Source: Thermococcus onnurineus NA1
GTDB taxonomy: Archaea > Methanobacteriota_B > Thermococci > Thermococcales > Thermococcaceae
DNA length: 64,000 bases
Direction of reading: 5' to 3'
Assembly (NCBI RefSeq): GCF_000018365.1
Contig: NC_011529.1
Coordinates: 496,001-560,000, forward strand
Position numbers and translations under genes: made by a program. This document shows, piece after piece, positions 1 to 64,000 of the stretch. Below the pieces are notes generated by a model. It was not told the DNA's origin. It worked only from the letters and a program-made list of their open reading frames with translations, and made no database searches. Within the stretch, counting starts at the first letter, position 1. Each line of letters starts with the position of its first letter.

Positions 1-327
1 GTCTGCCCGACGAAGGCCATCTATCGCGACGAAGATGGCGCAGTTGTGATAGACGAGTCCAAGTGTATCGGCTGCTACATGTGTTCGGCCGTCTGCCCCT
101 ACGCGATTCCGATAGTTGACCCGATAAAGGAGCTGGCTGTGAAGTGTGACCTATGTGCCGAAAGAAGGAAGGAGGGCAGAGATCCGCTCTGCGCTGCGGT
201 CTGTCCCACCGATGCGATAATCTACGCTGACCTCAACGAGCTGATGGAAGAGAAGAGGAGGCGCAAGGCCGAGCGCATCGTCGAAGCCCAGAGGAAGGCG
301 GTCGAAACGCTCGCCTACTTCGGGTGA
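1..327 (+). CDS. 4Fe-4S ferredoxin-type electron-transfer protein, C-terminal part
   Basis: The reading frame is open from the first base, so the 5' end lies outside the window and 108 residues are visible. It shows CPTKAIY at the edge, then CIGCYMCSAVCP and a CDLC...CAAVCPTDAI pair, the spacing of HycB/CooF/HydN-like subunits that carry several [4Fe-4S] clusters. The tail after the last cluster is basic and helical. It is a paralogue of the protein at 1780-2286, which has the same CIGCYMC core. Such proteins pass electrons between a ferredoxin or flavoprotein and a catalytic subunit (hydrogenase, formate dehydrogenase). The next gene overlaps its stop codon, so it is part of an operon whose catalytic subunits are probably upstream. 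The partner enzyme cannot be named from this window. Confidence 0.85.
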   Translation, partial: VCPTKAIYRDEDGAVVIDESKCIGCYMCSAVCPYAIPIVDPIKELAVKCDLCAERRKEGRDPLCAAVCPTDAIIYADLNELMEEKRRRKAERIVEAQRKAVETLAYFG

Positions 328-710
328 TGACGGTGCTGAAGGTGGAGCTCTGTGTGGGGTGTGGGGTTTGTGCAAAGGCCTGCCCCCACTCGGCCATTTC
401 AGTTTTTGAAGATAGTGTGAGGAGGATAGTCTTCGACCCGAAGAAATGCGAAGAATGCTCCTTTGAGTGCAACGAAGCCTGCCCAACGGGGGCGCTGGAA
501 GGGAAGTCAGACAAAAGGGAGCTGGTCTTTGAGTTTGCCTACTGTGCCATCTGCGGGAAAAGGCTCAACATCGTGAAGGAAGAAGCCGAATATCTTGCAA
601 AAAAGCTGATTGAGCTGGGTGAAAACCCTGAGATTGCCTTTCTCTGTGATGACTGCAAGAGGAAAAGGCTGTTTGGCGTTGCCAACAAATATGAGGCTTA
701 CCTGGGGTGA
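327..710 (+). CDS. Small two-cluster 4Fe-4S protein with extra C-terminal cysteines
   Basis: About 127 residues. The N-terminal half has a ferredoxin-like fold with CVGCGVCAKACP (near residue 10) and CEECSFECNEACP (near residue 45), enough for two [4Fe-4S] clusters. The C-terminal half carries two more CxxC pairs, YCAICGKRL and LCDDCKRKR, that could bind zinc or another cluster. ATG 327 overlaps the previous stop (TGATGA). GTG 333, with GGGTGA five bases before it, is an alternative start. The following flavoprotein lacks the N-terminal Fe-S domain that GltD and NfnB-type proteins carry, so this subunit may supply it in trans; that is inference from order and overlap. Confidence 0.82.
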   Translation: MTVLKVELCVGCGVCAKACPHSAISVFEDSVRRIVFDPKKCEECSFECNEACPTGALEGKSDKRELVFEFAYCAICGKRLNIVKEEAEYLAKKLIELGENPEIAFLCDDCKRKRLFGVANKYEAYLG

Positions 711-715
711 TGAGT

Positions 716-1774
716 ATGAGCGGGATGAGGTTTGCGTTCCTGTGTAGGGAAAGACCAGAACCAACTGGGAAGAAGATAGCCGTTATCGGAGCCGGACCGG
801 CAGGCTTGGCGGCAACTGGCTACCTTGTCTGTCAGGGTCATGAGGTTCATGTTTACGACAAGTTGCCGGAGCCTGGAGGATTAATGCTATTTGGCATACC
901 AGAGTTCAGGATTCCAATATACCGCGTTAGAGAAGGCTATGAAGAATTAGAAAGGGTCTACAATGTCAAGTTCTTCACCAGAACCAAAGTGTACTTCGGG
1001 AATCTGGAAGGAGAATCAGGAGACGAGTTCGTTGAGAACAGGGTAGACTTCAAGGAACTCGTGGAGAAGTACGATGCGGTACTAATAGCAACAGGAACGT
1101 GGAAGTGCTGGATTCCAAACATTGAGGGAGCGGAGCTTGAGGGTGTCTTCCCGGCCCTCGAGTATCTCTTTAGGATAAAGAGCGCCAAGCTCGGCCACAT
1201 GGATTGGGGCAAGGTCACACCAGTGGAGGGCAAGAAAGTGCTGGTCGTTGGTGCCGGCCACACAGCCGTCGATGCCGCATTGGAGAGCGTTCTCCTCGGA
1301 GCGGATAAGGTGTACCTCAGTTACCGCAGGACGATAAGGGAGGCTCCTGCGGGGGCCTACGAGATTAACCTCCTCCAGCAGAGGGGTGTGAAGTGGCTGG
1401 AGAGGACGATGCCGGTCAGGATAATAGGTGAGAACGGAAAGGTCAGAGCTGTGGAGCTGGTGAAGACCAAGCTCAGTGAACCCGACGAGAGCGGCAGGAG
1501 GAGACCTGTTCCAATAGAAGGTTCGAACTTCCAGATAGACGTGGATTATGTCATCTTCGCCGTCGGTCAGAGCCCCACTCCACCCTTCGCAGAAGAGATC
1601 GATATAGCCGTCGATAAGAAGGGCAGGATCGTAGTTGATAACAGGCACATGACGAGCAGGGAAGGTGTTTTCGCCGCAGGAGACGTCGTTTTAGGCCCGT
1701 CAAAGGTTGGTAAGGCTGTTAAGGATGGCCTGTATGCTGCTGAGGCCATGCACATGTGGCTGATGGGGAGGTGA
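716..1774 (+). CDS. GltD/NfnB-like FAD- and NAD(P)-binding oxidoreductase subunit
   Basis: A 352-residue flavoprotein. GAGPAGLAA (near residue 26) is the FAD dinucleotide-binding motif, GAGHTAVDAA (near 180) is the NAD(P)H-binding motif, and FAAGDVV near the C terminus is the second FAD contact of the glutamate synthase small-subunit family. It is shorter than GltD because the N-terminal two-cluster Fe-S domain is missing; the upstream gene encodes a separate Fe-S protein. ATG 716 is preferred because GGGGTGA lies five bases before it; GTG 707 and ATG 710 overlap the previous stop. With the flanking ferredoxin-like proteins it probably moves electrons between NAD(P)H and ferredoxin or a hydrogenase/formate dehydrogenase. 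There is no GltB-like glutamate synthase here, so a role in glutamate synthesis is unlikely. Confidence 0.85.
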   Translation: MSGMRFAFLCRERPEPTGKKIAVIGAGPAGLAATGYLVCQGHEVHVYDKLPEPGGLMLFGIPEFRIPIYRVREGYEELERVYNVKFFTRTKVYFGNLEGESGDEFVENRVDFKELVEKYDAVLIATGTWKCWIPNIEGAELEGVFPALEYLFRIKSAKLGHMDWGKVTPVEGKKVLVVGAGHTAVDAALESVLLGADKVYLSYRRTIREAPAGAYEINLLQQRGVKWLERTMPVRIIGENGKVRAVELVKTKLSEPDESGRRRPVPIEGSNFQIDVDYVIFAVGQSPTPPFAEEIDIAVDKKGRIVVDNRHMTSREGVFAAGDVVLGPSKVGKAVKDGLYAAEAMHMWLMGR

Positions 1775-1779
1775 TGGGA

Positions 1780-2286
1780 ATGACGAGGAGAATCCTTCAC
1801 GTTGATTACAGCCTTTGTATTGGCTGTGAGACGTGTGAGGCAGTCTGTGACTTCCTCCACGGTGGCAAGCCCAACATAAGGATTTACTACACTGTCACCG
1901 GACTTCCGATTCCAATAAACTGCCGCCACTGCGAGAGGGCACCCTGTATGGACGTCTGTCCTGCAGGTGCAATTTACCGCGACAGCGACGGAGCCATCAT
2001 AATAAACCCTGACAAGTGCATAGGCTGCTACATGTGTCTTGCCGTCTGTCCATTTGGCGTGCCGAGCTTTGACGTCAAGACTAAGGCAGTCACGAAGTGC
2101 GATATGTGTGCCGACAGGAGAAGGCTTGGCATGGAACCTGCCTGCGCCGAGATGTGTCCCGCAGAGGCAATATTCTTTGGAAAGCCCGAAGAGGTCGAGG
2201 ACAGGATAAGACGCAGGACTGCCGAGAGGATAGCACGCGAGAGGATAGCTGCCGTAGACATGGAAGGTGTTGGGAGGATGCTTTAA
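1780..2286 (+). CDS. CooF/HydN-like protein with four [4Fe-4S] clusters
   Basis: A 168-residue electron-transfer protein. Cysteine groups occur in order as CIGCETCEAVC, CRHCERAPCMDVCP, CIGCYMCLAVCP and CDMCADRR...CAEMCP, the four-cluster layout of the CooF/HydN/DmsB family. The last gene of the operon, it overlaps the flavoprotein stop at 1772-1774. GGAGGTGA at 1767-1774 is correctly placed for ATG 1780; ATG 1774 sits on the ribosome binding site itself. The middle of the protein closely resembles the partial gene at the window start, so the operon holds a duplicated electron-wire subunit around a flavoprotein. A run of AT-rich non-coding DNA follows. Confidence 0.88.
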   Translation: MTRRILHVDYSLCIGCETCEAVCDFLHGGKPNIRIYYTVTGLPIPINCRHCERAPCMDVCPAGAIYRDSDGAIIINPDKCIGCYMCLAVCPFGVPSFDVKTKAVTKCDMCADRRRLGMEPACAEMCPAEAIFFGKPEEVEDRIRRRTAERIARERIAAVDMEGVGRML

Positions 2287-2573
2287 CTACCCATCTGTTT
2301 TGACCTTTTCATCGTTTTGTCGGAACTCACAAGTATGGCCTGAAAGTCCTCTGTGTGTTAAATTTAAGTGTTTTAGTTTGTTCAAAAAAGAAAACAAATC
2401 TGTGTATTATAATTTCCGTAATATTTTTATGCTTTTGTTTACCATTTTAGTTAAAGAAACTGGGATTTCATTAGACATTTTGTTAAAAACTATTGGTTAT
2501 GCATTTCTTGTTGTAAAAAGGTTTTTATTCTACCCGAAATAGCTACAAATGAACACATTTGGAGGGATGTACA
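2287..2573 (+). promoter_or_regulatory. AT-rich intergenic region with the alcohol dehydrogenase promoter
   Basis: 287 bases, far richer in A+T than the flanks, with no credible gene: a 91-codon frame here lacks a ribosome binding site and has unlike composition. AAAAGGTTTTTATTC at about 2516-2530 is a BRE/TATA candidate about 45 bases before the adh start, and GGAGGGA at 2561-2567 is the ribosome binding site. TTTGTT (2377-2382) and AACAAA (2393-2398) form an inverted repeat 130-140 bases before the TATA box. Confidence 0.45.
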
Positions 2574-3794
2574 ATGTTGTGGGAGTCCCAGATCCCCATA
2601 AATCAGGTGTTCGAACTTCGCTGCAGATCCATGACATACTTCGGTGTTGGAGCCATTAACAAGTTCTACGACATAGCCAAGGATCTTAAGGAAAACCGCG
2701 GCATAACCAAGGTCATTCTCGTCACTGGAAAGAGTTCATACAAGAAGTGTGGCGCCTGGGACGTTGTCAAGCCCGCCCTTGAGGAGTACGGTATTGAGTA
2801 CGTCCACTACGATAAGGTCGGCCCAAACCCAACCGTTGATATGATCGATGAGGCCACCCAGCTCGGTAAAGAGTTTGGAGCCCAGGCTGTTATTGGCATT
2901 GGTGGTGGAAGTCCAATTGACAGCGCCAAGAGCGTTGCGATTCTGCTGGAGTACACCGACAAGACTGCCAGGGACCTTTACGAGCTTAAGTTCACCCCAA
3001 CGAAGGCCAAGCCCATCATAGCCGTGAACACGACTCACGGAACTGGAACTGAAGTCGACAGGTTCGCAGTGGCTTCGATTCCGGAGAAGGAGTACAAGCC
3101 GGCCATAGCCTACGACTGTATCTACCCACTCTACTCCATCGACGACCCGGCGCTTATGACAAAGCTTCCGGCCGACCAGACTCGCTACGTAACCATTGAT
3201 GCCCTTAACCACATCACAGAGGCCGCCACCACCAAGTTTGCTAGCCCTTACTCAATACTTCTCGCCCAGGAGACCGCCAGGCTGATATTCGACTACCTCC
3301 CAGAGGCCCTGGCTCACCCGGACAACCTGCAGGCCAGGTACTACCTGCTCTACGCCTCCGCGATAGCGGGTATATCCTTCGACAACGGCCTGCTCCACTT
3401 CACCCACGCTCTTGAGCACCCGCTCAGCGCCGTAAAGCCAGACCTTCCACACGGACTTGGCCTCGCCATGCTCCTGCCGGCAGTTATCAAGCACATCTAC
3501 CCGGCCACCGCCAGGATACTCGCCGAGGTCTACAGGCCACTCGTTCCAGAAGCTAAGGGAGTCCCGGGAGAGGCTGAACTCGTCGCAAAGAAGGTTGAGG
3601 AGTGGCTCTTCAACATCGGAATCACTCAGAAGCTGATTGACGTTGGCTTCACTGAGGAGGACGTTGATAAGCTCGCCGAACTCGCCATGACCACCCCAAG
3701 CCTCGACCTGTTGCTTTCACTTGCCCCGATTGAGGCTACCAAGGAGACCGTCGCGGCCATCTACCGCGACTCACTCTACCCGCTTAACAAGTGA
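2574..3794 (+). CDS. adh: Iron-containing alcohol dehydrogenase
   Basis: A 406-residue group III (iron-dependent) alcohol dehydrogenase, the length of characterised Thermococcus enzymes; these are NADP-dependent and favour reduction of aldehydes to alcohols. GIGGGSPIDSAKS (near residue 105) is the nucleotide-binding glycine motif and THGTGTEVDRFAV follows it. Iron ligands are expected in IDALNHITEA (Asp and His), FTHALEHPLSA and LPHGLGLA. ATG 2574 has GGAGGGA seven bases upstream; an in-frame TTG at 2559 would lie on that site and is rejected. It is a single gene with its own promoter. In fermenting Thermococcales it disposes of reductant or detoxifies aldehydes from amino acid and sugar breakdown. 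Confidence 0.95.
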   Translation: MLWESQIPINQVFELRCRSMTYFGVGAINKFYDIAKDLKENRGITKVILVTGKSSYKKCGAWDVVKPALEEYGIEYVHYDKVGPNPTVDMIDEATQLGKEFGAQAVIGIGGGSPIDSAKSVAILLEYTDKTARDLYELKFTPTKAKPIIAVNTTHGTGTEVDRFAVASIPEKEYKPAIAYDCIYPLYSIDDPALMTKLPADQTRYVTIDALNHITEAATTKFASPYSILLAQETARLIFDYLPEALAHPDNLQARYYLLYASAIAGISFDNGLLHFTHALEHPLSAVKPDLPHGLGLAMLLPAVIKHIYPATARILAEVYRPLVPEAKGVPGEAELVAKKVEEWLFNIGITQKLIDVGFTEEDVDKLAELAMTTPSLDLLLSLAPIEATKETVAAIYRDSLYPLNK

Positions 3795-3825
3795 GGTATC
3801 TGCTTCACCTCTATTTTTCAATTTT
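3793..3825 (+). terminator. Possible adh terminator
   Basis: GAGGT overlaps the adh stop codon and pairs with ACCTC at 3807-3811 across a nine-base loop. It is followed by TATTTTT and a second T run. Archaeal termination depends mainly on T runs, so the T stretch matters more than this short stem. Confidence 0.35.
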
Positions 3826-3897
3826 GAGTTCCCTTGTCACTGTGGTCTTTCGTGTTCCCACAAACAATGATGCCGTTTTAGTTATTGACAAAGGTTT

Positions 3898-4080
3898 CTA
3901 ATCCTGAACTGCCCATGAAATCACAAGCACGAGCAAGAACGGGGTCCTTCTTGGAATTACTAGGCTTGACGTCCCCTCTGGGGCAAAATACTGTATTGTT
4001 ATGTTCTCTCCTAGTTTTAAGGTTTGGGGATTAATAGGACCTCTCAACGCGCTTAGATCGTCAAGTGAAGGGCATCTCAC
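3898..4080 (-). CDS. Possible small protein overlapping the upstream membrane-protein gene
   Basis: A 60-codon frame. It starts with GTG at 4080, overlapping the TGA stop (4077-4079) of the small membrane protein upstream in a GTGA arrangement that suggests translational coupling. The product begins RCPSLDDLSALRGP, has a polar middle (LKLGENITIQYFAPEG) and ends in a hydrophobic PFLLVLVISWAVQD that could be a membrane tail. I do not recognise a family. The middle is beta-rich and resembles a fragment of a secreted or pilin-like domain, so this may be a remnant. Support is the overlap and normal codon composition only. Confidence 0.35.
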   Translation of the reverse strand: MRCPSLDDLSALRGPINPQTLKLGENITIQYFAPEGTSSLVIPRRTPFLLVLVISWAVQD

Positions 4081-4250
4081 TCTCCCCTCGCCTTTGCATC
4101 AAGGCGGAGGTAGATAAACAACATAAGCATAAATAGGGTTATGTAGTAGCTCGCCTCGAAGGGAACCACTCCCATAAGTCCCAATGTGTATATGAGCGTA
4201 AGGATAAGAACGACGACGAGCAGAAGCCTGTAGAACGTTTTCCTCTCCAT
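4077..4250 (-). CDS. Small two-helix membrane protein (57 residues)
   Basis: The protein starts MERKTFYRLLLVVVLILTLI, followed by a short loop with a proline (GVVPFEA), a second hydrophobic helix (YITLFMLMLFIYL) and a basic end (RLDAKARGE). Two membrane spans with a positive N terminus suggest a hairpin with both ends in the cytoplasm. ATG 4250 is preceded by GGGTGGGAAC, a good ribosome binding site, and AGGTTAAAAGTCC near 4284-4293 is a TATA candidate. GGGTGGG (4254-4260 on this strand) is the complement of CCCACCC at 4270-4276, so the leader could fold over its own ribosome binding site. I do not recognise a family and infer no function. Confidence 0.6.
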   Translation of the reverse strand: MERKTFYRLLLVVVLILTLIYTLGLMGVVPFEASYYITLFMLMLFIYLRLDAKARGE

Positions 4251-4314
4251 GTTCCCACCCGGGGGGAATGGGTGGGTGGACTTTTAACCTTTACTAGAAT
4301 AAATAAAAAGGAGA

Positions 4315-6189
4315 TCAACCGGAGGCTGAAGAGGCTGCATTGCAAACGAGTGGCTGTGGCTGATAGTTGAAGAGCTCCGGGTGCAGGAACTCGGCTATCT
4401 CCTCGAGGCCGTAGACTATTCTTGGACCAGGTCTTGAGACGAGATTGTCGTCGCTGATTGTGTAGACCCTACCGTTCTTCACTGCGTCAGTGTTGGCAAG
4501 CTCGGTGTTGCACAGATCCTCGGCAGTTATACCTGCATGGGCTGAAAGAATTATTATCTCCGGGTTTCTCTCGAGCACCTGCTCAAGGCTGACCTGGGCC
4601 CAACCGCTCATGTCAGAGAAGATGTTCTCTCCACCGGCGAGTTTTATGAGGTCGTCCTGGAAGGTGCCACTGCCCGGAACATAGAGCGGGTTCCACCAGG
4701 TTATGAAGAGCACCTTAGGTTTCTCCTGCCCGTTGACCATTGAGGTGATATAGCTCACCTTCGCCTTCATGTCGGCAACTACCGCCCTCGCCCCTTCCTC
4801 ACGGTTGGTTATCTCTCCAAGCATCTCTATCTCTATGTAGATGTCGCTGATGTTCTTTGGATCCACTATGACGACGGGGGCTATCTTTTCGAGGTCGCTC
4901 AGGATTGGCATCGAGAAGCTGTCTACGAGGATGAGGTCTGGGTTGAGGGATGCTATAATCTCAAGGTTTGCGTACTGGCCATAGCCACCTACACTTGTGA
5001 TGTTCCTGACGACTGGTGGGAAATCATCGTAGTCTGTAACTCCAACCACCTTATCACCTGCTCCGATGTAGAATAGGCTTTCTGTAATGCTCGGTGCAAG
5101 GGAGACTATTCTCATCGGCTCGCTCTCGATAGTAACCTGCCTGCCGGCAAAGTCCGTAACTGTAAGTGGGTATGCCGTCTCGAATGCTTTCGGGTGAAGG
5201 AGCTTAGCGAGGGTTTCCAGGCCCCTAACAACCCTTGGGCTCGGGTGAATAAGGTCGTTCTCGTTCTCGATCACGAAGACCTTTCCTTCCTTGGCTGCCT
5301 TCGTGTTGGCAAGCTCGCCCTTGTAGACATCCTGGACAGTCATGCCGCAGTGGGGGGTAAGTATTATCACGTCAGGGTCCCTCTCGATGACCTGCTCGAT
5401 GCTGACGGTCGGCCAGCCTTCAGCGTCTGCGAAGATATTTTCTCCCCCTGCAAGGTTCATGATGTCGCTGATGAAAGTGCCGCCGCCGGCAGTCATAAGC
5501 GGGTTGTTCCAAACAACGTAGAAGATCTTAAGCTTGGGTTCATCCTTAACCGCCGAGCTGATGGCGTCTATCCCTGCCTGGAATTCTGCCATTGCGGAAG
5601 CGGCGACATCTTCTTTATTAAATACCTTCCCAAGGAGTTCAAGAGCCTTCGGTATGTCATCCAGACTGTGGGGATCAACGACAACAACTGGGGCTATCTT
5701 TTCGAGGTCGCTCAGGATTGGCATCGAGAAGCTGTCTACGAGGATGAGATCCGGCTTGAGTGAAGCTATGATTTCGAGGTTCGCGTACTGACCGTAGCCG
5801 CCGATCCTGGTTACGTTCGCAACCTCCGGCGGGAAGTCATCGTAGTCTGTAACGCCGACTACCCTGTCGAAGAGACCGAGATAGTAGAGGTCTTCTGTTA
5901 TGCTGGGCGCGAGGGTAACGACTTTCATTGGCTCCTTCTCGATTGTTACTTCTCTGTCTGCAAAGTCAGTTATAGTAATTGGATAGTAGGGCTTCTCTGT
6001 TGCAGTCGTGGTCGTTTCACTCGGGCTCGAGCCCGAAGTGGTCGTTGGGCTAGGGCTCGGGCTTGACGTTTCGCTTGAGGTGGTACTCGGCACGGTCGGA
6101 GTGGTGGTTGACCCGTTTGAGCTTATACAGCCGGCCGCTATGACTGCCCCGAGCATTAGGAACATGAGCAAGACGGCAGTCTTTTTCAT
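4315..6189 (-). CDS. Tandem-duplicated BtuF/FhuD-like binding lipoprotein
   Basis: A 624-residue lipoprotein with two full periplasmic-binding domains. MKKTAVLLMFLMLGAVIAAGC is a signal with a lipobox (Cys21); a Ser/Thr/Pro linker to about residue 65 follows. Both domains start with TDFA.R.VTIE.EPM and share LAPSITE, VVGVTDYDDFPP, GGYGQYANLEIIASL and PDLILVDSFSMPIL, the class III fold (long helix between lobes) that binds corrinoids, siderophores or haem. At DNA level 59 bases are identical between 4877-4935 and 5690-5748, pointing to gene conversion. Start ATG 6189 has AGGTGAT upstream. No permease or ATPase adjoins it, so the ligand is unknown; cobalamin or ferric chelates are the family options. 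Confidence 0.88.
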   Translation of the reverse strand: MKKTAVLLMFLMLGAVIAAGCISSNGSTTTPTVPSTTSSETSSPSPSPTTTSGSSPSETTTTATEKPYYPITITDFADREVTIEKEPMKVVTLAPSITEDLYYLGLFDRVVGVTDYDDFPPEVANVTRIGGYGQYANLEIIASLKPDLILVDSFSMPILSDLEKIAPVVVVDPHSLDDIPKALELLGKVFNKEDVAASAMAEFQAGIDAISSAVKDEPKLKIFYVVWNNPLMTAGGGTFISDIMNLAGGENIFADAEGWPTVSIEQVIERDPDVIILTPHCGMTVQDVYKGELANTKAAKEGKVFVIENENDLIHPSPRVVRGLETLAKLLHPKAFETAYPLTVTDFAGRQVTIESEPMRIVSLAPSITESLFYIGAGDKVVGVTDYDDFPPVVRNITSVGGYGQYANLEIIASLNPDLILVDSFSMPILSDLEKIAPVVIVDPKNISDIYIEIEMLGEITNREEGARAVVADMKAKVSYITSMVNGQEKPKVLFITWWNPLYVPGSGTFQDDLIKLAGGENIFSDMSGWAQVSLEQVLERNPEIIILSAHAGITAEDLCNTELANTDAVKNGRVYTISDDNLVSRPGPRIVYGLEEIAEFLHPELFNYQPQPLVCNAASSASG

Positions 6190-6230
6190 TGCCATCACCT
6201 GGATTATTTGTCCATTAGTGGTTGGGCTAG

Positions 6231-6241
6231 AGGTATATAAG
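6231..6241 (-). promoter_or_regulatory. TATA box of the double binding-protein gene
   Basis: On the minus strand ACTTATATACC is a canonical archaeal TATA box. It lies about 45 bases before ATG 6189, giving a predicted leader of about 20 bases that holds the AGGTGAT ribosome binding site. Confidence 0.6.
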
Positions 6242-6292
6242 TTTGTTGGATATTTTGGCCATCTGTGAAAGATCTAAAAAGAAAAGGAACCC

Positions 6293-7507
6293 TCACTGCT
6301 TTCTCATCACGAGGAACGTCAGAATAACTGCTCCAAGAAGCAAAATACCCGCGAGTCCAAGGCCCCATAGGGGTATCCCTCTGGAGTCTTCCGTTGTGGT
6401 TGTGAGCGGCGTAGCGTTGTGCATCGTCGTCGGGGTGACCTTGGGGGTTGTCGTCTTTGGGCTTTCCGTGATCGTGTCGATAGTAATAGTGGTCGTGGTC
6501 GTTGTGGCTGCTGTTGCCTCTTCAGCTGGCGTCAGTTTTGACGCCTGCAGGATCACCCAACGGAGCAGGTTGGTGACGAATTGCTGACCGTCGAAGAGGT
6601 AGGAACCATAGCGGTTTATCCATATTGGCACAGGACTTCCGTAGGGGCTCTCGGCACTGACTATGAGCAGGCTTTCAGCGCCGTTAGGAAGCTCCACGAA
6701 CTCGACCGCAAGGAGTGTGAACAGCCCCTTCTCCCAGGTTCTGTAGGCCATTGGCTCGGGGGCGTAGTTGTCCTCTATCATGCCGTTGCCGCTCGTTGTG
6801 ATGATTCTGTAAACTCCCTCCGGGATTTCTCCGGCCATAAGGGGGTGCCACTTGCCGTTCTCGTCTGTCCATGCTATGACACCGGGCTCATGGAAGAGAA
6901 CCTTGCCGACCTCCGACTGATAACCTTGATTGAGTATTGATGCATCAGGTGTTCGAAGGTCAACTCTGACGTAGCCGGCCACATAGACGCTCTTCCCGGC
7001 GTTGCTGAACGTGTCGGTAGTGGTTGCATAGTCTATCCTGAGTCTGACGTTCGGGATGGCTGAGAGGAGTTTGTTGACGTTGTCTTGGATGTAGGCCCCA
7101 TCTTTGATGTCTGAGTCACCGGCCACCCAGAGGACTTTCCCTCCCTCGGAGAACCACTTTACTATTGCGTCTATTTCTTCCGGGGAAAGTTCTTCTCTGA
7201 GCTGGCCGATTATCAGTATGTCGACGTCTTTCAGGGCTTCATAGGTTATAGTGTAACCTAACCGTCTAACGTTTGCTTTCTCCAGTCCTGAATCATAGCC
7301 AAAGTACGCCCAGTCGTACCATGACAGAGTGGGGATAATTCCCTCTGCAACAACATTACCTGTCATAGGGTCAATTATGGGGGTTACCAGTGCAACAGTT
7401 CCCTCATTATGGGATACGTCAACGGCTATCATTGTTGCCCCGGCGTGCTCAGAAAATACCACAATGAGAATCAGAATCATAAATAATAACGCCCTTTTCA
7501 CGGCCAT
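6293..7507 (-). CDS. Secreted or surface protein with C-terminal membrane anchor
   Basis: About 404 residues. An N-terminal hydrophobic signal (ALLFMILILIVVF) is followed by a domain with WYDWAYFGYDSGLEKANVRRLGYTITYEALKDVDILIIGQ and VKWFSEGGKVLWVAGDSD, which reads like the alpha/beta GATase-like or DUF4350-type domains of substrate-binding-associated proteins. A Thr-rich stalk, PLWGLGLAGILLLGAVILTFL and a short basic end complete it: outside domain, glycosylatable stalk, membrane anchor. ATG 7507 and GTG 7501 are both possible; GGGGGA stands directly before ATG but six bases before GTG, which favours 7501. The binding-lipoprotein gene lies downstream on the same strand, so both may act in uptake at the cell surface. 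No enzymatic residues are evident. Confidence 0.7.
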   Translation of the reverse strand: MAVKRALLFMILILIVVFSEHAGATMIAVDVSHNEGTVALVTPIIDPMTGNVVAEGIIPTLSWYDWAYFGYDSGLEKANVRRLGYTITYEALKDVDILIIGQLREELSPEEIDAIVKWFSEGGKVLWVAGDSDIKDGAYIQDNVNKLLSAIPNVRLRIDYATTTDTFSNAGKSVYVAGYVRVDLRTPDASILNQGYQSEVGKVLFHEPGVIAWTDENGKWHPLMAGEIPEGVYRIITTSGNGMIEDNYAPEPMAYRTWEKGLFTLLAVEFVELPNGAESLLIVSAESPYGSPVPIWINRYGSYLFDGQQFVTNLLRWVILQASKLTPAEEATAATTTTTTITIDTITESPKTTTPKVTPTTMHNATPLTTTTEDSRGIPLWGLGLAGILLLGAVILTFLVMRKQ

Positions 7508-7597
7508 TCCCCCGTTAAGTAATCGGCAGCTCTCATAGTTAGACACCTAATGATAAAATGTTTTCCCCACCTCTAAAAGAGAATAGTGTGAAACGGA

Positions 7598-8170
7598 CTA
7601 CTCTCTCCCTTTGCCGATCCGGAAAATGTCCACTCTGGTAATGATTCCTTTTATTCTACCCTCTCTGTCCTGAACAAGGACGGCCGGATGCTCCTCGAGG
7701 AGATACTTTACGACCTCCAGATCTTCATCCTCGTTCACTATCGGAAACGGCTCCTCCATGACCTCCATGACCTTTCTGTCGTAAATATCCTCATACTCAA
7801 GGCTCTGCCTCACAAGGGTTCGCTCCGTGACAGAGCCAACAATCTTGTTGCCAGCTATGACCGGAATTTGCGAGATGTTGTGATCGTTCATAATTCGGAT
7901 AACGTTTTCAACGCTCTCGTAAGGCTTGACGGAGATAACTGGGGAAGACATCACGTCTTTGGCCCTTAGCTGGGCCTTTTTACACTCAAGAAGGGCCTGA
8001 AGAATTCGATTGAAAGTTGACAGTCTGGGATCGACCTTTCCCGCCTCGAGCTTGGCAATATAGGCCTGAGTCACGCCAGCCTTTTCAGCGAGTTCTTCCT
8101 GGGTTATCCCTAGCTCCTTTCGAATTCGCCGTATTTCCTTTGGATCGATGGGACGGGGTATTATCACCAC
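7598..8170 (-). CDS. HTH transcriptional regulator with paired CBS domains
   Basis: 190 residues. Residues about 8-65 are an XRE/Cro-type helix-turn-helix (EIRRIRKELGITQEELAEKA, then VTQAYIAKLEAGKVDPRLST). Two CBS repeats follow: VMSSPVISVKPYESVENVIRIM with NDHNISQIPVI and GSVTERTL, then VMEEPFPIVNEDEDLEVVK with IKGIITRVDIF. CBS pairs bind adenine nucleotides or SAM, so this should be a DNA-binding protein whose activity responds to energy or cofactor state. GTG 8170 is chosen because GGTGG sits six bases upstream and AGCTTATAACC at about 8205-8214 is a suitably placed TATA box. The H/ACA RNA lies immediately upstream. Its target genes are unknown. Confidence 0.9.
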   Translation of the reverse strand: MVIIPRPIDPKEIRRIRKELGITQEELAEKAGVTQAYIAKLEAGKVDPRLSTFNRILQALLECKKAQLRAKDVMSSPVISVKPYESVENVIRIMNDHNISQIPVIAGNKIVGSVTERTLVRQSLEYEDIYDRKVMEVMEEPFPIVNEDEDLEVVKYLLEEHPAVLVQDREGRIKGIITRVDIFRIGKGRE

Positions 8171-8258
8171 AAATAACCACCAGTTATTAATCCCAGTCTG
8201 GGAGGTTATAAGCTTTGTCCAGAAGTGTGTTTGACGGTTCAGAAAGGCGTTGAAATGC

Positions 8259-8387
8259 TGTGGGCCGGGCACAGAGGCCCGCGTTCATTCCCTCACGCGG
8301 GTGGATGCTCCCGGCCCTGTGGGCTCGGCGTGAGCACAACCCCATCACCCAGCCCGATACGTCTGGGGTGCGGGTTCGTCCGAGCCC
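8259..8387 (-). ncRNA. Two-hairpin H/ACA pseudouridylation guide RNA
   Basis: A GC-rich island read on the minus strand. Hairpin I closes with GGGCTCGG (8380-8387) pairing with CCGAGCCC (8321-8328), directly followed by ACA (8318-8320). Hairpin II closes with GGGCCGGG (8310-8317) and CCCGGCCC (8262-8269), directly followed by ACA (8259-8261). In hairpin II, AGCATCCA and CCTCTGTG form an 8/8 internal loop (the guide pocket) below CCCGCG/CGCGGG, capped by TGAGGGAATGAA, which has the UGA...GA make-up of a kink-loop bound by L7Ae. The pocket-to-ACA distance of 16 is within the usual 14-16. AGGTTTTAAGC near 8441-8449 is a plausible promoter. Targets should be rRNA uridines; I could not identify them. 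Confidence 0.8.
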
Positions 8388-8389
8388 CA

Positions 8390-8411
8390 CGAGGGTACAA
8401 TTGTACCCTCG
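8390..8411. repeat. Perfect 22-nt palindrome before the H/ACA RNA
   Basis: CGAGGGTAC, AATT, then the exact reverse complement of the first nine bases. It sits just upstream of hairpin I, about 30 bases after the predicted TATA box. It could be a 5' hairpin of the RNA (9-bp stem, AAUU loop, but no ACA after it) or a dimeric repressor site at the start of transcription. Confidence 0.7.
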
Positions 8412-8457
8412 CTGTCGGCGATATTCCCTATGCTTCAGGGCTTAAAACCTTGGCGGT

Positions 8458-9327
8458 TCAGGCAGTGGATATAAGTATGACTCCAAGCACAGCCAGAATG
8501 AGACCCTCCAGTATCTTCTTGTTGGGAGGCTCCTTCAGGAGCAAAATTGCCATAGCAGAGGCTATTATTGGATTTATCGCGGATACCGGTGCCGCTATCT
8601 GAGAACCCACGAGGTTGACCGAATAGACGAAGAAGTACTGCCCGAGCATGAGCCCGCTGATGGCGGCGCCTATAAGGACAATGGCCTCTTTCTGGGTTAT
8701 TTCCCTGAGCTCTTTTCCATATCTCGGCAGGAAGAGGGAAATACCTATTGCCGCGAACACCATCCTTATTCCTGCCAGAGAAAGAACGTCTATACTCTGG
8801 GTGAGCCAGTCCATGGTCAGTATCGCGAAACTCCATGAAACGGGTGCGAGAAGGGCGAAGACAAATCCTCTGAGATTTATGTGCTCCTCTTCCTCTGCCT
8901 TCCTGACGACGATTATGGCCACAACAACGAGTATGGCGCCGACGATGACCTGTGGGCTTATCTTTCTTCCGAGGAAGAGGGAGGCCCAAAGTATTGTCCA
9001 AAGGGGATAGGTTGAGGTTATGGGCACCGTCCTTGAAACACCCATGAGCTTGAGGGCGTTGAAGTAGAAGTAGTCACCTACGACAAAGCCAAACTGTGCC
9101 GAGACGAACGCCACCAGAAGGAGCTCTGGCGGAAGCACGGCTATTTGAGAAAAAGTGCCGTTGATGAGAAAGATAACCGCGAACATTATAGAAACGGCAT
9201 AGAGGCGGAAGATGTTCACCGCCACGGGACTTTTGTTTCTCATACCCACCTTTATTAGCATCGTCGATGCCGCCCATGAGAATGCAGAGGTAATGGCAGC
9301 TAGAACTCCAAGGATCAGCGTGTTCAT
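8458..9327 (-). CDS. EamA-family (DMT superfamily) membrane transporter
   Basis: 289 residues and about ten hydrophobic helices in two homologous EamA halves. The first half begins MNTLILGVLAAITSAFSWAASTMLIKVG and carries PITSTYPLWTILWASLFLGRK at its end; the second starts FVFALLAPVSWSFAILTMDW and ends PVSAINPIIASAMAILLLKEPP. The final helix of each half with PL.T...A...L.E is the family hallmark. Members export amino acids, nucleobases or metabolites, and the substrate cannot be read from sequence. TTTTTAAG near 9350-9359 lies about 28 bases before ATG 9327 with no ribosome binding site, so the message is probably leaderless. Confidence 0.88.
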   Translation of the reverse strand: MNTLILGVLAAITSAFSWAASTMLIKVGMRNKSPVAVNIFRLYAVSIMFAVIFLINGTFSQIAVLPPELLLVAFVSAQFGFVVGDYFYFNALKLMGVSRTVPITSTYPLWTILWASLFLGRKISPQVIVGAILVVVAIIVVRKAEEEEHINLRGFVFALLAPVSWSFAILTMDWLTQSIDVLSLAGIRMVFAAIGISLFLPRYGKELREITQKEAIVLIGAAISGLMLGQYFFVYSVNLVGSQIAAPVSAINPIIASAMAILLLKEPPNKKILEGLILAVLGVILISTA

Positions 9328-9385
9328 GTGTACATCGAATATATTTCAGCTTAAAAACTTGGCGTTTCGATGGGAGACGAATAAT

Positions 9386-10309
9386 TCATACGAGCATTGC
9401 CAGAGCCAAGGTGTAGAACCACTCCCCGTCGACCCATACATCCAGGCTCTTTCCAGGCTTGTAATCTTTCCGAGTGAAATACAAGATGTACCCATAGCCG
9501 TTCAGAACAGCAAACACCAGCATGGGCAGGTAGTGCTCAAAGTACCCGAAGGCATGTGCCATGATGAGCCAGGGTATGAAGGTTGAGTTCATCAGAAGTA
9601 GGAGCCTTTTGCTCCTCTCCTTTCCGAGCTTTACAGGTACCGTCTGTATCCCACTCATCCTGTCTCCCTCAATGTCCCTGACATCGAAGAGTATCGTGTT
9701 TACCATGCTCTTCATGAAGAAAAAGTAGTATATCAAAGCCACTTTTTGAGGATCTGCACTTCCCGCAACTAGATACGGCAGAAAAGTAGTTCCATTTGCC
9801 CATGTTATGGCTATTGTCGCGTTCTTAACCCCAGTGATATCTTTAAGCCTTGGATATCCGGGAAGCAGCCGGATACTGTAGAGGGCGCCCGCGATTATGG
9901 GAAACAGAACGACCAAGATTGCCCATGGACTCGTGAGGGCGCTCAGGATTACCGCCAGCACGAGGGACAAGAGCACGGCATATTTTATGAGCTTGGCGAC
10001 TTTCTTCACATACTCAACCCGTTCGGGATTGTTGATTTCATCCTCCTTGATGTCAGTCAACTTGTTAATTCCGTAAACGCTGAAGACAAGGAGAAACGTG
10101 GCCGCGAGCAGGTTCCATCGAGGGGCTATGCCATAGAGCAGAAACGAGAAGTAGAGCTTGAACACGCCGCTTGCCGCCAGAAAGATGGACGTGGAAATGA
10201 GAAAAGTGAGCACACGACCAGCTAACCCAAGGCCTGGACTCAGGGCGCCGACAATTCCGTTCTGTTTTGAATATTTGGAATAGCCAGAGGACAACCTCAT
10301 GCTCTTCAT
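9386..10309 (-). CDS. UbiA-family prenyltransferase
   Basis: 307 residues with seven to nine membrane helices. The two Asp-rich motifs of UbiA enzymes are visible: NKLTDIKEDEINNPER (about residues 79-95) and DVRDIEGDRMSG (about 205-216), which bind Mg and prenyl diphosphate. In archaea such enzymes attach geranylgeranyl groups in ether lipid synthesis (DGGGP synthase) or to aromatic rings. The NKLTDIKEDEINNPERV form with extra acidic residues is not the classic NDxxDxxxD of DGGGP synthase, so the acceptor is uncertain. ATG 10309 lacks a ribosome binding site and lies about 27 bases after TTATATAAT (centre near 10336), suggesting a leaderless message. The regulator gene upstream ends within that promoter. 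Confidence 0.88.
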   Translation of the reverse strand: MKSMRLSSGYSKYSKQNGIVGALSPGLGLAGRVLTFLISTSIFLAASGVFKLYFSFLLYGIAPRWNLLAATFLLVFSVYGINKLTDIKEDEINNPERVEYVKKVAKLIKYAVLLSLVLAVILSALTSPWAILVVLFPIIAGALYSIRLLPGYPRLKDITGVKNATIAITWANGTTFLPYLVAGSADPQKVALIYYFFFMKSMVNTILFDVRDIEGDRMSGIQTVPVKLGKERSKRLLLLMNSTFIPWLIMAHAFGYFEHYLPMLVFAVLNGYGYILYFTRKDYKPGKSLDVWVDGEWFYTLALAMLV

Positions 10310-10332
10310 TGATTAATAATTTTAAACTGAGA

Positions 10333-11127
10333 TTATATAACTCTCTCAGCCTTTTTCTTGTAATACTCGAAGAGCTCTATTCCCCATTTTTTGGCCCGTT
10401 CACTGGTGCTAACTAGGTCGTTCATCATGTCGTATGTACCATTGGGGAGGAACAGGCCAAGGGACAGAAAGTTGTTCGTTACGGTAAACGCGACCTTTGG
10501 ATTCTCCTCGATGACGTACAGCCTGACGTTCGGCAGGTTCTTGACTTTCTCAACCGCCTCTGGGGATGAAAGTTCAACCAGCTTCTCGTACACCGTTCTG
10601 GTCGTTATAATCTCAATATCGACCTCTTTTCCGAAAACCAGCTCCAAAAATTCCTCTGGATAATCCGCAAACAGTATAGGGGACACCCCCTTTATCCATT
10701 TGGACGTCCTTATTAACTCCATGTATATCTCATGTGGTAGCTTCAGGTATTCGGGCGTTGTCGTGTGGAGCTCAGAATCCCTCAAGTCTCCTATTCTCAG
10801 TAAAAGCTCTTCGGGAATGCCGCTCAGGTCATGGGAGAGCCAGAATTCCTCGAACCGTCTTATGCTCTCTAGCGCCCCCCAGATGTTCTTAACTTGGAGA
10901 GAAACCAAATGACCTATGTTGGTGAGTCGGTATTGTTTGGTTTCCGGATCCTGGATTATCAGCATCTCCTCCATCAGGTCACTGAGGACGTGGGAGATGG
11001 TCGATTTGGTCGAACCGACCTGAGAATGTATCTCACCCAGTATTTTTGGTCCCTCCGAAAGGGAGAGCAACACTTTGTGGCGCACGTTTGATGTTACAAT
11101 CATTTTAAGCACGTTTTCAGGATTCAT
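10333..11127 (-). CDS. HTH transcriptional regulator, DUF1724/MrfA-like
   Basis: 264 residues. Residues 1-75 form an ArsR-like winged helix (RHKVLLSLSEGPKILGEIHSQVG, STKSTISHVLSDLMEEMLI). The rest matches the layout of archaeal regulators with a C-terminal DUF1724 domain: LPHEIYMELIRTSKWIKGVSPILFADYPEEF, VDIEIITTRTVYEKL, LYVIEENPKVAFTVTNNFLSLGLFLPNGTYD. These are phospholipase-D-like sensor domains of unknown ligand. ATG 11127 follows GGGAGGAGAGGCC. The gene is divergent from the KaiC-like gene and precedes UbiA on its own strand. The AT-rich divergent gap with an inverted repeat is its likely operator region. Confidence 0.85.
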   Translation of the reverse strand: MNPENVLKMIVTSNVRHKVLLSLSEGPKILGEIHSQVGSTKSTISHVLSDLMEEMLIIQDPETKQYRLTNIGHLVSLQVKNIWGALESIRRFEEFWLSHDLSGIPEELLLRIGDLRDSELHTTTPEYLKLPHEIYMELIRTSKWIKGVSPILFADYPEEFLELVFGKEVDIEIITTRTVYEKLVELSSPEAVEKVKNLPNVRLYVIEENPKVAFTVTNNFLSLGLFLPNGTYDMMNDLVSTSERAKKWGIELFEYYKKKAERVI

Positions 11128-11186
11128 GGCCTCTCCTCCCGTTCTTTCTACGCCATCATCCTAATAAACTTTTCTTGATATTGCAC

Positions 11187-11240
11187 CTTTTGTCCTATCA
11201 GAACAATTTTGTTTTTTAAGAACAAAAACGTTATATATCC
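11187..11240. promoter_or_regulatory. Divergent promoter with inverted repeat TTTTGTT-N7-AACAAAA
   Basis: TTTTGTT (11207-11213) and AACAAAA (11221-11227) form a perfect inverted repeat with a seven-base spacer. AGAACAA also occurs as a direct repeat at 11200-11206 and 11219-11225. GTTATATATCC at 11230-11240 is the TATA box of the rightward gene, so a protein on the repeat would touch the BRE. The adjacent divergent regulator is the obvious candidate to bind here. Confidence 0.55.
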
Positions 11241-11259
11241 TAAGTGCCAAAGGAGTATT

Positions 11260-12009
11260 GTGAAACACATGCAGGTGGTAACGTCTGGTCTGGACTACAT
11301 CGACCGCGCCATTGGTGGTGGCATAATAAGGGACTCAAGTCTGTTGGTGATTTATGACTCATTCTCACTGGGCTGGAAGCTACCGTTTGAAATCATGAAG
11401 CGCCATATCTCCAGAGGGGTGCTGGGCATTCTCATAAACTACAACCTTCCGCTCCCAAGGTTAATGTTGAGGGCTAAATCTGTGGGCCTTGACATTGAGA
11501 AGGAAGGAGAAAGGGGTAACATTGCGATCATCGATGTTTTCGGGTCTAGGTACGATTTTCACCATCCGGAAGACTACGTCTATAGGATAGAAAACTTCAA
11601 TCCAGAAACATACATTCCAAAACTTGAGCAGATATACAGGACTATCTTCAAAAAGACCGATAAAACGGACGTGGTTGGCTTCATTTTTTCATTGGATGGA
11701 ATGGCCTTCGAAATTGGGGAGGAACGCAGCATAAAGCTCCTTAAGCACCTCTTATCCAGCCGCATTATAAACGGACGGCACCTGTTTTCGATGTACCTTC
11801 TGGGGGAGGACAGGGTATCCAAGGGTTTCCTCTCGTGGAGCATTGAGTTTAACGATTACGTACTCGAATTTTCAAGTGAAAAGGGTGATCATGGGATTTC
11901 TGAGCAGATGTACGTTATTAAATCGCCGTTGGTTAAATTCGAGCCCATGGCATATCGCTACGACACCAAACACCAGAACATAATGCCCCTCACTTCTCCA
12001 AAAGACTGA
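11260..12009 (+). CDS. RecA/KaiC-like protein with degenerate Walker A, possibly DUF257
   Basis: About 249 residues. The opening VTSGLDYIDRAIGGGIIRDSSLLVIYDSFSLGWKLPFEIM follows the KaiC pattern (GLD.ilgGGi..gs..li.G..GsGKT) but the P-loop reads YDSFSLGWKLPF, without the GKT/GKS lysine-threonine pair, so ATP hydrolysis is doubtful. IAIIDVFGSRYDFHHPEDYVY and VVGFIFSLDGMAFEIGEE are later strands. It may belong to the Thermococcales family DUF257; that is from memory. GTG 11260 has AGGAG four bases upstream, while ATG 11269 is an alternative; TTATATA at 11231-11237 puts transcription start almost at the GTG. Divergent from a DUF1724-type regulator. Likely a non-catalytic regulatory paralogue. 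Confidence 0.65.
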   Translation: MKHMQVVTSGLDYIDRAIGGGIIRDSSLLVIYDSFSLGWKLPFEIMKRHISRGVLGILINYNLPLPRLMLRAKSVGLDIEKEGERGNIAIIDVFGSRYDFHHPEDYVYRIENFNPETYIPKLEQIYRTIFKKTDKTDVVGFIFSLDGMAFEIGEERSIKLLKHLLSSRIINGRHLFSMYLLGEDRVSKGFLSWSIEFNDYVLEFSSEKGDHGISEQMYVIKSPLVKFEPMAYRYDTKHQNIMPLTSPKD

Positions 12010-12052
12010 GGCAGGAACAGAGTTAAATACCTTACAAACAATGGCAGAATGA

Positions 12053-12104
12053 ATGATGACCTCGGCAGAACTGACGTCAGGATGATGACGATCTTGAGTG
12101 CTGA
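12053..12104 (+). ncRNA. C/D box sRNA (2'-O-methylation guide)
   Basis: Textbook layout. Box C ATGATGA (12053-12059), 11-nt guide (12060-12070), box D' CTGA (12071-12074), seven-base spacer, box C' ATGATGA (12082-12088), 12-nt guide (12089-12100), box D CTGA (12101-12104). AGTTAAATACC at 12021-12030 is a TATA box whose +25 point is about 12050, exactly where the RNA should start. It lies between the convergent ends of the KaiC-like gene and the next gene. The rRNA or tRNA targets predicted by the guides are TTCTGCCGAGG and CACTCAAGATCG; I could not place them. Confidence 0.88.
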
Positions 12105-12117
12105 AAAGAAAAAGAAA

Positions 12118-13824
12118 TCAACGGATGATAACGTTGAGCCTGCGGAGGGCCATTCCAATTCCGTATTCCCTTGAGACCTCTTTTATGATTCTGTTTACAG
12201 TCTCCGCGATGTCCTGGCGTATCTTCTCGTCTGAAACGCCGGAGAACGATCCAAAGAGTCCTCCAACGTTCTCCCTCAGGAAGCTGGCCTCGATGTCGAC
12301 ATAGACCGTTGAGCCCTTGACTTCGTGGTTCATCTTGAGCCACTTGAAGGTGACCCTTGGAACGAGCTTAAGCTCCGTGTGTATTCTGCTCTTCAGGGTC
12401 TCCACGGCAGGCTCTATGCGGCCCTTAAGCATGGTCTCCTCGGCTTCCTTCTTCTTCTCCTCAGTGAGTACAGCAAGCTCATCTATTCCGGCCTGCTTGA
12501 GGAGCTGCTCAACCTCCTTCTCGAGGAGTTTCTTCTTGGCGAGTACCTCTGCGGCCTTGCCCGAGGTTGCGACAGCGGTAGCTCCAGTGGCCGCCTTGGG
12601 TGTGATCGCTGGGGCGATAATCTCCACGTCGATGTTGTGGACGGTGATATAGCGGTTTATGCTCCTGCTCAGCTCCCTAGCATGCCTCGTGAGAACGTCA
12701 TTCACTATTCTCTCGACTGCATCCTTTGAGGTTCCCGTCTCAGCAACCATCGAGAGGTTTATCTCGAACTCTCTCCTTCCTTTGACATCGAAGTATGCCT
12801 TCGTGACCTTTATTCCGGCGCTCTCGATTTCGGTTATGACGGTTCTGGCGTATGCGCTGAAGTAGGGCCAGACGTCCTCCAGGGCGGACAGGGAGATCTT
12901 CCCGTCCTTTGTGACGTTGGCAGTCTTCTTTTTGTCTTTGTCAACGATCTCCTGCGGTTTGACCTCCTGACCGTCGATGACTATGCTAACGTCCCTGATT
13001 ATCGGCTTGACTTCAGCCTCCCTGAGGAGAACTGGTGCGTATTTGCTGACCGCGTGGAGCATCCTCTTCTCTGCTATCTCGATGTCCCTAGCGCTCCCAG
13101 CGGAGGAGCCGTAGATGTGGACATTGAGGTAAACGATACCCTCCCCAACATTTGCGTCAAACTCTATCCTGCTGATCCTTAGACCTTTTATCCTCTTGGC
13201 ATCCTTTAAGAGATCTTCCGCATATATCTGGAAGGCCTTCTTGGGGAGGGTTCCTCCGGTAAAGTTTATAATCACCTCAGGCTTTCCGGCAGGGGCTGGC
13301 TTCGTCTCCTCTTTTATGATCACAGGAGGCTTCTCTTTCACCCCCCCGGCGAGAGCCAGTTTGGGTGCTGGTACGGACTCGGCGGTGGCTATGGCTGCGG
13401 TTTCTTTCTTCTCTTCTGTCTTTCCTGGCGGACCTTCCTTGACCTTCCCGAACAGCTCGTTTAGTGGGATTTTTGGAGTTTGAGCGTACACATCAACGTT
13501 ATCAGCTATCGACAGCTTGATTTCTAGCTCATCTAGAGTATAAACGTCAACGACCATAGGTTTACCGAGGAATGACTTCAACACGCTGATTGCCTCTTCT
13601 CCAATCAAGCTCTGTTTCTTGTCTATCAACAGACACTCTGCGGCGAGTATCTTTGACCTGTCGAAGAGAATCGTCATGTAGTATTTTCCGCTCGCGTCTT
13701 TGGCGAATATCTTAAGAAACGCCCCGTTGCCTTCTGAGAGGGCTTTCTTGATGAGGTCCCCCAGCTCCCCCGCAGATGTTACTACCATGTTTTCCATGAT
13801 GGGCTGCTTGTTCGGCAGCTGCAT
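12118..13824 (-). CDS. DUF2226-like protein, large and lineage-specific
   Basis: 568 residues. The N-terminal domain (about 1-125: SAGELGDLIKKALSEGNGAFLKIF, MTILFDRSKILAAECLLID) resembles the archaeal DUF2226 domain. A charged Pro/Ala/Lys linker follows. Then come three related alpha/beta repeats (FDANVGEGIVYLNVHIYGSS, FDVKGRREFEINLSMVAETG, MNHEVKGSTVYVDIEASFLR), each followed by a helix (AEKRMLHAVSKY, VERIVNDVLTRHARELSR, IAETVNRIIKEVSREYG). A coiled-coil rich in Lys/Glu lies near residues 430-480. There is no signal or membrane helix, so it is cytoplasmic. GGTGGTGAGT precedes ATG 13824 and GATATATAT at 13840-13850 is the TATA box. The function is not known to me; the repeats suggest self-assembly or an SMC-like scaffold. 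Confidence 0.7.
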   Translation of the reverse strand: MQLPNKQPIMENMVVTSAGELGDLIKKALSEGNGAFLKIFAKDASGKYYMTILFDRSKILAAECLLIDKKQSLIGEEAISVLKSFLGKPMVVDVYTLDELEIKLSIADNVDVYAQTPKIPLNELFGKVKEGPPGKTEEKKETAAIATAESVPAPKLALAGGVKEKPPVIIKEETKPAPAGKPEVIINFTGGTLPKKAFQIYAEDLLKDAKRIKGLRISRIEFDANVGEGIVYLNVHIYGSSAGSARDIEIAEKRMLHAVSKYAPVLLREAEVKPIIRDVSIVIDGQEVKPQEIVDKDKKKTANVTKDGKISLSALEDVWPYFSAYARTVITEIESAGIKVTKAYFDVKGRREFEINLSMVAETGTSKDAVERIVNDVLTRHARELSRSINRYITVHNIDVEIIAPAITPKAATGATAVATSGKAAEVLAKKKLLEKEVEQLLKQAGIDELAVLTEEKKKEAEETMLKGRIEPAVETLKSRIHTELKLVPRVTFKWLKMNHEVKGSTVYVDIEASFLRENVGGLFGSFSGVSDEKIRQDIAETVNRIIKEVSREYGIGMALRRLNVIIR

Positions 13825-13937
13825 ACTCACCACCATTAGCTATATATATCCTTCCACCAAAGAAATCCCGAAGGAATTCACCGTCTTAGTATATCGGCGC
13901 TTGTATTTAAACATTATTGTGCAAAAAGGTGAGAAAT

Positions 13938-15401
13938 ATGCGGGTGCTGATATTCGGAGGTGGCGCAATCGGCCGCTCGATAGCCGAGTCCCTCAAGGGA
14001 GAGTTTGAAATCATAATAATTGAGAAGGACGAACTCCGTGCTAAGGCCCTAGAAGAGAGCGGTTTTCAGGTGATTCAGGGAGATTTCTCATATACGGCCA
14101 CGCTTCTTAAAGCGGGAATCGAGAAGGCTGAGATGGTTATAATCACAACCATGAACGTGGATACAATCAAGAAGACCGTCTATGTTATCAGAACCAACAA
14201 CAAAGAAGTTCCAATCATTACCATTCTCCCCGATGAGGTGAGCCTCGAAGAGCTTGTCTCCCAGATAAACGAAGAGTTTGAGGCCGAGATCAAGGTGGAC
14301 TACGCTATCTCTCCGAGAAGTGCCCTCAAGGATGCCATGGTGAGAACCGTCGAGATGCTCGGAGAGAAGAAGAACGCCAATTTACTCGTTAAGAAGCTCA
14401 AGGAACTTAAGAGCAGGGGGGACTCTCTCCTTATCGTCATACACGACAATCCTGATCCCGATGCCATAGCCAGCGCGACCGCTTTGAGCGTCATAGCCCA
14501 GACCCTCGGATTCAAGACCCAGATAGTCTATGGTGGCGAGATAACTCACCATGAAAACAGGGCTTTCGTCAACCTCCTCGGGATAGATCTGAGAAAGATA
14601 TCCCGCGGCTCCTACGAGCTGAAGCGCTATCCCTTCATAGCCCTCATTGACTGCCAGCCCAACGGAAACCTGACGATACTCGACCAAGGCGACTACGAAA
14701 AAATAAAGATTCTCATTGACCACCACCAGATACTCCAGCACCTCAAGGAGCTTCTTCCGGAGGATGCGTTCCTCGACATAAGGCCAGAGGTCCATTCGTC
14801 CTCCGCTATACTCGCGGAGTACCTTAGAATGCTCAACATTTCGGTCAACCCCGTCCTTGGGACTGCACTCTTCTATGGCATTTACATCGACACCAAGAAG
14901 TTCTCGAAGCTCAGCCACGTCGATTTGAAGGCCATCGAGTTCTTGGCTGGAAAGGTGGACTATGAACTCCTCGATAAGATAGAGCACCCAGATATAAGCA
15001 CAGAGACAGCCGAGATACTCGCTAAGGCCATAATGAACAGGCGCATCTACAAGAACGTGGTCATTTCGAACGTCGGATTCATCACCAACCGCGACGCCAT
15101 AGCGGAATCGGCGGACTTCCTCCTGAGGCTCGAGGGAATAACCACGGTCCTCGTCTTCGGCATCGTTGACGACAGGATAGAGATTTCAGCCAGAACGCGC
15201 GACGTTAGGGTGAACATAGGTGCGGTTCTCAGAGAGGCTTTCGGAGACATAGGAAGTGGCGGCGGTCATGCTCAGTCAGGCGGTGCCAGAATTCCGCTAG
15301 GAATCTTCAAGCTAGCCAAGGACAAGAGCTCCCTCCTGAGGCTGGCGGAAGAGGCAATAACAGAAAAGTTCCTAGAGGCGCTAAAAGTTAAAGAGGCTTA
15401 G
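13938..15401 (+). CDS. RCK-DHH-DHHA1 phosphodiesterase
   Basis: 487 residues in three domains. Residues 1-120 are a TrkA-N/RCK Rossmann domain (VLIFGGGAIGRSIAES, IIIIEKDELRAKALEESG, ADMVII-like strand). Residues about 155-310 are the DHH catalytic domain: IHDNPDPDAIASA, LIDCQPNG and the signature LIDHHQ. DHHA1 at the C terminus ends with GSGGGHAQSGGARIP, the substrate-binding GGGH motif. The family hydrolyses short oligonucleotides or cyclic dinucleotides such as c-di-AMP; the fused RCK domain, which senses nucleotides in potassium channels, points to nucleotide control. AGGTGAGAAAT precedes ATG 13938 and TTGTATTTAAAC at 13901-13912 is the TATA box. Divergent from the DUF2226-like gene. Confidence 0.9.
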   Translation: MRVLIFGGGAIGRSIAESLKGEFEIIIIEKDELRAKALEESGFQVIQGDFSYTATLLKAGIEKAEMVIITTMNVDTIKKTVYVIRTNNKEVPIITILPDEVSLEELVSQINEEFEAEIKVDYAISPRSALKDAMVRTVEMLGEKKNANLLVKKLKELKSRGDSLLIVIHDNPDPDAIASATALSVIAQTLGFKTQIVYGGEITHHENRAFVNLLGIDLRKISRGSYELKRYPFIALIDCQPNGNLTILDQGDYEKIKILIDHHQILQHLKELLPEDAFLDIRPEVHSSSAILAEYLRMLNISVNPVLGTALFYGIYIDTKKFSKLSHVDLKAIEFLAGKVDYELLDKIEHPDISTETAEILAKAIMNRRIYKNVVISNVGFITNRDAIAESADFLLRLEGITTVLVFGIVDDRIEISARTRDVRVNIGAVLREAFGDIGSGGGHAQSGGARIPLGIFKLAKDKSSLLRLAEEAITEKFLEALKVKEA

Positions 15402-15403
15402 CA

Positions 15404-15613
15404 TCACTCTTCTTTTGCCTTTACAAGTATTATGTCGCCTATTGCAGTGACTCTGTCGTAGGGAACACCGACCTTTTCTCCCGGCAGTCCAAGCGCGAGA
15501 ACCTTTCCGCGTCCTCTGTCTATATCTATGAGTATCTCGTCAACGTAGCCGACGTAATAGCCTTTGGTGTTGTAGATCTGCTTTCCGTAAAGTCTCGAGA
15601 GACGCATCACCAT
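15404..15613 (-). CDS. PRC-barrel domain protein
   Basis: 69 residues: MVMRLSRLYGKQIYNTKGYY, then VGYVDEILIDIDRGRGKVLALGL and VPYDRVTAIGDIILVK, a single PRC-barrel (small beta barrel also found in RimM and photosystem H subunits). Stand-alone archaeal copies are thought to assist RNA processing or cell division; the sequence alone does not tell. ATG 15613 has GGTGG five bases upstream. It ends two bases from the convergent DHH gene. Confidence 0.88.
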   Translation of the reverse strand: MVMRLSRLYGKQIYNTKGYYVGYVDEILIDIDRGRGKVLALGLPGEKVGVPYDRVTAIGDIILVKAKEE

Positions 15614-15654
15614 TTTAACCACCAGGGTAGGTTATCGGTGAACGTATTTAAACG

Positions 15655-16179
15655 TTACCTCCTCGGGATGTTTTTGGCCTTCGTGAAGGTCCATCTCGCA
15701 AAGACGGCGAAGAAAGCTAAAATTGCTCCCATGACGCCCACCACGAAAAGGCTTGTAACGGCTCCCTCCGTGCGCTGTAGAGGCTGATAGCCCTTAAATA
15801 TCAGCATTGCAACGGCGAAGCCGCCGAAGTAGGTCAGAGGAACGAGGAACATGTCGAGAAAGTTTCTAGATTCAATCAGAACGAGTGTTACCATCACCGC
15901 GGCAAGAAATATGTAAACCTCATCTGGCTTTACATCCCTGACCATCCACAGCCCTGCGAGCATGGAGGTAACAAGAAAGCCGAGCGGGAAGGAATACGCT
16001 GCGGCCCTTGTTTCCAAAGGGTGCCTGAAGCCAAGGAAAGCTCCCAGGAGCATGCCGGCATAGATAAGGTAGATGAAATTCTCGCTTCCCGTTGGGGAGT
16101 ATAGGGCGACAGCTATGGCAAATCCGATGAACGAGCCCAAACCAGACCATGTCAGGATCGACTTCCAGTCCTTCATCAT
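15655..16179 (-). CDS. Multi-pass membrane protein of unknown function
   Basis: 174 residues with five or six hydrophobic segments ([93 protein letters not shown]). It has a basic C-terminal tail [13 protein letters not shown] on the inside. No catalytic or transport motif is seen. The start overlaps the ribK stop in ATGATGA, so it is co-transcribed with ribK and nfi. This may be a conserved Thermococcales family; I assign no function. Confidence 0.75.
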
Positions 16180-16811
16180 TTCACGACCCTTATGGTTATT
16201 CTAGAGCCATCTTCAAGGCTGAGCTCCTCCCTGAGGCATACCGGGGCGATTATCTCGGCTATTCTCGGTGGATGAACAGTTCTCGAGGGTATCACTATGG
16301 CACCCTCCACGTCGCCGATTCTGACGCGATATGCCTTGACATCGCCAAAAGTCCTCCCATCTTTAGCGAAGCCCGGAAGCACGACCGGTCTAACCCCGCA
16401 GAGTGCATCAAAGACAGTTCTCGGGAACAGGACCCTGACGTTCAGCGTTCCAGGGTAAGGGTCAAAGCCGAGGTACTCCCTTATCAGGTGGGAGTACTGT
16501 CTGACGTAATAGGCTCCCTCACCGATTCCCGATATGACCTCTCCGATAATTATCCCGTTGTAGAGAACCTCTGAGATGGCGTCGCAAAGATTCTCAAGGA
16601 AAGCTAATCCCCCCTGGCTTATTTCCACGTATGTCTTTCTTCCCTTAACGTCTTTCGATATGAGTCCTTCCTCCTCCATTTCATCGAGCAATCTTAGAAC
16701 CGACTGGGGTGATACACCAAGCTCGTTTGCAAGCTCTCTTAGAGTTATTTTGACCTTTTCTCCTATCGCTCCTTTCTTTGCTAGCAGGATGAGCAGTTTG
16801 AGCCTCTTCAT
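16176..16811 (-). CDS. ribK: CTP-dependent riboflavin kinase with N-terminal winged helix
   Basis: 211 residues. Residues 1-85 are a winged helix ([30 protein letters not shown]). Residues 86-211 are the archaeal RibK fold: [20 protein letters not shown] (Gly/Tyr/Pro nucleotide-binding loop), [35 protein letters not shown]. RibK makes FMN from riboflavin using CTP rather than ATP. The fused HTH suggests it may also regulate riboflavin genes, as proposed for archaeal RbkR proteins. It overlaps nfi upstream (ATGA) and the membrane gene downstream. The 3' end of a lumazine synthase gene at the far right of the window belongs to the same pathway. Confidence 0.93.
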
Positions 16812-17377
16812 AAGCTTCCCCTCTTTGACAGTCTGTCTGCGAGCCTCAGTGGTTTTGGATAGTCTCGCTCCAGCAGGGTCTCAACTATTCTGGCCGCAGA
16901 GTCTAAATCGATTAAATATCCGACGCTTACATAAGCTTTTCCCACCCTCACGAAGGACCTCTCAGGAGCACCGCGGAGGAACTTCTTGGCAACTCCTATG
17001 GTTGGTCTTCCGATTAGCAAGCCGACGTGGGAAGCCAGTCCGTAGCCCCGTGGATGGGCCTTTCCGTGACCATCAATAAGAAGGAGGTCAAAATCCTCAC
17101 CACGGAGAACCAGCAGAATTGGCCTCGTCTCTCGCAGGAAAAAGAAGGTGGGTACGTAGGGAAAGCTTACCTCAGTTTCCACGACCTTTGTCTTTAGAAC
17201 CTCGCAGTCTGGGAAGGAGCAGAGGAGAAAGGCAGCTCTGGCTGTGTTTTCTCTGTATGAAACGTCCACAGCCGCGACAGTTTGCACTTTTTCGATCTCG
17301 AGCGGGCTCTCCACCACTCTCAGGGCAAGCTTTCGCTGGGTTTCTTCAATTTTTTTGAGCTTTTTCCCCAATTCCAT
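16808..17377 (-). CDS. nfi: Endonuclease V
   Basis: 189 residues. Family motifs are all present: VAAVDVSY (first metal Asp), [17 protein letters not shown] (PYxxxxLxxRE region), [21 protein letters not shown] (metal Asp and catalytic loop) and [11 protein letters not shown]. The enzyme nicks DNA or RNA 3' to deoxyinosine or inosine, which matters at high temperature where adenine deaminates quickly. It is a little shorter than bacterial Nfi. ATG 17377 has AGGTGA about ten bases upstream. It is the first gene of the nfi-ribK-membrane protein operon. Confidence 0.93.
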
Positions 17378-17407
17378 AATTACCGAATCACCTAATTATG
17401 TAATTCG

Positions 17408-18025
17408 TTAATCATTTAACACCTTTCCGAGCTTCTCCTCAAGGTTCCTGTTGAGCTTCGCCCTCGTCAGGTCCTCGAGGGTTCTTTCGAGTATATGTCG
17501 CGCCTGATCCTGCTTCTGCCTCACATTCACCAGGCCTTTTGGATACTCGAGCGTCATGAGCTCCTCGTAAGTTTCTTCCATGAAGCGATAAACTTTCTCG
17601 GCATCTTCAATATTTCCGTCGAGGAGCAGAAGCAGAAAGTGTCTCCTCAACTCGCCTATGAAGTCGCCTATGCCAAGCGCGTAATCAGCGTGAGGTACAG
17701 CAAGCTCCTCCGGAGAGGGAAAGTCTTTTCCGGTTATGTAGCTGTAGAACAGAGTTGCCTCCACGAACTCCTGATGGGCGCTCTGAACATAGCCCGTAAA
17801 GTATAGGTCGGGATGGTCTTTCAACTTCTCCCTCAGATAATTAACCTTTTCGCGCGCCATGTTAAGCCTTTCCTCAGCAGTCTTAGCATCTCCCCTGTGA
17901 AGGGCTTTTATTGTGTCTCCGCTCAAGCGGACGATTTCTCTTGTTATCCTTAGGGCATCCTCCCGAAGCGAGTCCTTCTCGTCAAGAACTTCTCTAATCC
18001 TGTCAATAATCTCCTTCAGTCCCAT
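17408..18025 (-). CDS. Translin-family protein
   Basis: 205 residues, wholly alpha helical: REDALRITREIVRLSGDTIKAL, ERLNMAREKVNYLREKL, YTGYVQSAHQEFVEATLFY, GIGDFIGELRRHFLLLLLDG, and AEKVYRFMEETYEELMTLEYP. These are the landmarks of archaeal translins. Translin binds RNA and single-stranded DNA, and with a partner forms the ring nuclease C3PO; acidic E-x-x-E residues (QEFVEAT, FMEETYEE) that could bind metal are present here. GGTGAG precedes ATG 18025, and the TTTTTAAGG just after the H/ACA RNA (18056-18062) can serve as its TATA box. Confidence 0.88.
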   Translation of the reverse strand: MGLKEIIDRIREVLDEKDSLREDALRITREIVRLSGDTIKALHRGDAKTAEERLNMAREKVNYLREKLKDHPDLYFTGYVQSAHQEFVEATLFYSYITGKDFPSPEELAVPHADYALGIGDFIGELRRHFLLLLLDGNIEDAEKVYRFMEETYEELMTLEYPKGLVNVRQKQDQARHILERTLEDLTRAKLNRNLEEKLGKVLND

Positions 18026-18062
18026 AATCTCACCGAGGAGAGTTCGAGAAAGACCTTAAAAA

Positions 18063-18208
18063 TGTGGGCTTGGCTGATCCCCCGCCCTCATGGAGTGCCC
18101 CGCGGCAATCTCCGGCGGTCCGGAGGCCAAGCCCTGTCCGCCCGGCATCGTCCCTCGTGCTCACGGCACCCCGTCGGGGCGCTCCCACGGTCGGGCCACC
18201 GGGCGTGT
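18063..18208 (-). ncRNA. Second two-hairpin H/ACA guide RNA
   Basis: GC-rich island read on the minus strand. Hairpin I closes with CGCCCGG (18199-18205) and CCGGGCG (18139-18145), followed by G and ACA (18135-18137). Inside, CGTG/CACG flanks GGGA opposite GTGA, the tandem G-A layout of a kink-turn, topped by GCGCCCC/GGGGTGC. Hairpin II closes with a perfect 9-bp stem GGGCTTGGC (18126-18134) and GCCAAGCCC (18066-18074), directly followed by ACA (18063-18065) and a T5 run. ACCCTTAAAATTTTC near 18237-18250 is a TATA candidate, placing the start near 18218. The upper part of hairpin II can fold in more than one way. Guide targets were not identified. Confidence 0.75.
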
Positions 18209-18300
18209 CGGATGCTCCCGTTGTGGAGAATTTTCGAGAAAATTTTAAGGGTTTCGGATTTTATGACTGATAGGAATATTAGTCTACCTAATTCATGCCG

Positions 18301-18313
18301 AAAATTATATAAG
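18301..18313 (+). promoter_or_regulatory. TATA box of the SAM synthetase gene
   Basis: AAAATTATATAAG is a strong BRE/TATA match about 50 bases before ATG 18360, giving a leader of about 25 bases with GAGGTGA at 18348-18354. The gap from 18209 to 18300 otherwise holds only the leftward promoter of the H/ACA RNA. Confidence 0.65.
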
Positions 18314-18359
18314 CTGATGAACAGACCCGCCCAAGACGACAAGATTCGAGGTGACGCTT

Positions 18360-19577
18360 ATGCCTGAGAATGTTAGGAACATAGTTGTTGAGGAGCTCGT
18401 TAGAACACCGGTTGAGATGCAGAAGGTCGAGCTTGTCGAGAGAAAGGGTATAGGCCACCCGGATAGCATAGCCGATGGCATAGCCGAGGCCGTCAGCAGA
18501 GCTCTAAGCAGGGAGTACATAAAGCGCTATGGCATCATCCTCCACCACAACACAGACCAGGTCGAGGTCGTCGGAGGTAAGGCCTACCCGCGCTTCGGTG
18601 GCGGTGAGGTCATCAAGCCAATTTACATTCTCCTCTCCGGTAGGGCTGTCGAGATAGTTGATAGGGAGATGTTTCCTGTCCACGAGGTTGCCATAAAGGC
18701 TGCTAGGGAGTACCTGAAGAATGCCGTCAGGCACCTTGATCTCGACCACCACGTCATCATTGACTCCCGCATTGGTCAGGGAAGCGTTGACCTCGTTGGA
18801 GTCTTCAATAAGGCCAAGGAGAATCCAATTCCACTTGCCAACGACACCTCCTTTGGTGTTGGCTACGCCCCGCTCAGCGAGACCGAGAGGATAGTCCTTG
18901 AGACTGAGAAGCTTCTCAACAGCGAGGAGTTTAAGAAGGAGTGGCCGGCCGTCGGCGAGGACATCAAGGTTATGGGCCTCAGGAAGGGCGACGAGATAGA
19001 CATCACCATCGCCGCTGCCATAGTCGACAGCGAAGTCCAGAATCTGGACGACTACTTTGCCGTCAAGGAAGCAATCTACGAAGCCGCCAAGGACGTTGCT
19101 GAGGCCCACACTGAGAGGAAGGTCAACATCTACGTCAACACCGCTGACGACCCGGAGAAGGGAATCTACTACATCACCGTCACAGGAACCTCAGCCGAGG
19201 CCGGTGACGACGGAAGCGTTGGAAGGGGCAACCGCGTAAACGGTCTCATCACTCCGAACAGACACATGAGCATGGAGGCTGCCGCTGGAAAGAACCCTGT
19301 CAGCCACGTCGGAAAGATATACAACCTCCTCTCAATGCTCATCGCTAACGACATTGCCGAGCAGGTCGAGGGAGTTGAAGAGGTCTACGTCAGGATACTC
19401 AGCCAGATAGGCAAGCCCATCGACCAGCCGCTTGTCGCCAGCGTTCAGGTCATACCAAAGAAGGGGTACTCCATTGATACCATCCAGAAGCCGGCCTACG
19501 AGATAGCTAACGCCTGGCTTGATGACATAACCAAGATACAGAAGATGATCCTCGAGGACAAGCTTAACGTCTTCTGA
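18360..19577 (+). CDS. mat: Archaeal-type S-adenosylmethionine synthetase
   Basis: 405 residues. It belongs to the archaeal methionine adenosyltransferase family, which is distant from bacterial Met[38 protein letters not shown]-like segment, [36 protein letters not shown] and QIGKPIDQP. It makes SAM from methionine and ATP for the radical SAM enzyme, methylation (including RNA) and polyamine synthesis. ATG 18360 has GAGGTGA with a five-base spacer; an earlier GTG at 18351 is within that site. It is a single gene with its own promoter and a T-rich end at 19585-19612 facing the convergent coiled-coil gene. Confidence 0.96.
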
Positions 19578-19622
19578 GCTCACCCTCTCTTTTCTTCAAA
19601 AGTTTTTAAAGTGAAGGGATTG

Positions 19623-19838
19623 TCAGAGAACTGGGTATCCGTTCTGCTTGAGAACCCTAACGAGTCTGGCCTCCTCGGCCATGAGAATGGCTTTTTCCTT
19701 TTTGACCTTGGTAAGCTGCTTTGCGGCGGCCTTCTTCTGACGCGCAAGTCTAATAAGCTTGGCCTCCTCAAGCATGAGGAGCTCCTTCTGCTTCTTCACA
19801 ACATGCAACTTCTTCTGGAGCAATTTGAGCCTTTCCAT
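19623..19838 (-). CDS. Small basic coiled-coil protein
   Basis: 71 residues starting MERLKLLQKKLHVVKKQKELL. Nearly all of it is predicted helix with repeated EEAKLIRLA and EEARLVRVL blocks about 35 residues apart, so it is an internally repeated, Lys/Arg-rich coiled coil. AGGTGGGTCGGA precedes ATG 19838, and CCTTTTAAGG at 19871-19880 is the TATA box, which places transcription start after any longer frame. Function unknown; basic coiled coils of this size may bind nucleic acid or assemble as a helical bundle. Confidence 0.7.
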   Translation of the reverse strand: MERLKLLQKKLHVVKKQKELLMLEEAKLIRLARQKKAAAKQLTKVKKEKAILMAEEARLVRVLKQNGYPVL

Positions 19839-19977
19839 TCCGACCCACCTAAAGTCTATAGTACCCTCAGACCTTAAAAGGTTTTCGCTGAATGCCATAC
19901 TAAACTTCGACGATTAACGAGGAACAAGCATATAAACTCCGGGTCAGAAGCTACGATAAGTTCTCGGGGGTAAATCG

Positions 19978-20520
19978 ATGATAATCTCAGTAAGTGGCAC
20001 TCCCGGCGCAGGTAAAACTACGGTCTCAAAGCTCCTGAGCGAGAGGCTGGGTTACGAATACGTGAGCGTGAAGGAGCTGGCCCTCTCGAGAGGGATAGGT
20101 GAGAGGGTTAGTGACGAGATTGAGATAGACGTTGATGAGCTTGCTCGGGTTGTGCGCGAGGAGTTCTCGGGTAGGAACGTTGTTTTGGATGGCCATCTCA
20201 GCCATTTTGTGCCCGCAGACGTTGTTATCATCCTGAGGGCCCATCCCAGACTCATCGCCGAAAGGCTCAAAGCTCGAGGGTACTCCAAAAAGAAGCTGGC
20301 CGAGAATGTCGAGGCTGAGCTGGTTGATGTAATCCTTGTGGAGGCCCTCGAAGAGAACGAAAGGGTTCTTGAGGTGGATACAACAGGTAAATCCCCCGAA
20401 GAGGTAGTAGAGGAGATCCTAACACTTCTCAAAAGCGGAACGAAGAAACGTGTTGGAATCGTGGACTGGAGTGAGGAATACGACAAGGTGGTTCAGTACC
20501 TGATGCTGGGGGATGATTAA
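19978..20520 (+). CDS. Adenylate kinase 6/Fap7-like nucleotide kinase
   Basis: 180 residues. P-loop GTPGAGKTT at residues 7-15, NMP-binding segment [27 protein letters not shown] with the family-specific DGHLSH, and [18 protein letters not shown] as the lid arginine/lysine region. Fap7/AK6 proteins act as ATPases in small ribosomal subunit maturation and can phosphorylate AMP. The C-terminal extension ends [30 protein letters not shown] precedes ATG 19978, and GCATATAAACTCC at 19929 is the TATA box. It is followed three bases later by htpX. Confidence 0.9.
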
Positions 20521-20522
20521 GT

Positions 20523-21380
20523 ATGGAGGCCCTTATGTGGTTTGGGGTCCTAATAGTTATGGGTCTCGTTACCGTTCTCTTGGTGGCATTGGGTTATCTT
20601 CTGGGTGAGTGGATTGGTCTCATTGTTGCACTGATTTTCTCCATTCTTCTGAACTTCGTGGTATACTGGTACAGCGATAGAATCGTACTGAAGTGGTATC
20701 GGGTCAGAGTCGTTACTAGCGAAGATTACCCAAGGCTCTATGAGATGCTGAGCAGACTCTCGGCCAAAGCTGGGATTCCGACACCTAAATTGGCACTCTC
20801 ACCTGTAGGGACACCCAACGCATTTTCTACGGGCAGGAGTTCCAAACACAGCATTATCGTACTGACTTATGGGCTTTTAAGGATACTTGACCCAGAGGAG
20901 ATAGAGGGTGTCATGGCCCACGAAGTTGCCCACATTAAACACCGTGATACTCTCGTGCAGACGGTGGCCTCTGTGATAGCAGGTTCAATCCTGGGAGTTG
21001 CTTATTTGATTGGGGGCATTCCAAGGTTTTTCTCCGATGGAAAAGTGGAAGACTCTCAGAACGGTCTGCTCTTAGGGCTCTTGGCACCATTCGCCGCTGG
21101 AATCCTTTGGCTTGGTCTGGCCAGATCAAGGGAGTACTTGGCTGATGAGAGCGCCGCCAGGATAAGCGGCAAACCCCTGGCACTTGCGAGTGCACTGCTT
21201 AAAATAGATAAAGCTATCTCCTTCAGGCCCATGAAGGGGGGAAACCTTGCAACGGCGCCGATCTTTATTGTGAACCCATTCAGAGGAAGTCTAGCCAAGC
21301 TGGTATCGACCCATCCTCCAACCGAGAAGAGAATTGAACGGCTTATGAAGCTCGCGGAGCAGATGGATACATACACATAA
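20523..21380 (+). CDS. htpX: HtpX-like M48 membrane metalloprotease
   Basis: 285 residues. Two N-terminal membrane helices (residues 5-55), then the zinc site VMAHEVAHIKHRD (HEVAH, near residue 137), two more membrane helices, and the third zinc ligand in REYLADESAARIS. HtpX cleaves misfolded membrane proteins with the active site in the cytoplasm. The protein ends STHPPTEKRIERLMKLAEQM, the usual M48B tail. It starts two bases after the AK6 stop and is probably co-transcribed with the phosphoesterase downstream. Confidence 0.94.
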   Translation: MEALMWFGVLIVMGLVTVLLVALGYLLGEWIGLIVALIFSILLNFVVYWYSDRIVLKWYRVRVVTSEDYPRLYEMLSRLSAKAGIPTPKLALSPVGTPNAFSTGRSSKHSIIVLTYGLLRILDPEEIEGVMAHEVAHIKHRDTLVQTVASVIAGSILGVAYLIGGIPRFFSDGKVEDSQNGLLLGLLAPFAAGILWLGLARSREYLADESAARISGKPLALASALLKIDKAISFRPMKGGNLATAPIFIVNPFRGSLAKLVSTHPPTEKRIERLMKLAEQMDTYT

Positions 21381-21394
21381 ATGGAGGTGATCTC

Positions 21395-22045
21395 ATGAGG
21401 CTTCTCGCTGTAACGGACATACATGGAAACAGTAAGATGTCAAAAAAACTCGCTGAAACGCTGCAAAATGAGGACTTCGATGCTCTTCTCATAGCTGGGG
21501 ACCTCACACACTTCACTGGCGCTGAGACTGCTGAGAAGGTACTTGAACCCCTCATGAACCTTGGAAAACCGATAATAGCCGTCCACGGCAACTGCGATGG
21601 AAGGGATGTTCCAGAGCTTCTGGAGGAACTCGGAATCTCCGCTCACAATAAGCGGGTCGAACTTGATGAGATTGGTATTGTTGGAATAGGCGGCTCGAAC
21701 ATAACGCCATTTAACACTGTCTGGGAGCTTAGCGAGGAAGAGATTAGAGGAATTCTCAAGCAAAACTACCACGATGGAGACGTAGTCCTTTCTCATGCGC
21801 CCCCTTACAATACCATTGTGGACAGAGTTCATTCTGGTCTTCACGTAGGCAGCAGAGCCCTCCGTGAATTCATCAAAGAGAAGCAACCCCCACTTGTGGT
21901 CTGCGGCCACATCCACGAGGGCAGGGGGATAGACAGGATTGGAGAAACCCACATCGTGAACCCTGGACCACTCTTCAGGGGTTACTATGCGGTTATAGAC
22001 TTCAAGCCAGAAAAGGAAGTAAAGATAGAGTTAAGAAAGCTCTAA
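21395..22045 (+). CDS. Calcineurin-like metallophosphoesterase
   Basis: 216 residues. All metal-binding motifs of the superfamily are present: TDIHGN (residues 7-12), IAGDLTHF (GD), VHGNCDG (GNxD/E), LSHAPPYN (GHxP-type) and VCGHIHEGRG (GHxH). The short class resembles MJ0936-type archaeal phosphodiesterases acting on cyclic nucleotides or bis-pNPP; the natural substrate is unknown. GGAGGTGATCTC precedes ATG 21395. The last gene of the AK6-htpX group, it overlaps the convergent aminotransferase by four bases. Confidence 0.92.
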   Translation: MRLLAVTDIHGNSKMSKKLAETLQNEDFDALLIAGDLTHFTGAETAEKVLEPLMNLGKPIIAVHGNCDGRDVPELLEELGISAHNKRVELDEIGIVGIGGSNITPFNTVWELSEEEIRGILKQNYHDGDVVLSHAPPYNTIVDRVHSGLHVGSRALREFIKEKQPPLVVCGHIHEGRGIDRIGETHIVNPGPLFRGYYAVIDFKPEKEVKIELRKL

Positions 22046-23211
22046 ACGAGCTTCTTCTCCCTCAAAACCTTCTCCATCCTATCCATAGCTTCCTCAAGCT
22101 GTTCGTATGCAGTCGCGTAGCTTATCCTTATGTAGCCCTCGCCAGCCTCTCCAAAGGCACTTCCAGGAACAATGGCGACTTTGGCCTCGAGGAGCATCAT
22201 CTCGCTGAACTCCCTGCTCGTGAGTCCGGTGTCCCTTATGCGCGGGAATATGTAGAATGCTCCTTTCGGTTTGACCGTCGGCAGGCCCATCTCGTTGAGA
22301 CGCTTCCAGACGAGGTTTCTTCTCCTCTCGTACTCCTTTTTCATCTCCTCAACGGCTTTCCAACTCCTCTCGTCTTTCAAAGCCTTTGCAGCGGCGTACT
22401 GGGCGAAGGTCACTGGGCAGGTGGCGTTGTACATCTGGAAGCGGGTCATCTTTTCAATTATCCACTCCGGTGCGGCCACGAAGCCAAGACGCCAGCCTGT
22501 CATGGCAAAGGTCTTGGAGAAGCCGTTTATCGTTATTGTTCTCTCGAACATGCCGTCGAGAGCCGCTATGCTGTAGTTTTTGACACCATCATAAACGAAG
22601 TGCTCGTAAACCTCGTCGCTGAAGATGATAAGGTCGTGCTCCACCGCGAAGTCAGCGATTTCCTCCACGTCCTTCTTGGTGAGAACCGCTCCAGTGGGGT
22701 TGTTTGGGCTGTTTATGATGAGCGCACGCGTCTTCTCAGATACGTGCTTCTTCAGGTCGTCAACACTCAGACGGAACTCGTTTTCTTCATATGTTGGAAC
22801 TTCGACAGGCTTCCCTCCCGCGAGGATTACTGCGGGGGCATAACTCACAAACATTGGGCTTGGAATTAAGACCTCCTCTCTATCCTTGAGAAACGCCGCG
22901 AGCCCCATGACGAACGCCTGATTGGCTCCGACGGTTATCATTACCTGGCTCTTTGGGTCAACTTCAATGCCGTTCTGTTCCTTCAGCTTCCACGCAACGG
23001 CCTCACGGAGCATCATGATTCCAGCGTTGGGGCTATAATGCGTCATTCCTTTGTCGAGAGCCTCTTTGGCATACTCTTTTATATGCTCTGGAGTATCGAA
23101 GTCCGGCTCTCCGATTCCAAGTGAGATGAGACCCTCAACGCCCTGAGCTAGGTCAAAAAGCTTTCTGATCTCAGAAGGGTTAACGAGTTCTAACCTGTCG
23201 CTCAGCGCCAT
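22042..23211 (-). CDS. Aromatic aminotransferase, Pyrococcus ArAT I type
   Basis: 389 residues, class I PLP aminotransferase very similar to the characterised Pyrococcus horikoshii aromatic aminotransferase (same MALSDRLELV start and length). NSPNNPTGAVL, SDEVYEHFVYDG, NGFSKTFAMTGWRLGF (PLP lysine in SKTF) and PGSAFGEAGEGYIRISYA (substrate Arg) are all present. It moves the amino group of Phe, Tyr or Trp to 2-oxoglutarate, feeding aryl pyruvates into the ferredoxin-linked peptide fermentation of Thermococcales. GGTGATGTTC precedes ATG 23211, and AGTTATAAACATT at about 23240-23252 is the TATA box. Confidence 0.95.
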   Translation of the reverse strand: MALSDRLELVNPSEIRKLFDLAQGVEGLISLGIGEPDFDTPEHIKEYAKEALDKGMTHYSPNAGIMMLREAVAWKLKEQNGIEVDPKSQVMITVGANQAFVMGLAAFLKDREEVLIPSPMFVSYAPAVILAGGKPVEVPTYEENEFRLSVDDLKKHVSEKTRALIINSPNNPTGAVLTKKDVEEIADFAVEHDLIIFSDEVYEHFVYDGVKNYSIAALDGMFERTITINGFSKTFAMTGWRLGFVAAPEWIIEKMTRFQMYNATCPVTFAQYAAAKALKDERSWKAVEEMKKEYERRRNLVWKRLNEMGLPTVKPKGAFYIFPRIRDTGLTSREFSEMMLLEAKVAIVPGSAFGEAGEGYIRISYATAYEQLEEAMDRMEKVLREKKLV

Positions 23212-23290
23212 GAACATCACCGAAAGTTCTTCGGCCCAATGTTTATAACTTTACCTTGGCAAAAAGATGGACATCAAAGAATAGTAAATT

Positions 23291-24895
23291 TCATTGATGG
23301 ACGACAAATCCCCCAAGAACCAGCACGTCCAACCCAGCCTTTCTGAAGCTTCCCAGCGCGTCCTTCGGCGAGCAGACTATTGGTTCACCGTGCATGTTGA
23401 AGCTGGTGTTTAATACCGCCCCAAGACCCGTTCTCCTCTCAAAGGCCTTTATGATGTCGTAGTAAACTGGGTTGAGCTCCCTCACAACGCTCTGCGGCCT
23501 CGTCGTCCCATCCACATGAACAACCGCTGGAGCTTCCCTTCTAAACTCCTCGCTCGCGGTGTAGCTCATCGTCATGAACCTGTTGGGCTCACCGTTGAGA
23601 TCCGCCAGATACTCTCTCGCTCTCTCCTCGAGCATCGAAGGAGCAAATGGCTGGAAGACATCGCGCTTTAGGGCCACGTTGAGTCTCTCCTTAACTCCAT
23701 CGTCCCTTGGGTCGGCTAAAATAGAGCGGTTGCCCAGGGCCCTTGGTCCAAACTCCATCCTTCCCTGGAAAAAGGCGACGATTTTTCTATCAACTAAGGA
23801 ATCGGCGACGAAGCCCGGGACGTCGTCTACCTCCTCGAACTCGGCACCCTCCCTCCTCAGGAATCCCTCTACCTCGTCCTTTGAGTAGTCCGGCCCAAGG
23901 TAGACGTGCTCAAGCTTGAATGGTTTCCATTTGCTGTCAAGTCTCTCAAGCTGCGCCTTGACGAAGATTGCCGCTCCAAAAGCCAGTCCTCCATCGTCCA
24001 TTGCCGGGAACACCCACAAGCTTGGGAAGAGCTTTCTCAAAATGGCGTTGGCCTTGACGTTCTGGGCAACTCCGCCGGCGTAGGCGAGCGGAAGACCGTA
24101 CTCCTTCAGCTTGAGGCCTAGCTCGTCAATGAGCTTTTCGAGGTGTGCCTGAGCGCTGGCCGCTATCTCTATTGCCCTTCTTTGGAGTTCCCCGTCGAGC
24201 TTCCCGCGCTTCATCTGCCCTGCGATTTCTTTAGCCCTGCTCAAGGGATAGCTGAATAGCTCGGCCAGCTTCCTCGTAGCTTCAACGCCTATGAGTTTGA
24301 GGTGGTTGTCGAAGGTTAAACCGTTCAGCTCTATGATATTGCTCAAATCATAGGTGGGCCTTCCGTATGCTGCCAGGCTCATCACCTTGCCCTCGTGGCG
24401 CATTGGCTTAAAGCCAAGGAGCTCCGTAACAGATGCGTAGAAGTCGCCGAGGGAGTCTAGATAGGTGCTCTGGGCGATTTTAATCATCTCTCCATCTCTC
24501 GCGATATAGATTGATGAGCTCAACCCATCTCCAGCGGCGTCTATGCTCAGGGCTATAGCATCCTTCCAGCCGCTCGTGTAGTAGGCACTCGCAGAGTGAG
24601 CTAAGTGATGCTCAACGAAGAGAACTTTCCTCTTGAAATCCGGCCCGAAAATGACGTGCAGGTTGTTCTCAAGCTCTAAGAGCCGCTTCTGCTTCCGGAA
24701 GATGCCAGCAATGGCTATGATTTCAACTTCCTCGGGCGAAACACCCGCCATCTCGAGGACTTTCCTCACGCTGAGAGTTGGAAATCCTCGGTACTTCTTA
24801 ACCCGGTTCAGCCTCTCTTCGTTAACCGCGAAGATACTCTCGCCGTCTATCAGCACAGCTCCCGCATCGTGGCCGTCGTGGATTCCCAAAATCAT
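23291..24895 (-). CDS. NodU/CmcH-family carbamoyltransferase
   Basis: 534 residues. N-terminal ASKHA-fold domain: GIHDGHDAGAVLIDG, VNEERLNRVKKYRGFP, FVEHHLAHSASAYYTSGW (the HHxxH metal site), SIDAAGDGLSSSIY, and AYAGGVAQNVKAN. The C-terminal YrdC-like carbamoyltransferase part has GRMEFGPRALGNRSILADPRD, KRDVFQPFAPSMLEE and LNTSFNMHGEPIVCSP. The family transfers a carbamoyl group from carbamoyl phosphate to a hydroxyl on natural products or nodulation factors; the archaeal substrate is unknown, perhaps a cell-surface sugar. No ribosome binding site is seen, and GTTTAAAAAACG at about 24917-24928 suggests a leaderless message. Divergent from the secreted protein. Confidence 0.92.
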   Translation of the reverse strand: MILGIHDGHDAGAVLIDGESIFAVNEERLNRVKKYRGFPTLSVRKVLEMAGVSPEEVEIIAIAGIFRKQKRLLELENNLHVIFGPDFKRKVLFVEHHLAHSASAYYTSGWKDAIALSIDAAGDGLSSSIYIARDGEMIKIAQSTYLDSLGDFYASVTELLGFKPMRHEGKVMSLAAYGRPTYDLSNIIELNGLTFDNHLKLIGVEATRKLAELFSYPLSRAKEIAGQMKRGKLDGELQRRAIEIAASAQAHLEKLIDELGLKLKEYGLPLAYAGGVAQNVKANAILRKLFPSLWVFPAMDDGGLAFGAAIFVKAQLERLDSKWKPFKLEHVYLGPDYSKDEVEGFLRREGAEFEEVDDVPGFVADSLVDRKIVAFFQGRMEFGPRALGNRSILADPRDDGVKERLNVALKRDVFQPFAPSMLEERAREYLADLNGEPNRFMTMSYTASEEFRREAPAVVHVDGTTRPQSVVRELNPVYYDIIKAFERRTGLGAVLNTSFNMHGEPIVCSPKDALGSFRKAGLDVLVLGGFVVHQ

Positions 24896-24986
24896 GGTTG
24901 TGCATTCGATGTTCGTTTTTTAAACATTAGGGGAGGGAAGAATTTAAAAGCCCTGCCGAATGAATACATTTGAAGGAGGTGGAACC

Positions 24987-25373
24987 ATGAAGAGGGCCGT
25001 TGCACTCCTTGCGGTTCTGATGGTGGTGCTTGTCCCATTCGCGGGAGCCGCCAGTGCTACCGCTTGGAGCTATGAGAACTTCATCAAGCAGTCCATCGCC
25101 TGGTACTACCTCTACCAGAGCGATGAGGAGAAGTTCAACGAGCTCTACAACCTCAGCGTCCAGGCCAACGTCAGTAACGAGACACTCCAGCTCGCGATGG
25201 AGCTCTACACCAACGCCACCGCTGAGTTCGAGAAGGCGCTGATGTACGGCATTCCGGACGAGGGAAGGACCTTGCGCTGGGTTGTCTTCAGCGTCCACAT
25301 CAGGAAGGCCTACCTCTACATCGAGCAGGCCATCGAGCTCCTTGAAGCCGTCATCGAGAACGAGAGTGCTTGA
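24987..25373 (+). CDS. Small secreted helical protein
   Basis: 128 residues. MKRAVALLAVLMVVLVPFAGAASATA is a signal peptide. The mature part is helical (NFIKQSIAWYYLYQSDEEKFNELYNL, AMELYTNATAEFEKALMYG, IRKAYLYIEQAIELLEAVIE) and has N-glycosylation sequons NLS, NVS, NET and NAT. GAAGGAGGTGGAACC precedes ATG 24987, and AATTTAAAAGCC at 24943-24954 is the TATA box. Its style (short signal, sequons, TPR-like helices) resembles the larger secreted proteins of the 31-35 kb system, and it may be a distant, unpaired relative. I assign no function. Confidence 0.75.
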   Translation: MKRAVALLAVLMVVLVPFAGAASATAWSYENFIKQSIAWYYLYQSDEEKFNELYNLSVQANVSNETLQLAMELYTNATAEFEKALMYGIPDEGRTLRWVVFSVHIRKAYLYIEQAIELLEAVIENESA

Positions 25374-25385
25374 TTTCGTCATATT

Positions 25386-25446
25386 TCCTTTTCTCAGCTG
25401 TTTTCTACTTGTGCTTCAAAAGCGAAGTGTAGGAGAATAGAAAGGA
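25386..25446. terminator. Imperfect inverted repeat between convergent genes
   Basis: TTTCCTTTTCT...TTCTAC near 25386-25412 pairs imperfectly with GTAGGAGAATAGAAAGGAAA near 25429-25448, with T runs on both strands. It lies between the convergent ends of the secreted-protein and proS genes and may end both transcripts. Confidence 0.35.
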
Positions 25447-25450
25447 AAGC

Positions 25451-26899
25451 TCAGTATGTTCTGGCAAACCTGGCGATGAACTTGGCGTCTCTTCCGCAGA
25501 CAGGGCACTTCTTGCCCTCGATGCCTTCCTTGGCCTTCTCCTCGGGATAGGGCGTTCCGAGCATCTTGGCGTCAAGCTCTTCCTCCATCTTCAGGCCGCA
25601 CTCCTCCTCGCCACACCAGGGAATCTCAACTATTCCGCGCCTGTCCTCAAAGACTGCCTTGGCCTCCTCGATGGTGTCAACGCGCTTGATGTGGGTCCTG
25701 AGGAACTCTTCGGCCCTCTTGTGGAGGTTCTCGTGGATTTCGTCGAGGGTCCTCCTGACAGCCTCGACTATTCTATCCCTCTCAACAGTCTCCTTCGTGA
25801 GCGTGTCACGTCTCGCTAGAACTGCTTTCCTTCCTTCAACGTCTCTTGGGCCGACCTCTATTCTAAGCGGCACGCCTTTGAGCTCCCAGTCGTAGAACTT
25901 TCTGCCAGGCCTTATGTCGCGCTCGTCTACATGCACCCTCAGGCCAGCTGTTCTAAGCTCCTCTGCAATCTCGCGAGCGTAGGTGAATACATCTGCCCCT
26001 GCGTCTTTCTTTGGAATCGGAACAATGACGACCTGTATTGGAGCTATTGTGGGTGGCAGAACCATTCCCCTGTCGTCTCCATGGATTGCTATAACAGCTG
26101 CGAGAAGCCTCTCGCTCATTCCGAATGTCGTCTGGTGAACGTACTCGTGGTCACCGTTTTCGGTCTCATAGAGTATCTCGTAGGCCTTTGCGAAGTTCTG
26201 CCTGTAGTTGTGCATCGTTCCTATCTGAAGCGTTCTGCCGTCGGGCATCATTACTTCGGCACCGAGGGAATAGTAAGCTCCCGGGAACTTGTCCCAGTCG
26301 GGCCTCTTGGAGACGATGTATGGAATCGCAAGGAACTTGGCGAGGTTGTCGAATATCTCAAGATCCTCCTTTATCTGCCTCTCGGCATCCTCAAAGCTAT
26401 CGTGAGCCGTGTGGGCCTCGAAGAACCTGCTGATTTCCCTGACACGGATGAGCGGCCTCGTGTGCTTGGTCTCGTAGCGGTAAGTGTTAACTATCTGGTA
26501 GACCTTGAATGGAAGGTCGGCATGTGAGCGAATCCAGAGAGCGAACATTGAGTACATTGCAGTCTCGCTCGTCGGCCTGAGGATGAGCTTGATGTCGAGG
26601 GGATCGTGACCGGCGTGGGTGACCCAGAAGACCTCCCCCTCAAAGCCCGCTATGTGTTCTGCCTCCTTCTGGAACTCGGTTTCAGGGATGAGTGCCGGGA
26701 AGAGAACCTCATCATGGCCGGTTCTTTCCATCTCGGCATGTATGAACCTCTCAATGTTGCGCATTATTTTAAGCCCGTACGGGAGCCAGATGTTCATTCC
26801 CTTGACAGGGTAACGCTTGTCCTGTATCCCGGCAGTTTCAATCAGCTCGTTGTACCACTCGCTGAACTCCTCGCTCCACTTCTTGCGCTCAACCTTCAT
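25451..26899 (-). CDS. proS: Prolyl-tRNA synthetase, archaeal/eukaryal type
   Basis: 482 residues. Class II motifs: [56 protein letters not shown] (motif 2) and [22 protein letters not shown] (motif 3). The anticodon-binding domain spans [12 protein letters not shown] to about residue 400. The C-terminal zinc-binding domain typical of the archaeal type has CGEEECGLK and [19 protein letters not shown], ending in the conserved tyrosine. GGTGGTGTCG precedes ATG 26899; GTG 26908 is part of that site. AAAGCTTAAAAAG around 26930 is the TATA box. Confidence 0.97.
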
Positions 26900-27024
26900 C
26901 GACACCACCTAAAGTGAGAGGCCGAAAAAACTTTTTAAGCTTTCCCGGGGGGCAGCGGACATTCTGACAAACCTCGGGCAAAAACCTTAATAGTTCGTTT
27001 CGATAACCATCTTAAGGTGATATC

Positions 27025-28026
27025 ATGAGGCCCAAGGTCTTGGTTCTTTTCAAGATAAAGAGCAAGCCTTTAGAGGAACTCAAAAAGCATGCGGATGTTG
27101 AGCTGCTCCTATATCCAAGTGTTGAGGAGCTCAAGGAGAAAATTGGGGAATTTGACGGGATAATTGTTTCTCCCCTAAACCCAATTCCGCGTGAAGTCAT
27201 CGAGAGGGCCGAGAAGCTAAAAGTTATAAGTTGCCACTCCGCCGGCTACGACCACGTCGACGTGAAGGCCGCCACCGAGAGGGGAATATACGTCACAAAG
27301 GTTAGCGGTGTTCTAAGCGAGGCCGTCGCCGAGTTCGCCGTCGGGCTTATGATAGCCCTCCTAAGGAGGATAGTCTACACCGACAGGTTCATACGCGCTG
27401 GAAAGTGGGAGTCTCACAGGGTAATATGGAGTGGCTTCAAAGACATTGAGACAGTTTACGGCAAAACCGTCGGAATACTCGGCATGGGGGCGATAGGGAA
27501 GGCCATAGCGAGACGAGTCAAGGCGCTCGGTACGGAAGTGGTGTACTGGTCGCGCTCGAGGAAGAAAGACATCGAAGAAGAGGTTAACGCGAAGTACCTC
27601 TCGCTCGAGGAGGTTCTTAAGAGCGCTGACATCGTTGTTTTGGCCCTCCCTGCAACGCCGGAAACCTACCACATCATCAACGAGGAACGCCTAAAGCTCA
27701 TGGAGGGGAAATACCTCGTCAACATCGGCCGCGGAAGTCTCGTGGATGAAGAAGCCCTCGTGAAGGCACTGAAAGAGGGAAAGCTGAAGGGCTACGCCAC
27801 TGACGTCTTCGAGAGGGAGCCAGTTACCGAGCACGAGCTCTTCGGCATGGAGTGGGAGACTGTTCTAACGCCACACTACGCCGGTCTGAGCAGGGAAGCA
27901 ATGGAGGATATGGGCTTTCGGGCTGTGGAGAACCTTCTCACTGTTCTTCGCGGTGAGGTTCCAGGGGACCTCGTTAATCGGGAGGTCCTAAAGGTCAGGC
28001 CGATTGAGGAGGTAAAGATGCTCTGA
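27025..28026 (+). CDS. D-2-hydroxyacid dehydrogenase (NAD-dependent)
   Basis: 333 residues. SCHSAGYDHVDVKAATERGIYV is the substrate domain, and VGILGMGAIGKAIARRVKALG is the GxGxxG NAD motif. LVNIGRGSLVDEEALVKALKEGKLKGYATDVFEREP holds the catalytic Arg and Asp/Glu region, and LTPHYAG the catalytic His. It differs from the Thermococcus litoralis glyoxylate reductase in most positions, so it is a separate paralogue and may reduce another 2-oxoacid (phosphoglycerate, hydroxypyruvate or a branched acid). AAGGTGATATC precedes ATG 27025. It lies ten bases before the M42 peptidase gene in the same direction, likely as an operon. Confidence 0.92.
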   Translation: MRPKVLVLFKIKSKPLEELKKHADVELLLYPSVEELKEKIGEFDGIIVSPLNPIPREVIERAEKLKVISCHSAGYDHVDVKAATERGIYVTKVSGVLSEAVAEFAVGLMIALLRRIVYTDRFIRAGKWESHRVIWSGFKDIETVYGKTVGILGMGAIGKAIARRVKALGTEVVYWSRSRKKDIEEEVNAKYLSLEEVLKSADIVVLALPATPETYHIINEERLKLMEGKYLVNIGRGSLVDEEALVKALKEGKLKGYATDVFEREPVTEHELFGMEWETVLTPHYAGLSREAMEDMGFRAVENLLTVLRGEVPGDLVNREVLKVRPIEEVKML

Positions 28027-28036
28027 GGTGATGAAA

Positions 28037-29032
28037 ATGCTCGTTGAAGAGCTGAGGGAGATAACTGCCATACCCGGTATTTCCGGCTACGAGGAGAAGG
28101 TTAGGGAGAAGCTCATGGAATGGCTTGAGCCCTACGCGGACTGCACCGTAGACACTATCGGAAACCTCATCGTAGAGCTGGGCGAGGGTGATCTTAAGGC
28201 CATCTTCATGGCTCACATGGACGAGATTGGGCTTCTGATTACGGGCATAACCCCCGATGGAAAGCTCCGCTTCAGGAAAATCGGTGGAATAGACGACCGC
28301 CTCCTCTACGGCAGGCACGTGGATGTAATCACCGAGAGCGGGAATCTCGACGGTGTTATAGGAGCTTTACCAGTCCATCTGAACCTTGAGAGGAAGTTCG
28401 ATACGGTCCCATGGAACAGGCTCACCATTGACATCGGAGCGGAGAGCAAGGAAGAAGCCCTCGACATGGGAGTCAAGGTTCTGGACTATGCGGTCTTCAA
28501 GAAGCACTTCGCGGTGCTCAACAACCGCTATGTCTCGACTCGCTCCTTGGACGACCGCTTTGGTGTGGTTGCCCTTGTCGAGGCTATTAAGGACCTGGTC
28601 GACCACGACCTCAACGGCCGCTTCATCTTTGCCTTCACCGTCCAGGAGGAGATAGGCCTCAAGGGGGCCAAGTTCCTCGCGGAGCACTACTCTCCAAAGT
28701 ACGCATTCGCCATCGATTCCTTTGCCTGCTGCTCCGAGCTGACTGGAGATGTGAAGCTCGGTGGCGGGGCGCTCATAAGGGCCGTGGACAACTCAGCGAT
28801 TTACACTCGCAGGCTCGCTAGGAAGGTCTGGGAGATAGCGGAGAAGAACGATATATCTATTCAGATAGGTGTAACGGGTGGAGGAACGGACGCCTCTGTC
28901 TTCCAGAGCAAGAGCGAAGTTTTGGCCCTGAGCGTGCCCATAAAGTACCTCCACAGCGAGGTCGAGACGCTCCATTTGGGTGACCTTGAGGCACTGATAA
29001 AGCTCATAGAAGCGATAGCTTTCGAGCTGTGA
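28037..29032 (+). CDS. M42-family aminopeptidase (TET type)
   Basis: 331 residues. The two-metal site of M42 peptidases is complete: AHMDEIGL (His, Asp), STRSLDDRFG (bridging Asp), TVQEEIGLKGAK (catalytic Glu pair), FAIDSFAC (Asp) and KYLHSEVETLH (His). Family members form 12-subunit tetrahedral particles that trim peptides downstream of the proteasome; Thermococcales have several with different residue preferences. GAGGTG lies six bases before ATG 28037, while ATG 28031 directly abuts it. Co-oriented and close to the 2-hydroxyacid dehydrogenase. Confidence 0.94.
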   Translation: MLVEELREITAIPGISGYEEKVREKLMEWLEPYADCTVDTIGNLIVELGEGDLKAIFMAHMDEIGLLITGITPDGKLRFRKIGGIDDRLLYGRHVDVITESGNLDGVIGALPVHLNLERKFDTVPWNRLTIDIGAESKEEALDMGVKVLDYAVFKKHFAVLNNRYVSTRSLDDRFGVVALVEAIKDLVDHDLNGRFIFAFTVQEEIGLKGAKFLAEHYSPKYAFAIDSFACCSELTGDVKLGGGALIRAVDNSAIYTRRLARKVWEIAEKNDISIQIGVTGGGTDASVFQSKSEVLALSVPIKYLHSEVETLHLGDLEALIKLIEAIAFEL

Positions 29033-29060
29033 TAGACGCTGAGAAAACGGAGGTGATCAA

Positions 29061-29825
29061 TTGCTCAAATATCTTGGCTATTTCACGGTTGGTGTGTTCA
29101 TCGGAATCCTCGCGGCTCTCTTCGGCCTCGGTGGGGGCTTTCTGATAGTGCCGACACTTAACCTGCTTGGGGTTGAGATACACCACGCAGTGGGAACGTC
29201 CTCCGCTGCGGTTGTTTTTACCTCACTGAGCTCTGCCCTCGCATACTCAAGGCAGAAGAGGATACACTACAAGATCGGCCTTCTGCTCGCTAGCACCGCA
29301 GTGATTGGAGCATACATCGGAGCTTGGATGACGAGCTTCATAAGCGCTGGGATGCTTAAGGTCATCTTTGGAGCAACGCTCATCATAGTCGCAATCAGGA
29401 TTTACCGCAAGAAAACGGCAGAGCCAACGGAAGTAAGGCTTGAAGACGTTAAAGTTGACTACAGGCTCGTCCCAATCGGCGGCTTCTTCGCTGGAATAGC
29501 AAGCGGCCTGCTCGGCGTTGGGGGAGGGATAATCAACGTGCCTTTCCTGACGTGGCTCGGTCTCCCGATACACTACGCGGTGGCCACTTCCAGCTTCGCC
29601 ATAGTCTTCACAGCCACGGCTGGTGCCATAAAGCACTACACCCTCGGAAACGTTGAGCTCCACTGGCTCGTTCTCCTTATTCCGGGCTTGATAGTCGGCG
29701 CCCAGCTCGGGGCAAGGATTGCCAAGAGAACCAAGGCGAAGAACCTGAAGAACGCCTTCGCGGTCGTCATGGCTCTGCTTGCCCTGAGGATGATTCTGAA
29801 GGGGCTGGGTTATCCTGTGCCGTGA
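29061..29825 (+). CDS. TauE/SafE-family membrane permease, copy 1
   Basis: 254 residues and about eight membrane helices in two repeats. Each repeat starts with the family's Gly-rich motif: GILAALFGLGGGFLIVPTLNLLG and GIASGLLGVGGGIINVPFLTWLG, each followed by HHAVGTSSAAVVFTSLSSA or HYAVATSSFAIVFTATAGA. Members export sulfite, sulfoacetate or other sulfonates, or small organic anions. TTG 29061 is the start: GGAGGTGATCAA precedes it and no ATG is better placed. A paralogue lies at 30374-31105, so two copies flank the membrane protein between them. Confidence 0.9.
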   Translation: MLKYLGYFTVGVFIGILAALFGLGGGFLIVPTLNLLGVEIHHAVGTSSAAVVFTSLSSALAYSRQKRIHYKIGLLLASTAVIGAYIGAWMTSFISAGMLKVIFGATLIIVAIRIYRKKTAEPTEVRLEDVKVDYRLVPIGGFFAGIASGLLGVGGGIINVPFLTWLGLPIHYAVATSSFAIVFTATAGAIKHYTLGNVELHWLVLLIPGLIVGAQLGARIAKRTKAKNLKNAFAVVMALLALRMILKGLGYPVP

Positions 29826-30328
29826 GGTCTCTCTGCCTTTCTTATCTTTACGTAGGAAACGCCGAGGAAAACAGCCAAGGCCACCGTAAGGAGCCACGCC
29901 ACCAGCAATGGCCTATCGTAGGAGTAGTAGAGCTCCCCTGTGAGGGCGTAGGGCAGGGAAAGCGGGAGGAGCATTATCGATAACGTAAATCCGAGGACTC
30001 CCCCGATTACGAAAAACACCATGTTTTCACTGCCGTAATCCATCTTCTCTCCGAGAGCAAGCTCCGCACGGTAGCCGATTATGGCAGTTGAAACCACCAG
30101 AATCGCCGCCAGAAGAAGGTTCGGGGAACTCAGCTTTCCATTTTTCCACTCGTGCACGCCGTAGGTGAGCACCAGCAACAATCCACCTGCCGCGGAGCTG
30201 AGCCAGACCGAAAGGTCTTTGTAAAACCCGTAGGGAGCGTCCCAGTTGGCGAAGGCGATAGAGCCGGGATGGGTGAGGGCGAAGACAAGAACCACTAAAA
30301 GCCAGAACTTAAGTTCTGAGCTCCTCAT
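29810..30328 (-). CDS. Four-helix membrane protein of unknown function
   Basis: 172 residues. An N-terminal hydrophobic segment (FWLLVVLVFALTHPGSIAF), SSAAGGLLLVLTYGVHEW, LLLAAILVVSTAIIGY, FFVIGGVLGFTLSIMLLPLSLPYAL and LVAWLLTVALAVFLGV are followed by a basic tail. There is no recognisable motif. It sits between the two TauE permeases on the opposite strand, overlaps the first by 16 bases and shares a divergent promoter region with the second. I do not recognise a family. Confidence 0.7.
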   Translation of the reverse strand: MRSSELKFWLLVVLVFALTHPGSIAFANWDAPYGFYKDLSVWLSSAAGGLLLVLTYGVHEWKNGKLSSPNLLLAAILVVSTAIIGYRAELALGEKMDYGSENMVFFVIGGVLGFTLSIMLLPLSLPYALTGELYYSYDRPLLVAWLLTVALAVFLGVSYVKIRKAERPHGTG

Positions 30329-30373
30329 AGAACCACCGGAGGATTTTTAACGCTCCCTCTAAAAAGAGTTTTT

Positions 30374-31105
30374 ATGTTGAATTACCTCCTGGACTTCATC
30401 CTCGGCCTTGGCATTGGCCTCATAGCCGGCCTTTTTGGGGTTGGAGGGGGATTTCTCATAGTTCCTGCTCTCACGATACTCGGCCTCCCGATACACGTGG
30501 CCATAGGCACGAGTTTGATGTGCATAGTCCTCAGCTCCCTTTCCGCGGTAGCTATCCATGTAAGAAAGGGGACGATACTCTACAGGGTTGTCCTGATTAA
30601 AGAAGCCTTTTCGATTCCTGCCGCATTAATTGGAGCCTATATATCATCTTTACTTCCCGGAAGAATCCTTAAATTTGTTTTTGCCTTGCTTCTTGTCTAT
30701 CTGTCATTTAGAATGTGGCGGGGTAGGGACACTTTCGAGTTTGAAGAGAAAGAGATTAAAACATCAAGGATCTCCGTCGTGGGGGTTGCCTCGGGACTAA
30801 TGTCCGGTCTCCTGGGCATCAGCGGGGGAATTCTGAACGTCCCTTTGTTCCATGCCTACGTCGGAATCCCCATGAGGTATGCCGTTGGAACTTCGAGTCT
30901 GGCGCTCTTCTTCACCGCCCTTGCCGGTTCTCTCGGTCACTACCGCCTCGGTCAGGTTGACGTTCATACCGCACTCCTACTTGCCCCAGGTCTGCTTGTA
31001 GGGGCCAGAATCGGTGCCCTTTTGGTTCACAGACTTCACCCCTGCCACCTCAAGAGGGCCTTTTCCGCCCTTCTCATTATCGTGGCACTGAAGATGCTCT
31101 TCTAA
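30374..31105 (+). CDS. TauE/SafE-family membrane permease, copy 2
   Basis: 243 residues, same two-repeat fold as the copy at 29061: GLIAGLFGVGGGFLIVPALTILG and GLMSGLLGISGGILNVPLFHAYVG, with HVAIGTSLMCIVLSSLSA and RYAVGTSSLALFFTALAG. The central cytoplasmic loop FEFEEKEIKTSR is charged. GGATTTTTAACGC at 30340-30352 is about 28 bases before ATG 30374 and there is no ribosome binding site, so the message is probably leaderless. Sequence divergence from copy 1 is large, so the duplication is old and the substrates may differ. Confidence 0.9.
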   Translation: MLNYLLDFILGLGIGLIAGLFGVGGGFLIVPALTILGLPIHVAIGTSLMCIVLSSLSAVAIHVRKGTILYRVVLIKEAFSIPAALIGAYISSLLPGRILKFVFALLLVYLSFRMWRGRDTFEFEEKEIKTSRISVVGVASGLMSGLLGISGGILNVPLFHAYVGIPMRYAVGTSSLALFFTALAGSLGHYRLGQVDVHTALLLAPGLLVGARIGALLVHRLHPCHLKRAFSALLIIVALKMLF

Positions 31106-31151
31106 GGCTCACGTTTATTAGCCTGTTGACAAACCATTAACGGTGGCAAAA

Positions 31152-31435
31152 ATGGATGAGCTTTTCGAGGCTGTTAAGTCTGAGTACGGGGTTGAGATAA
31201 AGGATGAGCGTGATATGACCAATGTGTGGAAGCTCATCGAGGCACTCGAGGAGAAGGGCTGGGTAGTCTACATAATCACTGCGCTAAAGACAGAAAGCAA
31301 GTCGATGCATGGCACCCAAACTACGGAAGCTTATATGCTCAGTTTGGGGATATCCCAATGTTTGGAAGCATAATTGGGGGAATTTGTGCCACTGCTCTGC
31401 ATATAAGGGATCTTGAGAAGAATGGAACGGTGTGA
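31152..31435 (+). pseudogene. Small conserved-looking gene with a -1 frameshift
   Basis: GGTGG precedes ATG 31152. The first frame encodes MDELFEAVKSEYGVEIKDER...WKLIEALEEKGWVVYIITA, then reads into poor sequence and stops at 31373. From 31283 the -1 frame continues naturally as AKDRKQVDAWHPNYGSLYAQ, then FGDIPMFGSIIGGICATALH and IRDLEKNGTV, stopping at 31435. Joined, it is a plausible protein of about 94 residues. One base seems lost near GCGCTAAAGAC (31281-31291), for example a G. Options are a real pseudogene, a sequencing error, or -1 recoding; no strong slippery heptamer is seen. I do not recognise the family. Confidence 0.65.
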
Positions 31436-31450
31436 AACGTACTTTTCACA
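31431..31450. promoter_or_regulatory. Inverted repeat TGTGAAA-N6-TTTCACA before the first signalling pair
   Basis: TGTGAAA (31431-31437) and TTTCACA (31444-31450) are perfect complements around CGTACT. The left arm includes GAAACGT, the motif that repeats three times before the second pair. It overlaps the end of the frameshifted gene and lies about 47 bases before ATG 31497. Confidence 0.45.
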
Positions 31451-31496
31451 GGATTCCTCAAATAGGTTGAGCCAGTAGGTATGAACGGTGATGCCG

Positions 31497-32699
31497 ATGG
31501 TAGGCACAAAGTGGGGGGCATTTGCCCTCGTCCTGTTACTGCTTGGAAGCGTCGTTCCACTGAGCATGGCCGAAGACAACGCCACTGCAAGCGATGCAAC
31601 CCTTCTAGACAACAGCACCAGGGAGACGGTGATAGCGGAGCAGCTCATCAACCAGCTGCAGAGGCTTAGTAAGTTTGCCGAGGATAAGATAGAACCTATT
31701 AAGGACAAACTGTCCGAGAATTCCAGCATATTGGCCAACTATGAAACCGCAGAGGAATATAAGGGCAGGGCTATCAGTGAATACGAGGCTGGCGCTTATT
31801 ATAACTCAATCCTGGACAGTCTGACGGCGATGCACTACTACAAGCTCGCCCTCTCGAGGCTTCAGGAAGCGGCAGATAGGGTTCAGGATCTCAGGGAGCG
31901 CATCAGGATCGAAACTGAGAGGATGATGGAGTACTTCCAGATGGTCGAGAAGACCATCAGGTTCGCCCAGAACCAGGGGGTCGACGTGAGCAACCTAACT
32001 CAGCTTTACAACGAGACCAAAGAGGCGTACAAACTCGTCCTCGATGATCTGAAGGCCGGGGACATAGAAAGGGCCAAGGCTGACTATGAATCCGCCAAGG
32101 AGAAGAAGGCCTTACTCGACGAGGAGCTGAGGAAGGTTCGTGAGGAGCTCGCCTATGCCAACGCAGATAAGATAGTTCGGGACTTCCTCATCAAGGGTGA
32201 GAAAGGAATAGAAATAGCCCAGCAGGCAATCGAGAAGGCCCAGGAGAACGGCTACAACGTCACCGGGCTTCAGGAGAGACTCGATGCCTTCGCCGCGGTC
32301 TACAATGAGGTGAAGGCCCTTGCCGACGAGGGCAGGTGGGAGGAGGCCCTCAAAGTAATGGACGAAAACAAGGAGACCATCAGAGAATTCCAAAAAGCTG
32401 CTGAGTTCATCAGAATGAAGGTCTACGAAAGGGAGCTCGAGGAGAAGCTCAAGGACGTGAGAGCGTTCCTTATGGAGATGGAGAACAGGATTGAAAAGGA
32501 TGCCAAGGCGCTGGCCGAGCTCAAGAGGGAGGGCGTGGACACTACCTCTGCGGAGATTCAGCTGAAAGTCGCGGTGCAGGAGCTTAGGATCGGCGTTGAA
32601 CTCCTTAAGGACAGGAAGCCGCTCCAGGCCAAGGCTCATTTCGCAATAGCCCTGAACATGCTCCACAAGGTCGACGAGTTTATCCTTGCCCATTCATGA
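31497..32699 (+). CDS. Secreted helical protein, first member of pair A
   Basis: 400 residues. MVGTKWGAFALVLLLLGSVVPLSMA is a signal peptide. The mature protein is almost entirely helical with heptad-like Leu/Glu/Lys patterns. Two related blocks read AIEKAQENGYNVTGLQERLDAFAAVYNEVKAL and TIRFAQNQGVDVSNLTQLYNETKEAYKLV, the same A..GVNVT.L..LYN.TKEAY unit found in the paralogue at 33740. Sequons (NAT, NST, NSS, NVT, NLT, NET) fit an outside location. There is no C-terminal anchor. GGTG plus six bases precedes ATG 31497. The membrane-anchored winged-helix gene follows after 37 bases, so both are probably one transcript. It may be a ligand, scaffold or stalk for that protein; function is unproven. 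Confidence 0.8.
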   Translation: MVGTKWGAFALVLLLLGSVVPLSMAEDNATASDATLLDNSTRETVIAEQLINQLQRLSKFAEDKIEPIKDKLSENSSILANYETAEEYKGRAISEYEAGAYYNSILDSLTAMHYYKLALSRLQEAADRVQDLRERIRIETERMMEYFQMVEKTIRFAQNQGVDVSNLTQLYNETKEAYKLVLDDLKAGDIERAKADYESAKEKKALLDEELRKVREELAYANADKIVRDFLIKGEKGIEIAQQAIEKAQENGYNVTGLQERLDAFAAVYNEVKALADEGRWEEALKVMDENKETIREFQKAAEFIRMKVYERELEEKLKDVRAFLMEMENRIEKDAKALAELKREGVDTTSAEIQLKVAVQELRIGVELLKDRKPLQAKAHFAIALNMLHKVDEFILAHS

Positions 32700-32736
32700 C
32701 CCTTTCCCTTTTCATTTGATTTGGAGGGATGCTTAA

Positions 32737-33585
32737 ATGGAGAGGAAGTCGCTCGTGATATTCATGATAACGGCTCTTATTCTCGTTCCGGTGGTTAGTG
32801 GAGAGTATACCGTCTCGTCTCTGGTTCTGACCGTCTACGAGGACGGCTACGTTAAGGTTGAATACGAGCTCCTTCCCGCTGATTACGCCTCTCAAATTGA
32901 GGTTTCCCTCTTCGGAGAGCATTATGAGAACCTCTTTGTAGAGAATGAGAACGGGAACCCCCTGAACTTCCGGCTAGATAACGGCAACCTTTTGATTTAC
33001 TCAGAGGATGCCCAGGTCGTCAGGGTCTCCTATTATACCCCCGACTTAACATCCAAGGATGGCATTGTCTGGACGCTCAAAGTTTCGTCTGAGAGTCCTT
33101 TCACCGTGGTTCTCCCGGAGAACTGCATAGTTGTTGACCTGAGCGACATTCCCCTCGAGATAGCGGGCAACTCCATAACTATGCCTCCAGGAAACCAGAG
33201 CGTCTCCTACACCCTCCAGTACACCGGAACTTCCGAGGAGAACTCGTCGAACTACCTCCTCATTGCTCTCTTCGTTGGTGTCGCCGTGATTGGGGGTATA
33301 GCCGTATACCTCCTCAGAAGGAAGGGCAGCGGGGGAATGGAAAGACCTAAGCTCACTCGCGAGGAGTTCGAGAAGAAGCTTGAGGGGCTCGAGCTAAACG
33401 ATGAGGAAAAAAGGGCCCTGCTCTATATCTTCGACAAAGGCGGTAGGGCGAGTCAGGCGGAGGTACGGGAGGCCATTGGACTTCCCAAAACTACTGCCTG
33501 GAGGATGTTCAAGCGCCTGGAGCGGAAAGGGCTGGTGAAGGTTATAAAGGGCAGAAAGGAAAACTGGGTGGAGCTGAGGTTTTAA
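32737..33585 (+). CDS. Membrane-anchored winged-helix regulator, second member of pair A
   Basis: 282 residues. A signal (LVIFMITALILVPVVSG) is followed by a beta-rich outside domain with EYTVSSLVLTVYEDGYVKVE, VSYYTPDLTSKDGIVWTLKV and VVDLSDIPLEIAGNSITMPPGNQSVSYTLQY. Then come a membrane helix (YLLIALFVGVAVIGGIAVYLL), a linker, and a cytoplasmic winged helix: LNDEEKRALLYIFDKGGRAS, EVREAIGLPKTTAWRMFKRL and RKGLVKVIKGRKENWVELRF. This is the layout of COG2512-type membrane-associated regulators. It should be a one-component sensor that binds DNA at the membrane. GGAGGG lies eight to nine bases before ATG 32737. Close paralogue at 35042-35995. Its target is unknown; its own operon is the first guess. 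Confidence 0.85.
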   Translation: MERKSLVIFMITALILVPVVSGEYTVSSLVLTVYEDGYVKVEYELLPADYASQIEVSLFGEHYENLFVENENGNPLNFRLDNGNLLIYSEDAQVVRVSYYTPDLTSKDGIVWTLKVSSESPFTVVLPENCIVVDLSDIPLEIAGNSITMPPGNQSVSYTLQYTGTSEENSSNYLLIALFVGVAVIGGIAVYLLRRKGSGGMERPKLTREEFEKKLEGLELNDEEKRALLYIFDKGGRASQAEVREAIGLPKTTAWRMFKRLERKGLVKVIKGRKENWVELRF

Positions 33586-33652
33586 CCAGAACATGAGTTT
33601 ATTTGGCTTTGAAAGTTTATTTTTGTTCTTTCAATCTCTAATTCTCCCCATA

Positions 33653-33708
33653 GAAACGTGGAGAAACGTTCTGAAACACGAAAATTCCAGCGGGTTCCTA
33701 ATATATTA
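33653..33708 (+). promoter_or_regulatory. Three GAAAC repeats at 10-bp period upstream of a TATA box
   Basis: GAAACGTG (33653-33660), GAAACGTT (33663-33670) and GAAACACG (33673-33680) begin exactly ten bases apart, so they lie on one face of the helix. CTAATATATTAG (33699-33710), itself a palindrome, is the TATA box, and the start codon is at 33740. A site upstream of BRE/TATA suits an activator. The rest of the gap from 33586 holds T-rich sequence that may end the pair A transcript. Confidence 0.55.
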
Positions 33709-33739
33709 GTCGTGCCTAGTCATTATCAAGGTGAGAGCC

Positions 33740-34981
33740 ATGAAGATGAGTATGAAAACATTGTTGGTGCTCTTTATAGGGGCACTGATACCCCTTAGCA
33801 CTGCAGCTTGGGCTGCCAGTGTAAACGCTACTGAGACCACCAACGTTACTGCATCAGCCAACGGAACCCTGCTAGTAAATGCTACCAACATGACCAACGT
33901 CACGAACACCACCAATACTGGCCTCCAGACAGCGGCGTATAACCTCCTGATTATAGTGGATAACGTCGCGAACTACACTGCTAATATGATAGCCGATCTC
34001 AACGTGAGTAACGTTACCTTGCCAAACTGGACATTGGAGGCATATTACCAAGCGGAGACAATGAGGAAAGAGGCGTGGGATCTTTACTATGCAGGAAATT
34101 ATGAAGGGAGTATAAACGCATCGATGTCTGCACTAGAACTCTACAAGGAGGCAGTTGAAGAACTAATGGACTACTACACAGATCACCAGGAACACCAGAT
34201 CGAGGAGCAATATGAGTATTATGAACTCATTACGGAGGCTAAGGAAGAACTCAATAGGGCAGCTGAATACTTCCCGTATGTTGAGAAGGTAATTGAGGAA
34301 GCTCAGGCTGAAGGCCTCAACGTTACCGCTGTTGTAGAGCTCTACAACCGGACAAAAGAGGCTTATCTAGTGGTTGCCCAAGACATCGCCAACACCGACG
34401 GCAACATAACGAAGCTTGAGAACGACCTTGATTATGCAGAAGAGCTCATGGACAAGCTCGAAGACGCCGTTGAGGAGCTGACCGAGCAGATAGTGGACGC
34501 CAAGGCAGAGGAGATAAGCTATGCCTTCATGGAAAAGCTCCAGGAACATATGAAGCTCATGCAGGAGTCAATGGCCATGCTTCAGAACTCTACTATCATC
34601 AACGCAACTTATCTGGCGGAAGACTTTGCGGAGTTGCAGATGATGTACGAACAGTTTACCCAGCTCGTTGAGAGTGGTCAGTACGAGGAAGCGCTTGATA
34701 TGCTCCACGACATCAACGAAGAGCTCAAGGATATAGTCGAGGAAACCAAGGAGATTGAGAAAGAGATGCACGAAGAAAAGGAGCACGAGGATGAGTATGA
34801 GGACGACGAGAGCCACGACGACCAGAGTGAGGAGTACGAGGCAGACGACCAAAGTGGAGACTACGAGGAACATGATGATCACGAAAGCGACGATGGCCAG
34901 TATGATGACTCGGACGAGGGAAGTAGTAGCGACGACTACGAGGATGAGGACTACAGTGATGATGAAGAGGACGACGAATGA
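33740..34981 (+). CDS. Secreted helical protein with acidic tail, first member of pair B
   Basis: 413 residues. Signal peptide KTLLVLFIGALIPLSTAAWA, then an Asn/Thr-rich segment (residues about 25-60) packed with sequons (NAT, NVT, NGT, NMT). The helical body shares blocks with 31497-32699: YFPYVEKVIEEAQAEGLNVT and AVVELYNRTKEAYLVVAQD. The last 65 or so residues are extremely acidic (stretches of D/E with S, Y, H, Q, such as DDYEDEDYSDDEEDDE) and may bind calcium or other cations, or repel the surface. AAGGTGAGAGCC precedes ATG 33740. The membrane regulator of pair B follows 60 bases after a T-rich stretch, which also holds a TATA-like ATTTTTTAAGG. Confidence 0.8.
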   Translation: MKMSMKTLLVLFIGALIPLSTAAWAASVNATETTNVTASANGTLLVNATNMTNVTNTTNTGLQTAAYNLLIIVDNVANYTANMIADLNVSNVTLPNWTLEAYYQAETMRKEAWDLYYAGNYEGSINASMSALELYKEAVEELMDYYTDHQEHQIEEQYEYYELITEAKEELNRAAEYFPYVEKVIEEAQAEGLNVTAVVELYNRTKEAYLVVAQDIANTDGNITKLENDLDYAEELMDKLEDAVEELTEQIVDAKAEEISYAFMEKLQEHMKLMQESMAMLQNSTIINATYLAEDFAELQMMYEQFTQLVESGQYEEALDMLHDINEELKDIVEETKEIEKEMHEEKEHEDEYEDDESHDDQSEEYEADDQSGDYEEHDDHESDDGQYDDSDEGSSSDDYEDEDYSDDEEDDE

Positions 34982-35041
34982 ACGTCCCTTTTTTACTCAT
35001 ATTTTTTAAGGTGATTCTCTCAACTTCTCGGGGGTGTTGGG

Positions 35042-35995
35042 ATGAAAACAAAGGCAGCGGCGGTACTCGCAATTGCAGTCATGCTCTTGCCCCTCGTCGC
35101 GGGGCAGTACACCATCACGTCCATCAGCATTACCGTATATGCCGATGGATACGTTAAGATAGTTGAGGTTATCCAGCCGGAGAACTATACTGTAAGCGTT
35201 ACCATTCCCCTTCTTGCGGCCAACGTTGAGGGCCTAGTCGTTATTGATGAAAGGGGCAGTCCTTTACCCTATGAAATAAATGGTTCCACGCTCATCGTGT
35301 ATTTTGAAAACGCCACAGGCATTAAGATAACCTACTACACCCCTGACCTGACCGTCAAGAACAGGGCCATATGGAGTGTCCGTGTTGGCTCAAATATACC
35401 TGTCAAAATAACTTTCCCCGAAAATGCTGTCATTGTTGACCTGAGCGACATCCCCCTCGAGATAAACGGCAACTCAATCGTCATGCCTGCGGGCAATCAG
35501 ACGGTTTCCTATGTTCTGGAATATCTGCCAGCTGGGACAGAAACGGCCCAGACACAGACTACCCAGTCCATCTCGGAAACATCTGCCTCTGAAAGTTTCG
35601 TTAACTCCACCGCACCCTCAACCACTGGCTCGTCAACTGAAACCCCCTCGGGTAGCTCCACCAGCTGGGCGACGATTGGAATACTCGCTCTCCTTGCCCT
35701 CTCCATAAGCGGCTTCATATACCTGAAGAGTGGTAGGGAAGAGAGCGGATCGGCACCAAGCATCAGCAGGGAGGACTTTGAAAAGAGGCTCACGGAGTAC
35801 GACTTGACAAAGGATGAGGAAAAAGCACTGCTTTATCTTTTCGACAGAGGCGGAAAGGCAAGGCAGTCCGAGGTCAGGGAGACGCTCGGAATCCCGAAGA
35901 CAACTGCCTGGAGAATGTTCCAGAGGCTCGAAAAGCAGGGCCTTGTGAGGGTCTACAAGAAGAAGAGGGAAAACTGGGTGGAGCTCAGGCTTTGA
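35042..35995 (+). CDS. Membrane-anchored winged-helix regulator, second member of pair B
   Basis: 317 residues. Signal TKAAAVLAIAVMLLPLVAG; the outside beta domain parallels pair A (QYTITSISITVYADGYVKI, ITYYTPDLTVKNRAIWSVRV, VIVDLSDIPLEINGNSIVMP). A Ser/Thr stalk of about 45 residues (absent from pair A) precedes the membrane helix WATIGILALLALSISGFIYL. The cytoplasmic winged helix follows: LTKDEEKALLYLFDRGGKAR, EVRETLGIPKTTAWRMFQRL and KQGLVRVYKKKRENWVELRL. The recognition helix KTTAWRMF.RLE is identical to that of pair A, so both likely bind the same kind of site. The strongest conservation is in the HTH and in the VVDLSDIPLEI..NSI segment. GGGGGTGTTGGG precedes ATG 35042. Confidence 0.85.
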   Translation: MKTKAAAVLAIAVMLLPLVAGQYTITSISITVYADGYVKIVEVIQPENYTVSVTIPLLAANVEGLVVIDERGSPLPYEINGSTLIVYFENATGIKITYYTPDLTVKNRAIWSVRVGSNIPVKITFPENAVIVDLSDIPLEINGNSIVMPAGNQTVSYVLEYLPAGTETAQTQTTQSISETSASESFVNSTAPSTTGSSTETPSGSSTSWATIGILALLALSISGFIYLKSGREESGSAPSISREDFEKRLTEYDLTKDEEKALLYLFDRGGKARQSEVRETLGIPKTTAWRMFQRLEKQGLVRVYKKKRENWVELRL

Positions 35996-36002
35996 GCTCC
36001 CC

Positions 36003-38204
36003 TCATCTTATTCTTGCCCCGAGCTTTACCTCCTTGTCCGGCATAAGCAGGGCAACGTTCTCGCCGTCGTCGGCAGCGAGGAGCATTCCCTGGCTCTCTA
36101 TTCCCCTGAGCTTCTTGGGCTCGAGGTTGGCTATGATAACGACGTAGCGGTTGAGGAGGTCGTCCTTGCTGTAGTACTTCTTGAGTCCAGCGACGAGCTG
36201 CCTGACCTCATTACCGAGGTCAACCTTTACCACGTAGAGCTTGTCCGCGTTTGGGTGATCCTGCACATCAACAATCTTTCCAACCCTCAAGTCGAGCTTC
36301 ATGAAGTCCTCGAACTTAACGTACTCCACTTTTCCACCCTCCTTTTTCTTCTCCTTTTTGGCCTTCTTCTCAAGCCTTTCGCCGTATATGCTCTTAAGGA
36401 TTGCCATGGCCTCATCTTTACGCTTCTCGCCGAACCTCTCGAGGGCAACCTTAACGACGTCGTCCGTCCTGTAGTACTTGTCAAGGAGCAGCCTTGCGCT
36501 CTCAGGGTTGCCTCTGGCTATGTAGTTCACGATGAAGAATATTATGTCCTCATCAGTGACCTTTCTGAAGAGGATTTCCGCTCTCCTAACCCTGTGGCCT
36601 GCTGGAATCTCGATGAACTCCCAGCGCTTGGTCTCCTCGAGGTTGAGCAGGTGCCATATCTTCTCACTGGCATCCGGCAGGAACGGCTCGAGGAGCACTC
36701 CAAGGACCTTGACGATCTGGAGCGAGACATTAACAGTTGTTGCCGTCCTCTCGCGGTTTTCCTTGGCTGTCTTCCATGGCTTCTGGTAGTCGAAGTAGCG
36801 GTTGCCGAAGATTGCCAGCTCCATTACACGCCTGAGAGCGTCTTTGAAGCGGTAGGTGCTTATCAGCTCGCCCGTCTCTTTCAGAGCTTTCTCAATCTCC
36901 TCGAAGGCCTGCCTGTCCAGATCATCAAGCTCGCCCCTTTCGGGGACGACGCCGTCGAAGTAGCGGTTCACGAAGGTTAGAGCCCTGTGCACGAAGTTTC
37001 CGAGGTTGTTCACCAGCTCCTCGTTAATCTTTGTCTTGAAGTCGGCGAAGCTGAAGTCGCTGTCCCTCGTCTCGGGCATTATAGCGGTGAGGTAATAGCG
37101 GAGGTAGTCAGCCGGGAAGGCGTCGAGGAACTCGTGCACCCAGATGGCCCAGTTTCTGCTCGTTGAGAACTTCTTGCCTTCCAAGTTGAGGTACTCGTTG
37201 GCGGGGATGTCGTACGGAAGGAGCCACTCGGCCTCGGTTTCTTCTTCCTTGTACTTGCCGTAAGCCATCAGGAAAGCCGGCCAGAATATCGCGTGGAAGG
37301 GTATGTTGTCCTTGCCTATGAAGTGGATGACCTTTGTCCCTCCGTCAAGGTTGAGCCAGAACTTCTTCCACTCATTCTCCTTGCCTTCCCTCTTAAGGTG
37401 CTCGACGGTTATGCTGATGTACCCTATCGGCGCTTCAAACCAGACGTAGAGAACCTTGCCTTTGACGTCCTCGTCATCGAGCGGCACTGGAATGCCCCAG
37501 TTTAAATCTCTCGTTATGGCCCTCTCCTCAAGGCCCTCCTCAATCCAGCCGAGGACTGTGTTCTTGACGTTCGGCTTCCAGTGCTCCTGGCTTTGGACCC
37601 ACTCCTTAAGCTTCTCGGCGAAATCCTGCATTTTTATGTAATAGTGAGCAGAGTCCCTGAAGGTTATTGGATTGCCGCAGATGTTGCAGCGCGGATTTAT
37701 TAGCTCTTCCGGCGTGAGCGGATGGCCGCAGACCTCACACTGGTCTCCCCTCTGGTTCTCAGCACCGCAGTAGGGGCACGTGCCTATAACATACCTGTCC
37801 GGAAGAAACATCTTGTCGTGCTCACAGTAGGCCTGCTTGCTCACCTTTTTAATGAGGTGATCGTTCTCTAGAGCCTTGAGGAAAAAGTCTTGGCTTATGC
37901 GGTAGTGGACCGGCAGTTCAGTTCTGCCAAAGTAGTCGAAGCTTATCTTGGCCCTTTCAAAGGTCGTCTTGATGTGCTCGTGGTAGTAGTCGACTATCTC
38001 CCTTGGGCTTTTCCCCTCTTTGAGCGCTCTGAAGGTTATTGGTGTCCCGTGTTCATCGGTTCCACTGATGAAAATCACTTCCTCTCCCTTGAGCCTCAGA
38101 TAGCGGACAAATATATCCGCAGGCAGATATGCTCCAGCAAGGTGTCCAGCATGAATCGGCCCGTTGGCGTAGGGAAGAGCGGAAGTCACCATGTATCTGA
38201 CCAT
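36003..38204 (-). CDS. metG: Methionyl-tRNA synthetase with C-terminal tRNA-binding domain
   Basis: 733 residues. Class I signature HAGHLAG (HIGH equivalent, near residue 20), a zinc knuckle pair (CPYCGAENQRGDQCEVCG and CNICG) typical of archaeal MetRS, and KFSTSRNWAIW (KMSKS equivalent). The anticodon-binding helices run to about residue 560. The C-terminal EMAP/Trbp111 OB fold (FMKLDLRVGKIVDVQDHPNADKLYVVKVDLG to the end) is fused here, whereas some archaea encode it separately. GGTGGTTAAA precedes ATG 38204. Confidence 0.97.
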   Translation of the reverse strand: MVRYMVTSALPYANGPIHAGHLAGAYLPADIFVRYLRLKGEEVIFISGTDEHGTPITFRALKEGKSPREIVDYYHEHIKTTFERAKISFDYFGRTELPVHYRISQDFFLKALENDHLIKKVSKQAYCEHDKMFLPDRYVIGTCPYCGAENQRGDQCEVCGHPLTPEELINPRCNICGNPITFRDSAHYYIKMQDFAEKLKEWVQSQEHWKPNVKNTVLGWIEEGLEERAITRDLNWGIPVPLDDEDVKGKVLYVWFEAPIGYISITVEHLKREGKENEWKKFWLNLDGGTKVIHFIGKDNIPFHAIFWPAFLMAYGKYKEEETEAEWLLPYDIPANEYLNLEGKKFSTSRNWAIWVHEFLDAFPADYLRYYLTAIMPETRDSDFSFADFKTKINEELVNNLGNFVHRALTFVNRYFDGVVPERGELDDLDRQAFEEIEKALKETGELISTYRFKDALRRVMELAIFGNRYFDYQKPWKTAKENRERTATTVNVSLQIVKVLGVLLEPFLPDASEKIWHLLNLEETKRWEFIEIPAGHRVRRAEILFRKVTDEDIIFFIVNYIARGNPESARLLLDKYYRTDDVVKVALERFGEKRKDEAMAILKSIYGERLEKKAKKEKKKEGGKVEYVKFEDFMKLDLRVGKIVDVQDHPNADKLYVVKVDLGNEVRQLVAGLKKYYSKDDLLNRYVVIIANLEPKKLRGIESQGMLLAADDGENVALLMPDKEVKLGARIR

Positions 38205-38383
38205 TTTAACCACCGCCACACCGTCGTTTTAGTCCCTTATAAGACCTGCGGATTTTAAGCATTACGGTGGGTTATTTTTAAAGGTCGAAAATATGTTGAG
38301 TTATACATAAATCGATCCCCAAAGGTTTTAGGGCGTTGACGCTAATTTGGATTTCGGATGGTAGGAAAGTCAGGGTGAGTAAA

Positions 38384-38731
38384 ATGAAGTCCCGCATCAT
38401 CGAACGCTTCAAATTTGAGGCGGCACATGCCGTTGTAATCGGCGGAAAGCCTGAGGAGATCCACGGCCACACTTTCTGGCTTGAGGTGGCGGTGGAAGGG
38501 CCGCTGAGGAACGGCTACGTTATGAACTTCCTTGAGCTGAGAAGAATAGTCAATGAAATCATCGAGAGGCTCGACCACAGGAACCTCAACGCCCTCTTTG
38601 AGAACCCGACGACTGAGAACGTCGCCCTCTGGATAGCGAAAGAGATTGAGAAGAGGCTCCCTAAGGATGTCAGACTCCAGAGGATAGTTCTCTTGGAAGG
38701 AGAGGGAAACGGAGTGGAGTTTGAGTTTTAA
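38384..38731 (+). CDS. 6-pyruvoyl-tetrahydropterin synthase-like protein (PTPS-III motif)
   Basis: 115 residues, short form of the PTPS/QueD fold. [10 protein letters not shown] supplies the first zinc His and [12 protein letters not shown] the other two. ERLDHRNLN and [18 protein letters not shown] are the catalytic triad region. The Cys that bacterial QueD uses before HGH is absent; ExxHGH is the PTPS-III form linked to folate or pterin synthesis. So QueD activity (archaeosine precursor) is possible but not assured, even though the archaeosine enzyme RaSEA lies 6 kb away. AGGGTGAGTAAA precedes ATG 38384. A long gap (38220-38383) holds the divergent metG and PTPS promoters, with TTTTTAAAGG and GTTATACATAAA as candidates. 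Confidence 0.85.
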
Positions 38732-39198
38732 GCTTTCTCCGTCCTTATTTCCTTAACGCTCTCGGCAATCGCTATGCCGTTCGAGCCTTCAAAGGAAATC
38801 TTCTCCGGCAGCGAAATCTTTACAGGAACGGCCTTGTTTTTCTCCTCGGTTGGTGACCATCTTATTAAATCCCCTTCCTCAACCTCGAGGACGTTTATCA
38901 TCCCAACCGGGCCCTCAATGATGTACCGGGCGGCCTTCTTAGGGACATAGACTCGCCACTTCCTGGCGGTCTTGAAATCCACCACGCGGCGGGAGGAGTC
39001 AAGCCAGATAACGTCGATATCACTCAGCATGAAGAACATGTGAATCGAAGCGTTAGCCCTCGTTTCGGCTGGCAATACAAAAACAAGCGCGTAGTTGATG
39101 TCTCTAACCAGCATTAGGCCTCTAAACCGCTTGAAGAACGTGTCTGCGAGCCTTACCCTTCCGTGCCATATCCTGCCCTTGGTCTCGTTTACGAGCAT
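38728..39198 (-). CDS. DUF192 family protein
   Basis: 156 residues. Core of the DUF192 fold: [82 protein letters not shown], in the standard order (RGLM, IHMFFM, Ps-A-YVLE). Function is unknown across bacteria and archaea. There is no export signal here, unlike most bacterial members. A charged extension of about 35 residues follows the domain. It overlaps the convergent PTPS gene by four bases. Confidence 0.88.
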
Positions 39199-39258
39199 AG
39201 AACCAACTCTACTCCCCGGTTGATAAGTTTTTGGGAAATGAAAGAAAAATAGACGAAC

Positions 39259-39819
39259 TCAGAGCTCGCCTTTCTTTGCTTTCTCACCGAGCTCAAAGCC
39301 TTTGTGGAGCGCCCTGAGGTTTATCTCCTCTGTCCCCTTTGGGACCGCGTCGAGGACGGCCTTTTCTATTGCTTCCCTGCTCACGACGTCCGTTAGGGCG
39401 ACCAGCAGGCCAAGGGTGAGTATGTTCATTGTTAAACTAAGGCCGGTGGTTTCCTCCGCTGTTTCCGTTAGAGGGAGGGCGTAAACCTTCAGCTTCTTCT
39501 CGAACTCCTCATCGCGGTGCGGCACGAGGTCGCTCTCGACTATTATTGTGGCTCCTTCCTTGACGGTGTGGAGGTACTTGCTGTAGGCCTCCTGGGAGAA
39601 GAAGACCGCACAGTCCGGGTGGATGGTCTTGGGATAGTCGATCGGCTCGTCACTTATCACCACCTCAGCCCTGCTCGCTCCACCCCTTGACTCCGGCCCG
39701 TACGCCTGCGTCTGAACCGCGTAGAGGTTCTCATAAACGGCAGCGGCTCTGCCAAGGATGACGCTGGCGAGGATAACACCTTGGCCGCCGAAACCGCTGA
39801 AGAGGATTTCCTTCCTCAT
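39259..39819 (-). CDS. 2-oxoacid:ferredoxin oxidoreductase gamma subunit, second set
   Basis: 186 residues. MRKEILFSGFGGQGVILASV is the gamma-subunit signature (GxGGQG), and YGPESRGGASRAEVVIS the second. NILTLGLLVALTDVVSREAIEKAV and VPKGTEEINLRALHKGFELG end it. It overlaps the beta subunit stop by ATGA (ATG 39819). This is the last gene of the seven-gene operon. It pairs with the alpha and beta genes upstream to make the set that in Pyrococcus is annotated as a putative 2-oxoacid oxidoreductase (XOR) beside KGOR. Substrate unproven. Confidence 0.92.
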   Translation of the reverse strand: MRKEILFSGFGGQGVILASVILGRAAAVYENLYAVQTQAYGPESRGGASRAEVVISDEPIDYPKTIHPDCAVFFSQEAYSKYLHTVKEGATIIVESDLVPHRDEEFEKKLKVYALPLTETAEETTGLSLTMNILTLGLLVALTDVVSREAIEKAVLDAVPKGTEEINLRALHKGFELGEKAKKGEL

Positions 39820-40661
39820 TCTTCCCACCCCATCATCCTCTTGGCCCTCTTCTTGTACTCCTCGTACTCTCTAACGAGACCCGGCCTGTCCCTGTCGGCG
39901 AACTCGCCGATGACGATCTTGCCCTCGAGCTCTTCCGGAGACATATTCTTGGCCTTGCTTATCGGTACGGTTATCTTCTGATACCAGCGGAGCAGTTCTG
40001 GAGACGTCTTCATCCTGTTCCTCCTTCCGAAGCTTATAGGACACGGCGAGAGGAATTCAACGAGCGTAAAGCCCTCCTTTTGAAGTGCCTTCTTGATGCT
40101 GTTGATTCCCTGGAGGTAGTTGAAGACGCTCCAGCGGGCGACGTAGTTGGCCCCTGCTGAAACGGCGAGATCCGCTATATCAAAGGGGTTCTCGAACTGA
40201 CCGTAGGGAGCAGTAGTTCCACGCAAGCCTTTGAGGGCTGTAGGGGCCACCTGGCCGCCCGTCATTCCGTAGGTGAAGTTGTTGATGAGTATCACCGTGA
40301 CATCGAGGTTCCTCCTTATGGCATGGATGAAGTGGTTTCCTCCGATAGCTGCCGCGTCACCGTCACCCATGAAGGCGATTATCTTGAGCTTTGGATTGGC
40401 GAGCTTTATACCCGTGGCAAACGCTAAGGCCCTTCCGTGGGTTGTGTGCAGCCCATCGAAATTGACGAATCCCGGAACGCGGGAGGAACATCCTATACCG
40501 CTGACCCAGACTATCTCGTCCGGGTTGAGGCCGAGGTCGTCTATGGCTCTGAGCGTGTACTGCAGGGCCGAGCCTATTCCACAACCCGGACAGAATATCG
40601 TCGGGAGCATGTCCTTTCTCAAGTATTTATCGCGAATCTCGTAAGCGGACTTCAGGTACAT
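39816..40661 (-). CDS. 2-oxoacid:ferredoxin oxidoreductase beta subunit, second set
   Basis: 281 residues. The thiamine diphosphate-binding subunit: FCPGCGIGSALQYTL, GIGCSSRVPGF, HTTHGRALAFATGIKLANP, and the TPP motif GDGDAAAIGGNHFIHAIRRNLDVTVILINN (GDG...NN), with MTGGQVAPTAL. FLSPCPISFGRRN carries a fourth cysteine for the [4Fe-4S] cluster. It starts immediately after the alpha subunit stop. It is a clear paralogue of 42325-43179; both lie in one operon with matching order. Confidence 0.94.
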   Translation of the reverse strand: MYLKSAYEIRDKYLRKDMLPTIFCPGCGIGSALQYTLRAIDDLGLNPDEIVWVSGIGCSSRVPGFVNFDGLHTTHGRALAFATGIKLANPKLKIIAFMGDGDAAAIGGNHFIHAIRRNLDVTVILINNFTYGMTGGQVAPTALKGLRGTTAPYGQFENPFDIADLAVSAGANYVARWSVFNYLQGINSIKKALQKEGFTLVEFLSPCPISFGRRNRMKTSPELLRWYQKITVPISKAKNMSPEELEGKIVIGEFADRDRPGLVREYEEYKKRAKRMMGWEE

Positions 40662-41810
40662 TCAGCCCACCACCTTCTCGACTATCTCCATCGGAGTGTG
40701 AACCTCGCCGCCAATCTTGCTTATCAGCTCGACCTCGGCTTTCCCGTCTGCTCCCTCCCTGACAAGGTGGTAGAGCTGTCCGAGGTTCATCTCCGGCACG
40801 TATATCTTCTTCACGCGCTCCGCCAGCTCTTCAATCATGTCGAAGTCAAAGGGCCAGATGGTGTTGAGCTTGAGCAGGCCTGCTTTGATGCCCCTCTCGC
40901 GCAGTAACTTGACCGCTCTGATGGCTGAACGGGCGACTATTCCAGTGGTGATTATTGCTATCTCCGCATCATCAAGCGCGTAGGTCTCGTAGGAGATTAT
41001 GTCATGCTTGTTGTTCTCAATTTTGCCGATTATCCTCCTGATGAGCCTCTCGTGGACTTCAGCATCAACGGTCTTTGGTCTTCCACGCTCATCGTGGGTT
41101 AAACCGGTGACGTAGGTGCGGTAGCCCCTGCCGAATATCGGCATCGGTGGAACTCCATCGCCGTGGATGTCTCCAAAGGGGTACTTTGCCTCCTCCTCGG
41201 TGGCGGGAAGCTTTCTCTCAACGATCTCAATCTCTTCGGGGACTGGAATGTAAACCCTCTCGCGCATGTGGGCTATCTCAGCGTCGGTAAGGAGGACCAC
41301 TGGAGTTCTGTACTTCTCAGCCAAGTTGAAGGCTCTTATCGTCATGTCGAAGGCTTCCTGAACGGTTGACGGGCTGAGAACGATTAGGCTGTGGTCGCCG
41401 TGAGTGCCCCATATTGCCTGCATTATGTCGCCCTGTGCAGCTAACGTCGGCTGACCCGTGCTCGGACCACTTCTCTGGACGTCGACAACGACTATCGGTG
41501 TTTCCGTCATCACAGCATATCCAAGGTTCTCCTGCATGAGCGAGAAGCCAGGGCCGCTCGTTGCAGTCATGGCCTTAGCCCCTGCCCAAGATGCGCCAAT
41601 TATAGCGGCGATACTTGCTATTTCGTCCTCCATCTGTATGCTCACTCCATCGACGAGCGGCATGTAGAGGGCCATGGCCTCAAAAATCTCGCTCGCGGGA
41701 GTTATTGGATAGCCAGCGTAAAAGCGGCAGCCTGCCAAGATAGCTGCTCTTGCTATGGCTTCATCACCCTGGATGAAGTCGCTCTTACCGACAGGAAACG
41801 GGTATCTCAT
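40662..41810 (-). CDS. 2-oxoacid:ferredoxin oxidoreductase alpha subunit, second set
   Basis: 382 residues. FIQGDEAIARAAILAGCRFYAGYPITPASEI, QMEDEIASIAAIIGASWAGAKAMTATSGPG, TGQPTLAAQGDIMQAIWGTHGD and the later YVPEMNLGQL show the alpha-subunit domains I and II. The GYPITP loop contributes to substrate binding. It overlaps the preceding gamma stop by four bases. Together with beta and gamma it makes the second complex. No separate delta gene is next to it, so the upstream delta (44373-44645) may serve both. Confidence 0.94.
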   Translation of the reverse strand: MRYPFPVGKSDFIQGDEAIARAAILAGCRFYAGYPITPASEIFEAMALYMPLVDGVSIQMEDEIASIAAIIGASWAGAKAMTATSGPGFSLMQENLGYAVMTETPIVVVDVQRSGPSTGQPTLAAQGDIMQAIWGTHGDHSLIVLSPSTVQEAFDMTIRAFNLAEKYRTPVVLLTDAEIAHMRERVYIPVPEEIEIVERKLPATEEEAKYPFGDIHGDGVPPMPIFGRGYRTYVTGLTHDERGRPKTVDAEVHERLIRRIIGKIENNKHDIISYETYALDDAEIAIITTGIVARSAIRAVKLLRERGIKAGLLKLNTIWPFDFDMIEELAERVKKIYVPEMNLGQLYHLVREGADGKAEVELISKIGGEVHTPMEIVEKVVG

Positions 41811-42319
41811 TTCAATCCCTCCTCATAGCCGGCATTGAATGCCTTGATGTTTATCTCCTCCGTCCCCTTCGGGACGCGCCTCTTTATGGCCTCTTCCACG
41901 TTTTCCTTTTTCACAACACCGGTCTTCGCGACCAGATAGCCAAGGGCTACCATGTTAACAGTCAAAGCGAGCCCGGTGTTCTCCTCGGCCAGGCGCGTGA
42001 AGGGGGCACCGATGTAATCCTTATCAGGCTTGACAAGGTCAGTGTCGATGATGAGAATGCCATCTTCCTTCAGCTCCTCCTTAACGGTGTCGTAGCCGAG
42101 CCGGTGAAGGGCAACCAGAACGTCAGCCTTGGTGACAATGACATCGTAAATTGGCTCCTTTGAGATGATGACGTCCGCTATGGAGTGACCGCCGCGGGAG
42201 GCCGAGCTGTAGTCCTGCGTTTGAAGAACGTTCAGACCCTCAATCGCGGCCGCCTCGCCAAGGATAACACCGGCCAGGACGACACCCTGGCCGCCTATGC
42301 CTGCGAACCTAATCTGCAT
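41807..42319 (-). CDS. korC: 2-oxoglutarate:ferredoxin oxidoreductase gamma subunit
   Basis: 170 residues. MQIRFAGIGGQGVVLAGVIL, QTQDYSSASRGGHSIADVIIS and MVALGYLVAKTGVVKKENVEEAIKRRVP show the gamma family. ATG 42319 has GGGAGTGAGAGCC upstream; GTG 42328 overlaps the beta stop. Position after korD-korA-korB matches the KGOR order known from Pyrococcus furiosus. The set oxidises 2-oxoglutarate to succinyl-CoA with ferredoxin in glutamate fermentation. Confidence 0.92.
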   Translation of the reverse strand: MQIRFAGIGGQGVVLAGVILGEAAAIEGLNVLQTQDYSSASRGGHSIADVIISKEPIYDVIVTKADVLVALHRLGYDTVKEELKEDGILIIDTDLVKPDKDYIGAPFTRLAEENTGLALTVNMVALGYLVAKTGVVKKENVEEAIKRRVPKGTEEINIKAFNAGYEEGLK

Positions 42320-42324
42320 GGCTC

Positions 42325-43179
42325 TCACTCCCCCTTAAGGCCGAAATGCTCCTGGACTTCATCAATAAGCTTGTTCAGCTCTTCGGTGAACTCGGGCCTC
42401 TGTCTGTTGATTATCTCGCCGATGATGAACTTGCCCTCAAGCTCTTCCGGTGACATCTTCTTAGCTTTGCCCACGGGGACGCTGTTCTTGAGGAACCAGC
42501 GGAGCATCTCTGCCGGCTCCTTCATCTTGTTCCTCCTTCCGTACTGGACAGGACACTGGGAAATGACCTCGACGAGGGAGAATCCCTTAACCTGGAGGGC
42601 TTTCTTAATGCTCTCTATGAGCTGGTAGACGTGGGCGGTAGTCCACCTTGCCACGTATGAAGCTCCAGCGGCAGCAACAGTCTCGGAGATCTGGAGTGGG
42701 TGCTCTATGTTTCTGTACGGGCTGGTGGTGGTCTTTGCCCCAAAGGGTGTCGTCGGAGCCACCTGGCCGCCGGTCATTCCGTAGATGAAGTTGTTGACGA
42801 GGATTACCGTTATGTCTATGTTCCTCCTCGCGGCGTGGAGGAGATGGTTTCCGCCTATGCTGGCCAGATCACCGTCGCCACTTATGACGACGACCTTCTT
42901 GTCCGGCAAACCGACCTTAACTCCCGTCGCGAAGGCTATTGCCCTCCCGTGAGTCGTGTGAAGGGTGTCGGCTAGGAAGTAGGGAGAAGCAATCCATGCG
43001 GAACATCCTATACCGCTGACGACGACCAAATCCTTCGGGTCTATCCTAAGCTGGTCAACTGCATTTGCAAAGGCGTTGAGAACGGTTCCGCCACCACATC
43101 CTGGACAGAGGGCTGTGGGCAGGGCCTCCTTACGGAGATATTTGACCATCGGATAAGTGGAATAGATTTCCTTTGCCAT
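42325..43179 (-). CDS. korB: 2-oxoglutarate:ferredoxin oxidoreductase beta subunit
   Basis: 284 residues. LCPGCGGGTVLNAF, GIGCSAWIASPYFLADTLHTTHGRAIAF, the TPP site GDGDLASIGGNHLLHAARRNIDITVILVNN and MTGGQVAPTTPFGAKTTTSPY, then ISQCPVQYGRRN. It is about as long as its paralogue in the second set and shares the order of all motifs. ATG 43179 overlaps the alpha stop by one base (ATGA). Confidence 0.94.
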   Translation of the reverse strand: MAKEIYSTYPMVKYLRKEALPTALCPGCGGGTVLNAFANAVDQLRIDPKDLVVVSGIGCSAWIASPYFLADTLHTTHGRAIAFATGVKVGLPDKKVVVISGDGDLASIGGNHLLHAARRNIDITVILVNNFIYGMTGGQVAPTTPFGAKTTTSPYRNIEHPLQISETVAAAGASYVARWTTAHVYQLIESIKKALQVKGFSLVEVISQCPVQYGRRNKMKEPAEMLRWFLKNSVPVGKAKKMSPEELEGKFIIGEIINRQRPEFTEELNKLIDEVQEHFGLKGE

Positions 43180-44369
43180 CAGGCAACACCCCTTATCTCG
43201 CGCAGGATTTCCTCAACGGTCAGAGGAACACCGCCTATCTTGTTCACGCCTTTGAGAAGAACGTCGTCGTTGACGAAGCGCTGGACTTCAAGGATTAGCT
43301 GGCCAAGGTTCATCTCGGGAACAAGTATTGCGCGAACCTTCTTTCCGAGCTCTTTTATTCTCTTCCCCGGGAACGGGTGGACGGTCTTCGGAACGAAGAG
43401 GCCGACCCTTGTTCCTTCCTCCCTGGCTTTCAGTACCGCTCCGAGTGAGGGCCTCGCGGTAACGCCCCAGCTGACGACGAGTATCTCGGCATCATCCGTA
43501 AAGTACTCCTCGTATTTCTCATAAACGTGCTTATTCTGCTCTATCTTCCTGTGAATTCTTCTCACGAGCCTGTCGTGAACTTCCGGAGTGTAAACGTCCC
43601 TAAGACCGTTCTCCTTGTGTGTGGAGCCGGTTACATGGGTGAAGTAGCCGTGGCCGAAGAGGGGCATCGGTGGGACACCATCGCCGTGCGGGTCTCCGAA
43701 GGGAAGCTTTGCTTCTTCCTCATTCTTTGGCAGTTTGCGGTAGGTTATCTCGATTTCTTCCACGTCGGGGATCTTTATCTGTTCCCTCGTGTGGGCAAGA
43801 ACACCGTCGAAGAGCACAACAACCGGGGTTCTGAGCTTCTCGGAGATGTTAAAAGCCCTCACAGTTTCCCAGAAGGCGTCTTCAACACTTATCGGTGAGA
43901 CGGCAACTATCGGGTGGTCTCCGTGAGTTCCCCATCTCGCCTGGAAGAAGTCACCCTGAGCACCCTTGGTGGCCTGCCCCGTGCTTGGACCGCTTCTCTG
44001 AACGTCAACCAGAACGAGGGGAGTCTCCGTCATTACTGCGTAGCCGAGGTTTTCCTGCATGAGCGAGAATCCTGGTCCAGCCGTTGCGGTCATGACCTTG
44101 AATCCAGTCCAAGAAGCCCCTACCATTGCAGCAATGCTTCCGATTTCATCCTCCATCTGAAGGTAGTAGCCGCCAAGCTTGGGCAGCTCTCTTGCCATCG
44201 TCTCGGCTATCTCGCTTGAGGGAGTGATCGGATATCCTGCGTAAAAACGACAGCCTGCAAAGAGCGCACCGTATGCAACGGCCTCGTTGCCCTGCAAGAA
44301 GTAGTTGCCCGGCTTGTAAAGCCTCTTCAAAAGCCTGAGCTGTTCAGGCTCATCACCTCGGATTATCAT
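43179..44369 (-). CDS. korA: 2-oxoglutarate:ferredoxin oxidoreductase alpha subunit
   Basis: 396 residues. YFLQGNEAVAYGALFAGCRFYAGYPITPSSEIAETMAREL, QMEDEIGSIAAMVGASWTGFKVMTATAGPG and TGQATKGAQGDFFQARWGTHGD mark the alpha subunit. A longer N-terminal extension distinguishes it from the second set. It follows korD after a three-base gap. With korB, korC and korD it forms KGOR; the assignment to 2-oxoglutarate rests on the conserved position next to korD in Thermococcales. Confidence 0.94.
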   Translation of the reverse strand: MIIRGDEPEQLRLLKRLYKPGNYFLQGNEAVAYGALFAGCRFYAGYPITPSSEIAETMARELPKLGGYYLQMEDEIGSIAAMVGASWTGFKVMTATAGPGFSLMQENLGYAVMTETPLVLVDVQRSGPSTGQATKGAQGDFFQARWGTHGDHPIVAVSPISVEDAFWETVRAFNISEKLRTPVVVLFDGVLAHTREQIKIPDVEEIEITYRKLPKNEEEAKLPFGDPHGDGVPPMPLFGHGYFTHVTGSTHKENGLRDVYTPEVHDRLVRRIHRKIEQNKHVYEKYEEYFTDDAEILVVSWGVTARPSLGAVLKAREEGTRVGLFVPKTVHPFPGKRIKELGKKVRAILVPEMNLGQLILEVQRFVNDDVLLKGVNKIGGVPLTVEEILREIRGVA

Positions 44370-44372
44370 GAG

Positions 44373-44645
44373 TCACCACCTTACTGCTATGGCAAAGTCC
44401 GGGCAGAGAAGCTCACAGAGCTTACATTTAACACACTTCTCGGCGTGCACGGGAACCGGATAGTGAACTCCCTTTTCGCTCAGCTCCTTACTCCACTCAA
44501 AGACCTTCCTGGGGCACATTTCAACACAGATTCCACAGCCCTTGCACAGAAAAGTATCAACATTGATTTCCACAACATCCTCAGCCCTTCCAACCACGAG
44601 GTAACCATCCCTTTCAACCACGGTTTTCCCTTCGACGTTTGCCAT
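44373..44645 (-). CDS. korD: 2-oxoglutarate:ferredoxin oxidoreductase delta subunit
   Basis: 90 residues. Two [4Fe-4S] ferredoxin motifs, CKGCGICVEMCP and CVKCKLCELLCP, the delta subunit that carries electrons to free ferredoxin. ATG 44645 is chosen because GGGTGATGATT precedes it; the frame upstream would include the operator. First gene of the operon, with TATA box GCTTTAAATG and a palindrome just after it. Confidence 0.92.
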   Translation of the reverse strand: MANVEGKTVVERDGYLVVGRAEDVVEINVDTFLCKGCGICVEMCPRKVFEWSKELSEKGVHYPVPVHAEKCVKCKLCELLCPDFAIAVRW

Positions 44646-44672
44646 AATCATCACCCACGATTTGTTAAACCC

Positions 44673-44697
44673 GTTTACGTATGTAAACATTTAAAGC
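44673..44697 (-). promoter_or_regulatory. kor operon promoter with palindromic operator candidate
   Basis: GTTTAC and GTAAAC form a perfect six-base inverted repeat around four bases (44673-44688). It lies directly downstream of the TATA box GCTTTAAATG (44688-44697 on the minus strand) and before the predicted start near 44665. Archaeal repressors often bind exactly here, between TATA and the transcription start. Confidence 0.55.
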
Positions 44698-44795
44698 TTT
44701 CGTGGAGGTACATCTATGATCATCAAAGAAGCCCGACGGACATTAAAAATGAGTCGAAAAGAGCGCATAAAAAGCATTTTAAAAACGAAATCCAT

Positions 44796-45767
44796 TCACC
44801 ACGTCATCAACTGCCAGTCGAGGAGACCGTTCTCGACTATGTACTCCCATCTCTCCCTGCACTCGGGCTTGAGGTTCTCGATGTATTTGAGATCCTGCGT
44901 TGCGGAGAACTTCTTTATCGCTCTGCCTATCTGTCTGTCGTAGTCGGTGAGGCAGTTGTGGGGGCCACGTCTCGAACCCGCTCCAACAGGGTCGCTCAGG
45001 ATTCTCTTGTCTGGGAAGCGCTTCTTTGCCCACAGGAGTATCTCCACCGCACTCCAGAGCCAGGGCGGGCGGTATTCACCCTTCTCCCAGAGTCTCTCAT
45101 AGAGCGTCCCTTTCTGGATGTCAGTGATATTTATGGAAAAGGTGTCCGTGTAGGGCTCGGCTTTTATGATGCTCGCCTTGACGTCCTCTATGCCGTCGCG
45201 CTCACTAAGGAAGATCGTCTTCAGGAGGAGGTACGTTTTCACCTTCGCACCCGCTTCGTGTGTTATCTCTGCAGCCTTAACGAAGTCGTCGAAGGTGTTG
45301 CCTTTGTTTATTGAAACGTCGGCTATGTCATCGTTGGCGGTTTCGAGCCCTATGGCTACCTCAAAATGCTTGTCTGGAACTATCTCTGCGAGCTCTCTAA
45401 CCGCGTCGTAGCGAACAAGTTCGCTCCTGCTCTCTATCACAATCTCTTCTACATTCTCCATTCCCGCAAGAATCTCGAAGATTTTTCTCCTCGTTTCAGG
45501 CTTTAGCTCGCCGTTGTCAAGGAATGAACCTGAGGTGAACATCCTCACTGCAACCCTCTTCCTGCCCTCTACCTTCTTTAAGGCCTCTCTAACGTAATCG
45601 ACTAGGGCATCCTGGCTCCATCTAACCTTTGGAGCTGCCGTTGGGTATGCGCACATGTAGCAGGCCTGGCCTATCCTAAAGCGATAGCAGCCTATCGTGG
45701 GCAGGATTATGAAGAGTGCAGTCCCGGGCTTTCCAGCAACGTTGTCCTCACTCGTCCAGTACGTCAT
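44796..45767 (-). CDS. raSEA: RaSEA-like radical SAM enzyme (archaeosine synthesis)
   Basis: 323 residues. ILPTIGCYRFRIGQACYMCAYPT holds the cluster-binding cysteines, followed by MFTSGSFLDNGEL, IESRSELVRYDAV and EVAIGLETANDDI, the barrel of TIGR01210-like proteins. In archaea this family, with ArcS, converts lysine-modified preQ0 at tRNA position 15 into archaeosine. Archaeosine is common in hyperthermophiles. The C-terminal part (DPVGAGSRRGPHNCLTDYDRQIGRAI) ends in WRWEYIVE-like sequence. GGTGTTAAAAG precedes ATG 45767. The TATA box CCTTTAAAAACC (45797-45808) is symmetric enough to serve surE as well. CCAGC/GCTGG (45779-45792) forms a short inverted repeat between TATA and start. Confidence 0.85.
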   Translation of the reverse strand: MTYWTSEDNVAGKPGTALFIILPTIGCYRFRIGQACYMCAYPTAAPKVRWSQDALVDYVREALKKVEGRKRVAVRMFTSGSFLDNGELKPETRRKIFEILAGMENVEEIVIESRSELVRYDAVRELAEIVPDKHFEVAIGLETANDDIADVSINKGNTFDDFVKAAEITHEAGAKVKTYLLLKTIFLSERDGIEDVKASIIKAEPYTDTFSINITDIQKGTLYERLWEKGEYRPPWLWSAVEILLWAKKRFPDKRILSDPVGAGSRRGPHNCLTDYDRQIGRAIKKFSATQDLKYIENLKPECRERWEYIVENGLLDWQLMTW

Positions 45768-45828
45768 CTTTTAACACCAGCTTAGGCTGGAAATCAAGGT
45801 TTTTAAAGGTGAGGCCTTAGTTCATAGT

Positions 45829-46611
45829 ATGCCCAGGATACTCATAACTAACGATGACGGAATTTATTCAAAAGGCATCCGTGCCGCTGTAGAGGCCGTT
45901 AAAGACCTTGGAGAGGTTTATGTCGTCGCTCCCCTCTTCCAGAGGAGCGCCAGCGGAAGAGCCATGACGCTTCACAAGCCGCTGAGGGCAAAGCTTGTGA
46001 ACGTGCCGGGGGCAAAGGTTGCCTACGGCCTAGACGGCATGCCCGTTGATTGCGTCATCTTTGCTCTCGCAAGGTTCACCCACTTCGACCTGGCGATAAG
46101 CGGTATCAACCTCGGAGAGAACCTGAGCACAGAGATAACAGTCTCCGGAACGGCCTCCGCTGCCATAGAAACCGCCACCCATGGGATTCCCAGCATAGCG
46201 ATAAGCCTCGAGGTCGACTGGAGAAAGACCCTCAGCGAGGGCGAGGGGATAGACTTCTCAGTTGCGTCGCACTTCCTGAGGAGAATAACCAGGACCGTCC
46301 TCGAGAAGGGCCTTCCAAAGGGCGTTGACATGCTCAACGTGAACATCCCGAACGATGCCACCCCGGAGACGGGGATAAAAGTGACGAGGCTCGCGAGGAG
46401 AAGGTACCGGCCAACCATTGAGGAGCGCATCGACCCAAGGGGATATCCTTACTACTGGATAGTCGGCAGGAAGTGCGAGAAGTTCGAGCCCGGGACGGAT
46501 GCTTACACCCTAAAGGTGGAGAGGAAGGTCAGCGTGACGCCGATAAACATAGACATGACAGCGGGGGTTGACTTGAAAGAGGTTGAGAGGCTGCTGAGAT
46601 CAGGCTTATAA
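45829..46611 (+). CDS. surE: SurE 5'-nucleotidase
   Basis: 260 residues. ILITNDDGIYSKG carries the metal Asp pair; VVAPLFQRSASGRAMTLHKPL and DLAISGINLGENLSTEITVSGTASAAIE contain the Ser/Asn of the active site. YYWIVGRKCEKFEPGTDAY is the C-terminal tongue. SurE removes phosphate from 5'- and 3'-nucleotides and short polyphosphates. ATG 45829 lies about 25 bases after TTTTTAAAGG with no ribosome binding site, so the transcript is probably leaderless. Divergent from raSEA. Confidence 0.95.
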   Translation: MPRILITNDDGIYSKGIRAAVEAVKDLGEVYVVAPLFQRSASGRAMTLHKPLRAKLVNVPGAKVAYGLDGMPVDCVIFALARFTHFDLAISGINLGENLSTEITVSGTASAAIETATHGIPSIAISLEVDWRKTLSEGEGIDFSVASHFLRRITRTVLEKGLPKGVDMLNVNIPNDATPETGIKVTRLARRRYRPTIEERIDPRGYPYYWIVGRKCEKFEPGTDAYTLKVERKVSVTPINIDMTAGVDLKEVERLLRSGL

Positions 46612-46669
46612 TCGAATGGTCAAATGAGTTGTTGTCTTCCTGAGAACAGGATGTGTTGCAGTGGTGTTT

Positions 46670-47167
46670 ATGACAAAGAACAGCCTGTCCAAGCTGATCT
46701 CAGTTTACCTTCCTGCCTTCACCATTGTGTTTTTTGGTGAGATTTCTCTATTCTGGCTTCCCAGGGACTACTACATAGGTGCTGACTGCTGGTCCCTGAT
46801 GCCTCCTGCCTGCAACTTCCACTACAAACCCAACTTCACCCTTCCAGCTCTGGCTTTAATACCCGCCCTGCTCCTTCTGCTTCTCTGGCAATGGAGAAGG
46901 GTTGAGCACTTCAAAGCCGCCGCCATGGTTACTGCGTTCTCGGCTTTACTCATCACGACCCTGCCTGCGATAGTTGGTGTCCCTTCGTTGTCCTCATTCA
47001 CTCTGATGCTCATCGTGTCGCTCTTTTTCCCTTTGGTAGTTGCTTGGAGTATGGGAGACTATTACCGGGACAACAAGGCTGGCATCGCCTTCCTTGTACT
47101 AACCTCGGTCGTGGTGGCGTTCATGCTGTGGGCTTTAATCCGCATGGGTGTCGCTGTGGCAGTCTAA
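46670..47167 (+). CDS. Four-helix membrane protein of unknown function
   Basis: 165 residues. Membrane segments: LISVYLPAFTIVFFGEISLFWL, FTLPALALIPALLLLLLWQW, AAAMVTAFSALLITTLPAIV, SFTLMLIVSLFFPLVVAWSM and GIAFLVLTSVVVAFMLWALI. The outside loop between the first two holds DCWSLMPPACNFHY, with two cysteines that might form a disulfide. Start ATG 46670; GTG 46661 is upstream. No motif points to a function, and it lies between surE and ftsY without obvious linkage. Confidence 0.7.
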   Translation: MTKNSLSKLISVYLPAFTIVFFGEISLFWLPRDYYIGADCWSLMPPACNFHYKPNFTLPALALIPALLLLLLWQWRRVEHFKAAAMVTAFSALLITTLPAIVGVPSLSSFTLMLIVSLFFPLVVAWSMGDYYRDNKAGIAFLVLTSVVVAFMLWALIRMGVAVAV

Positions 47168-47198
47168 CATGGAAACACCGAGAAAAAGGATGGGAGTC

Positions 47199-48104
47199 TT
47201 AGGCCTCCCCAAAAATCCTCTCAACGAACCACTTCTCGTCGAAGGGCTTGAGGTCGTCGTAGCCCTGACCGACGCCGACAAAGAGTATCGGCGCCCCTAT
47301 GGCGTGGCTTATGCTGAGTGCGGCCCCACCACGGGCGTCGGCATCGAGCTTTGTGAGAATTACCCCATCTATCCTAACAGCCTCGTTGAACTGCTTTGCC
47401 TGCTCTACCACGGCGTTTCCGGCTAAGCTGTCGCCGACGAAGATGACAAGGTCAGGCTTGGTAACGCGCACTATCTTCTTCATTTCGTCCATAAGGTTTC
47501 TGTTGAGCTCATTCCTCCCGGCGGTGTCTATGAGAACGACATCAATGCCCCTCGCCTTCGCATGCCCTATTGCGTCGTAGGCTACCGCCGCCGGATCAGC
47601 GCCGTAGGAGTGCTTGATAACCTTAACACCAACACGCTTTGCGTGCTCTTCTACCTGCTCTATTGCCCCTGCTCTGAAGGTGTCGCTCGCTGCTATGACG
47701 ACGGAAAGGCCGTTCTTCTTGAGCCAGTGGGCGAGCTTGGCTATGGTCGTGGTTTTCCCCGAGCCGTTGAAGCCAACAAAGGCTATGACGAAGGGCTTTT
47801 CTTCCTTTGAGCGAATCATCTCGAGGAGGTCTATCCTCTTCTCTGGGGTCAGCACCTCCAGAACAGCCTCCCTAACGGCTTTCTCTACTAGTCCCTTCTT
47901 GTTCGTCCCTATCTTGACCTTCTGGCCGACGAGCTTCTCTTTTATCTTCTCCCTGAGAGCCTCCACCGTTTCGAGGGCAACGTCAGCCTCGAGGAGTTCT
48001 AGCTCAAGATCCCAGAGGGCGTTCTCGACGTCTTTCTCTCTTATCTCAGTCTGGGAAACCTTCTCGACGAATGAGCCTAGCTTCTCCTTCAGCTTTCTGA
48101 ACAT
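47199..48104 (-). CDS. ftsY: Signal recognition particle receptor FtsY
   Basis: 301 residues. N domain helices ([40 protein letters not shown]) precede the GTPase: [18 protein letters not shown] (P-loop), [57 protein letters not shown] and [13 protein letters not shown]. Archaeal FtsY lacks the long acidic A domain, as here. It docks SRP-ribosome complexes to the membrane. AGGTGGTGAAT precedes ATG 48104. The TATA box ATTATATACG at about 48131-48141 lies just downstream of the C/D box RNA. Confidence 0.96.
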
Positions 48105-48155
48105 ATTCACCACCTGATGAGCGAGACGCTTGGACGTATATAATTATTATGAAAT

Positions 48156-48213
48156 GCCCTCTGCGATAGCTGGTGTCATCACACCTCAGACCCGAAACCG
48201 CTCGTCATCGGGC
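48156..48213 (-). ncRNA. C/D box sRNA with 23S rRNA-matching guides
   Basis: Read on the minus strand: terminal GCCC (48213-48210), box C CGATGA, guide of 15 bases (48204-48190), box D' CTGA (48189-48186), GGTG, box C' TGATGA (48081+100 offset: 48181-48176), guide CACCAGCTATCG (48175-48164), box D-like CAGA (48163-48160), then GGGC (48159-48156), which pairs with the terminal GCCC. Box D differs from CTGA. The D guide complement CGATAGCTGG and the D' guide complement ACCCGAAACC match, from memory, universally conserved 23S rRNA segments near E. coli 800 and 670. GTTTATAAAT (48235-48244) is the TATA box, and its +25 point falls at the RNA's first base. Confidence 0.82.
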
Positions 48214-48244
48214 GATGGTGAGTTATCCTAAAGATGTTTATAAA

Positions 48245-48694
48245 TCAGCTCCTTCTGATGTACGTCTTGCTTTCCACCACCCTTCCATTCTCAAGGCGTA
48301 TGACATCGACCCTTTCAAAGCCGACGGTTTCCCTCTTGTAGGCTACAAGATAGTCGATGAGCTCCCTGATCGGGTAGCGCGTTATTGAGTCCTTTACGTA
48401 CTTCGTCTCGTAGAGCAGGATGAGCTTATCCCTGTTCTGCTCGAGCCAGCGGTGAAGCTTTTCTCTCTCTGCCTTTGAACGGGAGAGTGGGTTCACTATG
48501 AAGTAAACATCGAAGTCCCTACCCTCGTAGGGCGAGCCGATGTAGACCTCCCCATCGACTTGGAATGGGAGGTATTCGACGAGTATGGCCTTCGTTCTCT
48601 TACTCCAGGCATCGAGGTATATCTTTGCGAGTCTCTTGCCGTCACCAGTTATTAAAACGACTCCCGAATTCAGTTCGGCTATTTCCTTCAGCAT
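48245..48694 (-). CDS. Conserved-looking cytoplasmic protein of unknown function
   Basis: 149 residues, alpha/beta: VVLITGDGKRLAKIYLDAW, TKAILVEYLPFQVDGEVYIG, VYFIVNPLSRSKAEREKLHRWLEQN, KLILLYETKYVKDSITRYPI. The first strand-loop-helix GDGKRLAKI resembles a nucleotide-binding loop but lacks GKT/S. The end RLENGRVVESKTYIRR is beta. GTGATGACA precedes ATG 48694. It is transcribed toward ftsY with the sRNA between them. I do not recognise a family. Confidence 0.72.
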   Translation of the reverse strand: MLKEIAELNSGVVLITGDGKRLAKIYLDAWSKRTKAILVEYLPFQVDGEVYIGSPYEGRDFDVYFIVNPLSRSKAEREKLHRWLEQNRDKLILLYETKYVKDSITRYPIRELIDYLVAYKRETVGFERVDVIRLENGRVVESKTYIRRS

Positions 48695-48763
48695 TGTCAT
48701 CACAAAAAACTTTTACCAGATAGTTAAAATTCTTTCTCAAATTTCCGGCGTTCTCAAGACCGC

Positions 48764-48806
48764 AAAGTATATATCTCGACTTGGAGTTATACCTTTGAAA
48801 ACTCCA
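48764..48806 (+). promoter_or_regulatory. BMP transporter promoter with inverted repeat
   Basis: AAAGTATATATCTCG (48762-48776) is a strong TATA box. TGGAGTT (48782-48788) and AACTCCA (48800-48806) are perfect complements 11 bases apart, spanning the predicted transcription start near 48795, and sit before the GGGGTGTTAAC ribosome binding site. It could be a repressor site at the start or a small hairpin in the leader. Confidence 0.5.
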
Positions 48807-48817
48807 GGGGTGTTAAC

Positions 48818-50041
48818 ATGAAGAAGTGGTTAAGTCTGTTTTTAATCGGCCTCCTGGCCATTAGCGTCGTGGCCAGCGGCTGCATAGGTGGAGGAGAAGA
48901 GACCACTACCAAGGGCAAGATAGCCATCGTCTATGACGTCGGTGGCAGGGGTGACCTGAGCTTCAACGACATGGCTTACCTTGGTGCTTCAAAGGCAGCT
49001 AAGGACTTCAACCTGGAGCTGGTTGAGGTCCAGAGCGCCAAGGAGACTGACTATCTCCAGAACCTTGAGACCCTTGCCCAGCAGGGCGAGTATGAGATAA
49101 TTATTGCTGTCGGTTTCATGATGACCGATGCCGTTAAGCAGGTCGCCGCCAAGTACCCCGACCAGAAGTTCGCCATCATCGACGGATTTGACCCAGAGAT
49201 GCCAGACAACGTCATGATGATACTCTTCAAGGAGAACGAGGGCTCAGCACTTGTCGGCGCCCTTGCAGGAATGGTCGCCGCCAACGACGACAAGGACAAG
49301 GTCGGTATCGTCCTCGGCATGGAGATCCCGGTTCTCTACAAGTTCGAGGCTGGATACAGGTTCGGTGTTTCATGGGGCGTTGACTACTACAACCAGAAGA
49401 TGAGCACCAACAAGAAGGTCGACGTTATCTACCAGTACACCGGAACCTTCACCGACGCGGCCAAGGGTAAGGCTGCCGCCCAGGCCCAGCTCCAGCAGGG
49501 CGCTTGGGTCATCTACCAGGTCGCCGGTGGAACCGGTGTTGGTGTCTTTGATGCCGTCGCCGAGGCTCTGAAGGCCCAGGGTAAGGACATGGGACCGCCG
49601 TTCGCCATCGGTGTTGACTCAGCCCAGGACTGGATCAAGCCGGGCATCATCATCGCAAGCATGATGAAGAGAGTTGACGTCGGTGTCTACACCGCCGTTA
49701 AAGCGGCCGTCGAGGGCACCTTCAAGGGCGGTGTCGTCGAGCTCGGTCTCAAGGAGGGCGGTGTTGGAATAAGCACCATCGAGGACGTTAAGGAGATGTT
49801 CAACTCCCTCCCTGAGGACACCAAGAAGCAGAAACTCCAGGAGCTTGGATTCGACAGCGAGGATCAGCTCTTCGCCAAGCTCGAGGAGACCAGGAAGCAG
49901 GTTCCCGACTGGGTCTGGCAGGCCATTGACGAGCTCAAGCAGAAAATAATCAACGGCGAGATCCAGGTTCCAGCGCCAATGGACAAGGACGGCATTGAGA
50001 AGATAAGGAACGCCAACGACTGGACCGAGATGATGGGTTGA
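48818..50041 (+). CDS. BMP-family nucleoside-binding lipoprotein
   Basis: 407 residues. LIGLLAISVVASGCIGGG is the signal with a lipobox (Cys at about residue 22). KIAIVYDVGGRGDLSFNDMAYLGA, VEVQSAKETDYLQNLETLAQQGEYEIIIAVGFMM, YPDQKFAIIDG and GSALVGALAGMVAAN show the BMP/Med (PF02608) fold, whose bacterial members bind guanosine or other nucleosides. The C-terminal 60 residues (after GGVGISTIEDV) are a helical extension. First gene of a complete transporter operon (ATPase and two permeases follow), so it is the substrate-capturing part at the outer face of the membrane. Confidence 0.93.
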   Translation: MKKWLSLFLIGLLAISVVASGCIGGGEETTTKGKIAIVYDVGGRGDLSFNDMAYLGASKAAKDFNLELVEVQSAKETDYLQNLETLAQQGEYEIIIAVGFMMTDAVKQVAAKYPDQKFAIIDGFDPEMPDNVMMILFKENEGSALVGALAGMVAANDDKDKVGIVLGMEIPVLYKFEAGYRFGVSWGVDYYNQKMSTNKKVDVIYQYTGTFTDAAKGKAAAQAQLQQGAWVIYQVAGGTGVGVFDAVAEALKAQGKDMGPPFAIGVDSAQDWIKPGIIIASMMKRVDVGVYTAVKAAVEGTFKGGVVELGLKEGGVGISTIEDVKEMFNSLPEDTKKQKLQELGFDSEDQLFAKLEETRKQVPDWVWQAIDELKQKIINGEIQVPAPMDKDGIEKIRNANDWTEMMG

Positions 50042-50087
50042 GAACCTTTTTCTTCTTTTTCCGTTTCTCTTTGCAGGGGGTGTCGCC

Positions 50088-51614
50088 ATGGAAGAAGTGC
50101 CGCTGATACAGATGAAGAACATTGTGAAGGTTTACTCTGATGGTACGAAGGCTCTGAAGGGTGTTGACTTTTCCGTTAAAAAGGGCGAGATTCATGGTCT
50201 GTTAGGTGAGAACGGAGCAGGTAAGACCACCCTCATGAAGATTCTCTCCGGCATGATAAAGCCCACGGAGGGTAAAATTTACATAAACGGTGAGGAAGTT
50301 CACTTTAAGAGCCCTGCAGATGCCTTGGAAAAGGGCATTGGTATCGTCCACCAGCACTTCACGCTTGTTGAGGTGTTTAACGCTCTTGAGAACATAATCC
50401 TCGGGATGGAGGGGCACAGTTTATTCTCGAAGATAGATGTGGTAAAGGCCACGGAAAAGCTCCAGAAGCTGATGGACGAGCTGAACTTCCAGGTTCCCCT
50501 TGATATTCCGGTTGAGAAGCTGCCCGTCGGTGTCCAGCAGAGGATTGAAATCCTCAAGATGCTCTTCAGGGATGTCGACATACTTATCCTCGACGAGCCG
50601 ACGGCTGTTCTAACGCCGATAGAGGTCAAAGAGCTGTTCAGGGTTCTCAACCTGCTGAAGAGCCAGGGTAAGACGATAATCTTCATCAGCCACAAGCTCA
50701 AGGAGGTCATCGAGATAACTGACCGCGTTACCGTCCTCAGGAAGGGCGAGCTCATAGGAACCATAGACACCAAGGACGCAACGCCCCAGATACTAGCCAA
50801 GATGATGGTTGGAAGGGAGGTCGTTCTCAGGGTGGAGAAGCCCCCCAAAGAGCCGGGAGCGCCTATTCTTAAGGTTGAGAACCTCTGGGTTAAGGGCGAC
50901 AGAGGTGAGGACGCCGTTAAGGGCCTCTCCTTTGAGGTTCACGCCGGCGAAATATTCGGTATAGCCGGCGTTGAGGGCAACGGTCAGACCGAGCTTATAG
51001 AGGCTATAACTGGTCTCAGAAAGGTTGAGAGAGGAAAGATCATTCTAAACGGTAAGGACATCACAGACAGGCCACCGAGAGAGCTCTACGACCTCGGGCT
51101 GGCCCATATTCCAGAGGACAGAATAAACATGGGTCTCATCGTTGACATGAGCGTCGCCGAGAACTCGATCCTCGGCCTTCAGTGGAGGGAGAAATTCAAG
51201 GGACCGCTCAACTCGATAAGGTGGAACGCCGTCAGGGAGCACGCTAAAAAACTCGTTGAGCAGTTCGATGTAGTCGTTCCGGGTATAAACGCTCCAGCAA
51301 AGAGCCTGAGCGGTGGAAACCAGCAGAAGCTCATCGTTGCCAGAGAGGTAAGCAAGGAGCCTGTCTTGATAGTCGCATCCCAGCCCACAAGGGGTGTTGA
51401 CGTTGCCTCCACTGAGTACATTAGGAACTACCTCGTCAAGCTCAGGAACGAGAACAAGGCCGTTCTGCTCGTTTCCGCCGACCTTGATGAGGTAACCCAG
51501 CTGAGCGACAGGATGGCCGTCATGTATGAGGGAGAGTTCATGGGCATCGTGAAGCCCGAGGAGGTCACAGAGGAAGAGATTGGAATGATGATGGGAGGGA
51601 TCAGACGTGAATGA
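50088..51614 (+). CDS. Nucleoside ABC transporter ATP-binding protein (two ATPase domains)
   Basis: 508 residues, NupA/RbsA-type fused double ATPase. Domain 1 has GLLGENGAGKTTLMKIL, VGVQQRIEILKMLFRD (non-standard signature) and ILDEPTAVLTPIE. Domain 2 has GIAGVEGNGQTELIEAITG (Walker A without the Lys-Thr pair), SGGNQQKLIVAREVS (signature) and VASQPTRGVDVAS. As in RbsA-like proteins the second P-loop is degenerate, so one site probably hydrolyses ATP. GGGGGTGTCGCC precedes ATG 50088, 46 bases after the lipoprotein stop. Confidence 0.93.
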   Translation: MEEVPLIQMKNIVKVYSDGTKALKGVDFSVKKGEIHGLLGENGAGKTTLMKILSGMIKPTEGKIYINGEEVHFKSPADALEKGIGIVHQHFTLVEVFNALENIILGMEGHSLFSKIDVVKATEKLQKLMDELNFQVPLDIPVEKLPVGVQQRIEILKMLFRDVDILILDEPTAVLTPIEVKELFRVLNLLKSQGKTIIFISHKLKEVIEITDRVTVLRKGELIGTIDTKDATPQILAKMMVGREVVLRVEKPPKEPGAPILKVENLWVKGDRGEDAVKGLSFEVHAGEIFGIAGVEGNGQTELIEAITGLRKVERGKIILNGKDITDRPPRELYDLGLAHIPEDRINMGLIVDMSVAENSILGLQWREKFKGPLNSIRWNAVREHAKKLVEQFDVVVPGINAPAKSLSGGNQQKLIVAREVSKEPVLIVASQPTRGVDVASTEYIRNYLVKLRNENKAVLLVSADLDEVTQLSDRMAVMYEGEFMGIVKPEEVTEEEIGMMMGGIRRE

Positions 51615-52641
51615 AAAAGTGAAGGGCTTCCTCAAGCCGCTCGCGGAGAGCCTGCTGGCGGTGTTCATTGGATTCTTCCTAGGTGCGATAATCCTCCTCG
51701 CGTTCGGTTACAGCCCCTTTGAGGCCTATTATTGGCTCCTGAGGGGTTCTCTCGGTTCCACATCAGGAATAGCCTCCACACTTAGCTATGCCACTCCGAT
51801 CATGCTCACCGCCCTGACATTCGCAATAAGCGCTAGGACAGGAATCTTTAACATCGGTGCCGAGGGTTCTGTTTACTTCGGGGCAATAGCTGCGATAATA
51901 TTCACCAACATCTACGGCAACGTCCTCTTTGGGCTCCTCATGGGCATGCTGGTTGGGGCGATGTGGGGCCTTCCAGCAGCTTTCCTCAAGGTCTTCCGCG
52001 GTGTTCACGAAGTTATCTCAACTATCATGCTCAACTGGATAGCCTGGTATGCCGTCCTCTACCTCGTCACCGGCCCATATGCCAACCCCAGCGACCCTAA
52101 CAAGACCATTCTCGTCCCGGAAAGCGCAAGACTTCCGCTCCTCGGCGGCTCAAATCTGTCAGTGGGGTTCATACTTGCCATCGTAGCTTCCATCATCGTT
52201 TACTACATCCTCTGGCACACTGAGCTGGGCTTCGGCATGAGGGCCAGCGGCATGAATCCGAAGGGTGCAGAGTACGGGGGAATCGATCCAAAGAAAGCGA
52301 TAATATGGTCATTTGTCATAGGCGGATTTGCGAGTGGTCTTGCTGGCGCCGTTGAGGTCATGGGAAGACCTCCAACTTATGCCATAAGCCAGGGAATGGC
52401 CAACATCAACGGCTATGGTTTCGACGGAATAGGTGTTGCCCTCGTCGGAAGAAATCACCCACTAGGCATAATCTTCGCGGCAATGTTCTTTGGCATGCTC
52501 CGTGCCGGAACAACAATGATGCAGATTGGAGCAGGGGTTCCGCTCGAGATTATCTACGTCATTCAGGGTATAATCGTCGTTGCCGTCGCGATTCCTGGTC
52601 TGATTGACATATTCAAGAACTTGAGGAGGGTGAGGGCATGA
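51607..52641 (+). CDS. Nucleoside ABC transporter permease 1
   Basis: 344 residues and about nine helices of the BPD_transp_2 family: LLAVFIGFFLGAIILLAF, NIGAEGSVYFGAIAAIIF, VISTIMLNWIAWYAVLYL, GMRASGMNPKGAEYGGI, GFDGIGVALVGRNHPLGIIFAAMFFG. The EAEG-like NIGAEGS loop and GVHEVISTIMLN are conserved in nucleoside permeases. GTG 51607 overlaps the ATPase stop and has GGGAGGGA upstream. Confidence 0.92.
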   Translation: MNEKVKGFLKPLAESLLAVFIGFFLGAIILLAFGYSPFEAYYWLLRGSLGSTSGIASTLSYATPIMLTALTFAISARTGIFNIGAEGSVYFGAIAAIIFTNIYGNVLFGLLMGMLVGAMWGLPAAFLKVFRGVHEVISTIMLNWIAWYAVLYLVTGPYANPSDPNKTILVPESARLPLLGGSNLSVGFILAIVASIIVYYILWHTELGFGMRASGMNPKGAEYGGIDPKKAIIWSFVIGGFASGLAGAVEVMGRPPTYAISQGMANINGYGFDGIGVALVGRNHPLGIIFAAMFFGMLRAGTTMMQIGAGVPLEIIYVIQGIIVVAVAIPGLIDIFKNLRRVRA

Positions 52642-53534
52642 GCCTCGGATCATCAATCGTCCCAATCCTAGTGACCTCACTGATGGCCATGGTGCCCATA
52701 GTCCTTACGAGCGTTGGTGCGGTTGTCAGCGAGCGCGCTGGAATAGTCAACATCGGCTACGAGGGAATCATAATGATAAGTGCCTTCTTCGGCGCTATTG
52801 CGGCAGAAGTCAGTGGAAGCTGGTTCATCGGCCTTCTTGGAGGAGCCTTCGTCGGCGCCCTTCTCGGAATGCTCCACGGCTTCATCACGGTCTACCTCAA
52901 GGGAGACCACATCATCCCGGGTATTGGTATAAACCTCCTCGCCATGGGTCTCGTCCCCTTCGGTATCGTGGCCTACTGGGGAACGGCAGGTCAGCACCAG
53001 GTTCCAGACACCGTCAGGGTTCCCAACTGGAACACCACCTACGGGAACATCAGTCCCATGATAATAGTGACCCTTGTCATAACTTTCGTCACCTACTGGG
53101 TGCTCTTCAAAACGCCGCTTGGGCTGAGGATAAGGGCCATGGGTGAGAACCCAGAGGCGGCAGATGCCATAGGCCTGAACGTTGAGAAGTACCGCTTCTG
53201 GGCGGCAGTGTACGGTGCCGCACTGGCGGGTCTCGCTGGAGCATACATCAGTATAGACTGGGTCGGAGCGGTCACCAAGAACGTTGCAGCTGGAAGGGGT
53301 TTCATAGCGCTCGCCAACATGGTGTTCAGCGGCTGGAACCCGCTAATGGCTCTGGTCGGAGGATTCCTCTTCGGATTCTTTGACACGCTGGCAATATGGG
53401 TCCAGTCCAGCCAGGTCGTTCCGTGGCAGTTCGTCCAGATGCTGCCCTACGTGATGACCATCATCATTGTGGCTGGAATAATAGGAAAGGTCCGCCCGCC
53501 CAAGTGGGACGGCAGGCCCTACAAGAGGGAGTGA
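52638..53534 (+). CDS. Nucleoside ABC transporter permease 2
   Basis: 298 residues, BPD_transp_2 family. SVGAVVSERAGIVNIGYEGIIMISAFFGA, GDHIIPGIGINLLAMGLVP, TPLGLRIRAMGENPEAADAIGLNVEKYR, AGLAGAYISIDWVGAVTKNVAAGRGFIALANMVFSGWNP; the NIGYEG and RAxGENPxAAxxxGI segments are typical of NupC/NupQ-like subunits. It starts ATGA-overlapping with permease 1, so the two are translated together and form the membrane heterodimer. Confidence 0.93.
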   Translation: MSLGSSIVPILVTSLMAMVPIVLTSVGAVVSERAGIVNIGYEGIIMISAFFGAIAAEVSGSWFIGLLGGAFVGALLGMLHGFITVYLKGDHIIPGIGINLLAMGLVPFGIVAYWGTAGQHQVPDTVRVPNWNTTYGNISPMIIVTLVITFVTYWVLFKTPLGLRIRAMGENPEAADAIGLNVEKYRFWAAVYGAALAGLAGAYISIDWVGAVTKNVAAGRGFIALANMVFSGWNPLMALVGGFLFGFFDTLAIWVQSSQVVPWQFVQMLPYVMTIIIVAGIIGKVRPPKWDGRPYKRE

Positions 53535-53583
53535 CCCTCTTCTCATTTTCTCTTTCCCGACAAAGTTGGGAGAAAGGAAAGGC

Positions 53584-54567
53584 TCACTTCTTGAGGATTA
53601 CTCCAAGAGCGGTTCCTAAGACAAGACCAACAATGATGGAAACGACGACATACCGTGTGACGTCTGTCCTAGCCTCGGCTAGTTTTTCAGGGGGCTTTTC
53701 TCCGAGCGCCTTGATCACCGCGGCGCTGTTCTCTATAAGCACCTCTGTATAGGGCCTGTCCTTCCAGAAGACCGTTATCTCGGCCAGGGACTTCCCGCTC
53801 TTTACAGCTAACTCCTTAGCTGCCTCCTTCAGCTGGTCAGGGCTTTCCTTTCCATAAACTATGAGGTCGGTTTTCTCGGCGGTGGAGACGAGCTCGTCAA
53901 CTCCAAGTGCTGGGACTTCTTCTTCTGGCTTTATTGAGGCAACTGCCTTTATGCCAAGCCACTCAATGGCGTACTGGTTGGAGGGCATCTGTATGACAGC
54001 AGTCCTATTTTCCATCACAAGGGCCTTATAAGCCTCGACGATGATCCCAACGCGTTCTCTGAAGCTCTTGAACTCCTTTCTGTATAGCTCGGCATTGTAC
54101 GGGTCGGTCTTCTCGAGGGCCTTCTCGGTTGCTTGAGCTATTGCCATCGCATTGTGGGGATCGAGCCATATACCGTGTGAGTTGTCCTTGCTGTTGTACC
54201 AGTACTCGCTTAGATACCGGAAGCCTTCAGCTTTGTAGTCGTCTATGAAGAGCACCTCACTAGTTATCGTTCCTTCCTCTTTCAGCTCGGCGATTTTCTT
54301 TTCCACGGGTAAATGGCCCCCGGTAGTCACTATGACGTCTGCCTGGCGCAGGAGCTCGATTTGGCTTGCTGTCAGCTGGTACTCGTGCGGATCTGCGCCG
54401 AGAGGGATTATGTAAACAACCTCCACAGAATCCCCGAAGGCATCTTGAACTATCGCTGCCAAAGGTGCTATACTCGTCACCACGAGGGGCTTTTCTCCAG
54501 CCCCACTGGTGAGTGGAATGAATGATCCGATTAAAAGCAACACTATGAGTAGAGTTCTCGTCCTCAT
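53584..54567 (-). CDS. ZnuA-like metal-binding protein with C-terminal anchor
   Basis: 327 residues. Signal TLLIVLLLIGSFIPLTSGAG; cluster A-I binding fold with IIPLGADPHEYQLTASQIELLRQADVIVTTGGHLPVE (His ligand in DPHEY), NSHGIWLDPHNAMAIAQ (second His) and NQYAIEWLGIKAV. The metal is likely zinc or manganese. Unusually, the C terminus carries a membrane helix (RYVVVSIIVGLVLGTALGVIL) followed by KK, so it is anchored at its C terminus rather than by a lipid. GGTGGCC precedes ATG 54567, and CCTTTAAAG near 54600 is the TATA box. No permease or ATPase adjoins it here. Confidence 0.88.
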   Translation of the reverse strand: MRTRTLLIVLLLIGSFIPLTSGAGEKPLVVTSIAPLAAIVQDAFGDSVEVVYIIPLGADPHEYQLTASQIELLRQADVIVTTGGHLPVEKKIAELKEEGTITSEVLFIDDYKAEGFRYLSEYWYNSKDNSHGIWLDPHNAMAIAQATEKALEKTDPYNAELYRKEFKSFRERVGIIVEAYKALVMENRTAVIQMPSNQYAIEWLGIKAVASIKPEEEVPALGVDELVSTAEKTDLIVYGKESPDQLKEAAKELAVKSGKSLAEITVFWKDRPYTEVLIENSAAVIKALGEKPPEKLAEARTDVTRYVVVSIIVGLVLGTALGVILKK

Positions 54568-54658
54568 TTTCGGCCACCCTAACAGAATTCAACGATTAAC
54601 TTTAAAGGTTGTCGGAAAGTTTTATAAGTTTCCGCCCGCACTACCACTTGGTGTCGTC

Positions 54659-56449
54659 ATGAAGAGATTAGCGGCGTTAATAATCATGCTGTTGTTCCTG
54701 AGTAGTGCTGTCCCAGTAAGCGCTTACAATGTCAGCTCCAAGGTTTCGGTAACCATAAGCCCCAACTCGGAGCTTCTTTCAGTGGTCTATTATCTGGCTT
54801 TTGGAAGAAACGATACCTTCGTCATAGATAGAGAGGACTACCTCAGTGATGTTGATTCTTACTTTGGCCCATATAGAAATCATCCTGTCGTCAAGATGCT
54901 CAGGGAGCATTTGGAGAACGCTACGACAATCCCAGACAGGGACATGAGGCTCTACTACCTCGAGGCATATCTTTTGATGTGCACGGAGCCGCCAGAGCTG
55001 GAACCTCTGGTTCTTGTGAATGATGAGTGGTTCTTTAGATTCCTGAGCGCTCTTCGGGATTTTGCAGAGAAAACGGACTTTATGGAATTTTACAAAACCA
55101 GTCAGAGGTATTATCAGGAAGACCTTAATACCTACATCACTGCTCTAGAACTTTTACCTCCCGATGAGTTTATGGGGCAATACGTTAGCATTTCAAACGT
55201 GCGCTTTGAGTTTCTGCATCCCTACCTCGTTGCCGTCCATGGCCACAGCTTCAACCCGATAATCAACGGCACACAGATATACGGCGCTGGCGGAATGATT
55301 CCCCTGGTGAGGCGCGACCCACAGAGGACTGAGTGGACATACAAGACAGCCCGCGACACAATGTTTGGTCTGCCGCTCAACAGGGACTACATTAAGAACA
55401 AGAGACTGGGCGAGCTCATCTATCTCGGCTTCGTCTACCACGAGCTTGGCCATGACATCACGACCGAGGAACTGAACTGGAACTATGGTCTTACCTACGA
55501 CCTCAGATACCTCGAGGATACGATAGAGGGGGATATGCCTTACCTTGCGACATATGACATCCACTTCTGGTGGGACACGATGATGGTGTACGAGGGCTTC
55601 GCCGACGGGTGGATGGACTTTTCACTGAAGAGTGTTGATCCCGCCTATGTGGAGCTGGCGATGTGGATGCAGAGGGCATGGGGAGAGTTCTGGATAGAAG
55701 ACATGGTTGAAATCTACGAGAAGTACACTCTGATAAGCGTTCAGGAAGGGAGGTCGCTGGGTGACTACATTGTTGACATGATGAACGAGCTGGAGGACAG
55801 GGTTTCGCCCGAGAAAGCGGGAGAGTTATACCAAAAGCGCGTTCCAGTGACACCCCTCAGGGCCCTTGACAGGGGAGCCGTTGCTGGAAAGGTCATCGTA
55901 GTTTACGGCACCCAGAATCCAGACCCGAATGGAACCGAATATGACAGGGAGACGGCTGAGATTGTTGCGAATTACCTTGAGACCTTCTACTCCCAGTGGC
56001 CAGACGGCGTCGAGGTGATCATTAAGGCCGACGTTAACGTTACCGACGAAGAACTGCGGGAGAACCTTATCCTCATTGGTGGCCCCCTTGCCAACAAGAT
56101 TGTTGCCGAACTCCAGGACGACTTTCCGTTGCGCTTTGTGAAATACGGAGACGAGTGGGTTTTGGAAAGGTCGGAGCACTGGGACTGGGAGATTGCCTCC
56201 TTCATACTCCAAGAGAACGATGCCTATCCAGTCCTTGAGGGGTGGAACGCCAACTACTTCAACGCATCGGTGATAATGGCCATCAGGAACCCGCTCAACC
56301 CTGAAAACTACATTGTATGGATAGCTGGAGCAGATCGCTACGGCACGAGACTTTACAAGAATCCAACCTACTACCTCAGCAGCTACGAAATCTTCAATGG
56401 AAAAGAGATAGAGATGGGATTCTACGTTCAGCCGCTCGCGTCTTCCTGA
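54659..56449 (+). CDS. Secreted HELGH metalloprotease-like protein
   Basis: 596 residues. Signal RLAALIIMLLFLSSAVPVSA. The centre has LIYLGFVYHELGHDITTEEL, a HExxH-type zinc motif, and VYEGFADGWMDFSL with a likely third ligand Glu; this resembles the DUF4932 family of putative metalloproteases. From about residue 400 (GKVIVVYGTQNPDPNGTEYDRETAEIVANYLE, ENLILIGGPLANKIVAEL, NYIVWIAGADRYGTRL) comes an alpha/beta domain like those in archaeal surface proteins. There is no anchor. TTTTATAAG at 54619-54627 is the TATA box and GGTGTCGTC precedes the start. Divergent from the ZnuA-like gene. Confidence 0.85.
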   Translation: MKRLAALIIMLLFLSSAVPVSAYNVSSKVSVTISPNSELLSVVYYLAFGRNDTFVIDREDYLSDVDSYFGPYRNHPVVKMLREHLENATTIPDRDMRLYYLEAYLLMCTEPPELEPLVLVNDEWFFRFLSALRDFAEKTDFMEFYKTSQRYYQEDLNTYITALELLPPDEFMGQYVSISNVRFEFLHPYLVAVHGHSFNPIINGTQIYGAGGMIPLVRRDPQRTEWTYKTARDTMFGLPLNRDYIKNKRLGELIYLGFVYHELGHDITTEELNWNYGLTYDLRYLEDTIEGDMPYLATYDIHFWWDTMMVYEGFADGWMDFSLKSVDPAYVELAMWMQRAWGEFWIEDMVEIYEKYTLISVQEGRSLGDYIVDMMNELEDRVSPEKAGELYQKRVPVTPLRALDRGAVAGKVIVVYGTQNPDPNGTEYDRETAEIVANYLETFYSQWPDGVEVIIKADVNVTDEELRENLILIGGPLANKIVAELQDDFPLRFVKYGDEWVLERSEHWDWEIASFILQENDAYPVLEGWNANYFNASVIMAIRNPLNPENYIVWIAGADRYGTRLYKNPTYYLSSYEIFNGKEIEMGFYVQPLASS

Positions 56450-56763
56450 TTGGGGCTGGTCTCTTCCGCTTTCTGCCCTTCCTTTCCGTTTCCGTTGCTT
56501 TTTATGTGCGGCTTGCCGATGGCTATGGTAAATCCCTTGAAGCTGTCATCCTTCCTGTTGAACTCCATGGCTAGTGGAAGGCCATGGTCGTCGTTGAAGA
56601 CTATTCTCACTATCCTCGCCCGCGAGTGATCGTTCAGGTAGTCCTCTTTCAGCCGCTCGTAGTTGTCTATGGCCTCGTTGATGCTCTCACTGTGCATGTC
56701 GTAGATTTCCCTGGCATAGACGCTGTGGCTCTTGATTTCCTCGACAGTCTTCTTCCGGTCCAA
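56428..56763 (-). CDS. Small charged cytoplasmic protein
   Basis: 111 residues. MDRKKTVEEIKSHSVYAREI, NEAIDNYERLKEDYLND and ARIVRIVFNDDHGLPLAMEFNRKDDSFKGFTIAIG suggest a helical N-terminal half and a beta C-terminal half with a disordered tail. TTG 56763 is the likely start; GGGTGTGG lies upstream and no ATG is available. It follows the phosphoribosyltransferase gene after 12 bases and ends overlapping the protease gene by 22 bases. I do not recognise a family. Confidence 0.65.
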   Translation of the reverse strand: MDRKKTVEEIKSHSVYAREIYDMHSESINEAIDNYERLKEDYLNDHSRARIVRIVFNDDHGLPLAMEFNRKDDSFKGFTIAIGKPHIKSNGNGKEGQKAEETSPNQEDASG

Positions 56764-56775
56764 GCTACCACACCC

Positions 56776-57423
56776 TCAGGCTTTGCGCCAGGCTCCGTCG
56801 CGGAACTTAAAAACCTTCCTGCGCTCGGCCATTCTGAGGGCTTCCTCAAGTCTGCCTTTTGGAACCTCAATGCCGTGGAGCTCCTTGAAGAGCTCGATGA
56901 TTTCATCGGTGGTTAAGGACTCCCTCTCCTCGAAAAGGTTGTTAACGAGGTTTATCATATCCTCCACGAAGTTCCAGGGGAAGATTATCCAGGCCCAGTC
57001 GATCTCCTCGCCGTAGTAGTCTGGGTTGAAGCGGGAGCCTCTTATCGTAAGCAGTGTTGCTGCCCTAACCTCTGCCGGATTCTGGCTCTCCACGTAATTC
57101 TTCGCCAGGGTTAAGCTCTCTCCAGTGTCACTGATGTCGTCCACGATAAGAACATTCTTTCCGCTCATGTCGTAGTTGCTGCCGTACTTGAGTCTTGCCT
57201 TTCCGTCCGGAGTGGCTGTAACGCCCCAGTGCTCCACCTTGAGGCTGACGAGATCCTTAACGCCGAGGTAATCGCAGTAAAGCCTTGCCGCAATCCAGCC
57301 GCCTCTGGCAAGACCAACTATAACGTCCGGTCTCCAGCCGTCTTCAAGAACCTTCCATGCGCCCTCCTTTGCCCACTTTTCTATATCGTCCCAAGAAGCG
57401 AGATAAGCCGGAAACTTCTTCAT
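56776..57423 (-). CDS. Phosphoribosyltransferase
   Basis: 215 residues. VIVGLARGGWIAARLYCDYLG and the PRPP motif VLIVDDISDTGESLTLAKNYV mark a type I PRTase of the xanthine/hypoxanthine group. DWAWIIFPWNFVEDMINL is the hood region, common in archaeal Gpt-like proteins. The C-terminal part (TTDEIIELFKELHGIEV, RLEEALRMAERRKVFKFRDG) looks like a winged helix, an addition absent from the classic enzymes. Salvages a purine base to its nucleotide; the base is undetermined. GCTTAAATATAACC at 57447-57460 is the TATA box, and ACGCT/AGCGT (57467-57477) flanks it. No clear ribosome binding site. Confidence 0.88.
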   Translation of the reverse strand: MKKFPAYLASWDDIEKWAKEGAWKVLEDGWRPDVIVGLARGGWIAARLYCDYLGVKDLVSLKVEHWGVTATPDGKARLKYGSNYDMSGKNVLIVDDISDTGESLTLAKNYVESQNPAEVRAATLLTIRGSRFNPDYYGEEIDWAWIIFPWNFVEDMINLVNNLFEERESLTTDEIIELFKELHGIEVPKGRLEEALRMAERRKVFKFRDGAWRKA

Positions 57424-57514
57424 TGGATTTCCCTTAACGGAGCAAAGGAAAGGTTATATTTAAGCCTTACGCTCAGCGTTTTGACTGGAAGGTGGCAAAA
57501 AGAGGCAGAAAAAA

Positions 57515-58945
57515 TCAAACACTAATCCTCTTCCATATTGTTCCTTGTGGCGTGTCCTCAAGCTGTATGCCCAGAGCCTTGAGCTCGTCTCTGATTTTAT
57601 CCGCCAGAGTGAAGTTGCGCTGCTTCCTGAGCTCCGCCCTTACTGAGACAAGGAGCTCTATGAGTGCCTCCTCATCACCGGCTTTCTGCTCCTTGAAGTA
57701 GTCCTCGAAGAGACCGAAGACCTCGCTTACTATCTTGAAGAACTCCAGCGCCTTCCTGAGAACGCTTTCCTTGGGCTTTTCGACCTTCGTGAGGTAGCGG
57801 TTAACCGCGTTGGAGACCTCAAAGACGGCCTTGAGGGCCTCGGCCGTGTTGAAGTCGTCGTCCATGGCATCGTAGAACTTCTTTCTTGCTTCCCTGACGG
57901 TCTCGTAGAGCTCGAACTCCTCTTCGTCCCATCTGAATGCAACATCGGCCTTCTCCATCGCCACGCGGATGTTTTCGAGGGTGTTGTAGAGCCTCTCAAG
58001 GTTGTTCTTGGCGTGCTGGATGCCCTCCTCTGTGTAGTCGAGCGGCGAGCGGTAGTGCTTCTGGAGGACAAAGAAGCGTATGACCTCCGGGCTGTACTTC
58101 TGGAGGAGCTCCCTTATCGTCACGAAGTTACCGAGGCTCTTACTCATCTTTTCTCCGGAAACCATCACGAAGCCTGTATGGAGCCAGTACCTGACCCACT
58201 CATGGCCGGTGCACGCCTCGCTCTGGGCAATTTCGTTCTCGTGGTGCGGAAAGATGAGGTCGTTCCCGCCACCATGGATGTCAAAGCTCTCGCCGAGATA
58301 CTTTGTGCTCATCGTGGAGCACTCGATGTGCCAGCCGGGCCTGCCTTCGCCCCAGGGGCTTTCCCATTTAGGTTCTCCGGGCTTGGCCTTCTTCCAGAGG
58401 GCGAAGTCTTCAGGATTCTTCTTGCCTTCGCCAGGCTCAACCCTCGCCCCCTTAACTAGCTCTTCAAGCTTTATTCCGCTCAGCTTACCATAGTCCTTGA
58501 ACTTCCTGACCTCGAAGTATACCCCATCGTTCCCCTCGTAGGCGTAGCCCTTTTCCTGGAGCTTTCTCACGAAGTCTATAATGTCCTGAATGTGCTCCGT
58601 AACGCGCGGATAGATATCGGCCGGTTTGACCTTCAAAGCTTTCATATCCTCGAGGAAGTAGCGAAGGAACTTCTCAGCGAGCTCCTTAGGGTCTTCGCCG
58701 GTCTCGTTGGCGCGCCTGATAATCTTGTCGTCTATGTCAGTGAAGTTCATGACCATGAGAACGGTATAACCTCTGTGCTCGAGGTAGCGCCTGATGACGT
58801 CGAAGGCTATGTAGGTTCTGGCGTGACCGAGGTGGGTGTAATCGTAAACCGTGGGACCGCAGACGTACATCCTGACCTCCCCTTCTCTCAGGGGCCTGAA
58901 CTCCTCCTTCTGCTTCGTCAAGGTGTTGTACACTCTAATGGCCAT
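57515..58945 (-). CDS. cysS: Cysteinyl-tRNA synthetase
   Basis: 476 residues. MYVCGPTVYDYTHLGHARTY (zinc Cys and HIGH equivalent), WHIECSTMS (zinc Cys), FPHHENEIAQSEA (zinc His/Glu) and VSGEKMSKSLGNFVTI (KMSKS) are all present. The DALR-type helical anticodon domain follows from about residue 330, and the C terminus (LADKIRDELKALGIQLEDTPQGTIWK) is typical. GGTGGTGAGAAAG precedes ATG 58945. Presence of CysRS shows direct charging of tRNA-Cys rather than the SepRS route of methanogens. Confidence 0.97.
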   Translation of the reverse strand: MAIRVYNTLTKQKEEFRPLREGEVRMYVCGPTVYDYTHLGHARTYIAFDVIRRYLEHRGYTVLMVMNFTDIDDKIIRRANETGEDPKELAEKFLRYFLEDMKALKVKPADIYPRVTEHIQDIIDFVRKLQEKGYAYEGNDGVYFEVRKFKDYGKLSGIKLEELVKGARVEPGEGKKNPEDFALWKKAKPGEPKWESPWGEGRPGWHIECSTMSTKYLGESFDIHGGGNDLIFPHHENEIAQSEACTGHEWVRYWLHTGFVMVSGEKMSKSLGNFVTIRELLQKYSPEVIRFFVLQKHYRSPLDYTEEGIQHAKNNLERLYNTLENIRVAMEKADVAFRWDEEEFELYETVREARKKFYDAMDDDFNTAEALKAVFEVSNAVNRYLTKVEKPKESVLRKALEFFKIVSEVFGLFEDYFKEQKAGDEEALIELLVSVRAELRKQRNFTLADKIRDELKALGIQLEDTPQGTIWKRISV

Positions 58946-58953
58946 CTTTCTCA

Positions 58954-59002
58954 CCACCGGGTGAACTTTGCCGAGGCGTTTTATTAGGTTATCGCCCGGT
59001 GG
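58954..59002. repeat. Inverted repeat between cysS and the FKBP gene
   Basis: CCACCGGG (58954-58961) and CCCGGTGG (58995-59002) are perfect complements 33 bases apart. The left arm overlaps the cysS ribosome binding site; the right arm lies just before AAGCTTAAAAACC, the FKBP TATA box. The cysS TATA box (CTAATAAAACG) is in between. Confidence 0.45.
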
Positions 59003-59061
59003 GAAAGCTTAAAAACCAACTCCCTTAATCGGGGTAGGAGCACGAAAAGGAGGTAATGCTC

Positions 59062-60111
59062 ATGGTCAAGGTTCAGAAGGGAGACGTCATAAGGCTTCAC
59101 TACACCGGTAAGGTCAAAGAAACCGGGGAGATTTTTGACACCACCTATGAGGAGGTTGCCAAAAAGGCCGGTATCTACAACGAGAAGGGCATCTACGGCC
59201 CTGTCCCGATAGCGGTCGGAGCTGGCCACGTGCTTAAGGGCCTTGACGAGCAGCTTGAGGGGTTAGAAGTCGGCAAGAAGTACGAGATAATTATCCCGCC
59301 CGAGAAAGGCTTTGGAAAGCGCGACCCCAAGCTCATCAAGACATTCACCCTCGGCCAGTTCAGGAGGCAGGGCATCTTCCCGTTCCCCGGAATGCCGGTT
59401 GAGATAGAGACCGAGAGCGGCAGGAAGCTCAAGGGCAAGGTCCTCACCGTCAGCGGCGGCAGGGTGAGGGTTGACTTCAACCACCCCTATGCCGGCAAGC
59501 ACCTCGTCTATGAGGTCGAGGTCGTCGAGAAGATAGAGGACCCGATAGAGAAGGTCAAGGCCCTCATAGAGCTCCGCATGCCAATGGTCAAGCCGGAGGA
59601 GGTCATCATCGAGGTCGGTGAGAAAGACGTCAGCGTTGACTTTAGCAATGTCGAGATAGACAGAAACACCCTCGTTCTCGGCGAGATACTCCTTGAGAGC
59701 GACCTCAAGTTCATAGGCTACGAGGAAGTCAAGTTCAAGCCAAGCGTCGACGAGCTTCTCAAGCCACCGGAAAAGGAGGAGCAGACCACAGAGCTCGAGG
59801 AAGAGGTCAGCGAGCCGCTCATCGAGAAGGCCGAGGAAGAGAAGCCTGCTGAAGAGACCACCGAAACTGAGGGAGTGAAGGCCGAGGAAAGCGAGGAGAA
59901 GAAGGAAGAGACTCCCAGGGCTGAGGAGGTCAAGGAGGAGCCAGAGACTAGGAAAGAAGAGCAGGCTGAGGAGAAACCGAAGAAGAAGTCCACCAAGAAG
60001 TCCAAAACCACCAGAAAGAGGAGCACCTCAGCCAAGAAGAGGAAAACTACCAAAAAGAAGACCGAGAAGCCAGCCGAGAGTGCCGAGGAGAAGAAGGAAG
60101 AGACTGGGTGA
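59062..60111 (+). CDS. Long FKBP-type peptidyl-prolyl isomerase with charged tail
   Basis: 349 residues. VQKGDVIRLHYTGKVKETGEIFDTTYE, VPIAVGAGHVLKGLDEQLEGLEVGKKYEIIIPPEKGFGKRDPKLIKTF is the FKBP fold with the long insert-in-flap of archaeal SlyD-like proteins; chaperone activity is usual. A third domain (about 155-240: VKALIELRMPMVKPEEVIIEVGEK, LGEILLESDLKFIGYEEV) is conserved in long archaeal FKBPs. The last 100 residues go from Glu-rich to Lys-rich (KKKSTKKSKTTRKRSTSAKK and more), like a histone H1 tail. GGAGGTAATGCTC precedes ATG 59062. The tail suggests binding to nucleic acid or ribosomes. Confidence 0.9.
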   Translation: MVKVQKGDVIRLHYTGKVKETGEIFDTTYEEVAKKAGIYNEKGIYGPVPIAVGAGHVLKGLDEQLEGLEVGKKYEIIIPPEKGFGKRDPKLIKTFTLGQFRRQGIFPFPGMPVEIETESGRKLKGKVLTVSGGRVRVDFNHPYAGKHLVYEVEVVEKIEDPIEKVKALIELRMPMVKPEEVIIEVGEKDVSVDFSNVEIDRNTLVLGEILLESDLKFIGYEEVKFKPSVDELLKPPEKEEQTTELEEEVSEPLIEKAEEEKPAEETTETEGVKAEESEEKKEETPRAEEVKEEPETRKEEQAEEKPKKKSTKKSKTTRKRSTSAKKRKTTKKKTEKPAESAEEKKEETG

Positions 60112-60148
60112 GGCCAAAACTTTTATCTTCTTTTCCTAACTTTTCTCC

Positions 60149-60751
60149 ATGGAACTGAAGCGGAACTCCTGGCTTCTCTATGCGCTCTCCCTTGTGTTCA
60201 TTCTCCTTGTTTGGGGTAGGGGAGACAATGTTTTCGGGTGGGCGGCTTACAACGCGGCTTTTTACGTCGTTCTGCCGTTGGCCGTTGGTTACCTTCTCGG
60301 TTTTAAGCCAAGAGAACTCGGCTTTCAACTTGGAAATCGAGAGGGTTACAAGTGGTTTGCCGTTCTATTTTTGCTCTCGATCCCGATAAGCCTGTATGGG
60401 ACGAGGGTTCCAGAAATGAAAAACTACTATCCAATATTCGCTTACTCCAACTGGATCGACTTTCTCCTCAAGGAGCTTGCTGTTGGTGCGATAATGTTCG
60501 CCCACGAGGCCTTCTATCGGGGGATATTGCTCTTCCCGCTGGCGAAGAAAAATGAATGGCTCGCTATACTGGCCCAGGATGTTCCCTACACCTTAGTTCA
60601 CATCGGAAAGCCCGGTATCGAAATCCTCTACGCATTCTTTGCGGGAATAGTCTTTGCAAAAATGGATTTGAAGGGTAAGAGCTTCCTTCCGAGCTTTCTC
60701 CTCCACTGGTTCGGCTCGGTCCTCTTCGACGTCATGTGCATTCTCCTTTGA
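60149..60751 (+). CDS. CPBP/Abi-family membrane protein
   Basis: 200 residues with about six helices. IMFAHEAFYRGILLFPLA fits the first CPBP motif (EExxxR, here HEAFYR with a single Glu), PYTLVHIGKPGIEILYAFFAGIVFA the second (HxxN-like region), and FLLHWFGSVLFD the third His. The family comprises intramembrane proteases or their inactive relatives; the change from EE to EA leaves activity uncertain. AACTTTTATC at 60118-60127 is about 25 bases before ATG 60149, so the message is probably leaderless. Confidence 0.82.
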   Translation: MELKRNSWLLYALSLVFILLVWGRGDNVFGWAAYNAAFYVVLPLAVGYLLGFKPRELGFQLGNREGYKWFAVLFLLSIPISLYGTRVPEMKNYYPIFAYSNWIDFLLKELAVGAIMFAHEAFYRGILLFPLAKKNEWLAILAQDVPYTLVHIGKPGIEILYAFFAGIVFAKMDLKGKSFLPSFLLHWFGSVLFDVMCILL

Positions 60752-60780
60752 GCAAGCCTTTTTAAATCCGTCTCGAAGGA

Positions 60781-61539
60781 ATGTTTATGCTCGGAGCCGA
60801 GGTGTACTCTCGCGGACGCTTCTGGGAGGTTGACTTCCTCAGGGGGATAGGCATCACTATGATGGTCCTCTCCAACTTCGTCACGGATTTACAGCTCTTC
60901 CTGAACTATTCAGGACATCCCTTCTTCTGGAAGGCTTTCGCCTATGCAACGGCATCGATATTCGTCTTCGTCTCCGGCCTCTCCTTCTGGATAAGCTACT
61001 CCCGGACGATCAAGAAGAACCCCCGTCCCTACGCCAAGTACTTCAGGAGATTCCTTAAGCTCTTCGGCCTGGGCATGCTGATAACGGTCGTCACGTACCT
61101 TTTCCTCGACGGCATGACAATTTACTTTGGGATTCTCCACTTCCTCGGCGTCGCAACGCTCTTAGCGATTCCCTTCTACCGCTTTGGGAAGCTTAATCTC
61201 TTGTGGGCGGCCTTCTTCATCTTCGGCTCCCTCTGGGTGAGAAACCTAATCGGCCCTGCGTGGCTTCTTCCCCTCGGAATAACCTTCAAAGGATTTTCTT
61301 CCCCGGACTATTTCCCGGTATTTCCCTGGTTTGGGGTTTACCTCCTCGGTCTCACAGCAGGCAGCGTCTTCTATCCGGAGGGAATGAGGAAAAAGGAGTT
61401 GAGAATCCCCGCAAACCCTCTCGTTTTAGCCCTCTGCGTGGCCGGCAGGCACACTCTCGGCATATATCTCGTCCATCAGCCCCTGCTGGTTGGTCTCCTC
61501 ATGCTGATTTACGGCCCTCTTCCCGGGATTTCCCTTTAG
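60781..61539 (+). CDS. DUF1624-family membrane protein (acyltransferase-like)
   Basis: 252 residues with about seven helices. SRGRFWEVDFLRGIGITMMVLSNFVTDL at the N terminus is the DUF1624/heparan-alpha-glucosaminide acetyltransferase catalytic-domain pattern (R.E.DFLRG...). KAFAYATASIFVFVSGLSFWISY, IYFGILHFLGVATLLAIP and CVAGRHTLGIYLVHQPLLVGLLML follow in family order. Possibly acylates a sugar or lipid headgroup at the membrane; the active-site His is not certain. ATG 60781, with CTTTTTAAATCC at 60757-60768 as TATA box. Ends overlapping the convergent GNAT-ABC gene by 41 bases. Confidence 0.85.
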   Translation: MFMLGAEVYSRGRFWEVDFLRGIGITMMVLSNFVTDLQLFLNYSGHPFFWKAFAYATASIFVFVSGLSFWISYSRTIKKNPRPYAKYFRRFLKLFGLGMLITVVTYLFLDGMTIYFGILHFLGVATLLAIPFYRFGKLNLLWAAFFIFGSLWVRNLIGPAWLLPLGITFKGFSSPDYFPVFPWFGVYLLGLTAGSVFYPEGMRKKELRIPANPLVLALCVAGRHTLGIYLVHQPLLVGLLMLIYGPLPGISL

Positions 61540-63424
61540 CCTCAACCCTTGCCGTTCCGTAGCCGACGAAGAGCACCTTATCCGGGTCCAGAGCCTTCAG
61601 CACCTCTGGCCTGTGGGTGATTATGAGGGCGGTGATGCCGGCCTCCCTGATAATCTCGGCCACCTTTTTGGCCACTCTCATGGCCGTGAGCGTATCGAGA
61701 TGAGCTGCAAACTCGTCCATGAGGAGGAGATTTGGCTTCTCAGCGAGGAGTGAAGCTATCTTTGCCCTTTCCTTCTGACCTGTAGAGAGCTCACCAAACT
61801 TTGCGCGGTAGAGAACTGCGTCGCTCAGTCCAGCCCTGTTGAGCACCTCCACAGCCGCGTTGAGGTCTCTAATCTTTCTGTACACATGCTCCAATATGCT
61901 CTCGGAGCCAAAGGAAGGCTCGAATTCTCCGGGTATAAGCACGGAAACCTTGACGTTCTCCGGGACGCTGATTTCTCCTTCACTCGGTCTGTACTTTTCC
62001 TCCCAGTAGCCCCTCGCCGCTCCGAGGATGAGCCTCAGCAGGGTCGTCTTTCCAGCTCCGCTCGCACCGACTACCGCTATCAGCTCTCCAGGCTTTATCT
62101 CAAAGTTAAGGTTCCTCAAAACTGGACGCTGTATAACCCTGTGCCTGACTCCAAAGGCTTTCAGCAGTTCTTGGATCTCCTCAGGTAATCCTTTAACGTC
62201 GAGCTCGCTCTCGAAGACCTTGCTGACGTTCTTAAAGACTATCGGGCCGCTCAGAGGCTCGACCTTACCGTAGCTCGGCCTCCACAGGCGACCGTCCTCT
62301 GGTACGTAGGGGTCTTTGTGAAGGAAGCGCTCGATGTATTCTTTGGCCTCTTCAGTAAGTGGATAGAAGAGGACAGGCCTTCCGCTTGCCGTCTCCCAGA
62401 GGAACTTGAAGCCGACCTTCTCGAAGAAGGGGTTGTAGCGGGCCATCTGCGCTATAGTCTCTACTATGTGTTTCCTCTTTCTCATCTCCGGGACCCTGCG
62501 CTCGGCTATCCACTCAAGGGCAGCCCTAACACCCAGCTGGCCCAAGCCATCGGAACGGTAGTCCGGATGAACCACAACACGCGCAATTCTAGCGCCAGCG
62601 GTGTTGGTTTCTTTCAAAGCTCTCCACTTAGCCTCTTCCCATAGGAGGGAACGCGCTACCTTTCTTCCGTGATTCCTTTTGAGCTCCTCGTAGAGTTCTT
62701 TCATGATCTTCTCTGGCCAGAATGCCGGATGGAACCAGTCCTCGGGAAAGACTTTCTCACGGATGTTCCTTTCAATTTCACCGTTGGGCAACCGTCTGTG
62801 CATCAGCGGAATCGGCGGATCAATTCTTACGTAGGCTAAAATCCTGGGCTCGTACTCCTCCCTCTCGACGAGTTCAAGGAGCAGGAAGCGAGAAGCTGGA
62901 GTAGAGCCTTTAATCTCGAGAATATGGCTTTCAGTGCCGCAGACTGGGCACTTCTGCTTGGTGTTTGCCTCGAAGATGTGGCCGTTCTCACAGCGCCACA
63001 ATGCCACCGTTTCCTTCTGGCTGGCGTAGTGATATTGCTCCAGCTCGGCTATGGCTTCGAAGTCGCTCTCGTATTTGGCTTCTCTCGCTCTCAGCTTGTA
63101 CGTGTAGAGGAGCTCCCCCGTGAGTGGGGAGAAGCGCTTGGCCTCTACCTCCTTCTCCCAGAGGGGCCAGGCCTTTATCTTGTCGCCAGAGTAGAACTTA
63201 TAGAGCTCATAGTCGTCGAAGTTGAGGACTTTAACGCCGTTCTCCTCTTGTGGCTTTTCCTTTACCTTTATCTCCACTTCATCGCCCGTCAGGAACCACT
63301 GGGCAACGTTGCCCGTCATGTAGAGTCTGAACTTTCCTTCCTCAGTTTCAACCTCAAGAATCCCAAACCATCGATGCTTGAAGCGCGGGATTTCGCTCCC
63401 GACAACCCGACCCCGAAGAATCAT
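61499..63424 (-). CDS. Fusion of Zn-ribbon, GNAT acetyltransferase and ABC ATPase
   Basis: 641 residues in one chain. Residues 1-115: beta domain (ILRGRVVGSEIPRFKHRWFG, LYMTGNVAQWFLTGDEVEIKV). About 140-170: zinc ribbon (WRCENGHIFEANTKQKCPVCG). About 180-375: GNAT acetyltransferase with ARIARVVVHPDYRSDGLGQLGVRAALEW, where RSDGLGQLG is the acetyl-CoA P-loop. About 400-630: ABC ATPase with VVGASGAGKTTLLRLIL, LSTGQKERAKIASLL (signature), NLLLMDEFAAHLD and ITHRP. No membrane helix, so it is a soluble ABC protein rather than an importer. GGTGAT lies five bases before ATG 63424. It may acetylate an RNA or protein target in an ATP-driven way; that is a guess. Confidence 0.9.
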   Translation of the reverse strand: MILRGRVVGSEIPRFKHRWFGILEVETEEGKFRLYMTGNVAQWFLTGDEVEIKVKEKPQEENGVKVLNFDDYELYKFYSGDKIKAWPLWEKEVEAKRFSPLTGELLYTYKLRAREAKYESDFEAIAELEQYHYASQKETVALWRCENGHIFEANTKQKCPVCGTESHILEIKGSTPASRFLLLELVEREEYEPRILAYVRIDPPIPLMHRRLPNGEIERNIREKVFPEDWFHPAFWPEKIMKELYEELKRNHGRKVARSLLWEEAKWRALKETNTAGARIARVVVHPDYRSDGLGQLGVRAALEWIAERRVPEMRKRKHIVETIAQMARYNPFFEKVGFKFLWETASGRPVLFYPLTEEAKEYIERFLHKDPYVPEDGRLWRPSYGKVEPLSGPIVFKNVSKVFESELDVKGLPEEIQELLKAFGVRHRVIQRPVLRNLNFEIKPGELIAVVGASGAGKTTLLRLILGAARGYWEEKYRPSEGEISVPENVKVSVLIPGEFEPSFGSESILEHVYRKIRDLNAAVEVLNRAGLSDAVLYRAKFGELSTGQKERAKIASLLAEKPNLLLMDEFAAHLDTLTAMRVAKKVAEIIREAGITALIITHRPEVLKALDPDKVLFVGYGTARVEAKGKSREEGRKSA

Positions 63425-63513
63425 CAGCTATCACCATCGATAATTGGAGAAATGAAATTAATAACTGTTCTCCTTCACCATTAATCCCTTCGTGGCACCA
63501 CGAGCCATTCTGA

Positions 63514-63788
63514 TCACTGCTCATCTACTGAAGGAAACTCCCTTGTAAGAAGCTTCCACTCCCGATCCTTCCAGACTTCACGGGACATTACTATGAGTAT
63601 TATCGAATCGGTCACCAAGGCATAATCTTTGAGATTCAAAACCTAAAAACCTGCTGAAAGCTGTTCTTGATAGCGAGATACTCTATGCAGTCTATCAGAA
63701 CGACCTCGGGTGTTTCGTTTTCTTTGATCTTAACATCCTCTGGTTCTTCGCACCTGTTGTAGAAGGAAACAGTGGTGACACTTAGGAA
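63514..63788 (-). pseudogene. Truncated, frameshifted DUF835-like remnant
   Basis: Minus-strand frame without a start codon (a stop lies at 63789-63791). It reads SVTTVSFYNRCEEPEDVKIK, then TPEVVLIDCIEYLAIKNSFQ and QVFRF before a stop. Around 63636-63643 (CAAAACC) one T of a T run appears lost; the neighbouring frame continues NLKDYALVTDSIILIVMSRE and WKDREWKLLTREFPSVDEQ. Together these follow, from memory, the DUF835 pattern (vliDgieYL..n.f..vlkFl..lkDy......livv). The N terminus is gone, so this is a decaying gene copy. The rest of 63425-63927 holds AT-rich sequence without other genes. Confidence 0.6.
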
Positions 63789-63825
63789 CTATAAACTTTT
63801 ACAATTGGATCGTGCTAACCTACAA

Positions 63826-63876
63826 ATTTGCCAACTACTTACGAATGATTTTTGTCATTTCTACAGACTGGCAAAT
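63826..63876. repeat. Nested inverted repeat in an AT-rich gap
   Basis: ATTTGCCA (63826-63833) and TGGCAAAT (63869-63876) are perfect complements; inside them AATGA (63844-63848) and TCATT (63855-63859) pair as well. It lies between the DUF835-like remnant and the ribH fragment. It could be a cruciform, an operator or the scar of a small element. Confidence 0.4.
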
Positions 63877-63927
63877 GTTGCAATGATGTTAGTACAGAAA
63901 TTAAAAAATAAAAAACTACAAACTATA

Positions 63928-64000
63928 TCACAGCTTTTTCATCAAGTTCGCCATCTCCAAAGCTGCCATCGCATACTCAAACCCTTTATTGCTCTTTATT
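63928..64000 (-). CDS. ribH: Lumazine synthase (RibH), C-terminal fragment
   Basis: Only the last 23 codons are inside the window; the gene runs off the right edge. They read IKSNKGFEYAMAALEMANLM plus KKL and stop, matching the conserved end of 6,7-dimethyl-8-ribityllumazine synthase (NKG.EAALAAIEMANL.K.L). The enzyme makes the riboflavin precursor from 5-amino-6-ribitylaminouracil. The other riboflavin genes are probably upstream on the same strand outside the window. RibK, the next but one step, is at 16176-16811. AT-rich DNA and a T run follow the stop. Confidence 0.75.
   Translation of the reverse strand, partial: IKSNKGFEYAMAALEMANLMKKL

Follow-up and report, generated by a model that had tools for sequence, protein, structure and literature searches.

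Two neighbouring H-R gene pairs in a Thermococcus genome

The window, i.e., the whole stretch of 64,000 nucleotides that was analysed, covered positions 496001-560000 of the 1.85-Mb single-contig genome of Thermococcus onnurineus NA1, a member of the Thermococcaceae. Two neighbouring gene pairs adjoining metG were located on the plus strand in the order H1-R1-H2-R2 (Table 1), where H was a secreted helical protein and R a membrane-tethered winged-helix regulator. The start codons of the H genes were better set at ATG 31497 (H1) and ATG 33740 (H2), each preceded by a conserved GGTGA. A small open frame upstream of H1 (31152-31437) looked frameshifted, with a change of frame near 31300, and its last codons (EKNGTV-stop) overlapped the predicted operator 1. 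In related genomes, the C-terminal peptide of this frame appeared to be the same and to end in the operator.

Table 1. Features of the two H-R pairs in the coordinates of the window
Feature	Position	Strand	Description
Operator 1 (predicted)	31424..31447	+	Half-site GGAACGGTGT and degenerate palindrome GAAACGTACTTTTC, adjoining the H1 promoter on its upstream side; full sequence GGAACGGTGTGAAACGTACTTTTC
BRE/TATA-like element of the H1-R1 operon	31453..31466	+	TTCCTCAAATAGG region; conserved upstream; putative core promoter
H1	31497..32699	+	Secreted all-helical protein, 400 aa; ORF readable from GTG 31488; AlphaFold2 mean pLDDT 85.5
R1	32737..33585	+	282 aa; a signal peptide, a beta ectodomain, a single membrane helix and a winged helix in the cytoplasm
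R1 recognition helix	33487..33510	+	Codons for KTTAWRMF (from sequence)
Operator 2 (predicted)	33653..33677	+	Upstream of H2; GAAAC occurs three times with a spacing of exactly 10 bp
BRE/TATA-like element of the H2-R2 operon	33695..33709	+	TTCCTAATATATTAG; conserved upstream; putative core promoter
H2	33740..34981	+	Secreted helical protein, 413 aa, 17 sequons, acidic His-containing C-terminal tail; ORF readable from GTG 33731
R2	35042..35995	+	Architecture as R1; 317 aa
R2 ectodomain	35108..35518	+	Residues 23-159, beta fold, pLDDT above 90 (AlphaFold2)
R2 membrane helix	35669..35728	+	Residues 210-229 (AlphaFold2)
R2 winged helix	35768..35989	+	Residues 243-316; KTTAWRMF of the recognition helix is encoded at 35897-35920

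The two R proteins were homologous (~44% identity) and their winged helices matched the TrmB and DUF7343 families of Pfam above the cut-off, although the DUF7343 match of R1 barely passed (27.7 vs 27.6 bits). In the AlphaFold2 model of R2, there were also a signal helix (residues 2-20) and a disordered linker (~165-209). With a predicted DNA-binding domain and a membrane helix in one protein, R belonged to the transmembrane transcription regulators (TTRs). In a Foldseek comparison, the ectodomain fold was similar to the beta domain at the N-terminus of M1 aminopeptidases and Ost1 (PDB 4fgm, 8agb, 6ezn; E 2e-5 to 1e-3), but this was a likeness of fold only, with neither a sequence match nor a catalytic domain in R. 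No Pfam, NCBIfam or PHROG family matched the ectodomain above cut-off, including the M1 aminopeptidase profile, and a sequence search of the PDB gave no relative of it.

H1 and H2 were also homologous (~25% identity), and the AlphaFold2 model of H1 was all-helical. Compared to the means of shuffled sequences, sequons were enriched in H1 (6 vs 1.3) and strongly enriched in H2 (17 vs 3.2), while the enrichment in R1 and R2 was not significant. The acidic His-containing tail typical of H2 was absent from H1, and the tails of related H proteins were Cys/acidic, Met/Gly-rich or His/Gly-rich. None of the Pfam, NCBIfam or PHROG profiles scored above cut-off with H, and the H1 model had no significant Foldseek match; the PDB sequence search gave no relative either, the matches to H being coiled-coil or designed-repeat proteins. 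The profile matches of H to EzrA, PspA and SMC were dismissed as coiled-coil noise. The LTXXQ family was absent among the Pfam matches of H1 and H2 up to E = 1.

A preliminary description of this DNA had proposed two adjacent pairs with the same order and parts, and the four genes were found as described. Its secreted, helical and sequon-rich first gene agreed with the H1 model and the sequon counts, and the architecture it gave for R (a signal, an outside beta domain, one membrane helix and a winged helix) with the R2 model. The VVDLSDIPLEI and KTTAWRMF motifs that it considered common to both R proteins were present in R1 and R2.

Judging by their divergence, H1-R1 and H2-R2 are ancient paralogous pairs. 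A recent tandem duplication was ruled out since R2 was ~72% identical between genera, whereas R1 and R2 shared 44% within this genome. We also rejected a phage or plasmid origin for the window, as the PHROG matches were marginal and the pairs occurred on only one named plasmid.

Pairing of H and R in Thermococcaceae and beyond

Of the 94 Thermococcaceae genomes, 92 contained relatives of R and 83 relatives of H. By raw coordinates, 119 of the 141 H matches were followed closely by an R match in the same orientation. In 127 regions that were fetched and annotated for open frames, we counted 145 H genes; a full R was directly downstream of 113, a short R of 18 and neither of 14, some of which sat at contig ends. 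Hence, the constant pairing across Thermococcales, which the preliminary description had proposed as a test, was borne out, with R or short R directly 3' of 131 of the 145 H genes in the 94 genomes. Tandem H-R pairs occurred in about 25 of these genomes.

The module also took other forms, as some loci had a short R and others only H or only R. The short R proteins (~190-200 aa) kept the signal peptide, the ectodomain and the membrane helix and had no winged helix; this class was defined by length and took in a broken R or two. At 13 loci, H was followed directly by a short R, with the same operator in front of the pair, so that the DNA-binding part of the module was either lost or never present. 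Several of the true orphan H genes were located beside leuS, and GAAAC or GTTTC half-sites were present in the upstream regions of orphan H genes upstream of leuS at six loci. A second R lineage had no H and overlapped or abutted a small DUF134 gene (sigma-70 region 4-like HTH) in an operon at eight loci.

Outside the Thermococcaceae, the R profile had matches in 112 of the 257 genomes in the class to which a Bathyarchaeal genome belongs, and also in additional families of the class that includes the genome of the window. In two of these families and Bathyarchaeia, an H-like gene adjoined R at 32 of 41 R loci, lying upstream in 13, downstream in 9 and convergently in 10. The H profile matched 31 of 68 ORFs near R but gave no hit among 120 ORFs (200 residues or longer) away from R (Fisher 7.8e-17), although the p-values for pairing and operator ignored the relatedness of the genomes and were inflated, since related genomes are not independent. 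The absence of matches among the distant ORFs indicated that the profile was not simply catching coiled coils. Moreover, the adjacency of H and R survived changes of gene order, which was evidence of functional linkage.

Some Bathyarchaeal R proteins were longer (370-470 aa), with a helical insert between the ectodomain and the membrane helix. The insert was suggestive of a fusion with H, but its similarity to H was too weak (5.4 bits) to prove one. Additionally, several Bathyarchaeia (five loci) had a gene 3' of R for a secreted protein of ~150-190 aa with repeated GxYGxGxFxG-like motifs.

The predicted operator and its candidate targets

The operator consensus consisted of GRAACG repeats at 10-bp spacing, with the shared core palindrome GRAACGnnCGTTYC. 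In nearly all H1 orthologues, the site of operator 1 was at about -54. The pattern GRAAC-N5-GRAAC was found upstream of 96 of 112 H genes with a full R and all 16 with a short R, i.e., 112 of the 128 paired Thermococcaceae H genes. By contrast, it preceded 3 of the 484 other genes used as controls and no R gene of this family (0 of 137). The long form, GRAACGNNNNGRAACGTTC, matched exactly at 57 sites in the 94 genomes, of which 53 lay shortly before H; the reversed pattern matched at one. Thus, the earlier guess that the GAAACGT region was the DNA site of the regulators was strongly supported, in so far as this region belongs to a conserved predicted operator.

The palindrome with up to one mismatch, which was uninformative by itself inside the window, preceded all seven H genes that could be tested in two other families, vs 0 of 32 other genes. 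In Bathyarchaeia, it preceded 7 of 23 H genes, at -58 to -67 in six of the seven, vs 5 of 141 other genes, and most H promoters had no close match to the operator. At convergent Bathyarchaeal loci, the site preceded H, which was transcribed apart from R. The recognition-helix motif P[KR][TS][ST]xWR was conserved alongside the GRAACG site. At six loci of one genus (g3), where the H-R pair adjoined metG, H was strongly diverged and the GRAACG operator was lacking. Given the near-identical recognition helices and the related operators at both promoters of the window, it is plausible that the two pairs act as separate channels to a single DNA site.

Of the 57 long matches, four preceded genes other than H. 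Two of these were homologous genes for membrane-anchored LamG (PF13385) proteins, the third encoded an ABC-transporter ATPase and the fourth was a small hypothetical gene. A search with the LamG protein gave seven intact homologues in the 94 genomes, and all seven had a tandem GRAAC repeat just upstream, kept while the rest of the upstream sequence varied. Accordingly, the LamG surface genes are predicted members of a trans-regulon, and the operator-bearing genes as a whole suggested that the targets are mostly surface proteins. The match before the ABC-2-type transporter ATPase gene was a single case (genome G089, positions 2030-2200 of locus L382) and may be due to chance or represent another target.

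A proposed exterior-sensing module and its alternatives

We consider it fairly probable (about 0.6) that each pair is an exterior-sensing module in which R would be a membrane-tethered activator of H, and H would feed back on the R ectodomain. R would act as a one-component regulator held in place by its single membrane helix. The winged helix at its C-terminus would bind the GRAACG repeats immediately 5' of the BRE/TATA element, and this binding would activate transcription of the H-R operon. Activation is suggested by the position of the operator immediately upstream of the core promoter, similar to the ArnR boxes in the available account of that system (PMC6396743). The beta ectodomain would read the state outside the membrane, and the exported H would be the main target of R, sometimes together with other surface genes. 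H would engage the ectodomain as a ligand, an inhibitor or an anchored partner and thereby close a feedback loop. In the simplest, homeostatic version, free H would turn R down and envelope load would draw H off; in one subfamily, metal ions would do so. We inferred that R reads the operator and H contacts the ectodomain, and likewise the sign of the feedback and the signal.

The preliminary description had assigned the secreted partner the role of ligand or scaffold. This was incomplete: H may be a ligand, but its gene is downstream of the operator, which makes H the main predicted target as well. A closer relation of H to the ectodomain was also visible in 112 pairs, where the divergence of H followed that of the R ectodomain (r = 0.91) more than that of the winged helix (r = 0.76), with partial correlations of 0.77 for the ectodomain given the winged helix and 0.13 for the winged helix, although this comparison was confounded by linkage and rate differences. 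Together with the short R proteins, it suggests that the conserved role of the ectodomain concerns H.

The same observations could be explained if H and the R ectodomain formed a structural complex of the cell surface, with the winged helix as a local autoregulator matching supply and no environmental signal being sensed. Even short R proteins, which lack the winged helix, were encoded next to H behind the same operator, and the operator was nearly confined to H genes, so that the regulon would be mostly the module itself. However, the LamG surface genes and a few others also carried the site, full R was commoner than short R, and the linkage of one subfamily to metal efflux genes suggested a stimulus. 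We therefore regarded a purely structural complex as rather unlikely.

It is improbable that another, soluble transcription factor reads the GRAACG operator and that the R winged helix has other DNA targets or none. The conservation of the operator and of H did not single out R, and the R proteins at the metG locus of genus g3 occurred without the site; yet the site marked R-encoding operons in three families and appeared together with R in a second phylum, and the recognition-helix motif was conserved alongside it. Additionally, the two Thermococcaceae genomes without R had no match to the long pattern, which was a weak argument as many R-bearing genomes had none either.

The pairs could also be extracellular metal sensors or buffers, in which the H tail would bind metal and R would report metal-loaded or metal-free H, like the accessories of the ZraP/CpxP type. 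One H-R subfamily adjoined a heavy-metal P-type ATPase gene and an ArsR/SmtB regulator gene in seven genomes. The ATPase tested from one of these loci belonged to the Cd family (TIGR01512, 556 bits), and two tandem pairs of the subfamily were located on the Thermococcus peptonophilus OG-1 plasmid NZ_CP014751. The acidic His-containing H2 tails and the Cys-, Met- or His-containing tails of related H proteins pointed in the same direction. On the other hand, the commonest, H1-type proteins had no such tails, acidic tails are common in other surface proteins too, the pairs of the window were not near metal genes, and the linkage may be one inherited cluster. In the accessible part of the cadmium transcriptome of T. 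gammatolerans (PMC3407056), nothing was tied to the H-R genes. Thus, as an explanation of all H-R pairs this was quite doubtful, whereas metal sensing may be a real option for the subfamily linked to ATPase and ArsR genes. Finally, release or destruction of R by intramembrane proteolysis, with H protecting or exposing R and the winged helix acting free in the cytoplasm, appeared very improbable since no protease gene was associated with the pairs, despite the modelled single membrane helix with disordered flanks and the precedent of TcpH controlling the proteolysis of TcpP in the available text of PMC11323476.

Relation to known systems and significance

The small helical exported proteins CpxP, Spy and ZraP are periplasmic accessories that feed back on a membrane sensor, which is a histidine kinase. 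Like them, H was helical and exported; however, it was much larger and had no LTXXQ match, and R was not a histidine kinase. The closest parallels in operation were the co-component systems VtrA/VtrC and ToxR/ToxS (Kinch et al. 2022, PMC9214523), in which, as in H-R, a tethered winged-helix regulator is encoded next to an extracytoplasmic partner without a phosphorelay; an adjacent partner gene in the operon was found for 131 of 145 H genes. In contrast, co-component regulators have an N-terminal CadC-like HTH followed by a membrane helix and a periplasmic domain, whereas R had the reversed order with a C-terminal TrmB/DUF7343-like domain. Their partner is lipocalin-like and membrane-anchored, while H was helical and secreted with no significant fold match, and only in H-R did the partner gene carry the conserved operator. 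Thus, H-R may work like the co-component systems by analogy, but it departs from their defining features in the order and type of the DNA-binding domain and in lacking a lipocalin partner.

The preliminary description had also held that a phosphorylation-free outside-in signalling pair would be new for Thermococcales, which was overstated, since membrane-tethered one-component regulators were already known in archaea, to judge from the available text of PMC6396743 (ArnR) and PMC10269533. ArnR and ArnR1 of Sulfolobus acidocaldarius are membrane-bound HTH regulators phosphorylated by ArnC; like R1 and R2, they are two paralogues whose HTH domains are nearly identical, with paired boxes upstream of the core promoter. 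As far as the accessible account goes (PMC6396743), they differ in layout, with the HTH at the N-terminus, two membrane helices at the C-terminus and, in addition, HAMP-like and sensing domains, where R has a C-terminal winged helix, a large ectodomain and a single membrane helix; their boxes are TCGAC-N5-GTCGA, their targets are archaellum and pilus genes, and no secreted partner was described. A census of TTRs by domain composition (Demey et al. 2023, PMC10269533) reported their enrichment in Thermococci, and R shares with this class the combination of a DNA-binding domain and a membrane helix. The H-R family, its partner and operator were not described in the available text of that census. 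In addition, a literature search that covered few subscription journals gave no paper naming DUF7343, nor one combining COG2512 with a membrane and a transcriptional regulator.

That this pairing recurs in two archaeal phyla, with the same DNA switch before the H gene, points to an undescribed way of sensing the cell exterior, as far as comparison of sequences goes. A phylum-spanning system from Thermococci to Bathyarchaeia, in which a tethered R would monitor the amount or occupancy of the secreted H that it controls through one operator, with metal-specialised variants in some lineages, seemed to us a tentative possibility at somewhat less than even odds. To our knowledge, it is poorly known how archaea sense the outside, and many of them do not have two-component systems. 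The conserved regulator, its partner, the predicted DNA site and the predicted targets would make this uncharacterised family of archaeal signalling directly testable, and the Thermococcus lineage has genetic tools.
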